Below, piece after piece: positions 1 through 64,000 of a stretch of DNA of 64,000 bases. The position numbers were made by a program, and so were the translations under genes. Position 1 is the first letter of the stretch, and the number at the start of each line of letters is the position of its first letter. The DNA comes from Streptomyces sp. NBC_00490 (GTDB taxonomy: Bacteria; Actinomycetota; Actinomycetes; Streptomycetales; Streptomycetaceae). The DNA is taken from the NCBI RefSeq assembly GCF_036013645.1, contig NZ_CP107869.1:5084001-5148000 (forward strand), in the 5' to 3' direction. The notes beneath the pieces were generated by a model that saw only the letters and a list, made by a program, of their open reading frames with translations, had not been told where the DNA came from and did not search any database.

Positions 1-2602
1 TGGCCGCCTCACCCGCGGCGCTGCACACCTGGGCCCGCAGCCAGCGGTCGCCGACCCGCCGGCTCAGCACCCTCAGCTCCGCCAGGTCGCTGTCGATGCC
101 GGGCATGCCGCCCGGGGAGTCGACGACCATGTGCGCGCGGAACATCAGGATGACACCGGTCTCCCAGTCGCCGCCGTGGGCACGGCAGTTGGCGACCGCC
201 CTGTCCAGGACGGGCCGGGCGTCCTCCCTCGGGGCGGGAGGGAGGAAGACCGTCACCGGCCAGGCGAGGCCGGGGAGACGGGCCGCGTGAGGGCCGCCGC
301 TCCCGAAGTGGTCCCGGATGCGTGCCACGTACCCGTGCATCCGCTCGTCCAGCCCGTCCAGGGGCGGTTCGACCTCGGCCATGAGAAAGAGATGCAGCAT
401 CCGGAGGTCCATCCGCAGGGCGTGCAGCGGGTGGTGCCTCTCGCCGTCCGGGTCGGCCAGGAAGGTGTCGACGGGGTCCAGGGACGTCATCAGGGAGCAC
501 GCCGCGTCCTGCTCCGCCGGGAGCGTGCTCCCGGCGGCGTCGAGGGCCGCGCCCAGCCGCAGCACCTGGCCGGTCCAGTCCGCGCCCTCCCTGCGGTAGT
601 TCCGCAGCCACCAGAACCAGGTCATCGCGACGGCCAGGGCACCGGCCTCCGCCTCGTCGCCTGCCTCGACCGCGCGGTGGAGGGCCGCGCGGATGTTGTC
701 CAGCTCCGTCTCCAGGCGGGAGATCCACGGGAGCTGGCCGGCGGAACGCAGCTCGGGCTCGGCCTCCTCGACGAGGGCGCGCACCCACGCTCGGTGCCTG
801 CGCAGGGCGTCGGCGCGCGCCTGAGGGGCCTCGGCCGCGCGTTCGACCGCGTACTCGTGGATCGTCTCCAGCATGCGGTAGCGCATGGCGTCACCGGTCC
901 GCTCGCACGGGGCGGCGACGATCAGGGACTTGTCGACGAGCGCCCCGATCAGCTCGGCGGCGGGGCCGGTGCACACGGCCTCCGCGGCGGCGAGGTCCCA
1001 GCCGCCCGCGAACACGGACGCCTCGCGCAGCACCGTCCGCTCCCGCTCGTCGAGCAGGTCCCACGACCAGTCGACGACCGCGCGCAGGGTCTGCTGGCGG
1101 GGCAGGACCGTGCGGCTTCCCGAGGTGAGGAGGCGGAAGCGGTCGTCGAGGCGGTCCGCGATCTGGCGGGGGGTGAGCAGCCGCAGCCTTGCCGCGGCCA
1201 GTTCGATGGCGAGCGGCAGTCCGTCGAGGCGGCGGCAGATCTCGGTGACGGCCTCGGTGTCGCGGAGGACGGCGTCCGCGTCGGGGCGGACCGCCGTCGC
1301 GCGCTCGGTGAAGAGGCGGTGCGCCTGGGCGGGGAGGAGGGGCTCGACCGGGCGCACGGACTCGCCGGGGACGCCCAGGGGTTCACGGCTGGTGGCGAGG
1401 ATCGTGAGCCCGGGGCAGCGGGTCAGCAGGGTCTCGGCGAGGTGGGCCGCCGCTTCGATGACATGTTCGCAGTTGTCAAGGATCAGGAGTTGGCTGCGCG
1501 GGGCGCAGTACTCGACGAGCAGGGCGAGCGGGTCGTCCTGCCGGTCCGTCAGCTCGGTGGTGATCAGCTTGGTCTCGCGCAGACCGAGCGCGCTGACCAC
1601 CGCCCCTGGCACCGCCTCCGGCCGGTCGAGCGGCGCCAGCTCGACGAGCCACGCCTCGGGGCGCCCGGCGGCGGCCTCCTCGGCGAGACGGGTCTTTCCG
1701 GAGCCGCCCGGTCCGGTGAGGGTGACGAGGCGGGCCCTGTGCAATTCGGAACGGATGGCGTCGAGTTCGGGTTCCCGGCCCACGAAAGAGGTAAGGCGCG
1801 GACGGAGGTTGCCGCGACGGGTGGCGGGCGCCGGGGTGTGGGGGCTCACGGGATCCGGGTGGGCCGGTGTCGGAGGGAGAGCGGGTGCCGGGGTGAGCAG
1901 TTCGGCGTGCAGGGCGCGGAGTTCCGGGCCGGGGTCGGTGCCGAGGCCCTCGGACAGGGTGCGGCGGGCCGACTCGTACGCGGCGAGTGCGTCGGCGTTG
2001 CGGCCGGTGTCGCGCAGGGCGCGGATGAGGAGGGCGTGCAGCGGCTCGTCGTACGGGTGCGCGGTGGTCAGTTCCGTCAGTTCCGGTACGGCGTCCTGGG
2101 CTCGGCCGAGTCTCAGGGCCGCGTCGGCCCGGGCGCGCAGCGCTTCCAGGCGGCGGGTCTCCGGGCGGGTCGCGGGGGTGCGGTCGGGGAGGTCGGCGAG
2201 GGCGGGGCCGCGCCACAGGGTGAGGGCCTCGTCCAGGGCGTGGGCGGCGGCTCGGGGGTCGTCCCGGTGGAGGGCCGCGGTGCCCTGGCGGGTGAGCCGT
2301 TCGAAGACGAAGAGGTCTACGTCGTCGTGGGTCGCGGTGAGGCGGTAGCCGCCGGGGGCGGAGGTGATCGTGTCCTTGCCGAGGGTGCGGCGGAGGCGGC
2401 CGACGAGGGCGTGGAGGGCGGCCGGGGCGTCCTGGGGTGGGGAGTCGGCCCAGATATCGGCGATCAGGGTGTCGGGGGTGGTGACGGTTCCTGGGCGGAG
2501 GGCGAGGGCGGTGAGCAGGGCGCGTAGGCGGGGGCCGCCGAGGGGTACGACGGTGCCGTGGTCGTCCTCGGCCTGGGTGACGCCCAGGATTCTGTACCGC
2601 AC
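1..2602 (-). CDS. AfsR/SARP-family transcriptional regulator with ATPase domain (C-terminus outside window)
   Basis: About 867 codons are visible and the frame is still open at the left edge, so the C-terminal part is missing. The N-terminal ~100 residues look like an OmpR-type winged helix (LGGPRLRALLTALAL), followed by a bacterial transcriptional activation domain to about residue 235. An NB-ARC/STAND-type ATPase follows, with Walker A GPGGSGKT near residues 297-304 and a Walker B-like LLILDNCEH, then helical repeat sequence. This is the architecture of AfsR and large SARP regulators, which use ATP hydrolysis to control antibiotic and developmental genes. I chose GTG at 2602 because the conserved start (RYRILG) begins there; the nearby ATG at 2610 is out of frame. 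The target genes cannot be read from this window. Confidence 0.85.
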   Translation of the reverse strand, partial: MRYRILGVTQAEDDHGTVVPLGGPRLRALLTALALRPGTVTTPDTLIADIWADSPPQDAPAALHALVGRLRRTLGKDTITSAPGGYRLTATHDDVDLFVFERLTRQGTAALHRDDPRAAAHALDEALTLWRGPALADLPDRTPATRPETRRLEALRARADAALRLGRAQDAVPELTELTTAHPYDEPLHALLIRALRDTGRNADALAAYESARRTLSEGLGTDPGPELRALHAELLTPAPALPPTPAHPDPVSPHTPAPATRRGNLRPRLTSFVGREPELDAIRSELHRARLVTLTGPGGSGKTRLAEEAAAGRPEAWLVELAPLDRPEAVPGAVVSALGLRETKLITTELTDRQDDPLALLVEYCAPRSQLLILDNCEHVIEAAAHLAETLLTRCPGLTILATSREPLGVPGESVRPVEPLLPAQAHRLFTERATAVRPDADAVLRDTEAVTEICRRLDGLPLAIELAAARLRLLTPRQIADRLDDRFRLLTSGSRTVLPRQQTLRAVVDWSWDLLDERERTVLREASVFAGGWDLAAAEAVCTGPAAELIGALVDKSLIVAAPCERTGDAMRYRMLETIHEYAVERAAEAPQARADALRRHRAWVRALVEEAEPELRSAGQLPWISRLETELDNIRAALHRAVEAGDEAEAGALAVAMTWFWWLRNYRREGADWTGQVLRLGAALDAAGSTLPAEQDAACSLMTSLDPVDTFLADPDGERHHPLHALRMDLRMLHLFLMAEVEPPLDGLDERMHGYVARIRDHFGSGGPHAARLPGLAWPVTVFLPPAPREDARPVLDRAVANCRAHGGDWETGVILMFRAHMVVDSPGGMPGIDSDLAELRVLSRRVGDRWLRAQVCSAAGEAA

Positions 2603-2698
2603 CGGGTCATTGTCGCCGGGGTGACTGTGGGGGGCACAGGTTTTCGGGACCTGGGCGTGGGTGGGTGCGGGGTGGTGGGGGTGCGCGCCGGGCTTTTC

Positions 2699-2801
2699 TC
2701 GCCCCCGCCGCCCCTACCCGTCCCGTCCCTGGGGGCTGCGCCCCCAGACCCCCGCCGTCGGCCCTGAAGGGGCCTCGTCCTCAAACGCCGGACGGGCTGA
2801 G
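2699..2801 (+). repeat. Dispersed intergenic repeat, copy 1
   Basis: This is the first of three related intergenic blocks (also 8492-8619 and 43386-43519). Shared parts are a leading CGCCCCTACCCGTCCC, a GC-rich hairpin (here GGGGGCTGCGCCCCCAGACC) and the ending GGCCTCGTCCTCAAACGCC followed by GGACGGGCTGA. It is shorter than the other copies because a CTTCGACCCC-type stretch is missing. It occupies most of the 344-bp gap between the regulator start and the end of the asparagine-synthetase-like gene; I see no coding potential there. Confidence 0.75.
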
Positions 2802-2946
2802 TTGGCCTTGGCCTCGGGCCCCGGACTGGCTGTAGAGCACAGACCGGCATCGTGAGGCGAAGCCCCCAGCGGGTGGGTGGGGGTTTGGGGCGGTGCGGCT
2901 TCGGCCTCGGACGTCGGACGTCGGGTCGGTCACGAGCGGCTCGTCC

Positions 2947-5046
2947 CTAGCCTCTCCTCGCCGTCGCTCCCGCCCCCAGTGCCCCCCGCTGGGGTGTGAT
3001 CCCCGCCGGTACCGCGCGGGCGCGTGCCGGAGTTCCTGTCCAGCAGGTTCCGCGGCGGGCCAGCAAGCGGCGGAGCCAGAGTTCCAGGGAGACCAGGTCG
3101 GCGAGGCCGTCGAGGGGGAGGGGTTCGCCCTCCGCTGCCGCGCGGAGCGCCTTGCGGACGACCCTTGCCTCCACCAGGCCCGCCTCGGCGAGCAGGGGTG
3201 TGCCGAACAGGGACATCAGGGAGTCCGCCGCCACCCGCAGGCCGGTGCGGGCCGCCACCGCCGCCGAGGCGTGGGACGGTGCGCCCCAGCCGGGCGGGAG
3301 GTCGGTGATGCCCGCGCCCTGGAGGACCGTGCGCAGGATCGCGGCCCGTGCGCCCGGTTGGACCCGCAGCGCCTCCGGGAGGGCCCGGCAGGCTCGGACG
3401 ACCTGGTTGTCGAGGAACGGGGCGTGCAGGCGTTGGAAGCGGATCTCGGCGGCCTGCTCCAGGATGCGCACATCGGCGGCGGTCCTCGCCAGTGCCGCAC
3501 GCGCGCGGTAGTCGCCGGGGCGCTGGCCCGGGCCGACCCCGGAGCGGCTCGTCGCACCCTGCAGGCGAACCGATACTTCAGCCAGCGCCTCCCCCGTCAG
3601 CCAGCGCGCCGCGGGGCCGGGTCTGGCCCAGGACAGGGCGGCCAGTGACGCCCCCACGGCACCTCCGGGCTCGTCGAACCGGCGGTCCATCAGCCGGTCG
3701 GCGAGGACCTCCAGGCCCGTCCGGTACGGCGTACGGGCGAGGCGGCGTGCCGCCCCGTACACGCGCGCGGGGACCATCACCGAGCCGTCCGCCTTCGCCA
3801 GCGCCGCCACCGGGCGGACCAGATGCCGTCGCTTGCGGTCCATCAGGAGGTCGGCCAGGCGGGCCGGGTGTGCGTCCAGGACCTGGCGGGCGCCGTATCC
3901 CGTGAAGTGGTCCGCGCTGCCCGACGCCAGGCGCGCACGGTGGCGGGCCGCCGTCACCAGGGAGGGGCCCGGCTCGTCCGTCAGCGGGCCGTCCAGGTCG
4001 GCGTACGGCAGTGTCTCCTCGCCGCCGGCCACCACCACGTGGTGCAGCCGCGGGTTGGCCGCCAGTGAGCCCGCCCGCTCCACCTCGGCCTCCCGCCCGC
4101 GCACCACCAGGTCGTTGAAGGTGACCGCCAGCAGTCGCTCGCCCGCGCCCGTGCCGTGCCCCAGCACCGTCCCCGGCATGCCCGGCAGGCCGGCGGCCAG
4201 CAGCGCCAGCGTGCCCGACGCCGGGCCGCCCGACAGGTCCGCCCCGATTCCCGGGACCGGCATCCCGCGCGCGGCACGGCGTTCGGCGGGGCCCATCCCC
4301 GGGACCGGGCCCGGGTCTATGTCGGCGCCGGGCACGTGGCGGGGCGCCGACAGACGCGCGCGTACCGCCTCCACCAGCGCGTCCCGCACCGCGTCCACCG
4401 CGCTGTCCGGGTCGGCGGAGGGTGCCGCCACCGCGAGGGAGGCGACCGCCTCGTACCCCGCGATCTCACGCGCCCCGTTGCGCAGGATCAGCGCGTGCCC
4501 CGGCGGAATGCGCCGTACGCCGTCGTACGGAGTGGAGTCGTGCAGCGCGGCCGGGACGTCGGGGGCCGCGAGGAGGGCCGCGAGATGTCCGAAGTCGAGG
4601 TTGGCCTCGATGAGGTCGGCCAGCGGGAGGGCCGCCGTCGCGTAGGCGGTGCCGCCGGCCCAGGGGGTGTAGAACACCGGGCGGGCGCCCGCGAGATCGC
4701 CGCTGACGGTGATCCGGCGGCCCACCTGGACGACGGCCGTGTAACTGCCGGACCAGGCCGTCAGATGCCGCAGGGCGCCTCCGCGCGCGGCGAAGAGACC
4801 GACCCGCAGTTGTTCGTCCGTCGCCCCGCAGGTACCGAGGACGGCGATTCGATTCTGCGCGTCGGCCTTCACCACCCGCACCTCGTCGGGACGCCAGTCC
4901 CCGACCGCCCACAGCGGATCAGGGTCGCCCCACAGCAAGTGGGAACCCACCGGATGCACGGTCTCGCCGTCGCCTCCGGTCGCCCCCGCGGAGCCGATCA
5001 CGGCTGCTCCCGCTGCGGTGCTGCTCCACCCCACCAACCACCGCAT
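2947..5046 (-). CDS. Asparagine synthetase / lasso-peptide-cyclase-like protein with degenerate ATP site
   Basis: The protein is 699 aa. Residues ~1-200 resemble the Ntn/glutaminase-like N-domain of asparagine synthetase B (SYTAVVQVGRRITVSGDLAG...VFYT) but without an N-terminal Cys nucleophile. Residues ~265-600 resemble the AsnB synthetase domain, as in stand-alone homologues and lasso-peptide cyclases. The PP-loop SGGxDS reads SGGPAS (residues 272-277), and the second signature, usually TGxGGD, reads TGYGAR (382-387), so the usual Mg-ATP aspartates are absent. A Pro/Gly-rich insert precedes the PP-loop. ATG 5046 has GGAGG five bases upstream; in-frame starts further up lack this. No lasso precursor, RRE or leader peptidase lies nearby. 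It may be a pseudo-enzyme or have a changed reaction. Confidence 0.75.
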   Translation of the reverse strand: MRWLVGWSSTAAGAAVIGSAGATGGDGETVHPVGSHLLWGDPDPLWAVGDWRPDEVRVVKADAQNRIAVLGTCGATDEQLRVGLFAARGGALRHLTAWSGSYTAVVQVGRRITVSGDLAGARPVFYTPWAGGTAYATAALPLADLIEANLDFGHLAALLAAPDVPAALHDSTPYDGVRRIPPGHALILRNGAREIAGYEAVASLAVAAPSADPDSAVDAVRDALVEAVRARLSAPRHVPGADIDPGPVPGMGPAERRAARGMPVPGIGADLSGGPASGTLALLAAGLPGMPGTVLGHGTGAGERLLAVTFNDLVVRGREAEVERAGSLAANPRLHHVVVAGGEETLPYADLDGPLTDEPGPSLVTAARHRARLASGSADHFTGYGARQVLDAHPARLADLLMDRKRRHLVRPVAALAKADGSVMVPARVYGAARRLARTPYRTGLEVLADRLMDRRFDEPGGAVGASLAALSWARPGPAARWLTGEALAEVSVRLQGATSRSGVGPGQRPGDYRARAALARTAADVRILEQAAEIRFQRLHAPFLDNQVVRACRALPEALRVQPGARAAILRTVLQGAGITDLPPGWGAPSHASAAVAARTGLRVAADSLMSLFGTPLLAEAGLVEARVVRKALRAAAEGEPLPLDGLADLVSLELWLRRLLARRGTCWTGTPARARAVPAGITPQRGALGAGATARRG

Positions 5047-5730
5047 GGACGCCTCCACAGACTGTGGACAACCAGTGCACCGTACGAACCGGTTCCCCAT
5101 GCTGCCATGAAGGAGGCGCACCGGAGAGGCGGCGGAGCCGCTTGGGCTCCGTCGAATGCGCCCCCGCACACCTGCACGTGAGGAAGCGAACGCTCTTACG
5201 GGACACGGCGAGTGCGGCGCGAATGCGCCCCCGATACGCTCCCCCAAGACGCCCTTCGCGCCGTCAATTTCCATGGTAGGAGCGGTAATTGCCCTGGAGA
5301 TACGGGGTCTGTTTTCAGCCAACTTGGCGGAGCGGGGACAGGCTCGCGCACGCTCCGTACAGGCTCTGCGCACCGCATCGGTAACGCGCAGTCCGGGGAA
5401 CGGAGTTCGCCCCCCGGACCGTTCCGCCACCCGCGGGGATGGAGGTGGCGGAATCCCCCAGCCCACTGGATCCAGTACAGCGGGCCGACCCACGCACGAT
5501 CCATGCAACCGCTCCCCCGATGGCCGGAGAAGAGCGCACGCACGGGCGCACGGCCACACAAGCGGGGGCACGCCGCGACGGTGCGTAAGGGGGCCGTACG
5601 TGCGTACGGACCACAATCCCGCCATCCGGAACAATGCCTCTTAACGCATGGGATGCGGCGAACTACGCTGGGTTTACGAATGCCGCGTGGTTATGCCAGC
5701 GCGGCAGCCGTCTGTGTCGAGGGGTGGCTC
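5047..5730. other. Divergent intergenic region between the AsnB-like and NsdA-like genes
   Basis: This 684-bp stretch has no convincing gene: the open frames across it have no good ribosome binding site and no recognisable product. It must hold the promoters of both flanking divergent genes. The only clear structure I see is the 16-bp palindrome at 5594-5609, listed separately. Confidence 0.5.
5594..5609. promoter_or_regulatory. Perfect palindrome, candidate operator
   Basis: CCGTACG-TG-CGTACGG has perfect 7-bp arms with a 2-bp centre. It lies about 120 bp upstream of the NsdA-like start and could serve either divergent gene. The binding protein is unknown. Confidence 0.35.
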
Positions 5731-7155
5731 ATGTCCAGGGAGCAACGCGGGCCGAACGAAAAACTCGGCGCCGTTCTCGCCCTCGCGGGAATCAGCAACG
5801 CAGGGCTCGCGCGACGCGTCAACGATCTTGGCTCTCAACGCGGGTTGACTCTTCGCTACGACAAGACCTCGGTGGCGCGCTGGGTGTCCAAGGGCATGGT
5901 GCCCCAGGGCGCCGCGCCGCACCTCATCGCCGCCGCGATCGGCCAGAAGCTCGGCCGCCCGGTGCCGCTCCACGAGATCGGTCTGGCGGACGCGGATCCC
6001 GCGCCCGAAGTGGGCCTCGCCTTCCCCAGGGACGTCGGACAGGCCGTCCGCTCGGCGACGGAGCTGTACCGGCTCGACCTCGCCGGCCGCCGTTCGGGCG
6101 CCGGTGGCATCTGGCAGTCGCTGGCCGGATCGTTCGCGGTAAGCGCATACGCAACCCCTGCCTCACGGTGGCTGATAACCCCGGCCGACAGCTCGGTCGC
6201 GCGCGAGATGAACTCCGCGGAGGCATCCGGCGCACCGCTCAAAGTCGGCCACAGCGATGTGCAGAAGCTGCGGGAGGCCGCCGAGGACGCCAGGCGCTGG
6301 GACTCCAAGTACGGAGGCGGCGACTGGCGTTCGTCCATGGTGCCGGAGTGCTTACGGGTGGAGGCGGCACCGCTGCTGCTCGGCTCGTACTCCGACGAGG
6401 TGGGCCGGGCGCTGTTCGGCGCCTCCGCCGAACTGACCCGTCTCGCGGGCTGGATGGCCTTCGACACCGGTCAGCAGGAGGCAGCCCAGCGGTACTACAT
6501 CCAGGCGCTGCGACTGGCCCGCGCGGCGGCCGACGTACCCCTCGGCGGGTATGTGCTGGCGTCGATGTCCCTGCAGGCGACCTACCGCGGGTTCGGCGAC
6601 GAGGGCGTGGACCTCGCGCAGGCCGCGCTGGAGCGGAACCGAGGGCTGGCGACCGCCCGCACCATGAGCTTCTTCCGCCTCGTCGAGGCACGTGCACACG
6701 CGCGTGCGGGTGACGCGCAGGCGGCGGGGGCGGCGCTGAAGGCGGCGGAGGGGTGGCTGGAGCGGTCCCGGGACGGGGACCAGGATCCGTCGTGGCTGGG
6801 CTTCTACTCCTACGACCGGTTCGCCGCGGACGCCGCGGAGTGCTACCGCGATCTGAAGGCGCCTCGCCAGGTGCGGCGGTTCACCGAGCAGGCCCTGTCG
6901 AAGCCGACGGAGGAGTTCGTCCGGTCGCACGGGCTGCGGCTGGTCGTCTCGGCGGTAGCGGAACTGGAGTCCGGCAATCTCGACGCGGCGTGCGAACAGG
7001 GGGTGCGCGCCGTGGAGGTCGCGGGGCGTATCTCCTCGGCCCGGACCACCGAGTACGTCAAGGACCTGCTCCATCGGCTGGAGCCGTACGGTGACGAGCC
7101 GCGTGTGGTGGAGCTGCGGGAGCGCGCACGGCCTCTGCTGATGGCTCCGGCCTAG
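5731..7155 (+). CDS. NsdA-like sporulation-associated regulator (TPR-type)
   Basis: The protein is 474 aa. It opens with a helix-turn-helix-like segment typical of NsdA homologues ([22 protein letters not shown], then [20 protein letters not shown]) and continues as an all-helical TPR-like scaffold (repeated AA-rich helices from residue ~210 on). S. coelicolor NsdA represses sporulation and antibiotic production, and several paralogues exist; from memory the one in this position is annotated as sporulation-associated. I chose ATG 5731, preceded by GGGGTGG, because homology starts there; the longer upstream frame is just open GC-rich sequence. It is transcribed divergently from the AsnB-like gene. 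The ligand or partner is unknown. Confidence 0.8.
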
Positions 7156-7249
7156 GCCGACAGGGCCTGGGAGCGGGTCCGCCCTCATCCCCGCGTTTGA
7201 AGGCACTGTCAGTGGCGCAGTGCACTATCGGAAGCGGGAGGTGGTGCAG

Positions 7250-8461
7250 GTGCGGGCGGAGGTCGCTTACGACTGTGACGTGCTCGTCATCGGGGGCGGG
7301 ATCGTCGGGCTGTCGACCGCGTATGCGATCACTCGGTCCGCGCCGGGGACGCGGGTGACCGTTCTGGAGAAGGAGCAGGGGCCGGCCCGGCACCAGACCG
7401 GGCGCAACAGCGGGGTCATCCACAGCGGGATCTACTACCGGCCGGGATCGCTGAAGGCGCGGTACGCCGTCACGGGCGCGGCCGAGATGGTGAAGTTCTG
7501 CGCGGAGTACGGGATCGCGCACGCCGTCACCGGCAAGCTGATCGTCGCGACCGAGCAGGCGGAGCTGCCCCGGTTGCACGCCCTGGTCCAGCGGGGCCGG
7601 GAGAACGGGATTCCGGTGCGCGAGCTGGGACCCGCGCAGATCATGGAGTACGAACCGGAGGTGCGTGGCCTGGCGGCCATACACGTCGGGACGACCGGGA
7701 TCTGCGACTTCGTCGGGGTCGCCCGGCAGCTGGCGGAGGCCTCGGGGGCGGACATCCGGTACGGCGCCCGGGTCGTCCGCGTCGACCGGCGGCCGGAGCT
7801 CGGGGTGGCCGTGCGGACGGCCGACGGGGACATCGTGCGGGCGCGGGTGCTGGTGAACTGTGCCGGGCTGCACTGCGACGAGGTGGCGCGGCTGACCGGG
7901 GACGAGCCCGGGATGCGGATCGTGCCGTTCCGGGGCGAGTACTTCACGCTGGCGCGCCCTGAACTGGTCAACGGGCTGGTGTATCCGGTGCCCGACCCGG
8001 CGTTCCCGTTCCTCGGCGTGCATCTCACGCGGGGGATCGACGGCGGCGTCCACATCGGGCCCAACGCGGTGCCGGCGCTGGCCCGGGAGGGGTACGGGTG
8101 GGGGGTCGTACGGCCTCGGGAGCTGGGGGCGACGCTGGCCTGGCCGGGGTCGTGGCGGATAGCGCGGCGGCACTGGCGGTACGGGGCGGGTGAGCTGCGG
8201 CGGTCGGTGTCCAGGGCGGCGTTCGCGGATGCGGTGCGCAGGCTGCTGCCGGCGGTCGAGGACGGGGATCTGGTGCCGTCTGCCGCGGGGGTGCGGGCGC
8301 AGGCGGTGCTGCGGGACGGGACGCTTGTCGACGACTTTCTGATCAAGGAGGGGCCGCGGACCGTGCATGTGCTGAACGCGCCGTCTCCGGCCGCGACCGC
8401 CTCGCTGCCGATCGGGCGGGAGGTGGCGAGGAGGGCGCTGGCTGCGCTGGGGGGCGTGTGA
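7250..8461 (+). CDS. lhgO: L-2-hydroxyglutarate oxidase
   Basis: This is an FAD-dependent oxidoreductase of the DAO family, about 403 aa. The Rossmann motif VLVIGGGIVGLSTA lies at the N-terminus, followed by the family motif QTGRNSGVIHSGIYY and a C-terminal FAD-binding stretch (HVLNAPSPAATASLPIG). The family oxidises L-2-hydroxyglutarate to 2-oxoglutarate, clearing a by-product of malate dehydrogenase and passing electrons to an acceptor at the membrane. GTG 7250 is favoured because GGAGGT sits seven bases upstream; in-frame GTG codons at 7220, 7241 and 7244 are alternatives. It follows the NsdA-like gene in the same direction after about 95 bp. Confidence 0.9.
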   Translation: MRAEVAYDCDVLVIGGGIVGLSTAYAITRSAPGTRVTVLEKEQGPARHQTGRNSGVIHSGIYYRPGSLKARYAVTGAAEMVKFCAEYGIAHAVTGKLIVATEQAELPRLHALVQRGRENGIPVRELGPAQIMEYEPEVRGLAAIHVGTTGICDFVGVARQLAEASGADIRYGARVVRVDRRPELGVAVRTADGDIVRARVLVNCAGLHCDEVARLTGDEPGMRIVPFRGEYFTLARPELVNGLVYPVPDPAFPFLGVHLTRGIDGGVHIGPNAVPALAREGYGWGVVRPRELGATLAWPGSWRIARRHWRYGAGELRRSVSRAAFADAVRRLLPAVEDGDLVPSAAGVRAQAVLRDGTLVDDFLIKEGPRTVHVLNAPSPAATASLPIGREVARRALAALGGV

Positions 8462-8491
8462 CGGGACGGGGTGTGGTTGCGGTGCGGGGGT

Positions 8492-8619
8492 TCTCGCCCG
8501 TCGCCCCTACCCGTCCCATCCTCCAGAGGCGCTGCCCCTTCGACCCCGGCCTCTGGGGGCTCCGCCCCCGGACCCCCGTCGGCCCGAAGGGCCTCGTCCT
8601 CAAGCGCCGGACGGGCTGA
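8492..8619 (+). repeat. Dispersed intergenic repeat, copy 2
   Basis: Same family as 2699-2801 and 43386-43519. It contains TCGCCCCTACCCGTCCC, a hairpin formed by CCAGAGGC and GCCTCTGG with further GC pairing (GGGGGCTCCGCCCCC), and the tail GGCCTCGTCCTCAAGCGCC plus GGACGGGCTGA. It fills the gap between lhgO and trmB and ends about 38 bp before the trmB start. Confidence 0.75.
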
Positions 8620-8656
8620 GATGGATCGCCCCCCGCCCCGTAAAATCGGCCTCACT

Positions 8657-9469
8657 GTGTCTGACTCCCGCAACGCGCCCGACGCGTCCCAGTCCGCCCA
8701 CGCCCCCGGTGAGCCCGTCCGGCACACCCGGGCCAAGGGTGAGCCCCGTTTTCCCGACGGGCCCAAGCCCGATCCGGCCGGGTCGCACTTCGAGCGGCGG
8801 ATCCGGAGTTTTCAGCCGCGGCGGAGCCGGGTGACGGCGGGGCAGGCGGACGCGTTGCAGCGGCTGTGGCCCAAGTGGGGGCTGGACATCGACGGACAGC
8901 AGGTCTTCGACCTGGCCGAGCTGTTCGGGAACGACAACCCCGTCGTGCTCGAGATCGGGTTCGGGATGGGCGAGGCCACCGAGCGGATGGCGGCCGCCGA
9001 CCCCGGCACCAACATCCTCGCCGTCGACGTGCACACCCCCGGTCAGGGCAACCTGCTCAACCTCGCCGACCAGAGCGGCCTCTCCAACGTCCGCGTCGGC
9101 AACGGCGACGCGATCATCCTGCTGCGCGAGATGCTGGCCCCTGACTCGCTGGACGGGCTGCGCGTCTTCTTCCCGGACCCGTGGCCCAAGAAGCGGCACC
9201 ACAAGCGGCGGCTGATCCAGCCGGAGTTCCTCAGCCTCGCCGCGACCCGGCTGAAGCCGGGGGCCGTGGTGCACTGCGCCACCGACTGGGAGCCGTACGC
9301 CGAGCAGATGCTCGAGGTGCTCACGGCGCACCCGGACTTCGAGAACACACAGGCCGACGGCGGTTTCGCGCCCCGTCCGGACTACCGGCCGCTGACCCGT
9401 TTCGAGGGCCAGGGACTGGACAAGGGACATGTCGTGAACGACCTGTTGTTCCGTCGCGTACAGCGGTAG
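8657..9469 (+). CDS. trmB: tRNA (guanine-N7-)-methyltransferase
   Basis: The protein is 270 aa. TrmB uses S-adenosylmethionine to methylate N7 of G46 in tRNA variable loops. The SAM site LEIGFGMGE lies at residues 98-106 and the family signature FPDPWPKKRHHKRRL at 172-186, with conserved Asp and His/Arg residues for tRNA guanine recognition. The first ~45 residues are a charged, low-homology extension common in actinobacterial TrmB. GTG 8657 (SDSRN start) was chosen because the upstream open frame runs through the dispersed repeat. It forms a same-strand pair with the PrsW-type gene after 114 bp. Confidence 0.95.
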   Translation: MSDSRNAPDASQSAHAPGEPVRHTRAKGEPRFPDGPKPDPAGSHFERRIRSFQPRRSRVTAGQADALQRLWPKWGLDIDGQQVFDLAELFGNDNPVVLEIGFGMGEATERMAAADPGTNILAVDVHTPGQGNLLNLADQSGLSNVRVGNGDAIILLREMLAPDSLDGLRVFFPDPWPKKRHHKRRLIQPEFLSLAATRLKPGAVVHCATDWEPYAEQMLEVLTAHPDFENTQADGGFAPRPDYRPLTRFEGQGLDKGHVVNDLLFRRVQR

Positions 9470-9583
9470 GACAGCAGTAAGGGCGGGAGCAGGAACCGCA
9501 CGACGACCAACCCCCCCCCACCGGCGCCCGAGACCACCTCGCCCACCTGCGGGCGGCGCCCCTGACTCGTTAGGGTCGATGCC

Positions 9584-10894
9584 GTGGCCACCTTTCCCCC
9601 GTACCCGACGCATCCCACCGGTCCCCCCGGCGAGGGTGCGCTCCGGCACGCGCACTGGTGGCAGCGCAAGTGGGTCCGTTACGGCGCGCTCATCACCCTG
9701 CTCGCGCTCTCCGGGCTCGTCATCCTCGCCCTGGTGCGCGAACAGACCGGCACCGAGGGCTTCCTGGTCGGGCTCGGCCTCGCGATCCTGCCCGTGCCGC
9801 TGCTGATAGCCGCCTTCCGCTGGCTGGACCGGGTCGAGCCGGGCCCCTGGCGGAATCTGCTGTTCGCGTTCTCCTGGGGCGCCTGCGCGGCGGCGCTGAT
9901 AGCGATCGTCGCCAACAGCTTCGCGACCAGATGGATAGCGACGGCGACCGCGGATCCGTCCAGCGCCGACACCCTCGGCGCGACCGTGATAGCGCCCGTC
10001 GTCGAGGAGACCGCCAAGGCCGCGGCCGTCCTGCTCGTCTTCCTCTTCCGCAGACGGGACTTCACCGGGATCGTCGACGGCGTGGTGATAGCAGGGGTCA
10101 CCGCCACCGGCTTCGCCTTCACCGAGAACATCCTCTATCTCGGCACCGCCTTCGGCACCGACCAGCTCACCGGCGACAGCGGCATCGCCTCCGTCACCGC
10201 GGCCACGTTCTTCGTCCGCGTCATCATGTCGCCGTTCGCACACCCGCTGTTCACGGTCCTCACCGGCATCGGCTTCGGCATCGCGGCCCTGTCGGCGGAC
10301 CGCCACCACGTGCGCCGGGTGCTCCTGCCCCTGTCCGGCCTGCTGCTCGCGATGGGCATGCACGCCGTCTGGAACGGCTCCTCGACCTTCGGCGAGTACG
10401 GCTTCTTCGCCGTGTACGCGGCCTTCATGGTCCCCGCGTTCGGTCTGCTGACCTGGCTCGTCATCTGGACCCGGCAGCGCGAACTGCGCACCGTGCGCGA
10501 GGAACTGCCCGCCTACGCCGTCGCCGGCTGGCTCACCCCCGCAGAACCCTTCGCCCTCGGCTCGATGCGGGCCCGCCGGATCGCCCGCCAGTACGCCCGC
10601 GCCCACGCCGGGAAGTCGGCGGCGCGGGCGGTGGCGCAGTACGAGGCGTACGCGACGTCCCTGGCGTTCCTCCGGCACCGGGGGCGCCGCGGCCGGGCCG
10701 GCGCCGACTTCGTCGTACGGGAGCGGGAACTGCTGCACGAGTTGTGGGTACGGCGGGAGGCGGCGCGCCCGGCCCTGGACCACGCGGCCCGGATGACGGC
10801 ACCGCCGACCCCGGTCGTGATCCCGCCGACGCACTGGCCCGTGCACGGCTACCCGGCGGTGCAGTACCCCGGCTACAACCCGTACCGGACCTGA
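9584..10894 (+). CDS. PrsW-family intramembrane metalloprotease
   Basis: The protein is 436 aa with about eight hydrophobic segments between residues 33 and 300. Three conserved motifs of the PrsW/CAAX-protease-like superfamily are visible: EETAK at 141-145, FAFTEN at 177-182 and a His in a later helix (SPFAH, H220). Bacillus PrsW cuts an anti-sigma factor in response to stress; in streptomycetes the substrate of this orthologue is not known to me. The last ~130 residues are cytosolic, Arg-rich and end in a Pro/Tyr-rich tail. GTG 9584 is the first plausible start, just after a short intergenic region following trmB. Confidence 0.85.
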   Translation: MATFPPYPTHPTGPPGEGALRHAHWWQRKWVRYGALITLLALSGLVILALVREQTGTEGFLVGLGLAILPVPLLIAAFRWLDRVEPGPWRNLLFAFSWGACAAALIAIVANSFATRWIATATADPSSADTLGATVIAPVVEETAKAAAVLLVFLFRRRDFTGIVDGVVIAGVTATGFAFTENILYLGTAFGTDQLTGDSGIASVTAATFFVRVIMSPFAHPLFTVLTGIGFGIAALSADRHHVRRVLLPLSGLLLAMGMHAVWNGSSTFGEYGFFAVYAAFMVPAFGLLTWLVIWTRQRELRTVREELPAYAVAGWLTPAEPFALGSMRARRIARQYARAHAGKSAARAVAQYEAYATSLAFLRHRGRRGRAGADFVVRERELLHELWVRREAARPALDHAARMTAPPTPVVIPPTHWPVHGYPAVQYPGYNPYRT

Positions 10895-11015
10895 CGGCCG
10901 AAGCCACCGCCGAGACACCCCGCCGCGCTGTCGGTGCGGGTGTAGGCGACACTCCGGCGCCACTCCCCCGACACGCCCCGGCGAGCCGCACGCACCGCCG
11001 GACCGCGCAGCACTC

Positions 11016-11960
11016 CTAGGCCGACGCCTCCGTCAGCCGCGTCACCTCGTCCTCCGTCAGCCGCACCTCCGCCACCTTCAGCAGCGCCGGCAGCTGCTCC
11101 ACGGTCCGTGCGGACGCGATGGGCGCCGCCACCGTCGGCCGGGCCGCCAGCCACGCCAGGGCCACCGTCGCCACCGGCACGCGGTGGGCCTCGGCGATGT
11201 CGTCGAGGGCGGCGAGGACCTTGCGGCCGCGTTCCGTCTCCAGGTGCTTGCCGGCACCGGCGGCGCGGGCGCCCTCCACCACCTCGCCCTCGCGGTACTT
11301 GCCGGTGAGGAACCCGGAGGCCAGCGCGTAGTACGGGACGGCGGCCAGTCCGGTCCGTTCGGCCAGGTCCTGGAGCTCGCCCTCGTACGTCTCGCGCGAG
11401 ACCAGGTTGTAGTGCGGCTGGAGCGCCACGTACCGGGCCAGTCCCTCGCGCTCGGAGAAGGCGAGGGACGCCTCCAGGCGCTCGGCGGAGATGTTGGACG
11501 CGGCGATGTGCCGCACCTTGCCCGCCTTCACCAGTTCGTCGAGCGCGCCGATGATCTCCTCGACCGGCACTTCCACCTTGTCGAAGTGGGTGTAGTACAG
11601 GTCGATGTGGTCGGTGCCGAGGCGGCGCAGGGAGGCGTCCGCCGCCGCCTTGATGTTCGCGGCCGTCAGGCCCTGGAAGTCGGGGTGCTGGCTGACCTTC
11701 GTGGCGATCACGACGTCGTCGCGGTTGCCGCGCGCCTTGACCCACTTGCCGATGATGGTCTCGGACTCACCGCCGACGTTGCCGTCGACCCACGCGGAGT
11801 ACGCGTCCGCCGTGTCGACGAAGTTGCCGCCCGCGGCCGCGTAGGCGTCGAGTACGGCGAAGGACTGTGTCTCGTCGGCGGTCCAGCCGAAGACGTTGCC
11901 GCCGAGGGAGAGCGGGAAGACCTCGAGGTCGGACGTGCCCAGCTTGCGAAGAGAAGTCAT
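11016..11960 (-). CDS. Aldo/keto reductase
   Basis: The protein is 314 aa, a normal length for AKR-family TIM-barrel NADPH oxidoreductases. The catalytic tetrad is present: Asp49 and Tyr54 (DTADAY), Lys88 (ATK) and His125 (YYTHFD). The C-terminal SARTVEQ motif fits the NADP-binding site. The substrate cannot be told from sequence; the closest general class is the AKR11/12-like 'potassium channel beta-like' group. I chose ATG 11960, three codons into a TTG-initiated frame, because the conserved KLGTSDLEV start follows it. It is convergent with the PrsW-type gene. Confidence 0.9.
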   Translation of the reverse strand: MTSLRKLGTSDLEVFPLSLGGNVFGWTADETQSFAVLDAYAAAGGNFVDTADAYSAWVDGNVGGESETIIGKWVKARGNRDDVVIATKVSQHPDFQGLTAANIKAAADASLRRLGTDHIDLYYTHFDKVEVPVEEIIGALDELVKAGKVRHIAASNISAERLEASLAFSEREGLARYVALQPHYNLVSRETYEGELQDLAERTGLAAVPYYALASGFLTGKYREGEVVEGARAAGAGKHLETERGRKVLAALDDIAEAHRVPVATVALAWLAARPTVAAPIASARTVEQLPALLKVAEVRLTEDEVTRLTEASA

Positions 11961-12054
11961 GTACGGGGTCAACGCCGGTGCGCGGACCGCTCTTCCGGAA
12001 CGGCCGCAAAGTCTCCGTAAACAAGCGGAGGCAGGCGCTCCTGAACCGGTGACG

Positions 12055-12102
12055 GAAAAACCGGCGGCCCTGACGTCGGGGGGTGTGCGTCAGGGCCGCC
12101 GG
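12055..12102 (-). terminator. Rho-independent terminator of the M23 peptidase gene
   Basis: Perfect 15-bp stem, CCGGCGGCCCTGACG at 12061-12075 pairing with 12088-12102, followed on the minus strand by TTTTT (A-run at 12056-12060). It lies directly after the peptidase stop codon. Confidence 0.85.
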
Positions 12103-12117
12103 TGGATCAAGAAAAAC

Positions 12118-13179
12118 TCAGGGGGTGAGCCCCTTGCTCCGCAGCCACGCCATCGGGTCGATCCCGGTGGACGCGCCGCCCGAGTGGACCTCGAGGTGCA
12201 GATGCGCGCCGGTGACGTTGCCGGTCGCACCCACGCGCCCGATCACATCACCGGTGTTGACCTTCTGGCCCACGCTGACGCTGATCGAGGACTGGTGGGC
12301 GAACCACAGCTCGGTGCCGTCGTCGAGGGTGAGGACGGTCTTGTAGCCGTACGACCCGTCCCAGCCGGCCTGCGTGATGGTGCCGCTGTGGATCGCCTTG
12401 ATGAGCGTGCCCGTGGGAGCCGCGAAGTCGAGACCCGTGTGGTACCCGGAGGACCACAGGGAGCCGGCCTGACCGAAGGTCGAGGTGATCGTGTACGAGG
12501 AGGTCGGCAGCGTGAACTGCTTCGCCAGCGCGGCGAGCCGCTTGGCCTCGGCGGCCTTCTCGGCCTCCGCCTCCGCCTTCTTCTTCGCCTCGGCGGCGTC
12601 GTCCGCGGCCTTCTTCAGCGCGGCGGCCTCGGCCTTGGCGGCCTCGTCGGCGAGGGCGCTCTGCGTGGCGAGCTGCGTCTTGTTCTCGACCTGCGTCTGC
12701 TGGCTCTCGGCCTGCGCCATGATCCGGTTGCGCAGCGTCTCGCCTGCGCCGGTGCCGGAGTCGGAGAGGCTGACCTGGGTCTTGTCCGTGACGGCCGTGG
12801 CGGCGGCCGTGGGGGCCGCGGCGAGGTCGCTGAGCGCGGTGGCCGAGCCCTGCGGTGCCTCCTCCTCGCCGGACACGAACGGAAGGTCGGGCATCGAGAT
12901 GGAGACCGGCGGCTTGCCGGTGTTGGCGCTGGCCATGCCGGCCCCGCCGACGGCGGCTATGACACCGACGCCCAGGACGGTGGAGCTGCGGGCGAATCCC
13001 CCGCTGCGCTGCTTGGCGACCCGATGCTTGCCACGGACCGGTCGGATGGAGTCCTCGTTGGGATTCCACTCCTCCCGCGGACCCTCGTCGTGGTGGTAGC
13101 TGCCGTAGCCGAAGACATCGGTGGTGCTGCGCTGGCTCGGCACGTACGGGGCCTCGGGGGCAGGCCGGTTTGACGCCAC
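12118..13179 (-). CDS. M23-family peptidoglycan endopeptidase (c-di-AMP riboswitch controlled)
   Basis: The protein is 353 aa. A cytosolic N-terminal ~62 residues precede one membrane segment or signal anchor (residues ~66-85). Then come an Ala/Lys/Glu-rich coiled coil (~150-215) and a C-terminal LytM/M23 domain with zinc ligands His247 and Asp251 (HTGLD) and His328 in HLHLEVH. These enzymes cut peptide cross-links or stems outside the membrane during growth and sporulation. The 5' leader carries a ydaO/yuaA riboswitch, so expression should fall when c-di-AMP is high. In Streptomyces this riboswitch class is known to control Rpf-type and other cell-wall lytic enzymes. A strong terminator follows the gene. 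Confidence 0.9.
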   Translation of the reverse strand: MASNRPAPEAPYVPSQRSTTDVFGYGSYHHDEGPREEWNPNEDSIRPVRGKHRVAKQRSGGFARSSTVLGVGVIAAVGGAGMASANTGKPPVSISMPDLPFVSGEEEAPQGSATALSDLAAAPTAAATAVTDKTQVSLSDSGTGAGETLRNRIMAQAESQQTQVENKTQLATQSALADEAAKAEAAALKKAADDAAEAKKKAEAEAEKAAEAKRLAALAKQFTLPTSSYTITSTFGQAGSLWSSGYHTGLDFAAPTGTLIKAIHSGTITQAGWDGSYGYKTVLTLDDGTELWFAHQSSISVSVGQKVNTGDVIGRVGATGNVTGAHLHLEVHSGGASTGIDPMAWLRSKGLTP

Positions 13180-13202
13180 GTGGGCGTGCTCCTTTCCTTC
13201 CT

Positions 13203-13350
13203 TCTCGCCTACCGGGTTAGCTGACGGGTTCGGAGCAGGAAGGTCTCCTACGCGCGTATACCGGCCGTGAGTTCACGGCGGCATCCGCGCGATTCACCCC
13301 AGGGTGGTGGTTCCCCGGCTCCCTTGCGGGATTAAGCGCGTGAGCACGGA
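13203..13350 (-). promoter_or_regulatory. c-di-AMP riboswitch (ydaO/yuaA class)
   Basis: On the minus strand this leader contains the class hallmarks in order: CAAGGGAGCCGGGGAACC, then GGGGTGAATC, then the 3' block CCGTCAGCTAACCCGGTAGG about 25-45 bases before the M23 peptidase start. Those match the ydaO consensus very closely. Known members bind cyclic di-AMP and switch genes for cell-wall remodelling and osmolyte transport off. The remaining ~240 bp up to the phosphatase gene (13351-13592) is AT-richer and should hold the promoter; no gene is seen there. Confidence 0.9.
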
Positions 13351-13592
13351 GCCGTCTCTTGTGACGGCTGGGACGACCGCGCTGCGTTATCGAACGTTAA
13401 TAGACCCGGACCATGGATTCCAAGCTGTTCTGCTTGATCATTAACCTTTTTCCGCTGGACGTACGGGTCCATGAGCGGTGAAAAACGGGCGAGTTGACCG
13501 CCCTCCGGTAAACTCACAGGTATTGACTGTATGTCAGTTGTTATGCGGAGGGCACTCACCCGATCACCCCACGTGATAAAGCCCCCCAACGG

Positions 13593-14678
13593 TCACGGCC
13601 GTCGTACGGCGAGCAGCGCCATGTCGTCCGTCATGCCGCCCCCCGTGTGCCGGCGCACCTCCCCGGCGAGCGCGGACAGCAGTGCCCCGGGAACCCGGAA
13701 GGCGCGTCCCGCGAGCCGTGCCGCCGGATCGTAGAACTCCCCGTACCGGTCCCGCGCCTCGGACAGCCCGTCCGTATACAGCAGCAGCGTGGCCCCGCCC
13801 GGGAAAACCGCCTCCTCCGCGCGGTCGGGCCAGCTCCCCAGCTCGCCCATGCCCAGCGGCAGCGCGGGCTCGGCGGCGGGCAGCGCCCGCACGGTGCCGT
13901 CGGGGCACAGCAGCAGCGGCGGCGGATGGCCGCGGTTGAGGACCCGCACCACCCCGTCGCCGTGCGGCAGTTCGGCGAGTACGACGGTGGTGAACCCCTC
14001 GACGGCGTCGAGCCCCTCGCGTCGCCTGCCCTCGCGCGCCAGCGCCCGCTCCAGCCGCCGCGCGACCGCCTCCAGCGTCGGCTCCTGCTCGGCGGCCTCC
14101 CGGAACGCCCCGATGACGACGGCAACCGCGGCCACCGCCCCCATGCCCTTCCCTCGCACGTCCCCCACCACCAGCCGCACCCCGTACGGACTGTCCTGCA
14201 CCGCGTAGAGGTCCCCGCCGATGAAGGCGTCCCGCTGCGCGGCCTCGTACCGGACCGCGATGTCGAACCCGCCGATCCGGTCGTCGGGCTCGGGCAGCAC
14301 CGCCCGCTGGGCGGCCTCGGCGATCTGGCGCTGGGAGGCGAGCCGCTGGTCGCCGCGGAGCACGACCCGGTTGAGGACGGCGGCCAGCACGGCGACGACC
14401 GCCACGGTGAGCGCCTCGGTGAGGGTGTCGGCGTCCAGCCGGAAACCGAACCGCATATGGACGGCGAAGGCGGCGATCAGGGCCACCGCCCCGGCGACGA
14501 CGGTGCCGAGCAGTGGGTAGAGGGGCGCGGCGACCAGGGGGGCGGCGGTGAAGAAGGGGATCGCGGTGAAGTCCCGGGGGGTCAGGACGTCGTAGAGGAC
14601 GCCACCGACGATCAGCAGGACGGGCAGCACCCGTAAGAGGGCGGAGACACGCCGTCCCGCCACCGCCGCCTGATCCAC
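13593..14678 (-). CDS. Membrane-anchored PP2C/SpoIIE-type serine phosphatase
   Basis: The protein is 361 aa. Three or four hydrophobic segments fill residues ~12-115, and a PP2C-like SpoIIE domain follows to the C-terminus. Metal-binding Asp motifs are visible: GGDLYAV, VGDVRGKG and the terminal DDMALLAVR. Streptomyces has dozens of such enzymes; relatives dephosphorylate anti-anti-sigma factors and so regulate sigma-factor networks. No PAS, GAF or kinase domain is present here and no partner switch gene is adjacent, so the target is unknown. ATG 14678 gives the complete membrane domain. It is followed downstream by the riboswitch-controlled peptidase in the same direction. Confidence 0.85.
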   Translation of the reverse strand: MDQAAVAGRRVSALLRVLPVLLIVGGVLYDVLTPRDFTAIPFFTAAPLVAAPLYPLLGTVVAGAVALIAAFAVHMRFGFRLDADTLTEALTVAVVAVLAAVLNRVVLRGDQRLASQRQIAEAAQRAVLPEPDDRIGGFDIAVRYEAAQRDAFIGGDLYAVQDSPYGVRLVVGDVRGKGMGAVAAVAVVIGAFREAAEQEPTLEAVARRLERALAREGRRREGLDAVEGFTTVVLAELPHGDGVVRVLNRGHPPPLLLCPDGTVRALPAAEPALPLGMGELGSWPDRAEEAVFPGGATLLLYTDGLSEARDRYGEFYDPAARLAGRAFRVPGALLSALAGEVRRHTGGGMTDDMALLAVRRP

Positions 14679-14739
14679 ATGCCCAGGTTTCCCGGGCCGG
14701 GACCGGGCGGCGAGCCGTGTGGCCCGACCGGGGGAAACA

Positions 14740-14779
14740 CTCAGGGCCGGAATCCAGTGAACTGGATTCCGGCCCTGAG
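14740..14779 (-). terminator. Terminator hairpin after tRNA-fMet
   Basis: A perfect 19-bp inverted repeat, CTCAGGGCCGGAATCCAGT against 14761-14779, with a two-base centre. It lies directly downstream of the minus-strand tRNA. There is no clear U-run, which is usual in Streptomyces. Confidence 0.75.
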
Positions 14780-14786
14780 CTGTGAG

Positions 14787-14860
14787 TAGCGGGGACAGGA
14801 TTTGAACCTGCGACCTCTGGGTTATGAGCCCAGCGAGCTACCGAGCTGCTCCACCCCGCG
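14787..14860 (-). tRNA. Initiator tRNA-Met (CAT)
   Basis: A 74-base cloverleaf on the minus strand starting CGCGGGGTGGAGCAG, with anticodon loop CTCATAA. The acceptor's first pair is mismatched (C1 opposite T72) and the anticodon stem ends in GC pairs (GGG/CCC), both hallmarks of initiator tRNA. No CCA is encoded. Confidence 0.95.
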
Positions 14861-14935
14861 TCGGTGAAACCAGCATACGCCATTCGCGGGACGCTCAGCA
14901 CCACGGTTGCTTCGCGCCGCCGCTGACCTGCGTTT

Positions 14936-16159
14936 TCAGCTCCCGGGGTTGCCCGCGTGGGTCAGGGTCTCCCAGGACACGAACAGGTTGTCGGTACCGG
15001 CGGGCCGGGTCTCCTCGGCGAGCCGGTGGGCGGCCGGGACGGAGACGCCGAGGCGGTTCTCCAGGTGGTTGAGGGCGACCTCCAGGTCCGGGCCCATGTT
15101 CCGGTCCACCTTCCCGCCGCACAGCCACGCGGGCGCGGGTTCGCCGGACTGGTACCGGGCGTGGAAGGCGAGCGCCGACTTCAGCCGGTCCTTGACCTCG
15201 CCGTACAGGTCGACGCCCTGGTGCCAGGCGGTCTCGGCGATGTGGGCGGTGGCGGCGATGGAGTAGCCGACGTGCTTGAAGTTGCGGCAGGTCTCCTGGG
15301 AGACGCCGTCCTGGTACGTCTTCTGCCCGAACCAGTACGTCGTCAGTTTCGCCGGCGTGTTCACCCCGGATCCGGCCGGGGTGAGCGGCACCCGCCCGTC
15401 CTTCTCCAGGTAGAAGTAGGCGGGGACGCGCTCCCGGAAACGCTGGAGCGCGTGGTCGAAGGCCTGGTGGTCGTCGAGGAAGACGGCGATGCCGATGGCC
15501 GCGTCGGTCATCACGAGGTCCCAGTTGCCGTTGTAGTCGGGGACCTTGCGGGTGACGGCGGGCAGATACGCGGTCCGCAGCATGTCCTGGAACCGCGTGA
15601 CCCGGTCCTGCGGCCATCCCGCGCCCTCGCTGTGCCGCACGATCTCCGCGGCCCGCGCCCAGGTCGCCCCGGCCCACCCGGTCTGCAGCCCGGCGTCCTC
15701 CTCGGTGTGCTTGCGCATCCTCGCCGACCAGGCATCCATGATCTCCCGCGCCTTGACGGCGTGCCGCTGCTTGCCGGTGACGCGGAAGAGGAGCGCCTGC
15801 GTATAGGCGGCGATCGCGTCCTCACGCTCCTGGACGCACCCGTGCGCGGGCCGGTCGGCGCGCTCCCCACCGGGACAGTCCACGCTCGCGTACGGCTCGG
15901 CCTGGTACTTGTACGCCCCGTACTTGCTGTCCCTCATGTCGAGGTACGCCTTCAGCCACGGCTGCTTCCCCGCGGTGACCTTCTCCCGTACGGCGTCCAG
16001 CTGGGCCTCGCTCACCAGCACACCGGGGTGCGTGAACGCCGCGTCCGGGGGCAGCGCGCGGGCCATGGTGCGGGTACCGGCGTCGGTGGTCCCACAGGCG
16101 GTGGCGAGAAGGGGGGCGAGCAGAAGGGCGACGGCGGCACGGAATCGGGCTGACCTCAT
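14936..16159 (-). CDS. Alginate-lyase-family lipoprotein
   Basis: The protein is 407 aa with a lipoprotein signal peptide (basic MRSARFR, hydrophobic core, lipobox LATAC at ~19-23). The rest matches the alpha/alpha-toroid alginate lyase family: HPGVLVSEAQLDAVREKV near the mature N-terminus, a central NWDLVMTDAAIGIAVF and EETCRNFKHVGYSI-type segments with Asn, His and Tyr candidates for catalysis. Such proteins cleave uronate-containing polysaccharides, but the substrate of the Streptomyces members is not established. ATG 16159 was chosen because it begins the signal peptide; the frame stays open upstream. No other polysaccharide genes are adjacent. Confidence 0.8.
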   Translation of the reverse strand: MRSARFRAAVALLLAPLLATACGTTDAGTRTMARALPPDAAFTHPGVLVSEAQLDAVREKVTAGKQPWLKAYLDMRDSKYGAYKYQAEPYASVDCPGGERADRPAHGCVQEREDAIAAYTQALLFRVTGKQRHAVKAREIMDAWSARMRKHTEEDAGLQTGWAGATWARAAEIVRHSEGAGWPQDRVTRFQDMLRTAYLPAVTRKVPDYNGNWDLVMTDAAIGIAVFLDDHQAFDHALQRFRERVPAYFYLEKDGRVPLTPAGSGVNTPAKLTTYWFGQKTYQDGVSQETCRNFKHVGYSIAATAHIAETAWHQGVDLYGEVKDRLKSALAFHARYQSGEPAPAWLCGGKVDRNMGPDLEVALNHLENRLGVSVPAAHRLAEETRPAGTDNLFVSWETLTHAGNPGS

Positions 16160-16250
16160 GCAGGCAGCGTCACCCTGCAGGGAGCGGCGCGCAGGAAATG
16201 TTGGGCTGATCGGTCCGTCACCCGTCACCCGCCGCCCGAGCGGGTGAGGC

Positions 16251-17366
16251 TCAGCCCAGCAGAGGAAGATTCGGCCTCTTGGCCTGCTCCTCGAACTCCG
16301 GCAGCACCACGACGGACACCCCGGCGGCCGCCAGGAGCCCACTCCCGTCGGCCCCTTCCACGAAGGTGTCCGGCTCCCGCCAGGCCGTCACCACGCGCCG
16401 CACCCCCGCCTCCAGAATCAGCCGGGCACACGGTGCCAGGCGCGAGGCTCGCTGCGCGCACGGCTCCAGGCTGGAGTACACCGTCGCCGAGGCCAGCCTC
16501 GGATCCCCCGAGTCGATCTTCGCCAGCGCCGCCTCCTCCGCGTGGACCACGGGGTCGCCCCCCTCCCTGGAGTGCCCGCGCGCGAGTTCCGTGCCGTCGG
16601 CGGCGACCACCACCGCGCCCACGCTGAACGCGGTCCGGGACGGCGGGCACAGGGCGGCCAGTTCGCAGGCGAGGCGGAGCCAGTGGCGGTCGGCGGCACG
16701 GGAGCCGGGCGCGGTGGGCTCGTAGCGCATGAGGACGACGTCCTCGATCTGCCGGGACTCGACCAGGCGCAGGCGTCCGCCCTGGTAGGCGCCGGGTCCG
16801 AAGAGGCGGGGGGCGGTCGCGTCGCCGACGAAGAGGGGGGCCAGGACCAGTTGGAGCTCGTCCGCCAGGCCCTGCTGGAGGAGCTGGGTGTGGATCTTGC
16901 CGCCGCCCTCGACCATGAGGCGTCGCACCCCCCGGGCCCACAGGTCCGCCAGGAGGCCGGGCCAGTCCAGGTCGGCGCCCAGGCAGACCACATCGGCCGC
17001 CAGACCCGCCGCACGGGCCCGCTCCGCGCCCTTGTCCGTCGTATAGACGACCTTGTCGCCGCCGGTGTGCCAGAACTTCGCGTCGGGGTCCAGGTCGCCC
17101 GAGCCGCTGACCGTGACCTTGAGGGGGTACTCCGGCTTGCCCGCCGCCACGCGGGCCGCGCGCCGCTCGGGGGAGTTGACGAGCAGACGGGGGTTGTCGG
17201 CGCGGATCGTGCCGGCGCCGACGAGGATCGCGTCGACCGAGGCGCGGACCTCGTCGACGCGGTCGAAGTCGGCCGGGCTGGAGAGGAGCAGGCGGTCGGG
17301 GCCGGTGTCGTCCAGGTAGCCGTCGAGGGAGACGGCCGCGGAGAGGAGGACGTACGGGTGAGACAT
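16251..17366 (-). CDS. RibD-like bifunctional protein with swapped domains (reductase then deaminase)
   Basis: The protein is 371 aa. Residues ~3-215 form a RibD C-type/DHFR-like reductase (SLDGY, VGAGTIRADNP at 49-59, MVEGGGKIH at 151-159). Residues ~220-371 form a cytidine-deaminase-like domain with zinc motif HAE (275-277) and two cysteines C303 and C313 in PCAQ...PCA. Canonical RibD has the deaminase first and the reductase second, so the order here is inverted. RibD performs steps two and three of riboflavin synthesis. The gene is divergent from the MarR gene, with a palindromic operator between them, and GTP cyclohydrolase II follows the MarR gene. A role in riboflavin or a related pyrimidine metabolite is inferred. 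Confidence 0.85.
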   Translation of the reverse strand: MSHPYVLLSAAVSLDGYLDDTGPDRLLLSSPADFDRVDEVRASVDAILVGAGTIRADNPRLLVNSPERRAARVAAGKPEYPLKVTVSGSGDLDPDAKFWHTGGDKVVYTTDKGAERARAAGLAADVVCLGADLDWPGLLADLWARGVRRLMVEGGGKIHTQLLQQGLADELQLVLAPLFVGDATAPRLFGPGAYQGGRLRLVESRQIEDVVLMRYEPTAPGSRAADRHWLRLACELAALCPPSRTAFSVGAVVVAADGTELARGHSREGGDPVVHAEEAALAKIDSGDPRLASATVYSSLEPCAQRASRLAPCARLILEAGVRRVVTAWREPDTFVEGADGSGLLAAAGVSVVVLPEFEEQAKRPNLPLLG

Positions 17367-17400
17367 CGGGTGCGGTCCCTCTCACGGTGACGGGCGGGGC

Positions 17401-17429
17401 TTGGTTCAAGTTTGAAACAAACCTACACT
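17401..17429 (+). promoter_or_regulatory. marR promoter with embedded MarR-type operator
   Basis: A -35-like TTGGTT (17401-17406) and -10-like TACACT (17424-17429) are separated by 17 bp. The spacer holds the inverted repeat TTCAA-GT-TTGAA (17405-17416). The MarR start codon lies six bases after the -10, so the transcript would be leaderless and a bound repressor would block RNA polymerase. Confidence 0.6.
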
Positions 17430-17435
17430 GGTGGC

Positions 17436-17948
17436 ATGACGACTCGCTGGCTCACTCCCAAGGAGCAGCGCGCATGGCGCGCGTACCTCGCCGCGTCGCA
17501 CCTCCTCGAGGACGCGCTCGACCGGCAGCTCCAGCAGGACGCCGGCATGCCCCACCTCTATTACTCCATCCTCGCCAATCTCTCCGAGGCGCCGGAGCGG
17601 CGGATGCGCATGACCGACCTCGCCGAGGGGCTGAAGATCACGCGGCCCCGGCTGACGTACGCCGTAAACCGGCTGGAGAAGGACGGGCTGGTCGGGCGCG
17701 AGAGCTGCCGGTGGGACAAGCGCGGCAGCATCGCCGTACTGACCGCGGAGGGCTTGGCGGTGCTGGAGCGGGCGGCGCCGGGGCATGTGGAGACGGTACG
17801 CGCCGCCCTGTTCGACCGGCTCACCGCGGAGCAGGTCGGACAGCTGGAGGAGATCTGCGCGAGCATCGCCGACGGGCTCCAGGGGGACGAGGGCACCGCG
17901 CCCGAGGACGTCCCGTGGCGGCGGCGGTCCTCCCCTTCCTGCTCGTGA
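17436..17948 (+). CDS. MarR-family transcriptional regulator
   Basis: The protein is 170 aa with the typical winged-helix MarR fold: dimerisation helices (residues ~10-40), recognition region MTDLAEGLKITRPRLTYAVNRLEKDGLV and the wing WDKRGSIAVLTAEG. Members are dimeric repressors released by small ligands. It lies between the divergent RibD-like gene and a GTP cyclohydrolase II gene. TTCAA-type palindromes are found in its own promoter and in front of the cyclohydrolase gene, so autoregulation and joint control are likely. The start ATG 17436 is close behind the -10 box; an upstream in-frame start at 17412 would lie inside the operator and is less likely. The ligand is unknown. Confidence 0.85.
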   Translation: MTTRWLTPKEQRAWRAYLAASHLLEDALDRQLQQDAGMPHLYYSILANLSEAPERRMRMTDLAEGLKITRPRLTYAVNRLEKDGLVGRESCRWDKRGSIAVLTAEGLAVLERAAPGHVETVRAALFDRLTAEQVGQLEEICASIADGLQGDEGTAPEDVPWRRRSSPSCS

Positions 17949-17993
17949 CGGACTGTTCATGACGGGCCGGTCGTGACGAGCGCCATATATCTG

Positions 17994-18056
17994 TTGCTTC
18001 AAATTTAAAACATGGGTAGGGTCTCGAACCGTAGAGCTGCTTCAAATCTGAAGCAG
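17994..18056 (+). promoter_or_regulatory. ribA promoter with two MarR-type operators
   Basis: A -35-like TTGCTT (17994-17999) and -10-like TAGGGT (18017-18022) lie 17 bp apart, with TTCAAATTTAAA in the spacer (17998-18009). A second site, CTGCTTCAAATCTGAAGCAG (18037-18056), has perfect 8-bp arms and lies downstream of the -10, in front of the cyclohydrolase gene. Both share the TTCAA core with the operator at 17405-17416. Confidence 0.6.
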
Positions 18057-18082
18057 ATATGCCTGAGGACCGGAGTACCCGC

Positions 18083-18724
18083 ATGACCGACATCCCCGCC
18101 GCAACCCAGCGCTCCCGTGTCCGCGTGCCGCTCCGCTTCGGGGACGGTTACAGCGTCGACTCCGAGCTGGTCACCTTCCACGGGCTGGCCGACGGCCAGG
18201 AGCACGTGGCGGTCGTCCTCGGCGACCCGGCCCCCGGCACCGTCCCGCTGGTGCGGCTGCACTCCGAGTGCCTCACCGGTGACGTCTTCGGCTCCGCCCG
18301 CTGCGACTGCGGCCCGCAGCTGCGCGAGGCGGTCGAGCGGATAGCCGAGCGCGGCGGCGTCCTGCTCTACCTGCGCCAGGAGGGCCGCGGCATCGGCCTC
18401 TACAACAAGCTCGACGCGTACGCCCTCCAGGACCAGGGCCTGGACACCTACGCCGCCAACACCGCGCTGGGCCTGCCCGAGGACGACCGCGACTACACGG
18501 CGGCCGCGCAGATGCTGCGGTCCCTGGGGATCGGCTCGCTGGACCTCCTCTCCAACAACCCCGACAAGGCGGGCCAGTTGCGCGACCTCGGCATCGACGT
18601 CCACGACCGGGTGCCGACCGGCGTCTTCACCACCGCCCACAACGTGCGTTACCTGCGCGCGAAGGTCCTCCAGACCCAGCACACGCTGCCGCTGGGCGAG
18701 TTGACGGAACTCAGCGTCGGCTGA
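18083..18724 (+). CDS. ribA: GTP cyclohydrolase II
   Basis: The protein is 213 aa, the length of a stand-alone RibA. Zinc-binding cysteines are visible at C63, C74 and C76 within HSECLTGDVFGSARCDCG, and the GTP/catalytic motif RQEGRGIGL at 98-106. The enzyme opens GTP to the pyrimidine that starts riboflavin synthesis; some Streptomyces paralogues stop at the formamidopyrimidine product, and I cannot say which applies. ATG 18083 is favoured by CGGAG seven bases upstream; ATG 18059 in the same frame has no ribosome binding site. It is probably co-controlled with the MarR and RibD-like genes and may be an accessory set separate from the main rib operon. Confidence 0.9.
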   Translation: MTDIPAATQRSRVRVPLRFGDGYSVDSELVTFHGLADGQEHVAVVLGDPAPGTVPLVRLHSECLTGDVFGSARCDCGPQLREAVERIAERGGVLLYLRQEGRGIGLYNKLDAYALQDQGLDTYAANTALGLPEDDRDYTAAAQMLRSLGIGSLDLLSNNPDKAGQLRDLGIDVHDRVPTGVFTTAHNVRYLRAKVLQTQHTLPLGELTELSVG

Positions 18725-18735
18725 TCGGCTTCGCG

Positions 18736-19389
18736 CTATGCCTGAGGTGTGTGCGCCAGGTACGCCAGCACGGCCAGGACCCGGCGGTGGCCGCTGTCGC
18801 TCGGCGGGAGGCCCAGCTTCAGGAAGACGTTGCCGATGTGCTTGTGGACGGCGCGCTCGGTGACGACCAGGGTCTTGGCGATGGTCGCGTTGTCGTGGCC
18901 CTCCGCCATGAGCGCGAGGGTCTCGCGCTCGCGCGGCGTGAGGGAGTCCAGCGGGGTGTCCTTGCGGCGGGTCAGCAGCTCGGTGACGACCTCGGGGTCC
19001 AGGGCCGTACCGCCGCCCGCGACCCGCTCCAGCGCGTCGAGGAACTCGTCGACCCGGCCCACCCGGTCCTTGAGCAGATAGCCGATCCCGCTGGTGCCGC
19101 CGCCCAGCAGCTCGGCGGCGTAGGACTCCTCGACGTACTGCGAGAGCACCAGCACCGGCTGCCCGGGGAACTCCTCGCGGGCCTCCAGCGCGGCCCGCAG
19201 CCCCTCGTCGCGGAAACCGGGCGGCATCCGCACATCCAGGACGGCCACGTCCGGCCGCTGTTCCCGCAGAGCCGGCATGACCTCGGGCCCGGTGCCGACG
19301 ACGGCCACCACCTCGTGCCCGGCCGAGGTCAGCAACAGGACGAGACCCTCCCGCAGCAGGGCGTTGTCCTCGGCGATCACCACACGCAC
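18736..19389 (-). CDS. NarL/LuxR-family response regulator
   Basis: The protein is 217 aa: a receiver domain with phospho-acceptor Asp52 (VAVLDVRMPP) and conserved acidic pocket (AEDN), then a C-terminal LuxR helix-turn-helix (LTPRERETLALMAEGHDNATIAKTL in pieces, about residues 148-210). It overlaps the upstream histidine kinase gene by 13 bases, so the two are translated together as one two-component system. No target genes are evident; the adjacent genes on either side face the other way. Confidence 0.9.
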   Translation of the reverse strand: MRVVIAEDNALLREGLVLLLTSAGHEVVAVVGTGPEVMPALREQRPDVAVLDVRMPPGFRDEGLRAALEAREEFPGQPVLVLSQYVEESYAAELLGGGTSGIGYLLKDRVGRVDEFLDALERVAGGGTALDPEVVTELLTRRKDTPLDSLTPRERETLALMAEGHDNATIAKTLVVTERAVHKHIGNVFLKLGLPPSDSGHRRVLAVLAYLAHTPQA

Positions 19390-20531
19390 GGCAGCTCCAC
19401 TTCGATCACGGTCGGCCCCCCGACGGGGCTCGACACGTCCACGGTCCCGTCGAGCGCGGCGACCCGGCGCCGCATGCCGAGCAACCCGGAACCGGCGGTT
19501 TCGTCGGCACCGCCGCAGCCCGCCACGTCACTGACCCGCACCCGCAGTCCGCGCTTCGTGCGTACGAGCCTGACGTCGGCCCGGGACGAGCCACTGTATT
19601 TGGCGGCGTTGGTGAGGGATTCGGCGACCACGAAGTAGGCGGCGGCCTCGACGGCGGCGGGCGCCCGTACGCCCTCGTCCATCCCGCCGTCGTCGATGGC
19701 GACCTGGAGCCCGCTGCCGGCGGCCAGCGCGCGCACGGCGCCCACGAGCCCCCGGTCGGTCAGGATCGGCGGGTGGATGCCGCGCACGACGTTGCGCAGC
19801 TCCGTCAGCGCCTGCTCGGCCTGGTCCTGGGCCTCGTCCAGCAGCTTGCGGGCGGTGTCGGGGTCACGGTCGTAGGCCCGCTTGGCGAGCCCGATGCGCA
19901 GGGACAGCGCGACGAGGTTGGCCTGGGCTCCGTCATGCAGGTCCCGCTCGATACGGCGGAGTTCGGCGCCGTGCGCGGCGATGGCGTCGGCGCGGGTGGC
20001 GGCCAGCTCCTCGACCCGGCGGGTCAGCCGCGCCTTCGGGGACGGCTTGAGCAGGGCCGTCGACCAGTCGGCCTCCAGATCCGCGACCTTCACGACGAGC
20101 GGCAGTACGACCGGCTCCCGGCGCAGCAGCCCGCTGCGCACACCGTCGACGACGAGCCCGACGGGCCACAGCGGCAGCGCGACGAAGAGCAGGGCGCCGT
20201 AGAGGTAGTACGCCACCATCCACCGGAAGTCGGTCAGCGTGCCGGGATCCTTCACGGCCGTACGGAACCGCTCCCGGACGGTCCCGGTCAGCGGCTGGTA
20301 CGCCTCGGGGATCCGCACGCCCGTCCACGAGGCCGTCAGCTGCCGCTTGGCCCCGGCGATCCGTCGTATGAGCAGCACCGTCTCGGGCAGCAGCCAGGCG
20401 CCGACCACCGCGAGCGTGCCGATGGCGGTGATCAGCAGCACGCAGATGAAGATCCACATGCCGAACGCCATCACGGCGGCCAGCAGGAGGTGGCCGGTGG
20501 CCTGCGCGGCCCGCCGCACGGTCTTCCCCAT
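19377..20531 (-). CDS. Sensor histidine kinase (NarL-type partner)
   Basis: The protein is 384 aa with two hydrophobic hairpins (~14-58 and ~103-130), a HisKA_3 dimerisation domain with phospho-His199 in RDLHDGAQ, and a HATPase_c domain (ESLTNAAKYS, then GSGLLGMRRRV). This is the DesK/NarX-type class that pairs with NarL-type regulators. A PspC/'sensor domain' type membrane region (VLLITAIGTL) suggests an envelope signal, but the stimulus is unknown. It is the first gene of the operon with the response regulator, stop and start overlapping. Confidence 0.9.
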   Translation of the reverse strand: MGKTVRRAAQATGHLLLAAVMAFGMWIFICVLLITAIGTLAVVGAWLLPETVLLIRRIAGAKRQLTASWTGVRIPEAYQPLTGTVRERFRTAVKDPGTLTDFRWMVAYYLYGALLFVALPLWPVGLVVDGVRSGLLRREPVVLPLVVKVADLEADWSTALLKPSPKARLTRRVEELAATRADAIAAHGAELRRIERDLHDGAQANLVALSLRIGLAKRAYDRDPDTARKLLDEAQDQAEQALTELRNVVRGIHPPILTDRGLVGAVRALAAGSGLQVAIDDGGMDEGVRAPAAVEAAAYFVVAESLTNAAKYSGSSRADVRLVRTKRGLRVRVSDVAGCGGADETAGSGLLGMRRRVAALDGTVDVSSPVGGPTVIEVELPCVW

Positions 20532-20738
20532 GGGGGCAGGCTAGATGACCAGGGTGCCGGGACACGGTGGTGCGGGCTCCACTGCCCGGGTGCAGCCCGC
20601 TCCACCCTTCCCGGGCGCCGGAGAGGCGCACGCCCCGGGCGTGAGAAAACGCCGAAAAAGGCTGTTCCCTGGCATAAGGGCCACCTGCCCCGCGTCCCGG
20701 TGGTAGATCTCTCCACCTGGCACACCTTGGGGGGATCC

Positions 20739-21365
20739 ATGCGCGCGCCCACACGCGACCTCGTCCGGCCGTCCGAACCGATCGGAGTCGCGGGCTGCCT
20801 CTACACGGTCGCCGCCCTCGTCCTGCTCCCGGCGGCGCTCCTCGCCTGGGCCGACGGCAACAGCGCGGGCGCCTTCTTCATCCTCCTGCTCCTCGTGGGC
20901 GGCGGCCTCGCACTCGGCAAGCGCCGGGCCCGGCAGGCCACGGAACTCCATCGTGTCCGCTCCCTGCGGTCCACGGAGGTGGCGCGCTACCACGCCATGG
21001 GCTCAAGGGAGTTCGAGGACGCCGTCGCGTTCCTGTGCGAGCGCGACGGCTGTCTCGGGGTCCGGGTCGTGGGAGGCGCCGGGGACCTGGGCGCCGACGT
21101 CGTCGCCGATGCCCCGGACGGGCGTCGCGTCGTCATCCAGTGCAAGCGCTACGGCCCGGCCACCAAGGTGGGCAGCCCGGATCTCCAGCGGTTCGGCGGC
21201 ACTTGCTACAGCGTCCACGGCGCCCAGGTCGCCGCCGTCGTCACCACGTCCGTGTTCACCAAGCCCGCGGCCCAGTACGCGTCCGGCACCGGGATCCGCC
21301 TCGTCGACGAGGCCGCCCTCGCCGCCTGGGCCACCCGCACCGGCCCGCCGCCGTGGGGTCCGTAG
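20739..21365 (+). CDS. Membrane-anchored Mrr-like restriction endonuclease-fold protein
   Basis: The protein is 208 aa. Two membrane helices occupy residues ~18-37 and ~44-60, followed by a basic linker and a PD-(D/E)xK domain of the Mrr_cat type. The active-site pattern is D-LGADVV near residues 116-122 and QCK at 134-136, with Phe92/Glu93 at the domain start (EFEDAVAFL). Mrr enzymes cut modified DNA, but membrane-anchored short relatives are widespread and their role is unclear. ATG 20739 follows GGGGGG. The neighbours are a divergent two-component operon and tRNA-Lys, so there is no modification methylase nearby. Confidence 0.8.
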   Translation: MRAPTRDLVRPSEPIGVAGCLYTVAALVLLPAALLAWADGNSAGAFFILLLLVGGGLALGKRRARQATELHRVRSLRSTEVARYHAMGSREFEDAVAFLCERDGCLGVRVVGGAGDLGADVVADAPDGRRVVIQCKRYGPATKVGSPDLQRFGGTCYSVHGAQVAAVVTTSVFTKPAAQYASGTGIRLVDEAALAAWATRTGPPPWGP

Positions 21366-21394
21366 CGTCCGGCAGGGCTCCGGGAACGCCGAAA

Positions 21395-21424
21395 CCCCCG
21401 CCTCAGAACAGTCTGACGCGGGGG
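21395..21424 (-). terminator. Terminator after tRNA-Lys
   Basis: GC-rich hairpin: CCCCCGCCTCAGA (21395-21407) pairs with 21412-21424 with one mismatch and a four-base loop. On the minus strand it is followed by TTTCGG. It is placed just downstream of tRNA-Lys and may also stop the convergent Mrr-like transcript. Confidence 0.6.
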
Positions 21425-21432
21425 CTCCCGGG

Positions 21433-21505
21433 TAGGCCCTGTGGGACTCGAACCCACAACCAATGGATTAAAAGTCCACTGCTCTGCCAATTGAGCTAAG
21501 GGCCC
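21433..21505 (-). tRNA. tRNA-Lys (TTT)
   Basis: A 73-base cloverleaf on the minus strand beginning GGGCCCTTAGCTCAATTGG, anticodon loop ACTTTTA, with the T-arm GGTTCGAGTCC intact. The acceptor ends in a G-T pair. No CCA is encoded. Confidence 0.95.
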
Positions 21506-21614
21506 AGGCGATGTTGCCTCCCCGAGCATAGCCGGACGCGGCCGAGTCTCCGATCGGGTATCGGTGACACGGCCGCGCCGGAAGTGACCGGGCGAGCGGA
21601 AGTCGACCCAAAGA

Positions 21615-23168
21615 TCACGGATCAACCGGTTCCGGCGCCCCCTTGCGTGCCGCCTCGCGGGCCCGCGTCCGCGCGTGCTCGGGGTTCAGGAACCAGTGCC
21701 GGGCCGAGGCCAGCCACCAGGCCGCCGCGAAGCCCAGGACCGCCAGGACGGCGATCGGCGCGTAGTTGAAGGTCTCCCAGGTGACCGGGGAGACCTGCGG
21801 CAGCATGAAGAGGACCGTGATCACGACGACCCACACCACCGACACCACACCGATGACCCGGGACCACCGGCCCAGATGCCACGGCCCGCGCTCGAAGGCC
21901 TCGCCCTTGCGCAGCCGCAGCAGCGTCGGGATGACGTAGGCGATGTAGAGCCCGATCACCGCCACCGACGTCACCGCCGCGTAGGCCGTGTAGTTGATCA
22001 GATACGGCAGCCCCAGGACCAGCGCCCCCGTGGCCGCCAGCCACACGGCCGCGACGGGCGTCCGGGTGCGCGGGCTGACCGTGTGCCAGATGTGCGAGAA
22101 GGGCAGCGCGCCGTCACGCGAAAAGGCGTAGATCATGCGGCTGTTGGCCGTCACCGAGGCCATCCCGCAGAACAGCTGCGCCCCGATCACGACGAGCAGC
22201 AGCAGCTTGCCGGCGGTCGCGCCCAGGGCGTCCAGGAGGATCTGCGCCGGGGGTGCGCCCGTCGAGGAGTTCAGCGCGCCGTCGTAGGACTGGATGGCGA
22301 AGGTGAAGCCGAGCAGCAGCACGAAGCCGGCGATCCACGAAGTCCAGATCGACTGCACGATCCCCTTCGGGCCGGCCGTCGAGGCGTCGTGGGTCTCCTC
22401 GGTCATATGGGCGGAGGCGTCGTAGCCGGTGAAGGTGTACTGGGCCATCAGCAGGCCGAGCGCGACGACGTAGACCCCGCTGCCCCAGCCCGTGTTGTTG
22501 ACGAACTCCGTGAACACGAAGGACGCGGACTGGTGGTGGTCCGGTACGAAGGTCAGCGCGCCGACGATCACCGCCACGCCCACCACGTGCCACCACACGC
22601 TGACGCTGTTGAGGAGGGCGACGATGCGTACGCCGAAGGTGTTCAGCAGACCGTGCAGGACGAGGATGCCCGCGAAGAGCAGGATCGTCCGGCCCGGTGT
22701 CACCTTGAAGTCGAACTGCAGGTTCAGGTACGCGCCGAGGAAGGACGCGGCGCCGAAGTCGATGCCGGCGGTCACCGCGACCTGGCCGAGCACGTTGAAC
22801 CAGCCCGTGAACCACGCCCAGGCGGCCGCGGTCCGGCTGGGGGCGAGCTTGTGCGCCCAGAAGTACAGGCCCGCCGACGTCGGGTACGCCGAACAGATCT
22901 CGGCCATCGACAACCCGACGAACAGCGTCATCAGGCCGACCGCGACCCAGCCCCAGATCATCACCGAGGGGCCGCCGGTGTTCATCCCGAACAGGTACAG
23001 CGTCAGACAGCCCGACAGCACCGAGATGATCGTGAAGGAGACCGCGTAGTTGGAGAACGCCGACATGCGGCGGGCCAGAACCTGCGTGTAGCCGAGCTGG
23101 GCGAGGCGTTCCTCGTCGGAGAGTCCGGAGACCTTCGACGGCCCACTCGCTATGTGGTCATCTGTCAT
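21615..23168 (-). CDS. APC-superfamily amino acid permease
   Basis: The protein is 517 aa with about 12 membrane helices, the normal APC topology. The first helix region (FSNYAVSFTIISVLSG) and the SAYPTSAGLYFWAHKL segment are typical of the amino acid/choline (GABA permease-like) ACT subgroup. A conserved ANSRMIYAFSRDGALPFS lies in the second half. It probably imports an amino acid or polyamine by proton symport; the substrate cannot be assigned. ATG 23168 was chosen since the family N-terminus (acidic, then LAQLGY) follows; a GTG at 23204 is possible. It is the last minus-strand gene before the helicase terminator. Confidence 0.9.
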   Translation of the reverse strand: MTDDHIASGPSKVSGLSDEERLAQLGYTQVLARRMSAFSNYAVSFTIISVLSGCLTLYLFGMNTGGPSVMIWGWVAVGLMTLFVGLSMAEICSAYPTSAGLYFWAHKLAPSRTAAAWAWFTGWFNVLGQVAVTAGIDFGAASFLGAYLNLQFDFKVTPGRTILLFAGILVLHGLLNTFGVRIVALLNSVSVWWHVVGVAVIVGALTFVPDHHQSASFVFTEFVNNTGWGSGVYVVALGLLMAQYTFTGYDASAHMTEETHDASTAGPKGIVQSIWTSWIAGFVLLLGFTFAIQSYDGALNSSTGAPPAQILLDALGATAGKLLLLVVIGAQLFCGMASVTANSRMIYAFSRDGALPFSHIWHTVSPRTRTPVAAVWLAATGALVLGLPYLINYTAYAAVTSVAVIGLYIAYVIPTLLRLRKGEAFERGPWHLGRWSRVIGVVSVVWVVVITVLFMLPQVSPVTWETFNYAPIAVLAVLGFAAAWWLASARHWFLNPEHARTRAREAARKGAPEPVDP

Positions 23169-23242
23169 GCCCCCAGCAATTCCCTTACGGAGGGCGTGAC
23201 ACACGTCACAACTTGGCTAGAACCTTTCGCGAAAGGGTCGCA

Positions 23243-23278
23243 AAAGGGCCCCTGCGACCGAGGTCGCAGGGGCCCTTT
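23243..23278 (-). terminator. Terminator of the DEAD-box helicase gene
   Basis: Perfect 17-bp stem, AAAGGGCCCCTGCGACC (23243-23259) against 23262-23278 with a two-base centre, 20 bp beyond the helicase stop. The stem itself ends in A/T pairs that provide a short U-run. Confidence 0.85.
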
Positions 23279-23298
23279 CAGAGTCGGTTCAACCGACG

Positions 23299-25461
23299 TC
23301 AGCCGTTGCGCTTCCAGCGCGGCTTGTCGTCACGGCGTCCGAAGGAGGAGCCGGAACCAGAGCCGGAACCGGTACCGGTGCCGGTACCGCGGTGGTCGTC
23401 GCGGCGGAAGCCGGGGCGGTCGTGGCCGCCGGAGCGGAAGCCCGGGCGGTCGTCGCGGCGGTCACGGTTGAAGGGACGGTCGCTGCCACGGTGGCCGCCG
23501 CGCTCGTCGCGACGCTCGAAGGAACGGCCCGCCGGGCGGTCGGCGGGACGGTCGTCGCGACGGAAGCCGCCACGGTCGTTGTCCCGACGCTCGAAGGAAC
23601 GACCACCACGGTCGTCACGGTCACGGTTGAACCCACCGCGGTCGTCACGACGCTCGAAGGAACGGCCCGCCGGACGGTCGGCGGGACGGTCGTCGCGACG
23701 GAAGCCGCCACGGTCGTTGTCCCGACGCTCGAAGGAACGACCACCACGGTCGTCACGGTCACGGTTGAACCCACCACGGTCGTCACGACGCTCGAAGGAA
23801 CGACCACCACGGTCGGCCGGACGGTCGTCGCGACGGAAGCCGCCACGGTCGTTGTCCCGACGCTCGAAGGAACGACCACCACGGTCGTCACGACGGTCGT
23901 CGCGACGGAAGCCGCCACGGTCGTTGTCCCGACGGTCACGACGCTCGTACGAGGAGGAACCCTCCGTACGCTCGGCCTGCTGCGCCACCGGCTGCTCCGG
24001 CACGGACGCGGCCTCCGCCTCGGCGGCCACCGCTGCCTGCGCCTCGGCCACCGCGGCCTCCGGGTCCTCGCCACGCTCACGCGCGGCACGGGCCACGAGA
24101 CGGTCGGACTCCTCGCGCAGCTCGCTCGCGCGGCGCTGCGCCCGCTCCAGCTGCTTGGTGAGGGAGACCACCTCGCGCTCGGCCTGCTGCGCGGCGTTGC
24201 CCGCAGACTCGGCCTGGACCTCGGTCATCGACCGGGCGCCGGTGATCTCGGCGACCTCGGGGTCGAAGGCGGCGCCGCCCTGGATGATGTGACGCCCGGC
24301 GTCGACGCCCGCGTCCTCCATGAGGCGGAAGATCTGGCGGCGCTGGTGCGGCAGGGACAGCGACACGACGGTGCCGGTGCGGCCGGCGCGGGCCGTACGG
24401 CCGGCGCGGTGCAGGTAGTCCTTGTGGTCACCGGCCGGGTCCACGTTGAGCACCAGGTCGATGCCGTCGACGTGGATACCGCGCGCGGCGACGTCGGTGG
24501 CGACCAGCGCGTTGACGTAGCCGTCCTTGAAGTCGGCCAGGACGCGGGTACGGGCACCCTGCGTCATGCCGCCGTGCAGCGCGTCGGCCTTCACACCGGC
24601 CTCGACGAGCTGCTCGGCGATACGGTCGGCGCCCAGCTGGGTGCGGACGAAGATGATCGTGCGGCCCTTGCGGGAGGCGATGGCCGCGGTGACCGGCGCC
24701 TTGTCCTTGGGCTTCACGATGAGGATGTGGTGCGACATCGTCGTGACGTTGCCCTGGGCGCTGTCGACCTCGTGCGTGACCGGGTCGGTCAGGTAGCGCT
24801 TGACCAGCGTGGAGATCTCGTTCTCCATCGTGGCCGAGAACAGCATGCGCTGGCCGCCGCCCGGGATCTGGTCGAGCAGCTCGGTGACCTCGGGCAGGAA
24901 GCCCAGGTCCGACATCTGGTCGGCCTCGTCGAGGACGGCGACCTCGACGTTGGCCAGGGAGCAGGCGCCGCGGTTGATGAGGTCACGCAGCCGGCCCGGG
25001 GTGGCGACGAGGACGTCGACACCGCGCTCCAGGGCGTACATCTGGTTGCTCATCGACGTGCCGCCGCAGACGACCTTCATCTTCAGGCCGAGGACGTCGC
25101 CGTAGGGCTGGAGGGCGTCCGCGACCTGCATCGCGAGCTCACGCGTCGGCGTGAGGATGATGCCGCGGGGCTTCTTCTTGTCGGTGTGGCCGCCGGACAG
25201 CTTCGTCAGCAGCGGCAGACCGAAGGAGAGGGTCTTGCCGGAGCCGGTGCGGCCACGGCCGAGGATGTCCTTGCCGGCCAGGGCGTCCGGGATGGTCGCG
25301 GCCTGGATCGGGAAGGGGGAGGTCACGCCGTTCTGCGTGAGCTTGCGCACGACGCCCTCGGGGAGACCGAGAGTCGCGAAGGTGACCTCGGGGGTCTCCT
25401 CGACGATCTCGTTCTCGCCGTTCTCGGGCATGACGGCGTGATCAGAACTGGAAATGGACAT
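23299..25461 (-). CDS. DEAD-box ATP-dependent RNA helicase with RGG/RDD-rich tail
   Basis: The protein is 720 aa. The helicase core covers residues ~27-400: Q motif (FPIQ near 50), Walker A RTGSGKT (71-77), PTREL, DEAD (178-181), SAT (209-211) and HRAGRT (351-356). A coiled-coil-like segment (~430-500) is followed by a ~190-residue low-complexity tail of Arg, Asp and Gly, typical of RNA-binding helicases of the RhlE/CsdA type acting in ribosome assembly and cold adaptation. The tail contains six SFERRD modules encoded by a 138-bp tandem DNA repeat. ATG 25461 was chosen on homology. The leader (25462-25724) contains a short hairpin, GACCGC-N6-GCGGTC at 25529-25546. Confidence 0.92.
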   Translation of the reverse strand: MSISSSDHAVMPENGENEIVEETPEVTFATLGLPEGVVRKLTQNGVTSPFPIQAATIPDALAGKDILGRGRTGSGKTLSFGLPLLTKLSGGHTDKKKPRGIILTPTRELAMQVADALQPYGDVLGLKMKVVCGGTSMSNQMYALERGVDVLVATPGRLRDLINRGACSLANVEVAVLDEADQMSDLGFLPEVTELLDQIPGGGQRMLFSATMENEISTLVKRYLTDPVTHEVDSAQGNVTTMSHHILIVKPKDKAPVTAAIASRKGRTIIFVRTQLGADRIAEQLVEAGVKADALHGGMTQGARTRVLADFKDGYVNALVATDVAARGIHVDGIDLVLNVDPAGDHKDYLHRAGRTARAGRTGTVVSLSLPHQRRQIFRLMEDAGVDAGRHIIQGGAAFDPEVAEITGARSMTEVQAESAGNAAQQAEREVVSLTKQLERAQRRASELREESDRLVARAARERGEDPEAAVAEAQAAVAAEAEAASVPEQPVAQQAERTEGSSSYERRDRRDNDRGGFRRDDRRDDRGGRSFERRDNDRGGFRRDDRPADRGGRSFERRDDRGGFNRDRDDRGGRSFERRDNDRGGFRRDDRPADRPAGRSFERRDDRGGFNRDRDDRGGRSFERRDNDRGGFRRDDRPADRPAGRSFERRDERGGHRGSDRPFNRDRRDDRPGFRSGGHDRPGFRRDDHRGTGTGTGSGSGSGSSFGRRDDKPRWKRNG
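23511..23870 (-). repeat. 138-bp in-frame tandem repeat in the helicase tail
   Basis: Two nearly identical 138-bp units (23511-23648 and 23649-23786) and part of a third (from 23787) lie within the helicase gene. Each unit encodes 46 residues made of two alternating modules, SFERRDNDRGGFRRDDRPADR-type and SFERRDDRGGFNRDRDDRGGR-type. The period is a multiple of three, so copy-number changes keep the frame. Confidence 0.8.
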
Positions 25462-25724
25462 GCGTATGCGAAACCTTCCGGAGTCTCGTCGGCACGCGCC
25501 CGTCAACTCCGTGATTCGCAATACGACCGCCTCTATGCGGTCAGCCACGGCAAGGGAGAGAACGCGCCACACGGCGCGCTCTACGTTGGCGCCGGGCAAA
25601 TGGGATCAAACGATCTACCACCTTACGCACCCATCCCCCCGGAAGGCAAACCGCCTCCCATTGACGTACGTCACACCCGGCTCCCGCGGGCATTCCCGCC
25701 CCGCAGGAGTGCCGTCCCACCGCC

Positions 25725-26243
25725 CTACGCCGGCGTCCCCGCCGCGGGTGCCGGCTCGCGCTGGGCCAGCTGCGGCTCGGCCTCCTGGTGGGCGGAGGAC
25801 GACGGCTCGGCGACCGTGGGGGTCGGGGTGGGCGGCTCCGGGGTCGGAGTCGGCGTCGGGGTCGGCTCGGGCGTCCTCGTCGGGGCGGGCTGGGTCCTCG
25901 TCGGGGTCGGCTGCGGCTTGTCCGGCTTTCCGGGCTTGACGTCCACCGAGGGCGACGCGCTCTCCCCGGCCGACTCCGAGGCGGAGGGCGACGCCGACTC
26001 CCCCGCCTTGCCCTTGCCCTTCTTCTTCCCGTGCTTGCCGTCGGCCTCGGCGGCCCCGTACCCACCGCCCCCGCCCGACACCGCCGATCCGCCGTCCGGA
26101 GCGTCCCCGCCCCGCTGCCCGGCGGAGTGCGACGGCTTGGCACTCCCGCCACCGTCGTCGTCGCCCACACTCATACAGCCGGCGGCAGCGGCGACCGCCA
26201 TCACCGTGGCGGCCAGACGGACGGGTACGTACAAGGCGCGCAC
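25725..26243 (-). CDS. Pro/Thr-rich lipoprotein, function unknown
   Basis: The protein is 172 aa. A signal peptide (VRALYVPVRLAATVMAVAA) ends in lipobox AAAGC with Cys near residue 21. The mature part is entirely low-complexity: Gly/Ser/Asp-rich, a Lys/Gly patch (KHGKKKGKGK), acidic Ser/Glu repeats and a long Pro-Thr stretch. It looks like a cell-wall spacer or surface-exposed lipoprotein with no folded domain. GTG 26243 was picked because GGAGG lies nine bases upstream and the signal peptide starts there; the open frame extends upstream without features. I recognise no family. It is divergent from the zincin gene. Confidence 0.6.
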   Translation of the reverse strand: MRALYVPVRLAATVMAVAAAAGCMSVGDDDGGGSAKPSHSAGQRGGDAPDGGSAVSGGGGGYGAAEADGKHGKKKGKGKAGESASPSASESAGESASPSVDVKPGKPDKPQPTPTRTQPAPTRTPEPTPTPTPTPEPPTPTPTVAEPSSSAHQEAEPQLAQREPAPAAGTPA

Positions 26244-26370
26244 GGGCAGCCACCTCCGAGGGCGGTCGAGAGAGTCAACCTGTTCAACTCCCGCCGCCCA
26301 CAAGAGGACACGCGCGAGACCCACCCGCACCCGCCTCCCCTCCAGGCACCCCGTCCCCGACAATGGCCCT

Positions 26371-26721
26371 GTGCTGGAGATGACGCGCGAAGCCTTCGAA
26401 GAACTCGTGAGCCAGGCCCTGGACCGGATCCCGCCCGAGCTGACCCGGGTCATGGACAACGTCGCCGTGTTCGTCGAGGACGAACCCCCCGCCGACGACC
26501 CCGAACTGCTGGGCCTCTACGAAGGCACCCCGCTCACCGACCGCGGCGAGTGGTACGCCGGCGTGCTCCCCGACCGCATCTCGATCTACATGGGCCCGAC
26601 CCTGCGCTTCTGCGAGACCCAGGACGACGTGGTGCACGAGGTCGCCGTGACCGTGATCCACGAGATCGCCCACCACTTCGGCATCGACGACGAGCGGCTC
26701 CACGAGCTGGGCTGGGGCTGA
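26371..26721 (+). CDS. Zincin-like metallopeptidase family protein (DUF1025 type)
   Basis: The protein is 116 aa, the normal length of this small actinobacterial family. Near the C-terminus it carries an extended zinc-protease motif, HEIAHHFGIDDERLHELGW, in which the two His of HExxH, a third His downstream and the catalytic Glu are all present. The N-terminal half (REAFEELVSQALDRIPPEL) is conserved in the family. Activity has not been shown for most members. GTG 26371 gives the usual MLEMTRE-type start; ATG 26380 is also possible. The downstream metallophosphoesterase gene starts 73 bp after it in the same direction. Confidence 0.85.
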   Translation: MLEMTREAFEELVSQALDRIPPELTRVMDNVAVFVEDEPPADDPELLGLYEGTPLTDRGEWYAGVLPDRISIYMGPTLRFCETQDDVVHEVAVTVIHEIAHHFGIDDERLHELGWG

Positions 26722-26794
26722 CCGCGGAGACCGGCCCCGCCGCCCGCCACGGCACAGCCGCATACCCGCCCCCGGACTTGGGCATACGGGACCA

Positions 26795-28414
26795 ATGGCT
26801 CGCGTCCCCGCCGCAGTCCTGAACGTCCTGTTCCGCCTACGCCGCTCACCACGCACCTTCGCCCGCCACTACCGCACCCGCCGCCCCCTGCCGACCCTGG
26901 AACTCGTCCACCAGCCGCACCCGTGGGTCCGGGCCGTCGGGCTGGTGGCCGTCGTGCTGCTCGGGGCATGGCTGGGACTGCTGATCGTCGGCAATGTCCG
27001 CACCCCCGTCGGCCCCATGAACACCACGATGACCCTGCGCCCGTCCCTCACCGGCGGCACGAAGATCAACATCTCCCCGCTGGGCGCCCTGCAACTGGAC
27101 AGCCACCACGCCCCCGTCCGCCTGGACGTCAACGTCGACCAGCTCGACCCGGTCCGCTCCCAGGCCCTGGTCGACCACCCCGAACGCCTCTCCGGGCTCC
27201 AGGACGAGGTCGCCGAGGACGTCGAGCACGGCACCCTCGACCTGGCCGTACGGTCCTGTGTCGCCGTCGTCGTGGGCGCCACCGCCCTCGGGCTCGCCGT
27301 CTACCGCCGCCCCCGCCGCGCCCTCGCCGCCGGCGGCCTCGCCCTCGGCATGCTCGCCGCGTCCGGAGGGACGGCGTACGCCACCTGGAACCCCGACTCC
27401 GTCCTGGAGCCGAAGTTCTCCGGACTGCTCTCCTCCGCCCCGTCCCTGGTCGGCAACGCGCGCAACATCGTCACCGAATTCGACGTCTACCAGCAGGAGT
27501 TGGCGCGACTCGTCACCAACGTGACGAAGCTGTACGACGTCACCTCCACACTCCCCGCCTACCAGCCGGACCCCACCACCATCCGTGTCCTGCACATCTC
27601 GGACATCCATCTGAACCCGGCCAGCTGGAAGATCGTCGCCTCCCTGGTGGAGCAGTACCAGGTGAACGTCATCGTCGACTCCGGCGACACCATGGACCAC
27701 GGCACGGCCGCCGAGAACGGCTTCCTGGACCCCATCGAGGACCTCGGGGCGCCCTACGTGTGGGTGCGGGGCAACCACGACTCCGGCGTCACCCAGCGCT
27801 ACATGGAGGGCCTGAAGAACGTGCACGTCCTCGACGACGGGCGCGCCCAGAACGTCGCCGGCCTGCGCTTCGCCGGAATCGGCGACCCGCAGTTCACGCC
27901 CGACCGCAGCGAGGGGCCCGGCGCCGAGGAGACCCAGGAGGCCGCGGGCGCCCGCCTCGCCGCCGCGCTGCGCGACTGGACGACCGCCGGAAAGCCCGTG
28001 GACGTCGCCGTCGCGCACGAGCCGTCGGCCGCGCGGGAGGTCGACGGCTCGGTGCCGCTGGTGCTCTCCGGCCATCTGCACCACCAGGAGATGGAGGTCC
28101 TGCGCAACGGCACCCGGCTGCGCGTCGAGGGCTCCACCGGCGGCAGCGGACTGCGCGCGGTGGAGGGGAAGTACCCGGACCCGATCGAGGCCTCGATCCT
28201 CTACTTCGACCGCGACTCCCGGCACCTCCAGGCCTGGGACGAGATCAAACTCGGCGGACTCGGCCTGACGACGGCCGAGGTCAGCCGCCACCTGCCGGAG
28301 GAGAACCTGCCGGGCGCGGCTCCCACCCCGAGCGCCACCCCCAGCCCCGCCCCGAGCCCCGCCCCGAGCCCCGCCCCGACACCGTCCCCCAGCCCGTCGG
28401 ACAGCGCTCCCTAA
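26795..28414 (+). CDS. Membrane metallophosphoesterase
   Basis: The protein is 539 aa. One membrane helix lies at ~50-69 and two or more near ~155-200, so the catalytic part sits outside the cytoplasm or anchored at the membrane. The calcineurin-like phosphoesterase domain (~265-465) shows all motifs: DIHLNP, DSGDTMDHG, GNHDSG, and GHLHHQE. The last ~35 residues are a Pro/Ser/Thr-rich tail. The substrate is unknown; relatives include YkuE-type and cell-envelope phosphodiesterases. ATG 26795 is the first start after the zincin gene, from which it may be co-transcribed. The gene is followed by the tRNA-Glu/Asp/Phe cluster. Confidence 0.85.
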   Translation: MARVPAAVLNVLFRLRRSPRTFARHYRTRRPLPTLELVHQPHPWVRAVGLVAVVLLGAWLGLLIVGNVRTPVGPMNTTMTLRPSLTGGTKINISPLGALQLDSHHAPVRLDVNVDQLDPVRSQALVDHPERLSGLQDEVAEDVEHGTLDLAVRSCVAVVVGATALGLAVYRRPRRALAAGGLALGMLAASGGTAYATWNPDSVLEPKFSGLLSSAPSLVGNARNIVTEFDVYQQELARLVTNVTKLYDVTSTLPAYQPDPTTIRVLHISDIHLNPASWKIVASLVEQYQVNVIVDSGDTMDHGTAAENGFLDPIEDLGAPYVWVRGNHDSGVTQRYMEGLKNVHVLDDGRAQNVAGLRFAGIGDPQFTPDRSEGPGAEETQEAAGARLAAALRDWTTAGKPVDVAVAHEPSAAREVDGSVPLVLSGHLHHQEMEVLRNGTRLRVEGSTGGSGLRAVEGKYPDPIEASILYFDRDSRHLQAWDEIKLGGLGLTTAEVSRHLPEENLPGAAPTPSATPSPAPSPAPSPAPTPSPSPSDSAP

Positions 28415-28493
28415 ACCGTTTTGGCGATACCTCCCGGCATCCCATATGCTTCTCACGTCCCCGACGCGCTGAGAAGCGCAAGGCGGGCCGATA

Positions 28494-28566
28494 GCCCTCA
28501 TCGTCTAGCGGCCTAGGACGCCGCCCTTTCAAGGCGGTAGCACGGGTTCGAATCCCGTTGGGGGCA
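28494..28566 (+). tRNA. tRNA-Glu (TTC)
   Basis: A 73-base cloverleaf, GCCCTCATCGTCTAGCGG at the 5' end and anticodon loop CTTTCAA. It is the first of three tRNAs in this cluster. A likely promoter lies upstream (TTGGCG and TATGCT about 18 bp apart near 28420-28450). Confidence 0.95.
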
Positions 28567-28604
28567 CGCAACACCGTGTGCGACACTGTTCGCACACAAA
28601 GCCA

Positions 28605-28679
28605 GGTCCTGTGGAGCAGTTTGGAGTGCTCGCCACCCTGTCAAGGTGGAGGCCGCGGGTTCAAATCCCGTCAGGACCG
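28605..28679 (+). tRNA. tRNA-Asp (GTC), copy 1
   Basis: A 75-base cloverleaf beginning GGTCCTGTGGAGCAG, anticodon loop CTGTCAA. It differs from the copy at 34603-34677 by a single D-loop base (T instead of C). Confidence 0.95.
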
Positions 28680-28703
28680 CTGAGGTTTCCTCGGAAACCT
28701 CGT

Positions 28704-28777
28704 GGCTGGGTAGCTCAGTTGGTACGAGCGATCGCCTGAAAAGCGATAGGTCGCCGGTTCGACCCCGGCCCCAGCCA
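28704..28777 (+). tRNA. tRNA-Phe (GAA)
   Basis: A 74-base cloverleaf beginning GGCTGGGTAGCTCAGTTGG, anticodon loop CTGAAAA, with acceptor GGCTGGG/CCCAGCC. It is the last tRNA of the Glu-Asp-Phe cluster and a terminator follows 11 bp later. Confidence 0.95.
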
Positions 28778-28788
28778 CTCAGTACGTC

Positions 28789-28819
28789 AACCCCCTCCGG
28801 GCGACCGGAGGGGGTTTTC
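28789..28819 (+). terminator. Terminator of the tRNA-Glu/Asp/Phe cluster
   Basis: Perfect 12-bp stem AACCCCCTCCGG with a GCGA tetraloop, followed by TTTTCG. Confidence 0.85.
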
Positions 28820-28855
28820 GTCGCTCACAGAGAGCCTGGGGGGTTCTTGAGAAGC

Positions 28856-30475
28856 ATGGTCCGAGGTCTGGTGACGGCCGGTGCCGTCCTGGTCTCCACA
28901 CTCGCGGTACCCGGCACGGCCCACGCCGCGGGGCCGACCGTCATGACGGCGTACAGCGACCAGGCCGACTGGTCGGTCATCGACGTACGCCTCAACTACA
29001 GCGGGACGATCGACAAGGTCACCGCGTCGCTGCGCCCCGTCGGCAGCAGCGAGACGGACACACCGGTCGCCACGGTCACCGACTTCACGCAGACGTACTA
29101 CACGAGCTCGTGGGAGGGCATCTGGTCCTCCCCGCCCGTCCACCTCGACACGCTCGGCAAGTACACGATCGACATCGAGGCCACGAACACCGCGGGCGAG
29201 ACGACGCTCCAGCGGAACGCGGGCACGCTGCGGTACGAGAAGCAGCCCGTGATCAGCGGCTTCACCGTCACACCGACCGATCCGGACATCGAGCACCGGA
29301 CGGTCACCGCCACCGGCGACCTGGTGCTGCGCGACCCCGCCACCCGTGAGACGGTCCCGCTGCCCGGGGCCCCCGTGGACCTCACGTTCGACGAGAACGA
29401 GGACTCGACCGTCGTCACGGACGAGGCAGGCCACTTCTCCGCCTCCGACGAGACGACGTCGGGCGGCTGGACCTTCGCCCAGTACAACGGCGACCTGGGC
29501 TTCGCCACCGTCCCCTGGGTCGACGTCAGACCGCAGGCCGCGCCCACCCGGTTCGTCCTCGACAAGAGCAGCTTCCACGTCACGGCGGGCGACCGGATCG
29601 ACGTCACCGGCACCCTCCAGTACCAGTACGGCTCGGAGTGGAAGCCGCTGGCCGGCATCCCGCTGGAGATGGACTACAAGGACTGCACCACGTGCAGCCC
29701 CACCGAGGCGACCACCGACGCCGACGGCCGCTTCTCCTTCACGAAGTCCCCGTACGGCAGCAAGAGCGTCTACGAGGTCGCCTTCCGGTCCTACCCGTAC
29801 AACCCCTTCGTCCAGCGCACCACGACCGCCGAGGTCACCGCGACGGTCACCGCCACGACGAAGTTCACGGAGTTCACGGCCGCGCAGGACAAGTACGCGC
29901 AGCTCGACATCACCGGCAGCCTCGATCTGATCGGGCGCGACACCAACGACCGGATCAGCGTCGACATCCAGTACTCGGCCAACGGCAGCACCGGCTGGAG
30001 CACCAAGAAGACGGTGAAGACGAGCTTCGGCTCACAGTTCGTCGTCGAGAACCTGCCGGGCTACACGGACGGCTACTGGCGGCTGCGCTACGCCGGGTCC
30101 ACCACCAAGGACATCAAGGGCACCGTCAGCAAGAGTCTGCGCAAGAACCGTGCCCTGACCCGGATCAAGGACGCCAACGCCTCCCCCGAGCCCGTCACCA
30201 AGGGCCGGACGATCACCGTGAAGGGCGTGCTCCAGGAGCGCAAGCCCGGCACGTCGACCTGGAAGGCGTACGGCGACAAGAAGGTCCAGATCCTCTTCCG
30301 GCCCAAGGGCAAGAGCACCTGGTACCTGATGGCCACCGTCACCACGAAGACGAGCGGATCCTTCAGCAAGGGCTTCAAGGCCCAGCAGGACGGCACCTGG
30401 GTGCCCGTCTTCCTGTACCCCGACAGCAAGCACTTCGTGGGCAGCGGCACGGAGGACTACGTCGACGTGCGGTGA
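28856..30475 (+). CDS. Secreted beta-rich protein of unknown function
   Basis: The protein is 539 aa with a Sec signal peptide (MVRGLVTAGAVLVSTLAVPGTAHA, cleavage after AHA). The mature part is rich in Thr, Ser and beta-branched residues and appears to consist of several Ig-like or carboxypeptidase-regulatory-like beta sandwiches, for example PGAPVDLTF...ETGHFSASDET-type and VTKGRTITVKGVLQ segments that recur in form. Two nearby cysteines (CTTC) may form a disulphide. No catalytic motif is visible. ATG 28856 starts the signal peptide; TTG 28847 is closer to the GGGGGG ribosome binding site and is possible. The gene stands alone between the tRNA terminator and hrpA. Confidence 0.75.
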   Translation: MVRGLVTAGAVLVSTLAVPGTAHAAGPTVMTAYSDQADWSVIDVRLNYSGTIDKVTASLRPVGSSETDTPVATVTDFTQTYYTSSWEGIWSSPPVHLDTLGKYTIDIEATNTAGETTLQRNAGTLRYEKQPVISGFTVTPTDPDIEHRTVTATGDLVLRDPATRETVPLPGAPVDLTFDENEDSTVVTDEAGHFSASDETTSGGWTFAQYNGDLGFATVPWVDVRPQAAPTRFVLDKSSFHVTAGDRIDVTGTLQYQYGSEWKPLAGIPLEMDYKDCTTCSPTEATTDADGRFSFTKSPYGSKSVYEVAFRSYPYNPFVQRTTTAEVTATVTATTKFTEFTAAQDKYAQLDITGSLDLIGRDTNDRISVDIQYSANGSTGWSTKKTVKTSFGSQFVVENLPGYTDGYWRLRYAGSTTKDIKGTVSKSLRKNRALTRIKDANASPEPVTKGRTITVKGVLQERKPGTSTWKAYGDKKVQILFRPKGKSTWYLMATVTTKTSGSFSKGFKAQQDGTWVPVFLYPDSKHFVGSGTEDYVDVR

Positions 30476-30554
30476 CGTGAACGGGGAGTGCGGGAGGGGG
30501 CGGGCCCAAAAGGGTTCGCCCCTTCTTTGTGCGGGATGAGATCCTGGATCGCGT

Positions 30555-33500
30555 ATGTCTACGCATCCCGCCCCCGGTGCCCCGGCCCTCGGCACAATCG
30601 CCCCTCGCCTGACCGAGCTCTCCCTGCGCGACGCGCAGCGACTCGGGCGCAGGCTCGAAGGCGCGCGCAAGATCCGCAAGCCCGAAGCACGGGCCGCCGT
30701 GCTCGCCGAGATCGAGGGCGAGGTCGCGAGGGCCGAGGAGCGGATGGCCAAGCGGCGCGGACGTGTGCCCGCCGTCAGCTATCCCGAGCAGCTGCCCGTC
30801 AGCCAGAAGAAGGCCGAGATCGCGGACGCCATCCGGGATCACCAGGTCGTGATCGTCGCGGGTGAGACCGGGTCGGGCAAGACGACCCAGATCCCGAAGA
30901 TCTGTCTGGAGCTGGGCCGTGGCGTCCGCGGCATGATCGGGCACACCCAGCCCCGTCGTATCGCCGCCCGTACCGTGGCCGAGCGGGTCGCCGAGGAGCT
31001 GGACACGCCGCTCGGTGAGGCCGTCGGCTGGAAGGTGCGGTTCACCGACCAGGTGAACCCGGACGGCACCTTCATCAAGCTGATGACGGACGGCATCCTG
31101 CTCGCCGAGATCCAGACCGACCGTGAGCTGCGCGCCTACGACACGATCATCATCGACGAGGCTCACGAGCGGTCCCTCAACATCGACTTCCTGCTGGGCT
31201 ACCTCGCCCAGCTGCTGCCGAAGCGGCCCGACCTCAAGGTCGTCATCACCTCGGCGACCATCGATCCCGAGCGGTTCTCCCGGCACTTCGGTGAGGCGCC
31301 GATCGTCGAGGTCAGCGGCCGGACCTATCCCGTCGAGGTCCGCTACCGCCCGCTCCTCGAAGAGGACTCCGAGGACTCCGACCGCGACCAGATCACCGCG
31401 ATCTGCGATGCCGTCGAGGAGCTCCAGTCCGAGGGCAAGGGCGACATCCTGGTCTTCCTCTCCGGTGAGCGGGAGATCCGGGACACCGCGGACGCACTCA
31501 ACAAGAAGAACTACCGGTTCACCGAGGTCCTCCCGCTGTACGCCCGGCTCTCGCACGCCGAGCAGCATCGCGTGTTCCAGCAGCACACGGGGCGCAGGAT
31601 CGTTCTGGCTACGAACGTCGCCGAGACCTCGCTGACCGTCCCCGGCATCAAGTACGTCATCGACCCCGGCTTCGCCCGGATCAGCCGCTACAGCCACCGC
31701 ACCAAGGTCCAGCGGCTCCCCATCGAGGCGATCTCGCAGGCCAGCGCCAACCAGCGCAAGGGCCGCTGCGGCCGTACCTCCGACGGCATCTGCATCCGGC
31801 TCTACACCGAAGAGGACTTCGAGGCCCGCCCCGAGTTCACGGACGCGGAGATCCTCCGTACGAACCTGGCCTCCGTCATCCTCCAGATGACCGCGGCCGG
31901 CCTCGGCGACATCGAGAAGTTCCCCTTCATCGACCCGCCGGACCACCGCAACATCCGCGACGGCGTGCAGCTGCTGCAGGAGCTCAACGCCCTTGACCCG
32001 GCGCAGAAGGACGCGCGCAAGCGGCTCACCGAGACCGGCCGCAAGCTCGCCCAGCTGCCCGTCGACCCGCGCCTGGCCCGCATGGTCCTGGAGGCCGACA
32101 AGAACGGCTGTGTCCGCGAGGTCATGGTCATAGCCGCCGCCCTGTCCATCCAGGACCCGCGCGAGCGCCCCGCCGACAAACAGGCCCAGGCCGACCAGCA
32201 GCACGCCCGCTTCAAGGACGAGACCAGCGACTTCCTCGCCTACCTCAATCTGTGGCGGTACGTGCGCGAGCAGCAGAAGGAGCGCGGCTCCTCGTCCTTC
32301 CGCCGGATGTGCAAGCAGGAGTACCTCAACTTCCTGCGCATCCGTGAATGGCAGGACATCTACACCCAGCTGCGCACGGTCGCCAAGCAGATGGGCATCC
32401 ACCTCAACGAGGACGACGCGCCCGACCAGAGCGTCCACGTCTCCCTCCTCGCCGGTCTGCTCTCGCACATCGGCATGAAGGACGTGAAGGACGGCAACAA
32501 GAACGAGTACCTGGGCGCCCGCAGCGCCAAGTTCGCGATCTTCCCCGGCTCGGCGCTCTTCAAGAAGCAGCCGCGGTTCGTGATGTCGGCCGAACTGGTG
32601 GAGACGTCGCGTCTCTGGGCCCGCGTCAACGCGAAGATCGAGCCGGAGTGGGTCGAGCCGCTCGCCGAGCACCTCCTGAAGCGAACGTACTCCGAACCGC
32701 ACTGGGAGAAGGACCAGGCGGCCGTGATGGCGTACGAGAAGGTCACGCTGTACGGCGTCCCGATCGTCGCCCAGCGCAAGGTGAACTACGGCCGGATCGA
32801 CCCGGAGGCGTCCCGCGAGCTTTTCATTCGCAACGCGCTCGTCGAGGGCGACTGGCGCACCCACCACAAGTTCTTCGCCGACAACCGCAAACTCCTCAGC
32901 GAAGTCGAGGAGTTGGAGCACCGGGCGCGGCGCCGGGACATCGTGGTCGACGACGAGACCCTCTTCGACTTCTACGAGCAGCGGGTGCCCGAGCACGTCG
33001 TGTCCGGCGCCCACTTCGACTCCTGGTGGAAGCACAAGCGGCATGAGCAGCCGGACTTCCTGGACTTCGAGCGGGAGATGCTCATCCGGGAGTCGGCGGA
33101 GGCGGTCACCAAGGACGACTATCCGGACTCGTGGCGGCAGGGGCCGCTCAAGTTCCGTGTGACGTACCAGTTCGAGCCGGGTGCGGACGCGGACGGTGTG
33201 ACGGTCCACATCCCGCTCCAGGTGCTCAACCAGGTCACGGACGAGGGCTTCGACTGGCAGATCCCGGGACTGCGGGAAGAGGTGGTGACGGAGTTGATCC
33301 GTTCGCTGCCCAAGCCGATCCGCCGCAACTACGTACCGGCGCCGAACTTCGCGCAGCGCTTCCTGGCCACGGCGGTCCCCCTCCAGGAGCCGCTGACCGT
33401 CACCATGGCCCGTGAGCTCAAGCGGATGGTCGGGGTGCCCTTCGACGCCGAGGACTTCGACTGGTCGAAGGTCCCGGACCACCTGCGCATCACCTTCCGG

Positions 33501-34508
33501 ATCGTCGACGAGCGGCGCCGCAACCTCGCCGAGGACAAGGACCTGGAGGCGCTGAAGCTCCGGCTGAGGCCGAAGGCGCGCCAGGCCCTCTCGCAGGCGG
33601 CCGCGGCGACGGCGGAACGCCAGGGCGGCGAGTCCCTGGAGCGCAAGGGCCTCACCGACTGGACCATCGGCTCCCTCACCCGCGTCTTCGAGACGCGCCG
33701 CGCCGGCCAGCCGGTGAAGGCGTACCCGGCGCTGGTGGACGACGGCGACACGGTCTCCGTACGCCTCTTCGACACGGAGGCGGAGCAGGCGGCGGCGATG
33801 TGGAAGGGCACGCGGCGGCTGGTCCTGCGCAACATCCCGGTGAACCCGGCGAAGTTCGCGTCGGACAAGCTGACGAACCCGCAGAAGCTGGCGCTCTCGG
33901 CGAACCCGCACGGCTCCATCCAGGGCCTGTTCGACGACTGCGCGATGGCGGCGGCGGACCGGCTGATCGCCGACTTCGGGGGGCCGGCGTGGGACGAGGA
34001 GTCGTACCGGAAGCTCTACGACAAGGTGCGTGCCGAGATCGTCGACACGACGGTCCGTACGGTCGGCCAGGTGCAGCAGGTCCTCGCCGCCTGGCAGGCC
34101 TGTGAGCGCCGCCTGAAGGCCGTACGCAGCCCCGCGCTGCTGGCGAACCTCCAGGACGTACGCAAGCAGCTGGACGCCCTCGTGAAGCCGGGCTTCGTGA
34201 CGGAGACGGGTCTGCGTCGGCTGGCGGACCTGATGCGCTACCTGGTCGCGGCGGACCGGCGCCTCCAGCAGATGCCGACGAACGTCCAGCGGGACACCAC
34301 GCGCATGGAGAAGGTCCACGAGATGCAGGACGAGTACGCCTGGCTCCTGGAGCAGATGCCCCAGGGCCGCCCGGTCCCCTCCTCCGTGCTGGACATCCGC
34401 TGGATGATCGAGGAACTCCGGGTCAGCTATTTCGCCCACGCGCTGGGCACGGCGTACCCCGTCTCGGACAAGCGGATCGTGAAGGCGATCGACGCCGCCG
34501 CCCCGTAA
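30555..34508 (+). CDS. hrpA: ATP-dependent RNA helicase HrpA
   Basis: The protein is 1317 aa, full length for HrpA. It is a DEAH-box helicase: Walker A GETGSGKT at 103-110, DEAH in IIIDEAHERS, SAT in VITSATIDPE, then helicase C (ATNVAETSLTVPGI, QRKGRCGRT), HA2 and OB-fold domains, and the long HrpA-specific C-terminal region (DUF3418 type). HrpA helps rescue stalled or collided ribosomes and processes mRNA in bacteria. ATG 30555 is the only good start. It lies alone between two tRNA-Asp genes, and the convergent-side neighbour is tRNA-Asp copy 2 about 95 bp downstream; a weak hairpin GGGTGAG...CTCACCC between them may end transcription. Confidence 0.95.
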   Translation: MSTHPAPGAPALGTIAPRLTELSLRDAQRLGRRLEGARKIRKPEARAAVLAEIEGEVARAEERMAKRRGRVPAVSYPEQLPVSQKKAEIADAIRDHQVVIVAGETGSGKTTQIPKICLELGRGVRGMIGHTQPRRIAARTVAERVAEELDTPLGEAVGWKVRFTDQVNPDGTFIKLMTDGILLAEIQTDRELRAYDTIIIDEAHERSLNIDFLLGYLAQLLPKRPDLKVVITSATIDPERFSRHFGEAPIVEVSGRTYPVEVRYRPLLEEDSEDSDRDQITAICDAVEELQSEGKGDILVFLSGEREIRDTADALNKKNYRFTEVLPLYARLSHAEQHRVFQQHTGRRIVLATNVAETSLTVPGIKYVIDPGFARISRYSHRTKVQRLPIEAISQASANQRKGRCGRTSDGICIRLYTEEDFEARPEFTDAEILRTNLASVILQMTAAGLGDIEKFPFIDPPDHRNIRDGVQLLQELNALDPAQKDARKRLTETGRKLAQLPVDPRLARMVLEADKNGCVREVMVIAAALSIQDPRERPADKQAQADQQHARFKDETSDFLAYLNLWRYVREQQKERGSSSFRRMCKQEYLNFLRIREWQDIYTQLRTVAKQMGIHLNEDDAPDQSVHVSLLAGLLSHIGMKDVKDGNKNEYLGARSAKFAIFPGSALFKKQPRFVMSAELVETSRLWARVNAKIEPEWVEPLAEHLLKRTYSEPHWEKDQAAVMAYEKVTLYGVPIVAQRKVNYGRIDPEASRELFIRNALVEGDWRTHHKFFADNRKLLSEVEELEHRARRRDIVVDDETLFDFYEQRVPEHVVSGAHFDSWWKHKRHEQPDFLDFEREMLIRESAEAVTKDDYPDSWRQGPLKFRVTYQFEPGADADGVTVHIPLQVLNQVTDEGFDWQIPGLREEVVTELIRSLPKPIRRNYVPAPNFAQRFLATAVPLQEPLTVTMARELKRMVGVPFDAEDFDWSKVPDHLRITFRIVDERRRNLAEDKDLEALKLRLRPKARQALSQAAAATAERQGGESLERKGLTDWTIGSLTRVFETRRAGQPVKAYPALVDDGDTVSVRLFDTEAEQAAAMWKGTRRLVLRNIPVNPAKFASDKLTNPQKLALSANPHGSIQGLFDDCAMAAADRLIADFGGPAWDEESYRKLYDKVRAEIVDTTVRTVGQVQQVLAAWQACERRLKAVRSPALLANLQDVRKQLDALVKPGFVTETGLRRLADLMRYLVAADRRLQQMPTNVQRDTTRMEKVHEMQDEYAWLLEQMPQGRPVPSSVLDIRWMIEELRVSYFAHALGTAYPVSDKRIVKAIDAAAP

Positions 34509-34602
34509 CCGCCCCCGCACACTGGGTGAGTTCGCGCACGGGGCTCACCCTCCTGTACAGTCCTTCTCGCAGCGCAACGCAGCAATAAGCGCCGCGAAAC
34601 CT

Positions 34603-34677
34603 GGTCCTGTGGAGCAGCTTGGAGTGCTCGCCACCCTGTCAAGGTGGAGGCCGCGGGTTCAAATCCCGTCAGGACCG
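34603..34677 (+). tRNA. tRNA-Asp (GTC), copy 2
   Basis: A 75-base cloverleaf beginning GGTCCTGTGGAGCAG, anticodon GTC, one base different from copy 1 (28605-28679). A -10-like TACAGT lies about 45 bp upstream. It is followed by a terminator and then a broken tRNA-Asp relic. Confidence 0.95.
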
Positions 34678-34689
34678 CAGTGAAGCAAG

Positions 34690-34722
34690 AAGGCCCGCAC
34701 CCACCAAGGGTGCGGGCCTTCT
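34690..34722 (+). terminator. Terminator of tRNA-Asp copy 2
   Basis: Perfect 13-bp stem AAGGCCCGCACCC (34690-34702) with a five-base loop against 34708-34720, followed by CTTCTT-like sequence. Confidence 0.85.
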
Positions 34723-34745
34723 TCGTGCCCGCCGCGAACCAACCC

Positions 34746-34822
34746 GCTCGCCAGCCTGTCAAGGTGGAGGCCGCGCCCGCGGCGGAGCCGCAATCGGGTA
34801 CAGCAAATCCCGTCAGGACCGC
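34746..34822 (+). pseudogene. Broken tRNA-Asp relic with ~28-bp insert
   Basis: The 30 bases from 34746 match the middle of tRNA-Asp with one change (GCTCGCCAGCC versus GCTCGCCACCC), through the GTC anticodon to GAGGCCGCG. About 28 bases then replace the GGTT of the T-arm; this insert includes CCGCGGCGGAGCCGC. The match resumes with CAAATCCCGTCAGGACC to the 3' end. The 5' acceptor strand and D-arm are missing, so no tRNA can be made. It lies 70 bp after the intact tRNA-Asp and has its own terminator. Confidence 0.8.
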
Positions 34823-34828
34823 CATAGG

Positions 34829-34858
34829 GAGCCCGGATCTTCGGATCCGGGCTCTTTT
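34829..34858 (+). terminator. Terminator behind the tRNA-Asp relic
   Basis: Perfect 11-bp stem GAGCCCGGATC with a TTCG tetraloop (34840-34843), followed by TTTT. Confidence 0.9.
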
Positions 34859-34955
34859 GCGTTCCCTGCCGCCCATGCCGTCTTGACGGGGTCACATTCG
34901 CTCGGTACTCCAGAAACCAGGGCCTGTTCCCCTGTGTGACCCCTGGAGGTGGCGT

Positions 34956-35153
34956 ATGGCGGCTTCGGCCAGGCACGAGACGCGGGCGTTGCTCCGTGCG
35001 CATCTGTCGTCGGCCGCTACCTCCTATCGCCGCCATCTGACGCGGCACTGCCCGATCTGCCATCAGCTGCTGCGGCTGGCCATGGACTCCGCCCCACGGG
35101 CCGACGAGGCCGGTGGAGAGGTCGCCGAGGACGAGAGCCCCTCGCCCGCGTGA
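34956..35153 (+). CDS. Small conserved CPxC protein (DUF6274-like)
   Basis: The protein is 65 aa. The N-terminal 50 residues are helical and basic with the sequence HCPICHQLLRLAM, where two Cys and two His (C32, C35 and flanking His) could bind a metal ion; the tail is acidic. ATG 34956 has a strong ribosome binding site (CTGGAGGTGGCGT). I believe this matches a small streptomycete-specific family found beside bldC, but the function is unknown. It faces bldC (convergent), with the bldC terminator between them. Confidence 0.65.
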   Translation: MAASARHETRALLRAHLSSAATSYRRHLTRHCPICHQLLRLAMDSAPRADEAGGEVAEDESPSPA

Positions 35154-35635
35154 CCACCGGGCGACCCCAACGGCCGTACGGACGCGGGGCGGTGGAACGC
35201 GAGCCTCCTCTAGCGCACATGCGCCAGAGGCAACAAGGACCCTGGCATGTGACGGGTGTCACCGCATGAGTTTCTGAAATCGCGGTACTTACGCCTCACC
35301 TACAACTGGTCAATTTAATATGTGCAATTGCACCAGCCCGCAGGGCCGACCGGTCGGTACGTCGGCAGCCGTCCACAGGAGATCCGACACCCCTCCCCAG
35401 ACTCCGACAAGCCCGCTCACAGCGGCACGCGCCGGCCCACATCCCGCACGTGGAACGCACAAAAAAATCGCGCTGGACTCGGCGGAGTCCAGCGCGATCG
35501 ACGACGCACCCTGTGACGTTCTGGGATGAGCTTGGGCGTGGGTTCTGTTGGGGCAGTACCCGCGTCGCTTGGAGCTTGGTCACGGACACCTCGGCACGTT
35601 GGGGGACCTGCCGGTTTGTCCGTTATTCAGTTGGT
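35154..35635. other. Convergent intergenic region between the small CPxC gene and bldC
   Basis: About 480 bp without a supportable gene. It contains the bldC terminator (35461-35498) and a ~137-bp bldC 3' untranslated region. The left half (35154-35460) has an AT-richer stretch around 35270-35330 with no recognisable element. Confidence 0.5.
35461..35498 (-). terminator. Strong Rho-independent terminator of bldC
   Basis: Perfect 14-bp stem ATCGCGCTGGACTC (35467-35480) with loop GGCG against 35485-35498. On the minus strand it is followed by seven T (A-run 35461-35467). This is the most canonical terminator in the window. Confidence 0.92.
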
Positions 35636-35842
35636 TCAGGCCTCGCTGCGCTGCTGGGGGATGCCCGCGAGCAGTGCGCGGACCTCCGCCTCGCGGTAGC
35701 GGCGGTGCCCGCCGAGCGTACGGATGGACGTGAGCTTCCCAGCCTTCGCCCACCGCGTGACCGTCTTAGGGTCGACGCGGAACATCGTGGCGACCTCAGC
35801 CGGGGTCAGCAGCGGCTCGGCATCAGGGGTGCGAGCGGTCAT
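35636..35842 (-). CDS. bldC: Developmental regulator BldC (MerR-like)
   Basis: The protein is 68 aa, the exact size of BldC: a single MerR-type winged helix-turn-helix with no effector domain (LLTPAEVATMFRVDPKTVTRW, then KLTSIRTLGGHRRYREAEV). BldC binds DNA cooperatively as head-to-tail oligomers at tandem repeats and delays sporulation by holding the organism in vegetative growth. ATG 35842 is the only start. The ~540-bp upstream region carries nested GTCAC/GTGAC dyads. The very strong terminator 137 bp downstream implies a short, well-defined mRNA. Neighbours (valine dehydrogenase, HrpA) match the known BldC context. Confidence 0.97.
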   Translation of the reverse strand: MTARTPDAEPLLTPAEVATMFRVDPKTVTRWAKAGKLTSIRTLGGHRRYREAEVRALLAGIPQQRSEA

Positions 35843-36384
35843 GAGCGGCCTCCTCGGGAGAACCGAACCTTCTCGGTTCTTTCCTCTAAATTCTGCACCT
35901 TGACCCGCGTTGCCCGAAATGGCGGACGCGAGTCGAGTCGGTTATAGGACGAACGGCTTGTCCTCGGCACTACAACTACACCATCTGTCCAGCCTCGTCG
36001 GCCAAACCGATGGAATTGCCCCCCAGGTGTTCATCGGCGACAGAGGCCGATGGACCATGCCATAGCGGACAGTCACGCCACTGTGACGATCAGTCACAGA
36101 GCGATCAGGAGTCACCAGACCCCCCAAAGCGGAACCTCCCCCGGGCCCCTTGTCCTATTTTGGCATGAGGAGGGGGAAGAGATGCAAGAGCCGGGTACGT
36201 GCGGTCCGTCACGCTTGACACACAGTGAGGCGTACGCCCGGATCGGGACCTACGTCCCTTGTTGGCGGAGCATCAGGGGAAACTTGGTGACACCTTGACC
36301 GAGGACGAAACCCCAAAACGGGCGTCAGGTCAAACGCCAGTTCGTGACCAAAGTGACCCAGGGCACACTCAGTTCACGGAACAC
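35843..36384. other. bldC upstream region
   Basis: A 542-bp gap between the divergently read bldC start and the end of a convergently placed hypothetical gene. It is AT-richer than its surroundings near 35870-36180 and holds the bldC promoter and the dyads at 36072-36099. A 38-codon open frame at 36182-36298 has a good ribosome binding site but no recognisable product. Confidence 0.5.
36072..36099. promoter_or_regulatory. Nested GTCAC/GTGAC inverted repeats upstream of bldC
   Basis: GTCAC-N6-GTGAC (36072-36087) overlaps CTGTGAC-N5-GTCACAG (36081-36099), giving three regularly placed half-sites. The second dyad resembles a CRP-type TGTGA...TCACA site but with a 7-base instead of 6-base spacer. 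It lies ~240 bp before the bldC start. Confidence 0.4.
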
Positions 36385-37227
36385 CTAGTTCGCGGAGCGC
36401 CGGTCCCGCACCGACCGCCACCGCTCCACGAGCCGTGCGTACGCCTCTCCCGCGGCCGCCCCGTCACCGATCCGCAGGGCCTCGATCCCCGCGGCCACGT
36501 CGGCCGCCGAGTGGTCGTCCTCGAGCTCGCCGGGCGGCAGGGTGTGCACCAGACCGCCGTAGTCCAGCTCGACGTGCGAGCGCGGGTGGAACTCCTCCAG
36601 CCAGCGCCCCACGTCCACCAGACCGTCGGTGAGCGGCCCCTCGTCGACGGTGTCCTTCAGGGTCCGCAGGGCCCGCGCCACCCGCCGCCGGGCCTGCACC
36701 ATCGGCGTCCGGTAGCGCAGCGTCGGCGGGATCTCGCCCGAGCCCTTGTCGAAGGACCGCTCCTCGTCGGCCACCAGCACGAACCAGTGCAGCGGCACCT
36801 GCCAGGTCGAGGTGCGGATCCAGGGCCGGGCGTCGGGGTTGCGGACCAGCCAGCGCTCGTGGTCCTGGGCCGCCTGGCGCCGTAGGACCTCCGGCAGCAC
36901 CGCGTCCAGGACCGGCTTCGGCAGCTCCTCGGGCAGCTCCTGGAGCGCCAGCCAGCCACGCAGCCGGGTCCGCCAGGGACAGACGCAGACCACCCCGTCC
37001 ACGTCCAGCACGAACGCGTCGGCGCTCTCGTGCACCGGCACCGGGATCGGCGGGGTGGGCAGCAAGTCGGCCAGGGAGCGGCGCAGTTCGTCCTGGTACG
37101 AGGGGCGGTCGGGGCGGCGGGCGTAGCGCGTCCAGTGGCCGCGCTCCGGCTCCGGGAAGGCCGCCAGCGGCTCGTACACGCGCAGATAGGTCGCGTACGG
37201 GACGACCACCGAGGACACCTTGGGCAC
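36385..37227 (-). CDS. Conserved actinobacterial hypothetical protein
   Basis: The protein is 280 aa, hydrophilic, with no signal peptide or membrane helix. Visible conserved features are a [19 protein letters not shown]-terminus, a central [11 protein letters not shown] and a [17 protein letters not shown] segment. I do not recognise a named domain; a soluble enzyme or adaptor is possible. GTG 37227 has GGAGGG about eight bases upstream and starts the conserved part; the longer in-frame start at 37278 is not needed. The gene lies between bldC and valine dehydrogenase, is divergent from the latter and shares its ~220-bp promoter region. Confidence 0.7.
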
Positions 37228-37449
37228 GCCTGCTCCCTCCCCCGCCCACTGCCAGGAAAACCTGCGGAACCCGCCCACAAACGAGCGGGAAATCTATGCA
37301 AATCGTCCCACGGACGCACTCCGCCGGTAGGTGATCCTGAGCACGGCGCCGTAGGCAGCGGCACCCAGGCTCTAATCTCATGCTCACAGCGCCCGCCACC
37401 CTTACGGGAGCTGGTCCCAACCGCCGCTCTTTACCCAGGAGTCACCACA

Positions 37450-38547
37450 GTGACCGACGTATCAGCCGGCGTCCTGCACACCCTGTTCCACTCGGACCAG
37501 GGCGGTCATGAGCAAGTCGTGCTCTGCCAGGACCGTGCCAGCGGCCTCAAGGCCGTCATCGCCATCCACTCCACCGCGCTGGGCCCCGCGCTCGGCGGCA
37601 CGCGCTTCTACCCGTACGCGACCGAGGAGGAGGCCGTCGCCGACGCCCTGAACCTCGCGCGCGGGATGTCGTACAAGAACGCCATGGCCGGACTGGACCA
37701 CGGCGGTGGCAAAGCCGTGATCATCGGCGACCCGGACACCGTCAAGACCGAGGAGCTGCTGCTCGCCTACGGCCGGTTCGTGGCCTCGCTCGGCGGGCGC
37801 TACGTCACCGCCTGCGACGTCGGTACGTACGTGGCCGACATGGACGTCGTGGCGCGCGAGTGCCGCTGGACGACCGGGCGTTCCCCCGAGAACGGCGGCG
37901 CCGGCGACTCCTCCGTGCTGACGTCCTTCGGCGTCTACCAGGGCATGCGCGCCTCCGCCCAGCACCTGTGGGGCAGCCCCTCGCTGGCCGGGCGGAAGGT
38001 CGGCATCGCGGGCGTCGGCAAGGTCGGCCACCACCTGGTGGAGCACCTGCGGGCGGAGGGCGCCGAGGTCGTGATCACGGACGTGCGTGAGGAGGCCGTG
38101 GGGCGGATCCTCGCCGCGCATCCGACGGGTGTGACGGCCGTCGCCGACACCGCGACCCTGATCCGCGCCGAGGGCCTCGACATCTACGCCCCCTGCGCGC
38201 TCGGCGGCGCCCTCAACGACGACACCGTCCCGGCGCTGACCGCCAAGGTGGTCTGCGGCGCCGCCAACAACCAGCTCGCCCACCCGGGCGTGGAGAAGGA
38301 CCTCGCCGACCGCGGGATCCTCTACGCGCCGGACTACGTGGTGAACGCCGGCGGGGTCATCCAGGTCGCCGACGAACTGCACGGCTTCGACTTCGAGCGG
38401 TGCAAGGCGAAGGCGGCGAGGATCTACGACACCACGCTCGCCATATTCGCACGTGCGAAGGCCGACGGAATCCCGCCGGCCGCCGCGGCCGACCGGATCG
38501 CCGAGCAGCGGATGCACGAGGCGGCGGCGGCCCGCAGGGCGCGCTGA
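37450..38547 (+). CDS. vdh: Valine (Leu/Phe/Val) dehydrogenase
   Basis: The protein is 365 aa of the Glu/Leu/Phe/Val dehydrogenase superfamily. Catalytic lysines K76 and K88 lie in [18 protein letters not shown], and the NAD-binding Rossmann motif [11 protein letters not shown] at ~185-195. It oxidatively deaminates valine, leucine and isoleucine to 2-oxo acids, which feed branched-chain fatty acids and polyketide starter units in Streptomyces. The length and context (next to bldC) match S. coelicolor Vdh. GTG 37450 is the conserved start, with a -10-like TAATCT about 75 bp upstream. The gene ends in a region with an unusual nested hairpin. Confidence 0.95.
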
Positions 38548-38574
38548 TCGGGCGTCCGCGGCCCCCTGGCCGGT

Positions 38575-38621
38575 ACCCGCCGACGGGCACTTAGAGAGAA
38601 CTCTCACGTTCGTCGGCGGGT
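38575..38621 (+). terminator. Nested hairpin after vdh
   Basis: ACCCGCCGACG (38575-38585) pairs perfectly with 38611-38621; the 25-base loop contains a second small stem GAGAG/CTCTC. There is no U-run, so it may be a terminator or an mRNA-stabilising element. The other ~220 bp up to the DUF3073 gene hold nothing else I can name. Confidence 0.45.
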
Positions 38622-38843
38622 CGGCCGCCAAGAAGTGGTTAAAATCGCGGTTGACCAGCAGGGAAAGGGCACTCTGAGGGTCGAGGGTCCCGGCACGTAC
38701 TGCGGGCGACGTACCGTACGGGCGTGGGCTCAGGTACCGTGGAAGCCCTACGGACCGGTCTCTCTGCGGAGAGCCCGTTCCAGATCATGAACGCGTGTCA
38801 AGACTCTGGGGCCGTCGAGCCCCGTATCCGAGGGGGTCGAGCC

Positions 38844-39098
38844 ATGGGGCGCGGCCGGGCAAAGGCCAAGCAGACGAAGGTCGCCCGCCAGCTGAAGTAC
38901 AGCAGCGGCGGGACTGACCTCTCGCGTCTGGCCAATGAGCTGGGCGCTTCGACTTCGAACCAACCGCCGAATGGCGAGCCGTTCGAGGACGACGAGGACG
39001 AAGACGACCCGTACTCCCAGTACGCGGATCTCTATAACGACGACGATGAGGACGAGGACGACGAGTCCGGTCCCACGTCTCAACGCCGCGGCGCTTGA
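38844..39098 (+). CDS. DUF3073 family protein
   Basis: The protein is 84 aa. The N-terminus is basic (MGRGRAKAKQTKVARQLKYS), the centre holds a short TDLSRLANELGA helix, and the C-terminus is strongly acidic (DDEDEDDPYSQYADLYNDDDEDEDDE). This matches the DUF3073 family found in nearly all actinobacteria. The charge layout suggests a nucleic-acid or ribosome-associated role, but none is proven. ATG 38844 follows GAGGGGGTCGAGCC. The gene is convergent with purM and has a good terminator between them. Confidence 0.9.
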   Translation: MGRGRAKAKQTKVARQLKYSSGGTDLSRLANELGASTSNQPPNGEPFEDDEDEDDPYSQYADLYNDDDEDEDDESGPTSQRRGA

Positions 39099-39115
39099 CG
39101 CTCCAGCTGCGCTTC

Positions 39116-39153
39116 ACCCGGTCCGATGTGGTCCACACCACCGGACCGGGTTT
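39116..39153 (+). terminator. Terminator of the DUF3073 gene
   Basis: ACCCGGTCCG (39116-39125) pairs with CGGACCGGGT (39142-39151), followed by TTT. It stands between convergent genes and may also serve purM. Confidence 0.8.
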
Positions 39154-39197
39154 TGCGCTGCCGTCAGGATCTCCGCGGCGTCACGCTGTCGGGCGCT

Positions 39198-40265
39198 CTA
39201 GATCGAGTAGGTGCTGACCAGCTCGGCGCCCGTGGTGTGGTCGCCGCGCTCCGTGATCTCGCCGGCCACCCAGGCCTCGACCCCGCGGTCGGCCAGGGTC
39301 CTCAGCGCCACGTCGGCCGACTCCTCGGGGACGATGGCGATCATGCCGACGCCCATGTTGAGGGTCTTCTCCAGCTCCAGGCGCTCGACCTGACCCGTCC
39401 TGCCGACGAGGTCGAAGATCGGGTCCGGGGTCCAGGTGGAGCGGTCGACGATCGCGTGCAGCCCGTCCGGGATCACGCGGGCCAGGTTGGCCGCGAGACC
39501 GCCTCCCGTGACGTGGCTGTACGCGTGCACGTCGGTGGTGCGGGTGAGCGCCAGGCAGTCCAGCGAGTAGATCTTGGTGGGCTCCAGGAGCTCCTCGCCG
39601 AGAGTGCGGCCGAGCTCCTCGATCCGGGCGTCCAGGGACAGACCCGCCTCGTTCAGCAGGACGTGGCGGACGAGCGAGTACCCGTTCGAGTGAAGACCGG
39701 ACGACGCCATGGCGATGACCGCGTCACCCGTACGGATACGATCCGGGCCCAGCAGCCGGTCGGCCTCCACGACGCCCGTACCGGCGCCGGCGACGTCGAA
39801 GTCGTCCGGACCCAGCAGACCGGGGTGTTCGGCCGTCTCGCCGCCCACCAGGGCGCAGCCGGCGAGGACACAGCCCTCGGCGATGCCCTTGACGATCGCG
39901 GCGACCCGCTCGGGGTGGACCTTGCCGACGCAGATGTAGTCGGTCATGAACAGCGGCTCGGCACCGCACACCACGATGTCATCCATGACCATCGCGACCA
40001 GGTCGTGGCCGATCGTGTCGTAGACGCCCAGCTGGCGCGCGATGTCGACCTTCGTGCCGACGCCGTCGGTCGCGGAGGCGAGGAGGGGCCGCTCGTAGTT
40101 CTTGAGGGCGGAGGCGTCGAAGAGGCCGGCGAAACCGCCGAGGCCGCCGAGGACCTCGGGGCGCTGGGTCTTCTTCACCCACTCCTTCATGAGTTCTACG
40201 GCGCGGTCTCCCGCTTCGATGTCGACGCCCGCGGCTGCGTAGCTGGCACCAGTTGTCTCAGACAT
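39198..40265 (-). CDS. purM: Phosphoribosylformylglycinamidine cyclo-ligase (AIR synthase)
   Basis: The protein is 355 aa, the normal length. PurM closes FGAM to AIR with ATP in purine synthesis. Family motifs are present: SATDGVGTKVDIA for nucleotide binding, DDIVVCGAEPLFMTDY, the VGGETAEHPG loop and GLHSNGYSLVR. It is the second gene of a purF-purM pair read on the minus strand; 33 bp separate them, so co-transcription is likely. ATG 40265 is the conserved start. Confidence 0.97.
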   Translation of the reverse strand: MSETTGASYAAAGVDIEAGDRAVELMKEWVKKTQRPEVLGGLGGFAGLFDASALKNYERPLLASATDGVGTKVDIARQLGVYDTIGHDLVAMVMDDIVVCGAEPLFMTDYICVGKVHPERVAAIVKGIAEGCVLAGCALVGGETAEHPGLLGPDDFDVAGAGTGVVEADRLLGPDRIRTGDAVIAMASSGLHSNGYSLVRHVLLNEAGLSLDARIEELGRTLGEELLEPTKIYSLDCLALTRTTDVHAYSHVTGGGLAANLARVIPDGLHAIVDRSTWTPDPIFDLVGRTGQVERLELEKTLNMGVGMIAIVPEESADVALRTLADRGVEAWVAGEITERGDHTTGAELVSTYSI

Positions 40266-40298
40266 GACGGTGAGAACTTTCGTGTCGTACTGCAGGTA

Positions 40299-41828
40299 TT
40301 ACGGGCGACGGATCGCGTCGGCCGCCGCCGTGGCCGCCGGGCCGGCGGCCAGTTCGGTCTCCAGGAGCTGCTTGCCGAGCAGCTCGGGGTCCGGGAGCTC
40401 CATCGGGTACTCGCCGTCGAAGCAGGCGCGGCAGAGGTTCGGCTTGGCGATGGTGGTCGCCTCGATCATGCCGTCGAGGGAGATGTACGCCAGGGAGTCG
40501 GCGCCCAGCGAGACGCCGATCTCGTCGATGGTCATGCCGTTGGCGATGAGCTCGGCACGGGTCGCGAAATCTATGCCGAAGAAGCAGGGCCACTTCACGG
40601 GCGGGGAGGAGATCCGGATGTGGACCTCGGCCGCCCCGGCCTCGCGGAGCATCCGCACCAGGGCCCGCTGGGTGTTGCCGCGCACGATCGAGTCGTCGAC
40701 GACGACCAGGCGCTTGCCCTTGATGACTTCCTTCAGCGGGTTCAGCTTCAGACGGATGCCGAGCTGTCGGATCGTCTGCGAGGGCTGGATGAACGTACGA
40801 CCGACGTACGCGTTCTTCACCAGACCCGCGCCGAACGGGATTCCGCTCGCCTCCGCGTAACCGATCGCGGCCGGGGTGCCTGACTCCGGGGTCGCTATGA
40901 CCAGATCGGCCTCGACCGGGGCTTCCTTCGCCAGCTTGCGGCCCATCTCCACACGGGAGAGGTACACGTTGCGGCCGGCGATGTCGGTGTCGGGTCGGGC
41001 CAGGTACACGTACTCGAAGACACAGCCCTTGGGCTTTGCTTCCGCGAAGCGGGAGCTGCGCAGACCGTTCTCGTCGATGGCGATGAACTCGCCCGGCTCG
41101 ATCTCCCGGACGAAGCTCGCGCCGCAGATGTCGAGGGCGGCGCCCTCGGAGGCGACGACCCAGCCGCGCTCCAGCCGGCCGAGCACCAGCGGGCGGATGC
41201 CCTGCGGGTCGCGGGCGGCGTAGAGGGTGTGCTCGTTCATGAAGACGAGGGAGAACGCGCCGCGGACCTGGGGGAGGACCTTCGGGGAGGCTTCCTCGAT
41301 GGTCAGCGGCTTGCCGTCGTCGTCGACCTGGGCCGCGAGGAGCGCGGTGAGCAGGTCGGTGTCGTTGGTGGCGGCCACCCGGGTCGAGCGGCCGTTGGTG
41401 TCCTTGGGGAGGTCGGCGACCATCTCGGCGAGCTGCGCCGTGTTGACCAGGTTGCCGTTGTGGCCGAGCGCGATCGAGCCGTGCGCGGTGGCACGGAACG
41501 TCGGCTGGGCGTTCTCCCAGACAGAGGCGCCGGTGGTCGAGTAGCGGGCGTGACCGACCGCGATATGACCCTGGAGCGAACCGAGAGAGGTCTCGTCGAA
41601 GACCTGGGAAACGAGCCCCATGTCCTTGAAGACGAGGATCTGGGAGCCGTTGCTGACCGCGATACCCGCGGATTCCTGGCCCCGATGCTGGAGGGCGTAG
41701 AGCCCGAAGTAAGTGAGCTTGGCGACCTCTTCACCCGGGGCCCAGACCCCGAAGACGCCGCAAGCGTCCTGGGGGCCTTTCTCGCCGGGGAGCAGATCAT
41801 GATTGAGTCGACCGTCACCACGTGGCAC
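40299..41828 (-). CDS. purF: Amidophosphoribosyltransferase
   Basis: The protein is 509 aa. PurF catalyses the first committed step, PRPP plus glutamine to phosphoribosylamine. A 22-residue propeptide precedes the nucleophile Cys23 in QDACGVFG, which becomes the N-terminus after processing. The PRPP loop VVVDDSIVRGNT and the B-type Fe-S cysteines (WPCFFGID, NLCRACF) are present, so it is an iron-sulphur, B. subtilis-like enzyme. GTG 41828 lies only seven bases after a good -10 box, suggesting a near-leaderless mRNA. purM follows. Confidence 0.97.
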   Translation of the reverse strand: MPRGDGRLNHDLLPGEKGPQDACGVFGVWAPGEEVAKLTYFGLYALQHRGQESAGIAVSNGSQILVFKDMGLVSQVFDETSLGSLQGHIAVGHARYSTTGASVWENAQPTFRATAHGSIALGHNGNLVNTAQLAEMVADLPKDTNGRSTRVAATNDTDLLTALLAAQVDDDGKPLTIEEASPKVLPQVRGAFSLVFMNEHTLYAARDPQGIRPLVLGRLERGWVVASEGAALDICGASFVREIEPGEFIAIDENGLRSSRFAEAKPKGCVFEYVYLARPDTDIAGRNVYLSRVEMGRKLAKEAPVEADLVIATPESGTPAAIGYAEASGIPFGAGLVKNAYVGRTFIQPSQTIRQLGIRLKLNPLKEVIKGKRLVVVDDSIVRGNTQRALVRMLREAGAAEVHIRISSPPVKWPCFFGIDFATRAELIANGMTIDEIGVSLGADSLAYISLDGMIEATTIAKPNLCRACFDGEYPMELPDPELLGKQLLETELAAGPAATAAADAIRRP

Positions 41829-41835
41829 GTTCCCG

Positions 41836-41865
41836 AGTGTAGGCGAGGTCGACCACTGGTCCGAA
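41836..41865 (-). promoter_or_regulatory. Candidate purF promoter
   Basis: On the minus strand, -35-like TTCGGA (41860-41865) and -10-like TACACT (41836-41841) are 18 bp apart. The -10 ends seven bases before the GTG start. Confidence 0.45.
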
Positions 41866-41971
41866 TTGGGGATACGTGCCTTTGTTGCACCACCGGGCGG
41901 CGACCGCTTTGGCGGTTTTTTCGTTTTGGCTGGTCAGCGCGGTGGATCGACGGCCCTCCGGATATATGAGT

Positions 41972-41988
41972 GAGGTGTCGCACACCTC
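41972..41988 (-). terminator. Short terminator hairpin after the META lipoprotein gene
   Basis: GAGGTGT-CGC-ACACCTC, a perfect 7-bp stem immediately after the stop codon. On the minus strand it is followed by AT-rich ACTCATATATCC. Confidence 0.5.
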
Positions 41989-42441
41989 TCAGCCGGTGGA
42001 CTCGGGGGCCTCGGTCAGGCGCACGGTGTCTCCGCCCGCGGTGGTGAGCGTGAGGTGGTCGTCGGTGACGGCGGTCTTCAGGGCGCCGCCGACGAGGGTG
42101 TCGGAGAGGGTCCGCTCGAAGGTCATGACCGGCTTCTCGCAGGCCATCCTGGTGGTCGTGGCGTGGCTGAGCCGGATGGTGCCGTCCTCGGCGGTGGTGA
42201 CCTTGGCGTTGAAGTGGTTGCAGCCGTAGCTGCCGGCGGCCTTGCCGTCCTCCAACTCCACGTTCGCCCCGTCCGGCGCCTTGTGGGTCCTGCCGTCCAC
42301 GGTGACGCTGTCGACGCTCCAGTGGACGCCGGTGACGGGTTTCTCGGCGCCGACCGAACCGCTGCCCGCCTTGTCGGTGCCGCAGGCCGCGGCGAGCGGG
42401 AGCACGGTCAGGACCACGAGGATCAGTCGCTGTTTGTCCAT
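41989..42441 (-). CDS. META-domain lipoprotein
   Basis: The protein is 150 aa. A lipoprotein signal peptide (MDKQRLILVVLTVLP, lipobox LAAAC, Cys at residue 20) leads a META/HslJ-like beta domain: WSVDSVTVDGRT, YGCNHFNAKVT, and TTTRMACEKPVMTFE, with two Cys (in GCN and MAC) well placed for a disulphide. HslJ-type proteins are linked to heat and novobiocin stress, but their mechanism is unknown. It is the second gene of a possible pair with the mycothiol-type isomerase gene 49 bp upstream. Confidence 0.85.
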   Translation of the reverse strand: MDKQRLILVVLTVLPLAAACGTDKAGSGSVGAEKPVTGVHWSVDSVTVDGRTHKAPDGANVELEDGKAAGSYGCNHFNAKVTTAEDGTIRLSHATTTRMACEKPVMTFERTLSDTLVGGALKTAVTDDHLTLTTAGGDTVRLTEAPESTG

Positions 42442-42490
42442 GCCGATGGGACGGGAGGGACGGGGGACCGGTTCCTTGCCGGCGACCGGT

Positions 42491-43288
42491 TCACCCCATC
42501 AGGGGCAGCAACCCGCCGAGATCCGCCCGCTCCCCGCTGGCACTGACCTTCGCGTCCTCGATCGCCTCCGACCACGCCACCCGTCCCGTCGCGAGCCGGA
42601 TCCAGGTCAGCGGGTCGGTCTCCACGACGTTGGGCGGGGTGCCGCGGGTGTGCCGGAGCCCCTCGACGCACTGCACGACGGCGTACGGCGGGATCCGCAC
42701 CTCGGTCGAGCCGCCGGGGGCCTTCGCGGCGAGGGCGTCGGCGAGGAGGCGGGTGCAGGCGGCCAGGGCCTGACGGTCGTACGGGATGTCCAGGCCCGGC
42801 ACCGCGGCGTTCAGGTCGTCGGTGTGGACGACGAGTTCGACGGTGCGGGTGACCAGGTAGTCGGCGAGGGTCATGGCGCCGGTGCGGCTGCCGATGAGGC
42901 GGTCGCCGGGGGTCTGCGCGAGCTGGTGCGCGAAGCGGTCCTCGGTGTCGGCGTACAGGGCGTCGAGGTCGGGGTGGGCGGCGGCGAGGTCGCGGGTGCC
43001 GTCGTCGATGTCGTCCGCCCGGGGGGCGGTGGTGGAGGGCCACTCCAGGAGGGTCAGTGCGGGCTTCTCCGGCTCGTCGCGCTCCAGGCCGCGGCTGATG
43101 GCGTCGACGGCCATCGTGATGTGCGCGGCCAGCTCGCGGACGGTCCAGTCACCGAGGCGGGTGGGGCTCGCGAGCTGTTCCTCGCTCAGCGTGCCGACGG
43201 CCTGCCGTACGTGCCCGAACTGGGTGAGCACCGCGGTGCGGATCTTCGCGGGGTCGTAGGTGCGGGCGCGCTTCTTGGCCGGTGGCAT
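42491..43288 (-). CDS. Maleylpyruvate isomerase-like / DinB-fold protein
   Basis: The protein is 265 aa. The N-terminal half is a DinB-like four-helix bundle of the MDMPI type with RLGDWTVRELAAHITMAVD, including a metal-ligand His; the second half resembles a sterol-carrier-like (SCP2) domain. This family includes mycothiol-dependent isomerases and transferases that detoxify thiol-reactive compounds. A second conserved His lies in TVELVVHTDDL. The physiological substrate is unknown. ATG 43288 has no better in-frame alternative. The dispersed repeat copy 3 lies just upstream. Confidence 0.85.
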   Translation of the reverse strand: MPPAKKRARTYDPAKIRTAVLTQFGHVRQAVGTLSEEQLASPTRLGDWTVRELAAHITMAVDAISRGLERDEPEKPALTLLEWPSTTAPRADDIDDGTRDLAAAHPDLDALYADTEDRFAHQLAQTPGDRLIGSRTGAMTLADYLVTRTVELVVHTDDLNAAVPGLDIPYDRQALAACTRLLADALAAKAPGGSTEVRIPPYAVVQCVEGLRHTRGTPPNVVETDPLTWIRLATGRVAWSEAIEDAKVSASGERADLGGLLPLMG

Positions 43289-43385
43289 GTGATCAAGCCT
43301 AGGCGGGGCGGTGGTGCGAGGTGGCGTGCATCGAGGATCTCGCGGTGGTGGGGGTTGCGGGCGTCGTGCGGGCGCGCCCTCGGTT

Positions 43386-43519
43386 TCCTCGCCCTCGCCG
43401 CCCCTACCCGTCCCGTCCTCCAGGGGCGTGCCGCCCCTTCGACCCCGCCCCCAGGGGGCTCCGCCCCCTGGACCCCCATCGGCCCGAAGGGCCTCGTCCT
43501 CAAACGCCGGACGGGCTGA
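43386..43519 (+). repeat. Dispersed intergenic repeat, copy 3
   Basis: Same family as 2699-2801 and 8492-8619. It has CGCCCCTACCCGTCCC, then a long hairpin region (CCAGGGGGCTCCGCCCCCTGG), and the tail GGCCTCGTCCTCAAACGCC plus GGACGGGCTGA, ending 27 bp before the purL terminator. All three copies point in the same direction. Confidence 0.75.
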
Positions 43520-43546
43520 GGTGGGCAGAAGTCAACACGAGTGAAT

Positions 43547-43571
43547 GCCCCGGCCGTTGGACGGCCGGGGC
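43547..43571 (-). terminator. Terminator of the purSQL operon
   Basis: Perfect 11-bp stem GCCCCGGCCGT with a three-base loop (43558-43560) against 43561-43571, 27 bp after the purL stop. Confidence 0.75.
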
Positions 43572-43597
43572 CTTCAACTCCGTGTGCACGAAAGGCT

Positions 43598-45856
43598 TTA
43601 CGCCAGCAGCGCCGGGATCGTCTCCTCGTGCGCCGTGCGCAGTTCCTCCAGCGACAGCTCGAACTCGCCCTGGAGCTCGATCGTGTCCCCGTCCACGACA
43701 CCGATGCGGGTGACCGGCAGGCCGCGCGCACCGCACATGTCGTTGAAGCGGAGCTCCTCGGAGCGCGGCACGGCGACGACCGCGCGTCCCGCCGACTCGG
43801 AGAAGAGGAGGGTGAAGGCGTCGAGCCCGTCCGGTACGACCAGACGCGCGCCCTTGCCGCCGAGCAGCGCCGACTCCACGACCGCCTGGATCAGGCCGCC
43901 GTCGGAGAGGTCGTGCGCGGAGTCGATCATGCCGTCGCGGGAGGCGGAGATCAGGATCTCGGCCAGCAGCCGCTCACGCTCCAGGTCGACCTTCGGGGGA
44001 AGGCCGCCGAGGTGGTCGTGGACGACCTGCGACCAGGCCGAACCGCCGAACTCCTCACGCGTCTCGCCGAGGAGGTACAGCAGCTGGCCCTCCTCCTGGA
44101 AGGCGACCGGCGTGCGGCGGGCGACGTCGTCGATGACACCCAGGACCGCGACCACGGGGGTCGGGTGGATGGCCACCTCGCCCGTCTGGTTGTAGAGCGA
44201 GACATTGCCGCCGGTCACCGGGGTGCCCAACTGCTGGCAGGCGTCGGCCAGTCCACGGATGGCCTCCGCGAACTGCCACATGACGGCCGGGTCCTCGGGC
44301 GAGCCGAAGTTCAGGCAGTCCGACACCGCGAGCGGCTTGGCTCCCGTCGTGGCGACGTTGCGGTACGCCTCCGAGAGCGCCAGCTGGGCGCCCGCGTACG
44401 GGTCCAGCTTCGCGTAGCGGCCGTTGCCGTCCGTCGCGATGGCGACGCCGAGGCCGGTCTCCTCGTCGATGCGGATCATGCCCGAGTCCTCGGGCTGGGC
44501 CAGCACCGTGTTGCCCTGCACGAAGTGGTCGTACTGCGAGGTGATCCACTTCTTGGAGGCCTGGTTGGGGGAGCTCACCAGCTGGAGGACCTGCTGCTTG
44601 AGCTCGTCGCTCGAAGCGGGCCGCGGCAGCTTGTTCGCGTCGTCCGCCTGGAGCTCGTCCTGCCAGGACGGGCGCGCGTAGGGGCGCTCGTAGACCGGAC
44701 CGTCGTGCGCGACCGTGCGCGGGTCGACGTCGACGATCTTGCCGCCGTGCCAGTAGATCTCCAGGCGGTCGCCGTCGGTCACCTCACCGATGACGGTGGC
44801 GATGACGTCCCACTTCTCGCAGATCTCCAGGAACCGGTCGACCTTCTCCGGCTCGACGACCGCGCACATGCGTTCCTGCGACTCGCTCATGAGGATTTCC
44901 TCGGGCGAGAGCGTGGAGTCACGCAGCGGTACGTCGTCCAGCGTCACGCGCATGCCGCCGGAGCCGTTGGAGGCCAGTTCGGAGGTGGCACAGGACAGAC
45001 CGGCCGCGCCGAGGTCCTGGATGCCGACGACCAGCTTCTCCTTGAAGGCCTCCAGGGTGCACTCGATGAGGAGCTTCTCCTGGAAGGGGTCGCCGACCTG
45101 GACCGCGGGGCGCTTCGAGGGCTTGGCGTCGTCGAAGGTCTCGGAGGCCAGGATCGAGGCGCCGCCGATACCGTCACCGCCGGTCCGGGCCCCGTACAGG
45201 ATGACCTTGTTGCCCGAGCCGGACGCCTTCGCGAGGTGGATGTCCTCGTGCCGCATGACGCCGATGGCACCGGCGTTGACCAGCGGGTTGCCCTGGTAGC
45301 AGGAGTCGAAGACGACCTCGCCGCCGATGTTGGGCAGGCCGAGGCAGTTGCCGTAGCCGCCGATGCCCGCCACGACACCCGGCAGCACGCGCTTGGTGTC
45401 GGGGTGGTCGGCCGCGCCGAACCGCAGCGGGTCCACGACCGCGACCGGGCGCGCGCCCATCGCGATGATGTCGCGGACGATGCCGCCGACACCGGTGGCC
45501 GCACCCTGGTAGGGCTCGACGTACGACGGGTGGTTGTGCGACTCGACCTTGAAGGTGACCGCGTAGCCCTGGCCGACGTCCACGACGCCCGCGTTCTCGC
45601 CGATGCCCACGAGCAGCGCGTCGGACTGGGGGGCCTTCTCGCCGAACTGGCGGAGGTGGACCTTCGAGGACTTGTAGGAGCAGTGCTCGGACCACATGAC
45701 CGAGTACATGGCGAGCTCGGCACCGGTGGGCCGGCGGCCGAGGATCTCCACGACCCGCTCGTACTCGTCCTTCTTCAGACCGAGTTCGGCCCAGGGCAGC
45801 TCGACGTCGGGGGTCGCGGCCGCGTGCTCGACCGTGTCCAGAGGCGTCCGGCTCAT
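43598..45856 (-). CDS. purL: FGAM synthase subunit PurL
   Basis: The protein is 752 aa, the small PurL type that works with separate PurQ and PurS. It catalyses ATP-dependent conversion of FGAR to FGAM with ammonia from PurQ. Motifs: the N-terminal [12 protein letters not shown] with catalytic His, ESHNHPS, GIGGYGN and the second AIR-synthase-like repeat ([15 protein letters not shown]). The stop/start of purQ and purL overlap by four bases (ATGA), giving translational coupling. It is the last gene of purS-purQ-purL. Confidence 0.97.
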
Positions 45857-46533
45857 GCGTTGACCAGCTTCTTGAGGATCGAGGTGAAGAAGGGGAGGCC
45901 GTCGGTGCGGCCGGAGCCGATGAGCGGCTCGACGGCGTGCTCCGGGTGCGGCATGAGGCCTACGACGTTCCCGGCCTCGTTGGTGATGCCGGCGATGTCG
46001 CGGAGCGAGCCGTTCGGGTTGAAGTCGACGTACCGGAAGGCGACACGGCCCTCGGCCTCGAGCTTGTCGAGGGTGTACTCGTCGGCGACGTACCGGCCGT
46101 CCATGTTCTTCAGCGGGATGTGGATCTCCTGGCCGGACTCGTAGTCGGCGGTCCAGGCGGTCTCCGCGTTCTCCACCCGCAGCTTCTGGTCGCGGCAGAT
46201 GAAGTGGAGGTGGTCGTTGCCGAGCATCCCGCCCGGGAGGAGGTGGGCCTCGGTGAGGATCTGGAAGCCGTTGCAGATACCGAGGACCGGGAGCCCGGCC
46301 TTCGCCTGCTCGATGACCGTCTCCATCACCGGCGAGAAGCGGGAGATGGCGCCGGCCCGCAGATAGTCGCCGTAGGAGAAACCGCCGGGCAGCACCACGG
46401 CGTCGACCTGGTGGAGGTCCTTGTCCTTGTGCCAGAGGGCGACCGGTTCGGCACCCGCGAGGCGGATCGCGCGCTGGGTGTCCCGGTCATCGAGACTCCC
46501 CGGGAAAGTGACGACGCCAATACGAGCGGTCAC
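45853..46533 (-). CDS. purQ: FGAM synthase glutaminase subunit PurQ
   Basis: The protein is 226 aa, a class I glutamine amidotransferase. It releases ammonia from glutamine for PurL. The nucleophile Cys lies in LGICNGFQ, and the His/Glu of the triad in PHPEHAVEP. The GTG start overlaps the purS stop (GTGA), and the stop overlaps the purL start, so all three genes are translationally coupled and made in stoichiometric amounts. Confidence 0.97.
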
Positions 46534-46793
46534 TTCGCGGCCTCCGCGACTTCTTCCACCTTCACGGTGAAGTCCTCGATCACGGTGTTGGCGAGGAAGG
46601 ATTCCGCAAGATCGTGGATGCGGGCGAGCGCGGCCTCGTCGACCGGTCCGTCAACTTCCAGTTCGAATCGCTTTCCCTGACGTACGTCGGAGATGCCTTC
46701 GAAACCCAGACGCGGCAGTGCGCGCTGCACCGCCTGGCCCTGGGGGTCGAGGATCTCCGGCTTGAGCATGACGTCGACTACGACGCGTGCCAC
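46530..46793 (-). CDS. purS: FGAM synthase structural subunit PurS
   Basis: The protein is 87 aa. PurS is a small ferredoxin-like protein that holds PurL and PurQ together; the family pattern [18 protein letters not shown] and [12 protein letters not shown] is intact. GTG 46793 was selected since a GGGAG lies five bases upstream and the product matches the family; GTG 46799 is an in-frame alternative. It is the first gene of the purSQL operon. The promoter region contains a direct repeat (46847-46870). Confidence 0.95.
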
Positions 46794-47098
46794 TGGCACT
46801 CCCGGTGTGTGGTGCTGAGCAAGGTTCCTGAAGGTCTCTGTCCAACAGTGTCTTCAGGCAGTGTCTTCAGACTACCCGCACAAAATTTCTACGCGCGTCG
46901 ACTTGTAGGAAACTACGTGACTGCCGTCACGATCCGGTATCAACGGCTGTGTTCACGAAAATTTCCAGGAAAGATCCCCGATCGACACCCGATACCTATT
47001 GCGCTCAGACACGCGGAAGGATTTAGTCGGGCTTCCCATTGCATTGTCGGGCACTGTACAAATGAATTGGCAAGTGCCGTATGAAGGGACCGATATTC
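46794..47098. other. Divergent promoter region of purS and lsrL
   Basis: A 305-bp gap between divergent genes. It is AT-richer than its surroundings, particularly near lsrL. It contains two copies of AGTGTCTTCAG (46847-46857 and 46860-46870) with a 13-base period, about 55 bp upstream of purS. No gene is seen. Confidence 0.55.
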
Positions 47099-47416
47099 GT
47101 GGCGCAGAAGGTCGTGGTCACTCTCTCTGACGACATCGACGGCTCGGAAGCGGCGGAAACGATCGCCTTCGGACTTGATGGCAAGTCGTACGAGATCGAC
47201 CTGAATCAAGCGAATGCCAAGAAACTGCGTAAGGCGCTCGAGCCCTACGTGGACGCTGGCCGCAAGCGGTCGAAGTCCGGCAAGGCCTACCGGCAGACGG
47301 AGGTCGCCCCCGACCCGGCGGCCGTCCGCGCCTGGGCGCAGGCGAACAAGATGGACGTCCCCGCGCGCGGCCGTATCCCCAAGAAGGTCTACGAGGCGTT
47401 CGCCGCGGCGCAGTGA
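47099..47416 (+). CDS. lsrL: Lsr2-family nucleoid protein (LsrL-like)
   Basis: The protein is 105 aa. It has the Lsr2 layout: an N-terminal beta/alpha dimerisation domain (VAQKVVVTLSDDIDGSEAAETIAFGLDG) and a C-terminal helix pair with the AT-hook-like RGR motif (AWAQANKMDVPARGRIP). Lsr2 proteins silence AT-rich, horizontally gained DNA. Streptomyces has two; by context (next to purS) this is the LsrL paralogue rather than the main Lsr2. GTG 47099 was selected on the conserved AQKV start and the GAAGGGA ten bases upstream; ATG 47081 would add six unusual residues. Confidence 0.92.
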   Translation: MAQKVVVTLSDDIDGSEAAETIAFGLDGKSYEIDLNQANAKKLRKALEPYVDAGRKRSKSGKAYRQTEVAPDPAAVRAWAQANKMDVPARGRIPKKVYEAFAAAQ

Positions 47417-47429
47417 CAGCTCACAGGGC

Positions 47430-47461
47430 GTCCTCAGGGTCCGTCAGCGGGCCTTGAGGAC
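47430..47461 (+). terminator. Hairpin after lsrL
   Basis: GTCCTCAGGG (47430-47439) pairs with the CCTTGAGGAC stretch ending at 47461, including one G-T pair, 13 bp after the lsrL stop. No U-run. Confidence 0.55.
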
Positions 47462-47550
47462 AACCGACTTGCGTTGCACCCCACCTGGTCGGCTAGAGTC
47501 TGGAGCACGCCGAGGGGCGGGGACGGAAAAGCCCAGCCCACGGAGTACAT

Positions 47551-47622
47551 GCGGGTGTAGTTCAGTAGCAGAACATCCCCCTTCCAGGGGGAAGGCGCAG
47601 TGTGCAATTCCTGTCACCCGCT
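47551..47622 (+). tRNA. Atypical tRNA-Gly (TCC)
   Basis: A 72-base gene with perfect acceptor stem GCGGGTG/CACCCGC, anticodon loop CTTCCAG on a solid TCCCC/GGGGA stem, and D-stem GTTC/GAAC. The D-loop is AGTAGCA, where other tRNA-Gly have AATGGTA, so G18 is A. The T-arm reads GCAG-T-G TGCAATT C-CTGT: a five-pair stem with a bulged T and a T-loop TGCAATT, so T55 is G. Both partners of the G18-Psi55 elbow contact are therefore changed. A promoter-like TAGAGT lies upstream near 47494. It may be a special-purpose tRNA or a decaying one. Confidence 0.8.
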
Positions 47623-47701
47623 CTGCATCACCATCTGACCACTGTTGTGGATCAGGTAGGATGGTGTCCGCGCCGATCGGTGAGAGCCGGTCGGATGCAA
47701 T

Positions 47702-47774
47702 GCGAACGTAGCTCAGTTGGTAGAGCGCAACCTTGCCAAGGTTGAGGTCGCGAGTTCGAACCTCGTCGTTCGCT
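47702..47774 (+). tRNA. tRNA-Gly (GCC), copy 1
   Basis: A 73-base cloverleaf beginning GCGAACGTAGCTCAGTTGG, anticodon loop TTGCCAA, T-arm AGTTCGAACCT intact. It is identical over its whole length to the copy at 51468-51540. Confidence 0.95.
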
Positions 47775-47783
47775 CTTGATGTG

Positions 47784-47815
47784 AAGGCCCCCCGGCTTCT
47801 GTCGGGGGGCCTTTT
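47784..47815 (+). terminator. Terminator of tRNA-Gly (GCC) copy 1
   Basis: Perfect 11-bp stem AAGGCCCCCCG with an eight-base loop, followed by TTTT. Confidence 0.9.
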
Positions 47816-47903
47816 CGTTGGTTGGCGTACCCCTGACATTTGTCATGCCGAGCGATGACAGCGCGCACTGCTTCCGGGCCCGGGGCGCCGAGATGCTGGG
47901 ACC

Positions 47904-48839
47904 ATGAACACGAACGTGATTGAGGTCACCGACCTGCGACGCGTCTACGGGGGCGGGTTCGAAGCGGTCCGCGGGATCAGCTTCTCCGTGGCCCGGGGCG
48001 AGATCTTCGCCCTGCTCGGCACCAACGGGGCCGGCAAGACATCGACCGTGGAACTCCTGGAGGGGCTCGCCCGGCCGACCGGCGGCCGGGCGCGGGTGCT
48101 CGGGCACGATCCCTACGAGGAGCGGGCCGTCGTCAGGCCGCGGACCGGCGTGATGCTCCAGGAGGGCGGGTTTCCGTCCGAGCTCACCGTCGCCGAGACC
48201 GCCCGGATGTGGGCGGGGTGCGTGAGCGGGGCGCGGCCCGCGCTGGAGGCGCTGGAGCTCGTCGGGCTCGCGCGGCGGGCCGACGTACGGGTGAAGCAGC
48301 TGTCCGGCGGTGAGCGGCGGCGCCTGGACCTGGGGCTCGCGCTGCTCGGGAACCCGGAGGTGCTGTTCCTGGACGAGCCGACGACCGGGCTCGACGCCGA
48401 AGGGCGCCGGGACACCTGGGAGCTGGTCCGGGCGCTGCGCGACGGCGGTACGACGGTGCTGCTGACCACGCACTACCTGGAGGAGGCCGAGGGCCTCGCC
48501 GACCGGCTCGCCATCCTGCACGAGGGGCGGATCGCGGTCACCGGGACACCGGCCGAGGTGACGGCCGGACAGCCCTCGCGGATCTCCTTCGAACTGCCCG
48601 AAGGGTACTTCGTGGGCGATCTGCCGCCGCTCGGAGAGCTGGGGGTGCTGTCCCACGAGATCGACGGCCGGGTCGTACGGCTGCGGACGCGGGAGCTGCA
48701 GCGGGCGGCGACGGGGCTGCTGGTGTGGGCTTCGGGGGCGGAGGTCGAGCTGCGGGGGCTCGATGTGCGGTCGGCTTCGCTGGAGGAGGCGTTTCTCGGG
48801 ATCGCGCAGGGGTTCCAGACGAAGGAGAAGGTGGCATGA
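47904..48839 (+). CDS. ABC transporter ATP-binding protein
   Basis: The protein is 311 aa: Walker A GTNGAGKTS (39-47), signature LSGGE (133-137), Walker B VLFLDEP and H-loop LLTTHYLEE. The C-terminal ~80 residues form the extension seen in DrrA-type drug and lipid exporters. It is the first gene of a four-gene operon (ATPase, permease, histidine kinase, response regulator); the stop overlaps the permease start by four bases. This layout, like BceAB or LiaRS neighbours, suggests export or self-protection triggered by an envelope or drug signal. Confidence 0.92.
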   Translation: MNTNVIEVTDLRRVYGGGFEAVRGISFSVARGEIFALLGTNGAGKTSTVELLEGLARPTGGRARVLGHDPYEERAVVRPRTGVMLQEGGFPSELTVAETARMWAGCVSGARPALEALELVGLARRADVRVKQLSGGERRRLDLGLALLGNPEVLFLDEPTTGLDAEGRRDTWELVRALRDGGTTVLLTTHYLEEAEGLADRLAILHEGRIAVTGTPAEVTAGQPSRISFELPEGYFVGDLPPLGELGVLSHEIDGRVVRLRTRELQRAATGLLVWASGAEVELRGLDVRSASLEEAFLGIAQGFQTKEKVA

Positions 48840-49612
48840 GCGGGACGATCACCACCCCGTCGGGCCGGCTGACGGCACTGGCCCGTGCCGAGGCGACACT
48901 GCTCGGACGCAGCAGGGGAACGCTCGTAGCGGCTCTGTTCGTACCGCTGGTCCTTCCGTTCAGCGTGTGGTCGGCGACCAAGGACATGGACCTCGAGAAG
49001 TCCGGCCTCACCCCCGGCACCGTCGTCCTGCCCGCCGCCATCGGGTTCTCGCTGATCTTCGCGGTGTACGGAGCGCTCGTCGGTGTCTTCACCGCCCGGC
49101 GCGAGGAACTCGTCCTCAAGCGGCTGCGCACCGGTGAACTGCGGGACAACGAGATCCTCGCGGGATCCGCCCTCCCGGCCGTTGTCACGGGCCTCGCGCA
49201 GTCCGTCCTCCTGGCGGTCGGCTGCACGGTCCTGCTCGACGTCCCCGCGCCCCGCGCGCCCCATCTCGCGGTACTGGCCCTGCTCCTGGGGCTGGTGCTG
49301 TGCGCCCTGCTCGCGGCGGTGACCTCGGCGTTCACGCGTACCACCGAGAGCGCCCAGGTCACCACGCTGCCCATGATGTTCGTCTCGATGTTCGGCTCCG
49401 GCATGGCCGTCCCGCTGGAGGTCCTGCCCGACCGCATGGCGTCGGTGTGCGAACTGCTCCCGCTGACTCCGGTGATCACGCTGGTGCGCGGCGGCTGGAC
49501 CGGGGACCTGTCGGCGTACGAGGCGCTCGGTGCCGCGCTGACGGCACTGGCCTGGGCCGCGCTGGGCGTGTTTGCTGTACGACGGTGGTTCCGGTGGGAA
49601 CCGCGGCGCTGA
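48836..49612 (+). CDS. ABC-2 type transporter permease
   Basis: The protein is 258 aa with six hydrophobic segments and the ABC-2 fold; a conserved region LTPVITLVRGGW lies near the C-terminus. It forms the membrane half of a DrrAB-type exporter with the preceding ATPase. The ATG overlaps the ATPase stop (ATGA), which couples translation. The kinase gene starts 16 bp after its stop. Confidence 0.9.
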   Translation: MSGTITTPSGRLTALARAEATLLGRSRGTLVAALFVPLVLPFSVWSATKDMDLEKSGLTPGTVVLPAAIGFSLIFAVYGALVGVFTARREELVLKRLRTGELRDNEILAGSALPAVVTGLAQSVLLAVGCTVLLDVPAPRAPHLAVLALLLGLVLCALLAAVTSAFTRTTESAQVTTLPMMFVSMFGSGMAVPLEVLPDRMASVCELLPLTPVITLVRGGWTGDLSAYEALGAALTALAWAALGVFAVRRWFRWEPRR

Positions 49613-49628
49613 TCACGGGGGCGGGGAA

Positions 49629-50840
49629 ATGAGCGGTTCGGGGGGCTGGTGGCGGCAGAAGAGCACGCCGGCCAAGGTGGAGACGTACACACGATGGTCG
49701 TTCCACTTCTTCGCGCTGATCGAGGTCGTCTCGGTCGGGCTGCCGCTCTTCGGCGAGATGGTGCCCTGGGTAGCGGCCTCGCTGGCGCTCGTGGTGGCCG
49801 GGCACGCCGTGATCTGTGCCGTGACCGCGGCGCGGGCACTGGACTGGACACTCGGCCGCCGCGAACAGCCCGTCCACATGCTGTGGACGCTCGGCGCCTG
49901 CACCGCGGCGGTCGCCGTCATGGCGATCGTGATCGCGGAGCACGGGCCGGGCGGGGACGACGTCGACACCGCGGCCGGCTCGGTCTTCGCCGTCGTACTG
50001 ATCTTCGGAGCGGGCATTTTCTCGCTCGGGGTGCGCAGTCGGCGGCGCATGTACTCCGTCGTGACGGGCTTCGCCGTCGGGGCGGGACTCGTGTCGTTCG
50101 CGGGCAGGCCCGGTCCCGCCGCCCTGATCAGCGTGCTGGTGGTGCTCCTCGGCGGCGGGTTCCTCGCCTTCACCTCCGCCTTCTCCGTCTGGCTGCTCAA
50201 CGCCGTCTACGAGCTCGACCAGGCCCGCGAGACCCGGGCCCGGCTCGCCGTCGCCGAGGAGCGGCTGCGGTTCGGGCGCGATCTGCACGACGTCATGGGG
50301 CGCAACCTCGCGGTGATCGCCCTGAAGAGCGAGCTGGCCGTACAGCTGGCGCGGCGCGGGCGGCCCGAGGCCGAGGAGCAGATGGTCGAGGTGCAGCGCA
50401 TCGCGCGGGAGTCGCAGCGCGAGGTGCGCGATGTCGTACGGGGGTACCGGGAGGCCGACCTCGGGGTCGAACTCACCGGTGCGCAGGGCGTGTTGGAGGC
50501 GGCGGGGATTCGCTGTGAGGTGTCCGGAGAGGCGGCCGGGCTGCCGGTGGACGTGCAGTCGGCGCTCGGGTGGGTCGTACGGGAGGCGACGACCAATGTG
50601 CTGCGTCACGGGGATGCCGGGCGGTGCGCGGTGGATGTGCGGGTGACGCGCGAGTGTGTGGTGCTGAAGGTGGAGAACGACGGGGTGGCCGCGCCGTCCG
50701 GCCCCGGAGGATCGGGGCTGGCCGGGCTGCGGGAGCGGCTGGCGGCGGTGGACGGGACGTTGGAGGCGGGGCCCGTGGGTGAGGGTGTGTTCAGAGTGGT
50801 GGCCTCGGTGCCGCTGCGGGTGAGCGAGGTCATGGCATGA
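49629..50840 (+). CDS. DesK-type sensor histidine kinase
   Basis: The protein is 403 aa. Five or six membrane helices fill residues ~24-192 with almost no extracytoplasmic domain, so it probably senses membrane state or its partner transporter. A HisKA_3 domain carries phospho-His220 in RDLHDVMG, and a HATPase_c domain follows (REATTNVLRHG, GSGLAGLRERL). Its stop overlaps the response regulator start by four bases. It is encoded with an ABC exporter, the arrangement of DesK/LiaS-like intramembrane-sensing systems. Confidence 0.92.
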   Translation: MSGSGGWWRQKSTPAKVETYTRWSFHFFALIEVVSVGLPLFGEMVPWVAASLALVVAGHAVICAVTAARALDWTLGRREQPVHMLWTLGACTAAVAVMAIVIAEHGPGGDDVDTAAGSVFAVVLIFGAGIFSLGVRSRRRMYSVVTGFAVGAGLVSFAGRPGPAALISVLVVLLGGGFLAFTSAFSVWLLNAVYELDQARETRARLAVAEERLRFGRDLHDVMGRNLAVIALKSELAVQLARRGRPEAEEQMVEVQRIARESQREVRDVVRGYREADLGVELTGAQGVLEAAGIRCEVSGEAAGLPVDVQSALGWVVREATTNVLRHGDAGRCAVDVRVTRECVVLKVENDGVAAPSGPGGSGLAGLRERLAAVDGTLEAGPVGEGVFRVVASVPLRVSEVMA

Positions 50841-51445
50841 CGGTGCGACTGCTGCTCGCCGACGACGAGCATCTGATCCGGGGCGCGCTCGCGGCGCTGC
50901 TCGCGCTGGAGGACGACCTGGTGATCGTCGCCGAGGCGGCGTCCGGCCCCGAGGCGCTGGCGATGGCGAAGGCGCACACTCCCGACGTCGCCGTACTGGA
51001 TCTCCAGATGCCCGGCGCCGACGGTGTGAAGGTCGCCACATCCCTGCGCACCGAACTGCCCGGCTGCAAGGTGCTGATCGTGACCAGCCACGGTCGGCCC
51101 GGGCATCTCAAGCGGGCCCTTGGGGCCGGTGTGCGCGGGTTCGTCCCGAAGACGGTCAGCGCGCAGCGGCTCGCGGAGATCATCCGCACGGTGCATGCCG
51201 GAAACCGCTACGTCGACCCGGAGTTGGCCGCCGACGCGATCTCCGCCGGGGACTCACCGCTGACCGCGCGCGAGGCCGAGGTACTGGAACTCGCCGCCGA
51301 TGGGGCGCCCGTCGCGGAGATCGCCGAGCGGGCCGCGCTGTCGCAGGGGACCGTGCGGAACTATCTGTCCTCGGCGGTGTCGAAGCTCGGGGCGGAGAAC
51401 CGCCATGCGGCGGTGCGGCTCGCGCGGGAGCGAGGTTGGGTATAG
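50837..51445 (+). CDS. DesR-type response regulator
   Basis: The protein is 202 aa: receiver with Asp55 (VAVLDLQMPG) and acidic pocket LADDE, then a LuxR-type helix-turn-helix (LTAREAEVLELAADG, IAERAALSQGTVRNYLSSAVSKL). It is the last gene of the exporter/two-component operon and most likely controls the operon itself. A -10-like TATAGT for the following tRNA-Gly overlaps its stop codon (51439-51448). Confidence 0.93.
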   Translation: MTVRLLLADDEHLIRGALAALLALEDDLVIVAEAASGPEALAMAKAHTPDVAVLDLQMPGADGVKVATSLRTELPGCKVLIVTSHGRPGHLKRALGAGVRGFVPKTVSAQRLAEIIRTVHAGNRYVDPELAADAISAGDSPLTAREAEVLELAADGAPVAEIAERAALSQGTVRNYLSSAVSKLGAENRHAAVRLARERGWV

Positions 51446-51467
51446 TGGTTCTCGCGCCACGGCGCAT

Positions 51468-51540
51468 GCGAACGTAGCTCAGTTGGTAGAGCGCAACCTT
51501 GCCAAGGTTGAGGTCGCGAGTTCGAACCTCGTCGTTCGCT
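51468..51540 (+). tRNA. tRNA-Gly (GCC), copy 2
   Basis: Identical to 47702-47774 over all 73 bases, plus one or two flanking bases on each side. It lies 22 bp after the response regulator stop. Confidence 0.95.
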
Positions 51541-51547
51541 CCATGTG

Positions 51548-51574
51548 AAAGCCCCCGGTCTCCCGGGGGCTTTT
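51548..51574 (+). terminator. Terminator between tRNA-Gly and purC (bidirectional)
   Basis: Perfect 11-bp stem AAAGCCCCCGG with TCTC loop against 51563-51573 and a TTTT run; the A-run on the other side gives a U-run for purC transcripts, which end five bases away. Confidence 0.9.
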
Positions 51575-51578
51575 CGCG

Positions 51579-52478
51579 TTACGACCAGCTGGTGCCGGTC
51601 AGTCGCTCGTACGCCTCGACGTACTTGGCGCGGGTCCGGTCCACGACCTCCTGCGGCAGCGGCGGCGGGGGCTGCTCGCTCTTGCGGTCCCAGCCGGACT
51701 CCGCCGAGGTCAGCCAGTCGCGCACGAACTGCTTGTCGTACGAGGGCTGCGCGCGGCCCGGCTCCCACTGGTCGACCGGCCAGAAGCGGGAGGAGTCCGG
51801 GGTGAGGACCTCGTCGCCGATGACGAGGGTGTCGCCGTCGAAGCCGAACTCGAACTTGGTGTCCGCGAGGATGATGCCCCGGTCACGGGCGATGTCCCGG
51901 CCCCGCGAGTAGACGGCCAGGGTGGCCTGGCGCAGCCGGGCGGCGGTGTCGGCCCCGACCTGGCGGGCGACCTCCTCGTAGGAGACGTTCTCGTCGTGCT
52001 CGCCGACCGCGGCCTTGGTGGCCGGGGTGAAGATCGGGGCGGGGAGTTCGCTGCCGTCGGCCAGGCCCTCGGGCAGGGCGAGGCCGCAGACCGTGCGGGA
52101 CTCGTTGTACTCGAGGAGTCCCGAGCCGGTGAGGTAGCCGCGGGCGACGGCCTCCACCGGGACCATCTGGAGCGACTTGCAGATGAGGGTGCGGCCCGCC
52201 CAGTCGGCCGGGGCGCCCTCGGGCAGTTCGGTGCTCAGGACGTGGTTGGGGATCAGGTCCCGCAGCTGGTCGAACCACCACAGGGAGAGCTGGGTGAGGA
52301 TGCTGCCCTTGTCGGGGATCTCGGTCGGCAGCACCCAGTCGAAGGCGGAAATGCGGTCACTGGCGACCATCACGAGGTCGCCCGCCTCGTTCTGGTACAG
52401 CTCACGCACCTTGCCGGTGTGGAGGTGCACCAGGCCCGGAACCTGAATCGGCTCGGGCTTTTCTACGAATCCGGACAC
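51579..52478 (-). CDS. purC: SAICAR synthase
   Basis: The protein is 299 aa. PurC joins CAIR and aspartate with ATP to form SAICAR. Motifs present: GKVRELYQ at the N-terminus, VASDRISAFDWVLP, EAVARGYLTGSG and the DTKFEFG loop with DEVLTPDSSRF for metal and substrate binding. GTG 52478 has GGAGG five bases upstream and gives the usual N-terminus; the frame continues open upstream without homology. It is a single gene on the minus strand, separated by 92 bp from the upstream dimethylformamidase-like gene. Confidence 0.96.
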   Translation of the reverse strand: MSGFVEKPEPIQVPGLVHLHTGKVRELYQNEAGDLVMVASDRISAFDWVLPTEIPDKGSILTQLSLWWFDQLRDLIPNHVLSTELPEGAPADWAGRTLICKSLQMVPVEAVARGYLTGSGLLEYNESRTVCGLALPEGLADGSELPAPIFTPATKAAVGEHDENVSYEEVARQVGADTAARLRQATLAVYSRGRDIARDRGIILADTKFEFGFDGDTLVIGDEVLTPDSSRFWPVDQWEPGRAQPSYDKQFVRDWLTSAESGWDRKSEQPPPPLPQEVVDRTRAKYVEAYERLTGTSWS

Positions 52479-52570
52479 GGTTCCTCCCCGTGGTTCTGTC
52501 CAAGTGGCTCGATTGTCCCGTATCGGGGCCCTGGCCAGGGACAGGGGGTCGGTGGCTGTGGCGTACGGGG

Positions 52571-54076
52571 TCAGTCGCGCTTGCAGATGTGGTCCAGCAG
52601 ATTGGCGGTGGCGCGCTGGACGCGGGGGTCCACATGTCCGGGGCGGTCCAGGGACGGGGACCACGCGAAGGTGCCGGACGCGAAGACCAGGGCGCCCGAG
52701 GGGGCGCGGTAGAGGGAGGTCTCCTGGTGGCGGAGGGTGCCCTCGCTGTCGGCGTACGGGGAGTGGGCGAGCAGGATGCGGTCGTCGTGCTCGGGGAGCG
52801 GGGTGCGCGGGAAGTAGCGGTCGGCCTCGCCCGCGACCAGTCCCTCGATCTCGTCGCCCTCGTGGGCGCCGGTGGCCTCCCAGAGCCAGTGGTCGGCATT
52901 GCGCACGATCAGCGGGTGGGGGTCGGGGACCCGGCCCGCGTACTGGATGCCGACCACCTGCTGCTCGGGGCGGTCGACCTCGCGCCACAGCACCGGCCGG
53001 CCCGGGCCCCTGCGCTTGCGGCAGGTCAGGAGGCGGTCGGGGACGCCGGACGGGGACGGGCCCAACTCCACCTGCCAGTACATGGTGTTGGCGGAGAGGA
53101 AGACCAGCGATGTGCCGTGGTCGCGGGCGCGCTCCACGGTGCGGCGCATGTTCGCCGACCAGTACTCGTCGTGGCCCGGGAAGACCAGGCCCCGGTAGCG
53201 GGTGGGGTCGACGCGGCCGGAGTGCAGGTCGCGGGCGTCGGCGTAGGCCAGGTCGTAGCCGTAGCGCTCGGCGAAGCGGATGAAGTCGTAGGCGTGGCCG
53301 ACGTGCAGAGGCAGGCCGGCGCCGGCGTACGGGCGGTCGAAGGAGACGGTCGTGGCGGCCTCGGACTCGCCCAGCAGACCGCCTTGCTCGTCCCAGGCGT
53401 GGTAGAGGCTGGCGCCCGTGCGGCCGTCCTCCGGGTAGAGGTTGTACGCCTGCCAGGTGACGTCCGGCAGGAGGAGCAGCAGGTCCGCCGGGTGGTCGTG
53501 GCGGACGGTGAACGGCACGTGGGAGCGGTAACCGTCGGCGGTGGTCAGGACGGCCACATACGCCCCGACGCTCCAGAAGGAGGGGATCTGCAGGCGCCAG
53601 CTCAGCCACCAGTGGTGGCAGGAGACCGTGCGGTCCGCGGTGAGCGGCGGGGGCTGGACGATGCCGGAGAGGCGGGGGCTGGTGGTGATCTTGGCGGCGC
53701 CGTCACCGCCGTAGTGGCCGATGCGGTACACGTCGACGCCGAACTCCTGGGGCGGGTCGACCGTGATGTGGAAGTCGATGGCCTCGCCGGGGGCGACCGC
53801 GCCGGTCGAGGTGAAGCCCTTGATCTGGCGGCGCACGTCGTCCGCGGCACGGGGGCCGCCGGCGGTGCGGGGCGCCGGGATGCGAGAGCCGTCGGTCCGG
53901 GCGCCGGCGGGGTCAGGCTGCGGGGATCCCTCCACGTACCAGGGGACCACCTGGCCGGTGCCGTCGAAGTACGTCTCGTCGCCGCGGAGCCAGGGCACGG
54001 GGCCCTGGCCGAAGGGGTCCGTCACCGCGTGCGCCAGCGCTCCCGACTCCCAGCGGCGGATCTGCTCCGACCCCAT
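52571..54076 (-). CDS. N,N-dimethylformamidase large-subunit-like protein
   Basis: The protein is 501 aa. After an N-terminal ~75 residues it contains a beta-sandwich (IDFHITVDPPQEFGVDVYRIGHYGG) and a large flavodoxin/amidohydrolase-like part (VTWQAYNLYPEDGRTGASLY, GLVFPGHDEYWSANMR), both typical of the DMFase large subunit family. The real DMFase breaks N,N-dimethylformamide and needs a small subunit and iron; no small subunit gene is nearby, and the actinobacterial family members are much shorter than the ~760-residue enzyme, so the substrate is likely different. ATG 54076 has GGAGGGGAG upstream. It could be co-transcribed with purC. Confidence 0.8.
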   Translation of the reverse strand: MGSEQIRRWESGALAHAVTDPFGQGPVPWLRGDETYFDGTGQVVPWYVEGSPQPDPAGARTDGSRIPAPRTAGGPRAADDVRRQIKGFTSTGAVAPGEAIDFHITVDPPQEFGVDVYRIGHYGGDGAAKITTSPRLSGIVQPPPLTADRTVSCHHWWLSWRLQIPSFWSVGAYVAVLTTADGYRSHVPFTVRHDHPADLLLLLPDVTWQAYNLYPEDGRTGASLYHAWDEQGGLLGESEAATTVSFDRPYAGAGLPLHVGHAYDFIRFAERYGYDLAYADARDLHSGRVDPTRYRGLVFPGHDEYWSANMRRTVERARDHGTSLVFLSANTMYWQVELGPSPSGVPDRLLTCRKRRGPGRPVLWREVDRPEQQVVGIQYAGRVPDPHPLIVRNADHWLWEATGAHEGDEIEGLVAGEADRYFPRTPLPEHDDRILLAHSPYADSEGTLRHQETSLYRAPSGALVFASGTFAWSPSLDRPGHVDPRVQRATANLLDHICKRD

Positions 54077-54292
54077 GGCTGCTCCCCTCCCTCGCGCCCC
54101 CGTGTGTGAATGCGGTCGTCCGTTCGTCCTTCTGACGCCCGTCCTATGTCGCAAGCCCTTGCCATACACCCGATCGGTCCCAGCACATCACATTACGCAC
54201 GCACGCGGTCACTATTCGTTGCGAATTGGCCGAAAGTGGAACGAGGGCTTCCGGTAAGGGAGTTGTGCGGTGGCCCGGTCGGCGGGTCCCGC

Positions 54293-56152
54293 TCAGACGA
54301 GGCGGACCGGCTTCTCCGCACGTATGCCGGACTCCAGCAGCCAGGTGCGCAGGGGGACCGGGTCGCCGTCCACGATCAGGCTGAGGACCACCGGGCTGAG
54401 GTCGGCCGCGCGGTCGCCGTTGATGAGGAGGGTCGGGCCGTCGAGCCAGTCGAGGCCGGGGGTGGCGCCCGCGGTGTCCATCGCGGCGCAGCAGACCATG
54501 GCCGTGACGTGGTCGGTGAGGAGTTCACGGGACGTGCGAGGCGGTTGGGGCGGGAAGAGGGGGAGCGCGCCGTCGTCCCAGAGGGTGGCGTCGGGGCCCT
54601 GGGGGGCGGGTGCGGTGGCTTCCTCGCGGGCCAGCTCGGCGGTGAGACCTGCGGCGAGGGTGGCGGTGCGTTCGTTTTCCTGCTCGTCGGCCTCCGCATC
54701 GGCCTCGCCTTCACCATCGGCGAGCGTGCTCCCGTCCGCGCCGCCCATGACGGTTTCGTCGTCGGGTGCGGGTGGCCCCTGTGGGGCGGGGGCGCCGTCG
54801 GCGGCTGCGGGTTCGGCTGTCACCAGGGGTACGGACGCCGGGCCGGACTCCATGTGCTTCGCACCGTCGGGCGCCGGCGTCGCAAGGTAGTCCAGGACCC
54901 TGGACAACGTCGGGCCGTCCGTCTCCGGGCCCGTGGTCTCGGGGGTCCGGCGTACTCCCTGTGCATCCAGGACTCGGTGGAGGCGGGCCGCGTCGAGGCG
55001 CCACTTGCGGTCGACGACCTCTTCCGGATACTCCTGCCAGCCGACCGGGGACCAGTCGGGACCGGACTCCGCCGGGCCGCCGTGGAAGAGGCGGGCGGCC
55101 AGGAGGGAGGTGGCCTCGTCGATCGTGCCGGGTTCTTCCAGGAGGTCGCAGGCAGGGCGCTCACCCAGACGGGAGGCAAAGCCCTCGGCCAGACGGTCCC
55201 GCCGGGAGAGTTCCGTGAGTGCCGCCACCACTCCCGCGTCCAGGCGGGACGGCCAGCGGCCCATCCGCCAGGCGGGCAGCGCCACGCGGGTCAGGAGGCG
55301 GTCCCAGCCGGCGTAGGCCAGGCCCACCTGTTCCTGGGCGACGATCCGCAGGCCGTAGTCCACGCCCTGGGCGCGCTCGGCCGCCGCGGCGGCTACCCCT
55401 CGCTCCATCTTGGACGCGTGCTCCCGGCAGCTGCGCAGCAGCAGACGGGCCACCCAGCCGACGCCGGCGCACACCACGCGGATCATCCGGCAGCGGTCGG
55501 CCGCCGAGGCCACGGCCACCGCGGCATCCAGGCCGCGGACGAAACGGCGGGCCGCGGCTATGTCCGGGTGGGCCGAGGGGCCCGTGCCGGCGACGACCGG
55601 GGCGAGGACCGCGCGGAGCTCACCGACCCGCATCCACCACAGGAACGGGGAGCCGATGACCAGGACGGGCGCCACTGTCGTACGCCGCGAGCCACGGGCA
55701 CCCGTGAGCTCGTCGCGGTCCTCGTGCTTCGGCGGGCCGTGGGACGGGTGGGTGCGGTCCTCCAGCCAGCTGTCGCAGTCCGGGGTGAGCGCTATCGCGG
55801 AGGGGGCCGGCACATCGAGACGGTCGGCCAGGTCGCGCACCATGCGGTACAGGTCCGGCGCCGACTCCTCGGCGATCGGGACCGTCGGACTCATGGCGGG
55901 GCGGGCACGGGCGACGACCAGGGCGATGCCGGCGGCGGCCAGCAGGACGAGCACGGCGAACGGCGTGACGGCCCAGCGGGCGGCATGCCAGCCCGGGCCC
56001 ACGAGGTGGCCGGTGGAGCCTCCCGCGTACAGCACGACGGCGACGGCCGCCGGCAGCAGCGCGACGGCGAGCGCCCGGCTGCGGATGCGCAGCACGGCGA
56101 GCGCCCAGGAGCGCGCGGCCTGTGCGCCCGCTTCTCCACCCATACCGGTCAC
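54293..56152 (-). CDS. Membrane protein with M48-like but inactive core
   Basis: The protein is 619 aa. Two membrane helices lie at ~28-46 and ~62-82. The region ~90-215 looks like an M48 peptidase core (LVIGSPFLWWMRVGELRAVLA), but where M48 has HExxH the sequence reads APVVAG (residues ~184-189), so no zinc site exists. A long helical middle follows, then an acidic/Pro-rich stretch (~455-540) and a conserved C-terminus. The function is unknown; a scaffold or chaperone role is possible. GTG 56152 lies a few bases after GGGGGTGAC; ATG 56143 is an alternative. It sits between purC/DMFase-like and purD. Confidence 0.65.
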   Translation of the reverse strand: MTGMGGEAGAQAARSWALAVLRIRSRALAVALLPAAVAVVLYAGGSTGHLVGPGWHAARWAVTPFAVLVLLAAAGIALVVARARPAMSPTVPIAEESAPDLYRMVRDLADRLDVPAPSAIALTPDCDSWLEDRTHPSHGPPKHEDRDELTGARGSRRTTVAPVLVIGSPFLWWMRVGELRAVLAPVVAGTGPSAHPDIAAARRFVRGLDAAVAVASAADRCRMIRVVCAGVGWVARLLLRSCREHASKMERGVAAAAAERAQGVDYGLRIVAQEQVGLAYAGWDRLLTRVALPAWRMGRWPSRLDAGVVAALTELSRRDRLAEGFASRLGERPACDLLEEPGTIDEATSLLAARLFHGGPAESGPDWSPVGWQEYPEEVVDRKWRLDAARLHRVLDAQGVRRTPETTGPETDGPTLSRVLDYLATPAPDGAKHMESGPASVPLVTAEPAAADGAPAPQGPPAPDDETVMGGADGSTLADGEGEADAEADEQENERTATLAAGLTAELAREEATAPAPQGPDATLWDDGALPLFPPQPPRTSRELLTDHVTAMVCCAAMDTAGATPGLDWLDGPTLLINGDRAADLSPVVLSLIVDGDPVPLRTWLLESGIRAEKPVRLV

Positions 56153-56547
56153 GACCGGGTGTCACCCCCTCCGTGCTGTCCTGGCTGTCTGCCTGTCCTG
56201 GTGTTGCTCACTCCCCCACTGTGGCACCCCCCACTGACATCGCAATGCCGGTGGGCCAAGTGCCGGAATGCTTGCGCCGCACCCTAGTTGGGGCCCCTGT
56301 CCACGTCACCAGGAAAAGGGACCGGTCACTCGATGGAATGGCTTTGGGGAAAGGTGGATGACGGACAGCGAAGATCAGGCCTTGGTTCTTGACCCAAGTT
56401 CAGCCCCCGTCCGACGCGCGGTTCCCGGCTGGTGGCAAGGCCGGCGGCGGGGCCGGGCATGCGTCAGGCCCCGAATCCTGAGACGGATTCGGGGCCTGTC
56501 GGGTTCATCCGGTCTGCCGGTTTTCCCGGCTGTTCCGGTGGTGGCGG
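56153..56547. other. Gap between the membrane protein and purD
   Basis: A 395-bp region with the membrane-protein promoter and the purD terminator (56465-56498). A plus-strand frame starting at ATG 56358 with a GGGGAAAGG ahead of it runs into purD antisense and shows no recognisable product, so I do not call a gene. Confidence 0.5.
56465..56498 (-). terminator. Terminator of purD
   Basis: Perfect 14-bp stem CAGGCCCCGAATCC with a six-base loop against 56485-56498, 49 bp after the purD stop. No U-run. Confidence 0.75.
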
Positions 56548-57801
<1,254 letters not shown>

Positions 57802-57961
57802 GGGGTCAGCGTAACCGGCTCGGGGCCCGGGAAATTGTGCGGGTTGCTGAAGGGGCGGGGGAACGGGGTTTGTGGGTTTCTCCGAAACAGAGGTCCCGGC
57901 AGAGTTCCGGCAGCGCTCCCGACCGGGGTTCCGACAGGGGTCCCGCCTCGTCGGGGAGCCC

Positions 57962-60361
57962 CTATTCGTTGCTGAACTCCTCCACCACCGTCGCTCCCAG
58001 CTCCCGCACGATCAGTTCACGGCCGGAGAGGGCCGATTCGTTGAGGTCGGGGTCGTCGTCCTCGGGGATGTCGTCCTCGGGGGAGACCGGGGGCGGCTCC
58101 GGGGCGGGCGGCCGGGGGGCGGGAGCGGCGGCCGGGGGCGGTGTCGCCGAGGACTGTGCGGAGGTCGTGGAGGGGGCAGCGGGGGTGGCCGGGCGCTGTG
58201 CCGGGGCGGGGGCGCCGCCTCCGCCGTAGCCACCGGAGGATCCAGGGGTCCCGGAGGCCCCTGGGGTGCCGTAACCGCCACCGCCACCGTTGAAGCCGGG
58301 CGTGCCGCCGCCGGTCTGCGGGGGTGCCGAGCCGCCCGAGGGGTCGACGACCGCCTCGATCTTCCACTGGACGTTGAACTGCTCGCCCAGCGCCTGCTTC
58401 AGGACGTCCTCGCTGCCGCTGCTCACGAAGTTGTCGCGTGCTCCGACATTGACGAAGCCGATCTGGAGGGTGGCGCCGTCGAAGCCGGCCACCTGGGCGT
58501 TCTGGCTGAGCAGGATCCAGGTGAAGCGCCGGCGGTTCTTGACGGCCTCCAGGATGTTCGGCCAGAGCGTGCGGGGGTCGACGCCGCCGGCCGGAGGTGC
58601 GTAGGCGGCGGGGGCGGCCTGCTGGGGCTGGGCGGGTGCGGGCTGGCTCGGCGCGGGAGTGGCGGGTGCGGATTGGCTCGGGGCGGCCGGGGGCCGGCCG
58701 CCTCCGGCGGGGGTCGCCGTGGGCCAGCCACCTGGGCGTCGGCCGCCGCCCGCGGGTGCCGCTGCGGGCCAGGCGCCGGGAGTGGAGGTGGTGGGGGCCG
58801 CGGGGGCGGGAGGGGGTGTGGCGGGGGCCTGGGGAGGCTGGGGGGTCTGGGGCTGCGCGGTGCCGGTGTCGCCGGGTGCAGGGCCTGTGGGTGCGGGCGC
58901 GGCTTGGGCGGAGGCGGCGTCGTAAGCCGGGGCCGGGGACGGGGTGGTGTCCTGGGCGGGCTGACCGGGTGTGGAGCCGAAGCCCGGGGCGCCCCCCGCC
59001 GCGGGTCCGTTCGCCGCGGGTCCGCTGTGGGCAGGTCCGGTCGGCGCAGGTGCGGTCACCGGGCCCGAAGCCCGTACCGCCGCCCGGGCCGCCGCGACAC
59101 CGCCTCCCGGCGGAACCGGTGCAGCAGCCGCAACCGCTGCCCCGTGCGCCTCGGGCCCGGGGACGTACCCCATCGCGGGCGCTCCCCCGCCCCCGGAGAA
59201 GTTCACGCCACGCTCCAGCCGGTCGAGCCTGGCCATCACGGACCGCTCGTCGCCGTAAGCGGCCGGCAGCAGCACGCGCGCGCAGATCAGCTCCAGCTGG
59301 AGGCGAGGGGAGTTGGCGCCCCGCATCTCGGTGAGTCCCGCGTTGACGAGGTCGGCGGCGCGGCTGAGCTCGGCGGCGCCGAAGATGCCGGCCTGGGCCT
59401 GCATACGCTCCAGCACGTCCGCGGGGGCGTCGATGAGGCCGGTCTCCGTGGCGTCCGGGACGGCGGCGAGGATCACCAGGTCCCGCAGCCGCTCCAGCAG
59501 GTCGGCGACGAAGCGCCGCGGGTCGTTGCCACCCTCGATGATCCGGTCGACCACCTCGAAGGCGGCGGCGCCGTCACCGGTGGCGAAGGCCTCGACGACG
59601 GAGTCGAGGAGCGAGCCGTCGGTGTAACCGAGGAGGGACGTGGCCATGGCATACGTCACACCCTCCTCCCGCGCCCCGGCGAGCAGCTGGTCCATGACGG
59701 ACATGGAGTCACGCACGGAGCCCTGCCCCGCCCGCACGACGAGCGGCAGCACGCCCTCCTCGACGGGGATGTTCTCTTGTCCGCAGACCTCGCCGAGGTA
59801 GTCGCGAAGGGTGCTCGGCGGCACGAGCCGGAAGGGGTAGTGGTGGGTCCGCGAACGGATGGTCCCGATGACCTTCTCGGGCTCGGTGGTCGCGAAGATG
59901 AACTTCAGATGCTCCGGGGGCTCCTCGACGACCTTGAGCAGCGCGTTGAAGCCGGCCGACGTGACCATGTGGGCCTCGTCGATGATGTAGATCTTGTACC
60001 GGCTGCTCGCGGGTCCGAAGAAGGCCTTCTCGCGCAGCTCACGGGCGTCGTCCACACCACCGTGGGACGCGGCGTCGATCTCGATGACGTCGATGGAACC
60101 CGGGCCGTTGCGCGCGAGGTCCTGGCAGGACTGGCACTCTCCGCACGGGGTCGGCGTGGGACCTTGCTCACAGTTGAGACAGCGGGCCAGGATGCGTGCG
60201 CTGGTCGTCTTGCCGCAGCCACGCGGACCGCTGAACAGGTACGCGTGATTGACCCGGTTGTTCCGCAGCGCCTGCTGCAACGGGTCGGTGACATGCTCCT
60301 GCCCGATGACCTCGGCGAACGACTCCGGGCGATAGCGGCGGTACAACGCGAGAGACGACAC
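57962..60361 (-). CDS. dnaX: DNA polymerase III subunits gamma/tau
   Basis: The protein is 799 aa. DnaX is the clamp-loader ATPase. The AAA+ part (residues ~1-370) starts with LALYRRYRPESFAEVIGQ and holds Walker A GPRGCGKT (45-52), a zinc module with four Cys (C64, C73, C76, C79) and the SRC-like GTIRSRTH. A ~230-residue Pro/Ala/Gly-rich linker follows, then a tau-type domain (TLWPNILEAVKNRRRFTWILL) and a second Gly/Pro-rich stretch with an acidic end. GTG 60361 gives the conserved SSLALYRRYRP start. No slippery A-rich frameshift site is seen, so only a tau-length product is expected. Confidence 0.96.
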   Translation of the reverse strand: MSSLALYRRYRPESFAEVIGQEHVTDPLQQALRNNRVNHAYLFSGPRGCGKTTSARILARCLNCEQGPTPTPCGECQSCQDLARNGPGSIDVIEIDAASHGGVDDARELREKAFFGPASSRYKIYIIDEAHMVTSAGFNALLKVVEEPPEHLKFIFATTEPEKVIGTIRSRTHHYPFRLVPPSTLRDYLGEVCGQENIPVEEGVLPLVVRAGQGSVRDSMSVMDQLLAGAREEGVTYAMATSLLGYTDGSLLDSVVEAFATGDGAAAFEVVDRIIEGGNDPRRFVADLLERLRDLVILAAVPDATETGLIDAPADVLERMQAQAGIFGAAELSRAADLVNAGLTEMRGANSPRLQLELICARVLLPAAYGDERSVMARLDRLERGVNFSGGGGAPAMGYVPGPEAHGAAVAAAAPVPPGGGVAAARAAVRASGPVTAPAPTGPAHSGPAANGPAAGGAPGFGSTPGQPAQDTTPSPAPAYDAASAQAAPAPTGPAPGDTGTAQPQTPQPPQAPATPPPAPAAPTTSTPGAWPAAAPAGGGRRPGGWPTATPAGGGRPPAAPSQSAPATPAPSQPAPAQPQQAAPAAYAPPAGGVDPRTLWPNILEAVKNRRRFTWILLSQNAQVAGFDGATLQIGFVNVGARDNFVSSGSEDVLKQALGEQFNVQWKIEAVVDPSGGSAPPQTGGGTPGFNGGGGGYGTPGASGTPGSSGGYGGGGAPAPAQRPATPAAPSTTSAQSSATPPPAAAPAPRPPAPEPPPVSPEDDIPEDDDPDLNESALSGRELIVRELGATVVEEFSNE

Positions 60362-60429
60362 GCATACGAGGTTATAGGCGCCCACTGACAACCAGCCCCA
60401 CGCAAGAGACCACCCTTGCCGGGAAACGC

Positions 60430-60524
60430 AAGCGCCCCCCACGCACCCGCCAGAGCCAACCTACCCTTGCTGCCTTCCGGCCCTGGGGGAGTTCAGTCAG
60501 ATAGCGCCACGTGAGGGGCTGCCC
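60430..60524 (-). ncRNA. ffs: Signal recognition particle RNA (small bacterial type)
   Basis: On the minus strand, the SRP domain IV core GGGCCGGAAGGCAGCAAGGG is exact. The ends close with a perfect 10-bp stem, GCCCCTCACG and CGTGGGGGGC. The RNA is about 95 bases, the small type made by actinobacteria, and sits just upstream of dnaX as in many bacteria. A -10-like TACTGT lies just before it (60527-60532). Confidence 0.92.
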
Positions 60525-60595
60525 AAACAGTACCCGATGTCGGGGGCTGGGAACGAGTTCGCGAGCACTCCTCAACGTCTTGTATTGTTTGCCCC

Positions 60596-60680
60596 GGAGG
60601 ATTCGCCTAGTGGCCTAGGGCGCACGCTTGGAAAGCGTGTTGGGGGCAACCCCTCACGAGTTCGAATCTCGTATCCTCCG
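60596..60680 (+). tRNA. tRNA-Ser (GGA)
   Basis: An 85-base class II tRNA beginning GGAGGATTCGCCTAG, anticodon loop TTGGAAA, and a long variable arm (TGGGGGCAACCCC). Acceptor GGAGGAT/ATCCTCC with G73, as needed for seryl-tRNA synthetase. Confidence 0.95.
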
Positions 60681-60704
60681 CCAGTGCCTCACCGGGCACG
60701 ATGT

Positions 60705-60738
60705 CGAAGGGCCCCACCGTTCGCGGTGGGGCCCTTCG
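60705..60738 (+). terminator. Terminator of tRNA-Ser
   Basis: Perfect 15-bp stem CGAAGGGCCCCACCG with a TTCG loop (60720-60723). It also lies 15 bp after the stop of the convergent Stealth gene and may serve both. Confidence 0.85.
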
Positions 60739-60753
60739 TCGTTGTCCGGGTCT

Positions 60754-62544
60754 TCAGAGCGGGTCGCCGGCGTGCTGGGCCGTTCTGTGGAGGGCGGGGT
60801 GGGCCGGAGAGCGGGGCGGTGATTCGTAGCGGCTCGGGAAGGGGTATTTGCGTTCCAGGAAGGCGCTGATGGCCGCCTGGGCCGCCGGTCTGGCCTCGGG
60901 GGGCGTGTCCACGTCGTTGAGGCAGAAGAAGTCGACGTCCTCGCCGGCCGCGAGGCGGGACAGGCGGCGGCGCATGTCCGGGGTGCCGAGCTGGACGTAG
61001 CGGAAGCGGTAGTCGGCCGGGACGGCGCGGGCGGTGGCCATCGCCCAGTGGTGGTGGAGGGTCGATGCCGGCGCCACGTCGGACGTCGAGCGGAAGCGGG
61101 AGTACGCGGTGCGGTCCAGCTCCTCGATGCCCAGGCTCTCCATCTCCCGCATCACCGACAGCAGTTGGGGGTGCGGGGTGTGCAGGGACTTGTGGGTGAT
61201 GTGTCTGCCGTGGAAGCGGCTGATGATCTCGCGGGCGTTCTTGCCCGCGGAGTTCGGGGCCGGTTCCAGGGGGTGCGGGGCGCCTATGCCCAGCTTCAGC
61301 GGGGAGAGGGGGATGCGGGCGATGCCGTTGCCGTGGAAGAAGTGCTCGGCCCCTACCGGACGGTTGATGAAGACGTCGTCGTTGAAGTAGAGGTAGTGCT
61401 CCGACAGGCCCGGGATGTGGTGCAGGCGGCTCTCGATCGCGTGGGAGTTGAAGACGGGGAGCGCGTCCGCCGGGAGGATGTCCCGGTGGTCGATCACGGT
61501 CAGGCCTTCCGCCCGCGGGTCCAGCCAGTCCGGGATCTGGGAGTCGGTCACCAGGTAGACGTGCCGGACGAAACCGGCGTACATCTCCAGCGAGCGCAGG
61601 GCATACCTCAGCTCGTCGTGGCTGGTGTAGCGGGAGGCACCGGTCTCGCGCGGGGCGATGGTGTCGTGGGAGAGCGCCTGATGGGCGCGGCGCTTGGCCG
61701 CCATCGCGGGGTCGTCGCCGTCGACCCAGGTGTAGACGGCGTCGACGGGGAAGCGCACCTCGTCGATGCCGGGCTCGGCGAACGGGGCGAAGGTGGGCAC
61801 GCCGCGACGGCGGCCCGCGACGACGGCGGGGCGTTGCGCCGACACAGGGAGGACCTCCGACACCGGGTTGTGGCGCGGGGCGACCAGCGCCGGGCCGAAG
61901 ACGTCCGGCATCCGGCTGCCGGGCACGGTGAGCCAGGAGGGGTCGGTGCCGAGGTCGCGGCCGTGCCGCCAGAACTCGATGTCGCAGCCCGTTTCGAGTC
62001 CGGTGAGGACCTGGCCCTCGGGGCCCAGGCGCACCACGCCGGTGCGGAGCACCTCGGCCCGCCGCAGCGCCCGCGGCAGCTTCCCGTCGGCCCACAGTGC
62101 CGCGGCGGTCACCCCGCCGTCCGGTCCCACGGCCCCGACGTATCCCGCACCGGAGGCGAAGCGCTGGGCGGCCCGCTGGAGGATCGTGTCGCGGTACGTC
62201 TCCGCCACGCCGATGACCTGGCGCGGCACCCCCTGTCCGTGGTCGACGGGGACCAGGAAGTACGGGACGCCGAGTCCGTCCAGCAGGGTGCAGACCCGTT
62301 CGAGGTCGGCCTCGACGGCGTCCGCGGCGGTGTATCCGGCGACGGTACGGCCGTACAGCCGCGTCGGTCCGAAGGTGACCCGGCGCAGCCCCGGGACGGC
62401 GGCCCGCAGGCGCCGGCGGGCCCGGGCCGTGCGCAGCGCCCAGAGCCGGGCCGCGAGCCAGAGCCTCAGGCGTACGAGAAAGTCCCGGACCGTTCGGATG
62501 CCCCCCGGCATTCCGAAGCGGTCACGGATGTCCATGCCCCCCAT
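60754..62544 (-). CDS. Stealth-family sugar-phosphate transferase (first of tandem pair)
   Basis: The protein is 596 aa. All four Stealth conserved regions are visible: CR1 FPVDAVYTWVDGDDPAM, CR2 SRYTSHDELRYALRSLEMY and the following HVYLVTDSQ, CR3 LSEHYLYFNDDVFI with FHG, and CR4 FFCLNDV near the C-terminus. Stealth proteins transfer hexose-1-phosphate to surface polysaccharides such as capsules, teichoic acids or phosphoglycans. The first ~230 residues are an N-terminal extension shared with the second copy. ATG 62544 gives the full length. The second paralogue ends 21 bp upstream on the same strand, so the pair forms an operon. Confidence 0.93.
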   Translation of the reverse strand: MGGMDIRDRFGMPGGIRTVRDFLVRLRLWLAARLWALRTARARRRLRAAVPGLRRVTFGPTRLYGRTVAGYTAADAVEADLERVCTLLDGLGVPYFLVPVDHGQGVPRQVIGVAETYRDTILQRAAQRFASGAGYVGAVGPDGGVTAAALWADGKLPRALRRAEVLRTGVVRLGPEGQVLTGLETGCDIEFWRHGRDLGTDPSWLTVPGSRMPDVFGPALVAPRHNPVSEVLPVSAQRPAVVAGRRRGVPTFAPFAEPGIDEVRFPVDAVYTWVDGDDPAMAAKRRAHQALSHDTIAPRETGASRYTSHDELRYALRSLEMYAGFVRHVYLVTDSQIPDWLDPRAEGLTVIDHRDILPADALPVFNSHAIESRLHHIPGLSEHYLYFNDDVFINRPVGAEHFFHGNGIARIPLSPLKLGIGAPHPLEPAPNSAGKNAREIISRFHGRHITHKSLHTPHPQLLSVMREMESLGIEELDRTAYSRFRSTSDVAPASTLHHHWAMATARAVPADYRFRYVQLGTPDMRRRLSRLAAGEDVDFFCLNDVDTPPEARPAAQAAISAFLERKYPFPSRYESPPRSPAHPALHRTAQHAGDPL

Positions 62545-62565
62545 GTCCTTGTCCCCCCGGCCCCG

Positions 62566-64000
62566 TCAGCTCTGCTTCTCGTACGGGCTCGCGAAGGGGA
62601 AGTAGTCCTCCAGGAACTCGTGCATCCGGACGCTCACCTGCTCCCGTTCCTCGGGCGGTACGTCGACGTCGTTGAGGCAGAAGAAGTCGAAGCGGCGGTT
62701 GCGGCGCAGGTCGTCCAGGCGTCGGTCGGCGTCCGGGCGGCTGATGTTGACGTACCGGAAGCTGTACTTGCCGGGCAGGCCGTGGCCGGTCATCAGGGCG
62801 TACTGGTAGAGCAGCGGAGCCGTCACCGCGATGTCCTGCGGCGAGCGGAAGCGGGAGGCCGTGGTGCGGCGGATGTCCTCCGGGAAGAGCTCTTCGAGCA
62901 CCTGGTGGGTCCGGCGCTGCTGGGGCAGCGGGGTGTGCATGAAGTTGTTCGTCGTCATCCGCCCGAACCGCTCAAGCAGGAGCCGGCGGACGTTCTTGCT
63001 GGCGGAGTTGGTGGCCGTCTCCTCGGCGTGCGGCTTGCCGACTCCGATCTTGAGCGGGGACACCGGGATCTTCATCAGGCCGCTGCCGTGGAAGAAGTGC
63101 TCCGGGGTGACCCGGCGGCCGACGAACACGTCGTCGTTGAAGTAGAGGTAGTGGTCCGACAGGCCCGGGATGTGGTGCAGCCGGGTCTCGATCGCGTGCG
63201 AGTTGAAGACCGGCAGGACACCCTCGGGGAAGATGTCGCGGTGGTCGACGACCGTGAGCCCGGGAGCGGTGTCGTCGAGCCAGTGCGGCTTCTGGCCGTC
63301 GGTCACGATGTAGATGTGCCGGACGAAGTCGGCGTACATCGCGAGCGAGCGCAGCGAGTACTTCAGCTCGTCGTGGCTGGTGTAGCGGGAGGCGTTGGTC
63401 TCCTTGTCCAGGATCTCGGCGGTGCCGCGGTCCTGGTGGCGGGCCCGCTTGGCCCGCATCTCGGGCTCCTCGCCGTCGACCCAGGTGTAGACGACGTCGA
63501 CGGGGAAGGTCACGTCGTCGACGGTCGGCAGGGTGAGCGGGACGAAGCTCGGCAGCTCGCGGTCGCCGACCCGGACGGTGGCGGGCCGCTGCTCGGAGGC
63601 CGGGAGGACGTCGGTGATGCCGTTGTTGCGGGGGGCGACGAGGGAGTCGGCGAAGATGTCCTCGGACGCCTGCGGCTGCACCTTGGCCAGGCGCCGGGGG
63701 CCGTCGGCGGAGGCGAGGAGTTCCGCGCCGTCCTCCCAGAACTCGATGTCGCAGGCGAGTTCGGGCCCGGCGAGCAGCTGGCCCGCGGGGCCGAGGTGGT
63801 TCTCCCCGACCCGCAGGATGGGGGCGGTGCGCAGCCCGGCCGGCAGCGCGCCGTCCATGAACAGCGCGGGGTGCTTGAGCTTCCCGCCGGGCATGGGGCG
63901 CCCGATGAAGACCGCCTTGCCCTCGTTCTGCGCCTCCAGGGCGGTGAGCAGACGCTCCCGGTCGACGACGTTCACGCCGACCGTGTAGCGGGTGCGGGCG
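62566..64000 (-). CDS. Stealth-family sugar-phosphate transferase (second copy, N-terminus outside window)
   Basis: About 478 codons are visible and the frame is open to the right edge, so the start is missing; the in-window GTG near 63975 (NVVDRERLLT) is internal because the preceding residues align with the paralogue. Stealth regions: CR1 FPVDVVYTWVDGEEPEM, CR2 SRYTSHDELKYSLRSLAMY, CR3 LSDHYLYFNDDVFV and FHG, CR4 FFCLNDVDVPPEE. It transfers a sugar phosphate to a cell-surface polymer. It shares clear similarity with the neighbouring copy, so they arose by duplication and may work on the same or related glycopolymer. Confidence 0.9.
   Translation of the reverse strand, partial: ARTRYTVGVNVVDRERLLTALEAQNEGKAVFIGRPMPGGKLKHPALFMDGALPAGLRTAPILRVGENHLGPAGQLLAGPELACDIEFWEDGAELLASADGPRRLAKVQPQASEDIFADSLVAPRNNGITDVLPASEQRPATVRVGDRELPSFVPLTLPTVDDVTFPVDVVYTWVDGEEPEMRAKRARHQDRGTAEILDKETNASRYTSHDELKYSLRSLAMYADFVRHIYIVTDGQKPHWLDDTAPGLTVVDHRDIFPEGVLPVFNSHAIETRLHHIPGLSDHYLYFNDDVFVGRRVTPEHFFHGSGLMKIPVSPLKIGVGKPHAEETATNSASKNVRRLLLERFGRMTTNNFMHTPLPQQRRTHQVLEELFPEDIRRTTASRFRSPQDIAVTAPLLYQYALMTGHGLPGKYSFRYVNISRPDADRRLDDLRRNRRFDFFCLNDVDVPPEEREQVSVRMHEFLEDYFPFASPYEKQS

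Follow-up and report, generated by a model that had tools for sequence, protein, structure and literature searches.

A conserved atypical tRNA-Gly(UCC) gene behind lsr2 in Streptomyces: evidence for a specialised tRNA and a plausible role in the cell wall

The diversion of glycyl-tRNA from translation in bacteria that build glycine bridges is, according to a passage of the review PMC4052509, somewhat unclear in most instances, S. aureus being the example worked out there. A glycine tRNA gene in the window, by which the whole analysed stretch of 64,000 nucleotides is meant, raises this question for Streptomyces, as it departs from the usual tRNA form in the D-loop and in the T-arm. An earlier note on this DNA had proposed that the gene might encode a tRNA for cell-wall glycine rather than for translation. 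The features on which the analysis is based are as follows.

47081..47416, forward strand: lsr2-like gene, the constant upstream neighbour of the atypical tRNA gene
47469..47474, forward strand: promoter-like −35 element TTGCGT, followed by a spacer of 19 nt
47494..47499, forward strand: promoter-like −10 element TAGAGT, 51 nt ahead of the atypical tRNA gene
47551..47622, forward strand: atypical tRNA-Gly(UCC) gene, 72 nt without CCA
47564..47570, forward strand: D-loop AGTAGCA, with A18 at 47567 (normally G) and G19 retained at 47568
47583..47585, forward strand: anticodon TCC (positions 34-36), followed by A37
47597..47614, forward strand: T-arm, with GCAG (49-52), the bulged T at 47601, G53, the loop TGCAATT and the 3' strand CCTGT
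47702..47775, forward strand: ordinary tRNA-Gly(GCC) gene, the usual downstream neighbour of the atypical gene

The upstream gene is the one that we take to be lsr2. The Rfam tRNA model, whose gathering score is 29, matches 47551-47622 with 51.1 bits and aligns it with a single extra base inserted between positions 52 and 53 of the T-stem. By score the gene ranks 67th of the 76 tRNA matches in the whole genome, and it is not among the 9 tRNAs that ARAGORN reports in the window. All pairs of the acceptor, D and anticodon stems are formed. The T-loop consists of T54, G55 (47604), C56 (47605), A57 and A58, followed by the last two bases of TGCAATT, and the T-stem contains an A51-U63 pair. A18 and G55 thus stand in place of G18 and T55, while G19, T54, C56 and A58 are intact; the features of a canonical elongator tRNA, namely the G18-Psi55 elbow and an unbulged T-stem of 5 bp, are absent. 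The A18, the G55 and the bulged T described in the earlier note were found base for base. Its statement that the elbow contact has lost its two partners holds for the 18-55 pair and fails for the elbow as a whole, since G19-C56 is present and is kept in 57 of 57 variants, so that the elbow is altered rather than abolished, with a G19-C56 contact that can still form.

The variant set comprises 58 distinct sequences from 190 loci, with some genomes counted repeatedly, and 57 of the 58 have 73 nt, which corresponds to one extra 3' base. Across these 57 variants, 1193 of the 1197 stem cells are paired, and compensatory changes occur at 3-70, 6-67, 11-24 and 28-42 to 31-39. Positions 18 and 55 are A18/G55 in 53 variants and G18/T55 in 4, with no mixed form, in a set that was partly drawn from matches to a G55-selected pattern and that allowed mixed forms. 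The same behaviour is seen at 105 loci anchored on lsr2, one of which duplicates a named locus: 85 carry the gene, with 82 A18/G55, 3 G18/T55 and no mixed form. The pairs A51-U63 and C50-G64 are invariant (57/57), as are T33, the anticodon TCC and A37. The bulged T is present in 56 of 57, and the single exception (L212) pairs again when the bulge is placed one base earlier. The 49-65 pair is G-U in 51 variants and A49-U65 in the other 6, four of which are of the Streptacidiphilus type. The anticodon UCC and the glycine acceptor determinants are kept in all 57; for the synthetase we take these determinants to be G1-C72, C2-G71, C35, C36 and U73. The compensated stems, the joint change at 18 and 55, and the retention of A51-U63 and of the bulge indicate, at the level of sequence comparison, that the gene is a functional RNA and not a decaying one. 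The earlier argument that the two elbow changes do not look like random decay is therefore borne out over 57 variants.

BLASTN finds the atypical tRNA in 36 of 36 genomes of the same genus, and a sequence pattern confirms all 36. In a sample of 200 genomes of the family, 111 were matched by a pattern that demands G55. These are all 63 of genus g1, 34 of the 35 of g20, where the single genome without a match is 71% complete, and 14 of 15 in ten small genera. No match to this pattern was obtained in g27 (0/63), g16 (0/14), g18 (0/4), g15 (0/3) or g24 (0/3). At the level of the class, 394 genomes gave 40 matches, namely in all 40 genomes of g1, and none in the 354 genomes of other families, where the pattern would miss G18/T55 forms. 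The conservation that had been proposed as a check is thus found: the 36 relatives show the same deviations, and the gene is present in the 63 g1 genomes. From Lsr2 identity we infer that g1 is Streptomyces, g16 Streptacidiphilus, g20 Actinacidiphila and g27 Kitasatospora; g15 and g18 are perhaps Yinghuangia and Embleya, which is our guess.

The family and class patterns select for G55 and GCGG, whereas the sets anchored on lsr2 do not. Behind lsr2, g16 carries orthologs with A18 and G55 and a different acceptor stem (4/4 tested), and g15 (2/2) and g18 (2/2) carry the bulged form with G18 and T55, which explains part of the negatives of the G55 pattern. By contrast with these orthologs, only tRNA-Gly(GCC) is found at this position in g27 (3/3) and g24 (2/2). 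Among 80 named lsr2 loci, the atypical tRNA follows lsr2 in 65, of which 57 are Streptomyces, 4 Streptacidiphilus, 2 Actinacidiphila, 1 Streptantibioticus and 1 labelled Streptosporangium nondiastaticum. It was seen in 0 of the 15 loci of the Kitasatospora type (one on a short contig), 11 of which are so named and 4 of which are named Streptomyces sp. with a Kitasatospora-like Lsr2. Odd tRNAs could have escaped the motif scan of the named loci; Infernal applied to 20 loci of the Kitasatospora group, i.e. these 15 and 5 more, returned only tRNAs of 71.8 bits typed as GCC, and it recovered the atypical tRNA at 8 of 8 positive control loci. A diverged copy may have been relocated elsewhere in Kitasatospora genomes, judging from the sequence searches, because the diverged copies of G061 and G079, which are visible at the lsr2 loci, escaped the DNA search. 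For G087 only an Lsr2 paralog was retrieved, and its missing tRNA is uninformative.

Tandem triplets of the atypical tRNA stand behind lsr2 at L073, L074, L291, L324 and L344, and two copies occur in several other genomes. The four records with a Kitasatospora-like Lsr2 and no atypical tRNA (L277, L282, L283 and L285; Streptomyces sp. MJM8645, CB01881, NRRL B-24484 and NRRL S-350) look misnamed.

A pair resembling −35 and −10 elements lies upstream of the atypical tRNA at 85 of 95 loci, compared with a mean of 0.3 over 200 shuffles, where the 95 upstream regions are related loci and do not amount to 95 independent tests. In a first scan, with 85 positives among 92, the distance from the pair to the gene is 47-53 nt in the positives. 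At 85 anchored loci the leader after the −10 element, which in the window occupies 47500-47550 (CTGGAGCACGCCGAGGGG...), shows strong conservation. Expression of the atypical tRNA from the predicted promoter is likely, because the promoter-like pair and the conserved leader recur upstream of the gene. A 5' leader that is removed in processing would seem to call for less conservation than this.

All 28 genomes searched contain a canonical tRNA-Gly(TCC), which has G18G19, GTTC and G51-C63; among them are five where the atypical gene was not seen (G070, G073, G084, G086 and G095). In the genome under study the canonical copy lies at 3955771-3955841. The count of other tRNA-Gly(TCC) genes called for by the earlier note thus gave a canonical copy in this genome and in every other one searched, and the decoding of GGA and GGG is therefore independent of the atypical gene. 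The canonical Streptomyces tRNA-Gly(UCC) and tRNA-Gly(CCC) resemble the atypical gene in their acceptor and D stems, in the glycine determinants and in U73; what sets them apart from it is G18G19, GTTC, G51-C63 and a T-stem that has no bulge.

Support for the bulged T-arm comes from sequence comparison and from the covariance model, because energy folding returns no cloverleaf T-arm for the gene. When its sequence was folded singly, the pair probability of the bulged T-arm was about 0.05, and an alternative hairpin, GCGC-AGU-GUGC, was 1.4 kcal/mol more stable (−30.8 versus −29.4 for the bulged T-arm). The alternative hairpin is likewise favoured in a Streptacidiphilus example, the predicted fold of an Actinacidiphila example is another non-cloverleaf, and that of a g18 example is the bulged cloverleaf. 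Energy folding is a weak witness here, because the canonical tRNA-Gly(TCC) is likewise not folded into a cloverleaf. In terms of full pairing, the alternative hairpin is formed in 48 of 57 variants and the bulged T-stem in 56 of 57, so that the alternative, of similar predicted energy, was set aside for its poorer conservation.

A precedent is the non-proteinogenic tRNA-Gly(UCC) of S. aureus (Giannouli et al. 2009), which is cited here through passages of the reviews PMC4052509, PMC8007984 and PMC4810233. In the passage of PMC4052509, the wall tRNAs-Gly of S. aureus have A49-U65 and A51-U63 instead of the strong EF-Tu pairs G49-U65 and G51-C63, and their G18G19 is replaced by UU or CU. One tRNA-Gly(UCC) is characterised in part of PMC8007984 as low-scoring and well charged, with inefficient EF-Tu recognition and altered D and T loops. 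The Streptomyces gene has in common with the S. aureus tRNA, as far as these passages describe it, the UCC anticodon, an altered position 18, an altered T-loop and A51-U63, together with a low tRNA score, a canonical isoacceptor alongside and a FemX-type enzyme in the genome. Of the two weak EF-Tu pairs of the S. aureus wall tRNAs (PMC4052509, in part), A51-U63 is present in 57 of 57 variants and A49-U65 in 6 of 57. There are also differences from the S. aureus tRNA as these passages give it. The Streptomyces gene changes G18 only (A18 in 53/57) and keeps G19 in 57/57, whereas S. aureus changes both; its variants mostly have G49-U65 rather than A49-U65; and its T-stem has a bulged base, which the passages of PMC4052509, PMC8007984 and PMC4810233 do not mention for S. 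aureus. The same passages do not mention the GTGC motif that had been attributed to the staphylococcal tRNAs.

The gene cannot be filed in the staphylococcal group, because G19 is kept; if the proposed role holds, it would work like that group by another structural route. Because Streptomyces and S. aureus belong to different phyla, the two tRNAs probably originated independently. A further comparison is with the pseudo-tRNA tRNA-Other of Bacillus cereus, likewise a tRNA-like RNA believed to work outside translation, whose deletion changed cell-wall morphology according to the part of PMC3399842 that describes it. In the same source its aminoacylation in vitro is poor and its position is next to a pathogenicity island, in contrast to the Streptomyces gene, which has the glycine determinants and stands beside a core gene. 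Among the literature matches listed (titles and starts of abstracts, with most subscription journals outside the scope), no description of such a Streptomyces tRNA was found.

Four FemAB genes were found in the genome, the match to each of them being split in two, and the nearest fem gene is about 165 kb from the atypical tRNA. All 31 family genomes tested have FemAB genes, the 5 from g27 among them. For the copy at 5296893, each of the 31 other family genomes contains a counterpart with 62-97% identity, where orthology is taken from the pairwise identity of the best compared copy rather than from a tree; in the five g27 genomes a FemAB copy is 68-79% identical to this core copy. The idea that the tRNA was lost since FemX was lost is unsupported, as FemAB genes persist in the Kitasatospora group. 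No link with extra FemAB paralogs was seen among 23 tRNA-bearing genomes, 11 of which show one FemAB gene. In a passage of PMC4790382, FemX of S. coelicolor is the enzyme that attaches one glycine, without which the precursors would be lethal. Glycine is present in the Kitasatospora wall (PMC8236941, in part), and both diaminopimelic isomers occur in the hydrolysates of Kitasatospora as well as of Streptacidiphilus (PMC6113628, in part). A simple link between the isomers and the tRNA is weakened, because Streptacidiphilus has the atypical gene. A correlation with the wall chemistry of Kitasatospora would be a single event that permits no statistical test.

These comparisons give good confidence that the atypical gene encodes a functional tRNA-Gly, probably one that evades translation. 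The best explanation, to which we lean with modest confidence, is that it is a wall-dedicated glycine donor for FemX. The glycyl-tRNA synthetase determinants would permit charging. EF-Tu grips a tRNA at the T-stem. The bulge and A51-U63 are located at this grip and would weaken EF-Tu capture, and the altered elbow would further disfavour use on the ribosome. The free glycyl-tRNA could then be used by FemX for the single-glycine branch on the peptidoglycan precursors. As for its history, for which no species tree was used, the first step may have been the bulge and A51-U63, as in the G18/T55 forms of g15 and g18; positions 18 and 55 would then have changed jointly; and the Kitasatospora group (g27 and g24) would later have lost the gene or had it replaced by tRNA-Gly(GCC).

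Several observations stand against this explanation. The Kitasatospora group has no such gene behind lsr2, yet has FemAB genes and wall glycine, which counts against a strict dedication to the wall. Kitasatospora has a lower demand, makes do with another tRNA or carries a diverged copy elsewhere; with a lower demand or another tRNA, the atypical tRNA would not be strictly required by FemX. In addition, 49-65 is mostly G-U, which the passage of PMC4052509 describes as a strong EF-Tu pair. The intact G19, T54, C56 and A58, the folding of single sequences, which disfavours the bulged T-arm, the lack of matches to the G55 pattern in the 354 genomes of other families and the distance of the nearest fem gene count against it as well. 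The earlier proposal of a cell-wall tRNA stands in that the tRNA is specialised, conserved, redundant with a canonical isoacceptor and accompanied by FemAB genes; a strict dedication is less likely, as g27 has FemAB genes and the tRNA was not found there.

The same strong 49-65 pair, together with the persistence of FemAB genes in a group without the tRNA, would fit a translating tRNA-Gly(UCC) with an idiosyncratic elbow, i.e. an auxiliary or regulated decoder of GGA and GGG, as would the invariant T33, TCC and A37 and the retained G19, T54, C56 and A58. We consider this unlikely, given the canonical UCC isoacceptor in all 28 genomes tested and the T-stem bulge with A51-U63 in 57/57, where the canonical copies are unbulged with G51-C63.

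Also improbable, to a similar degree, is a donor or regulator outside the wall, serving either another Gly-tRNA-dependent transferase or as a bistable RNA whose T-arm switches to GCGC-AGU-GUGC. Natural-product enzymes that use Gly-tRNA do exist (DhpK, and Orf11 of BD-12, named in a passage of PMC12945691), but the presence of the gene in every g1 genome examined points to primary metabolism, and the single FemAB gene seen in 11 of the 23 tRNA-bearing genomes also speaks against such a donor. The stability of the alternative hairpin in this sequence and in the Streptacidiphilus example would suit a switch; against this, it pairs fully in fewer variants than the bulged T-stem, a bulged cloverleaf is predicted for the g18 example, and the energies are weak witnesses. 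A regulator acting on glycine T-boxes is disfavoured, as none was seen in the genome. The tRNA as ligand of a glycine T-box was set aside, the genome showing two T-box matches, both below threshold, one of them before a SerRS-like gene. That match, L378 (4552469-4552704), reaches 53 bits, below its gathering score.

A pseudogene or strain-specific mutant, which the low score and the miss by ARAGORN might suggest, is refuted by conservation and can be given almost no weight, with the same deviations in 36 of 36 relatives, compensated stems and, in some genomes, two or three copies in tandem.

Outside the window, the genome contains a second odd class of tRNA-Gly(TCC), at 9471784-9471853 and 9846961-9847030 (39.8 bits each), with G55 (T-loop TGCAAGG), A51-U63 and T37; its loci are L019, L021, L248 and L249. 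Of 394 family genomes, 147 or more have matches to this class (two candidates scored per genome), often two copies each; the copies listed are 96-100% identical, and their genomic positions vary. BLAST clusters were uninformative as to shared neighbours. L013 (8587818-8593933) and L020 contain extra low-scoring tRNAs (Glu-CTC, Asp-GTC, Trp-CCA and Arg-TCT; 37.7-58.8 bits), which stand away from the main tRNA loci and are possibly on mobile elements. A wider scheme, doubtful but conceivable, is a private glycine channel in which two classes of tRNA-Gly(UCC) are withheld from translation. In this scheme the class linked to lsr2, independently staphylococcus-like, would feed peptidoglycan cross-bridging and would have been dropped as the Kitasatospora group changed its wall, and the second, unrelated and position-variable class with the same G55 may serve specialised metabolism.

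Taken together, the case that the glycine tRNA gene at 47551-47622 is functional and specialised is much strengthened, and a cell-wall role is plausible. The gene shows that a common tRNA finder can miss genes of this kind, and it would offer a natural A18/G55 elbow variant for the study of tRNA structure. With a conserved candidate in Streptomyces, which is harmless and genetically tractable, more than one origin of a dedicated tRNA for wall glycine would be suggested, and the question of how glycine is diverted would become directly testable by deletion.
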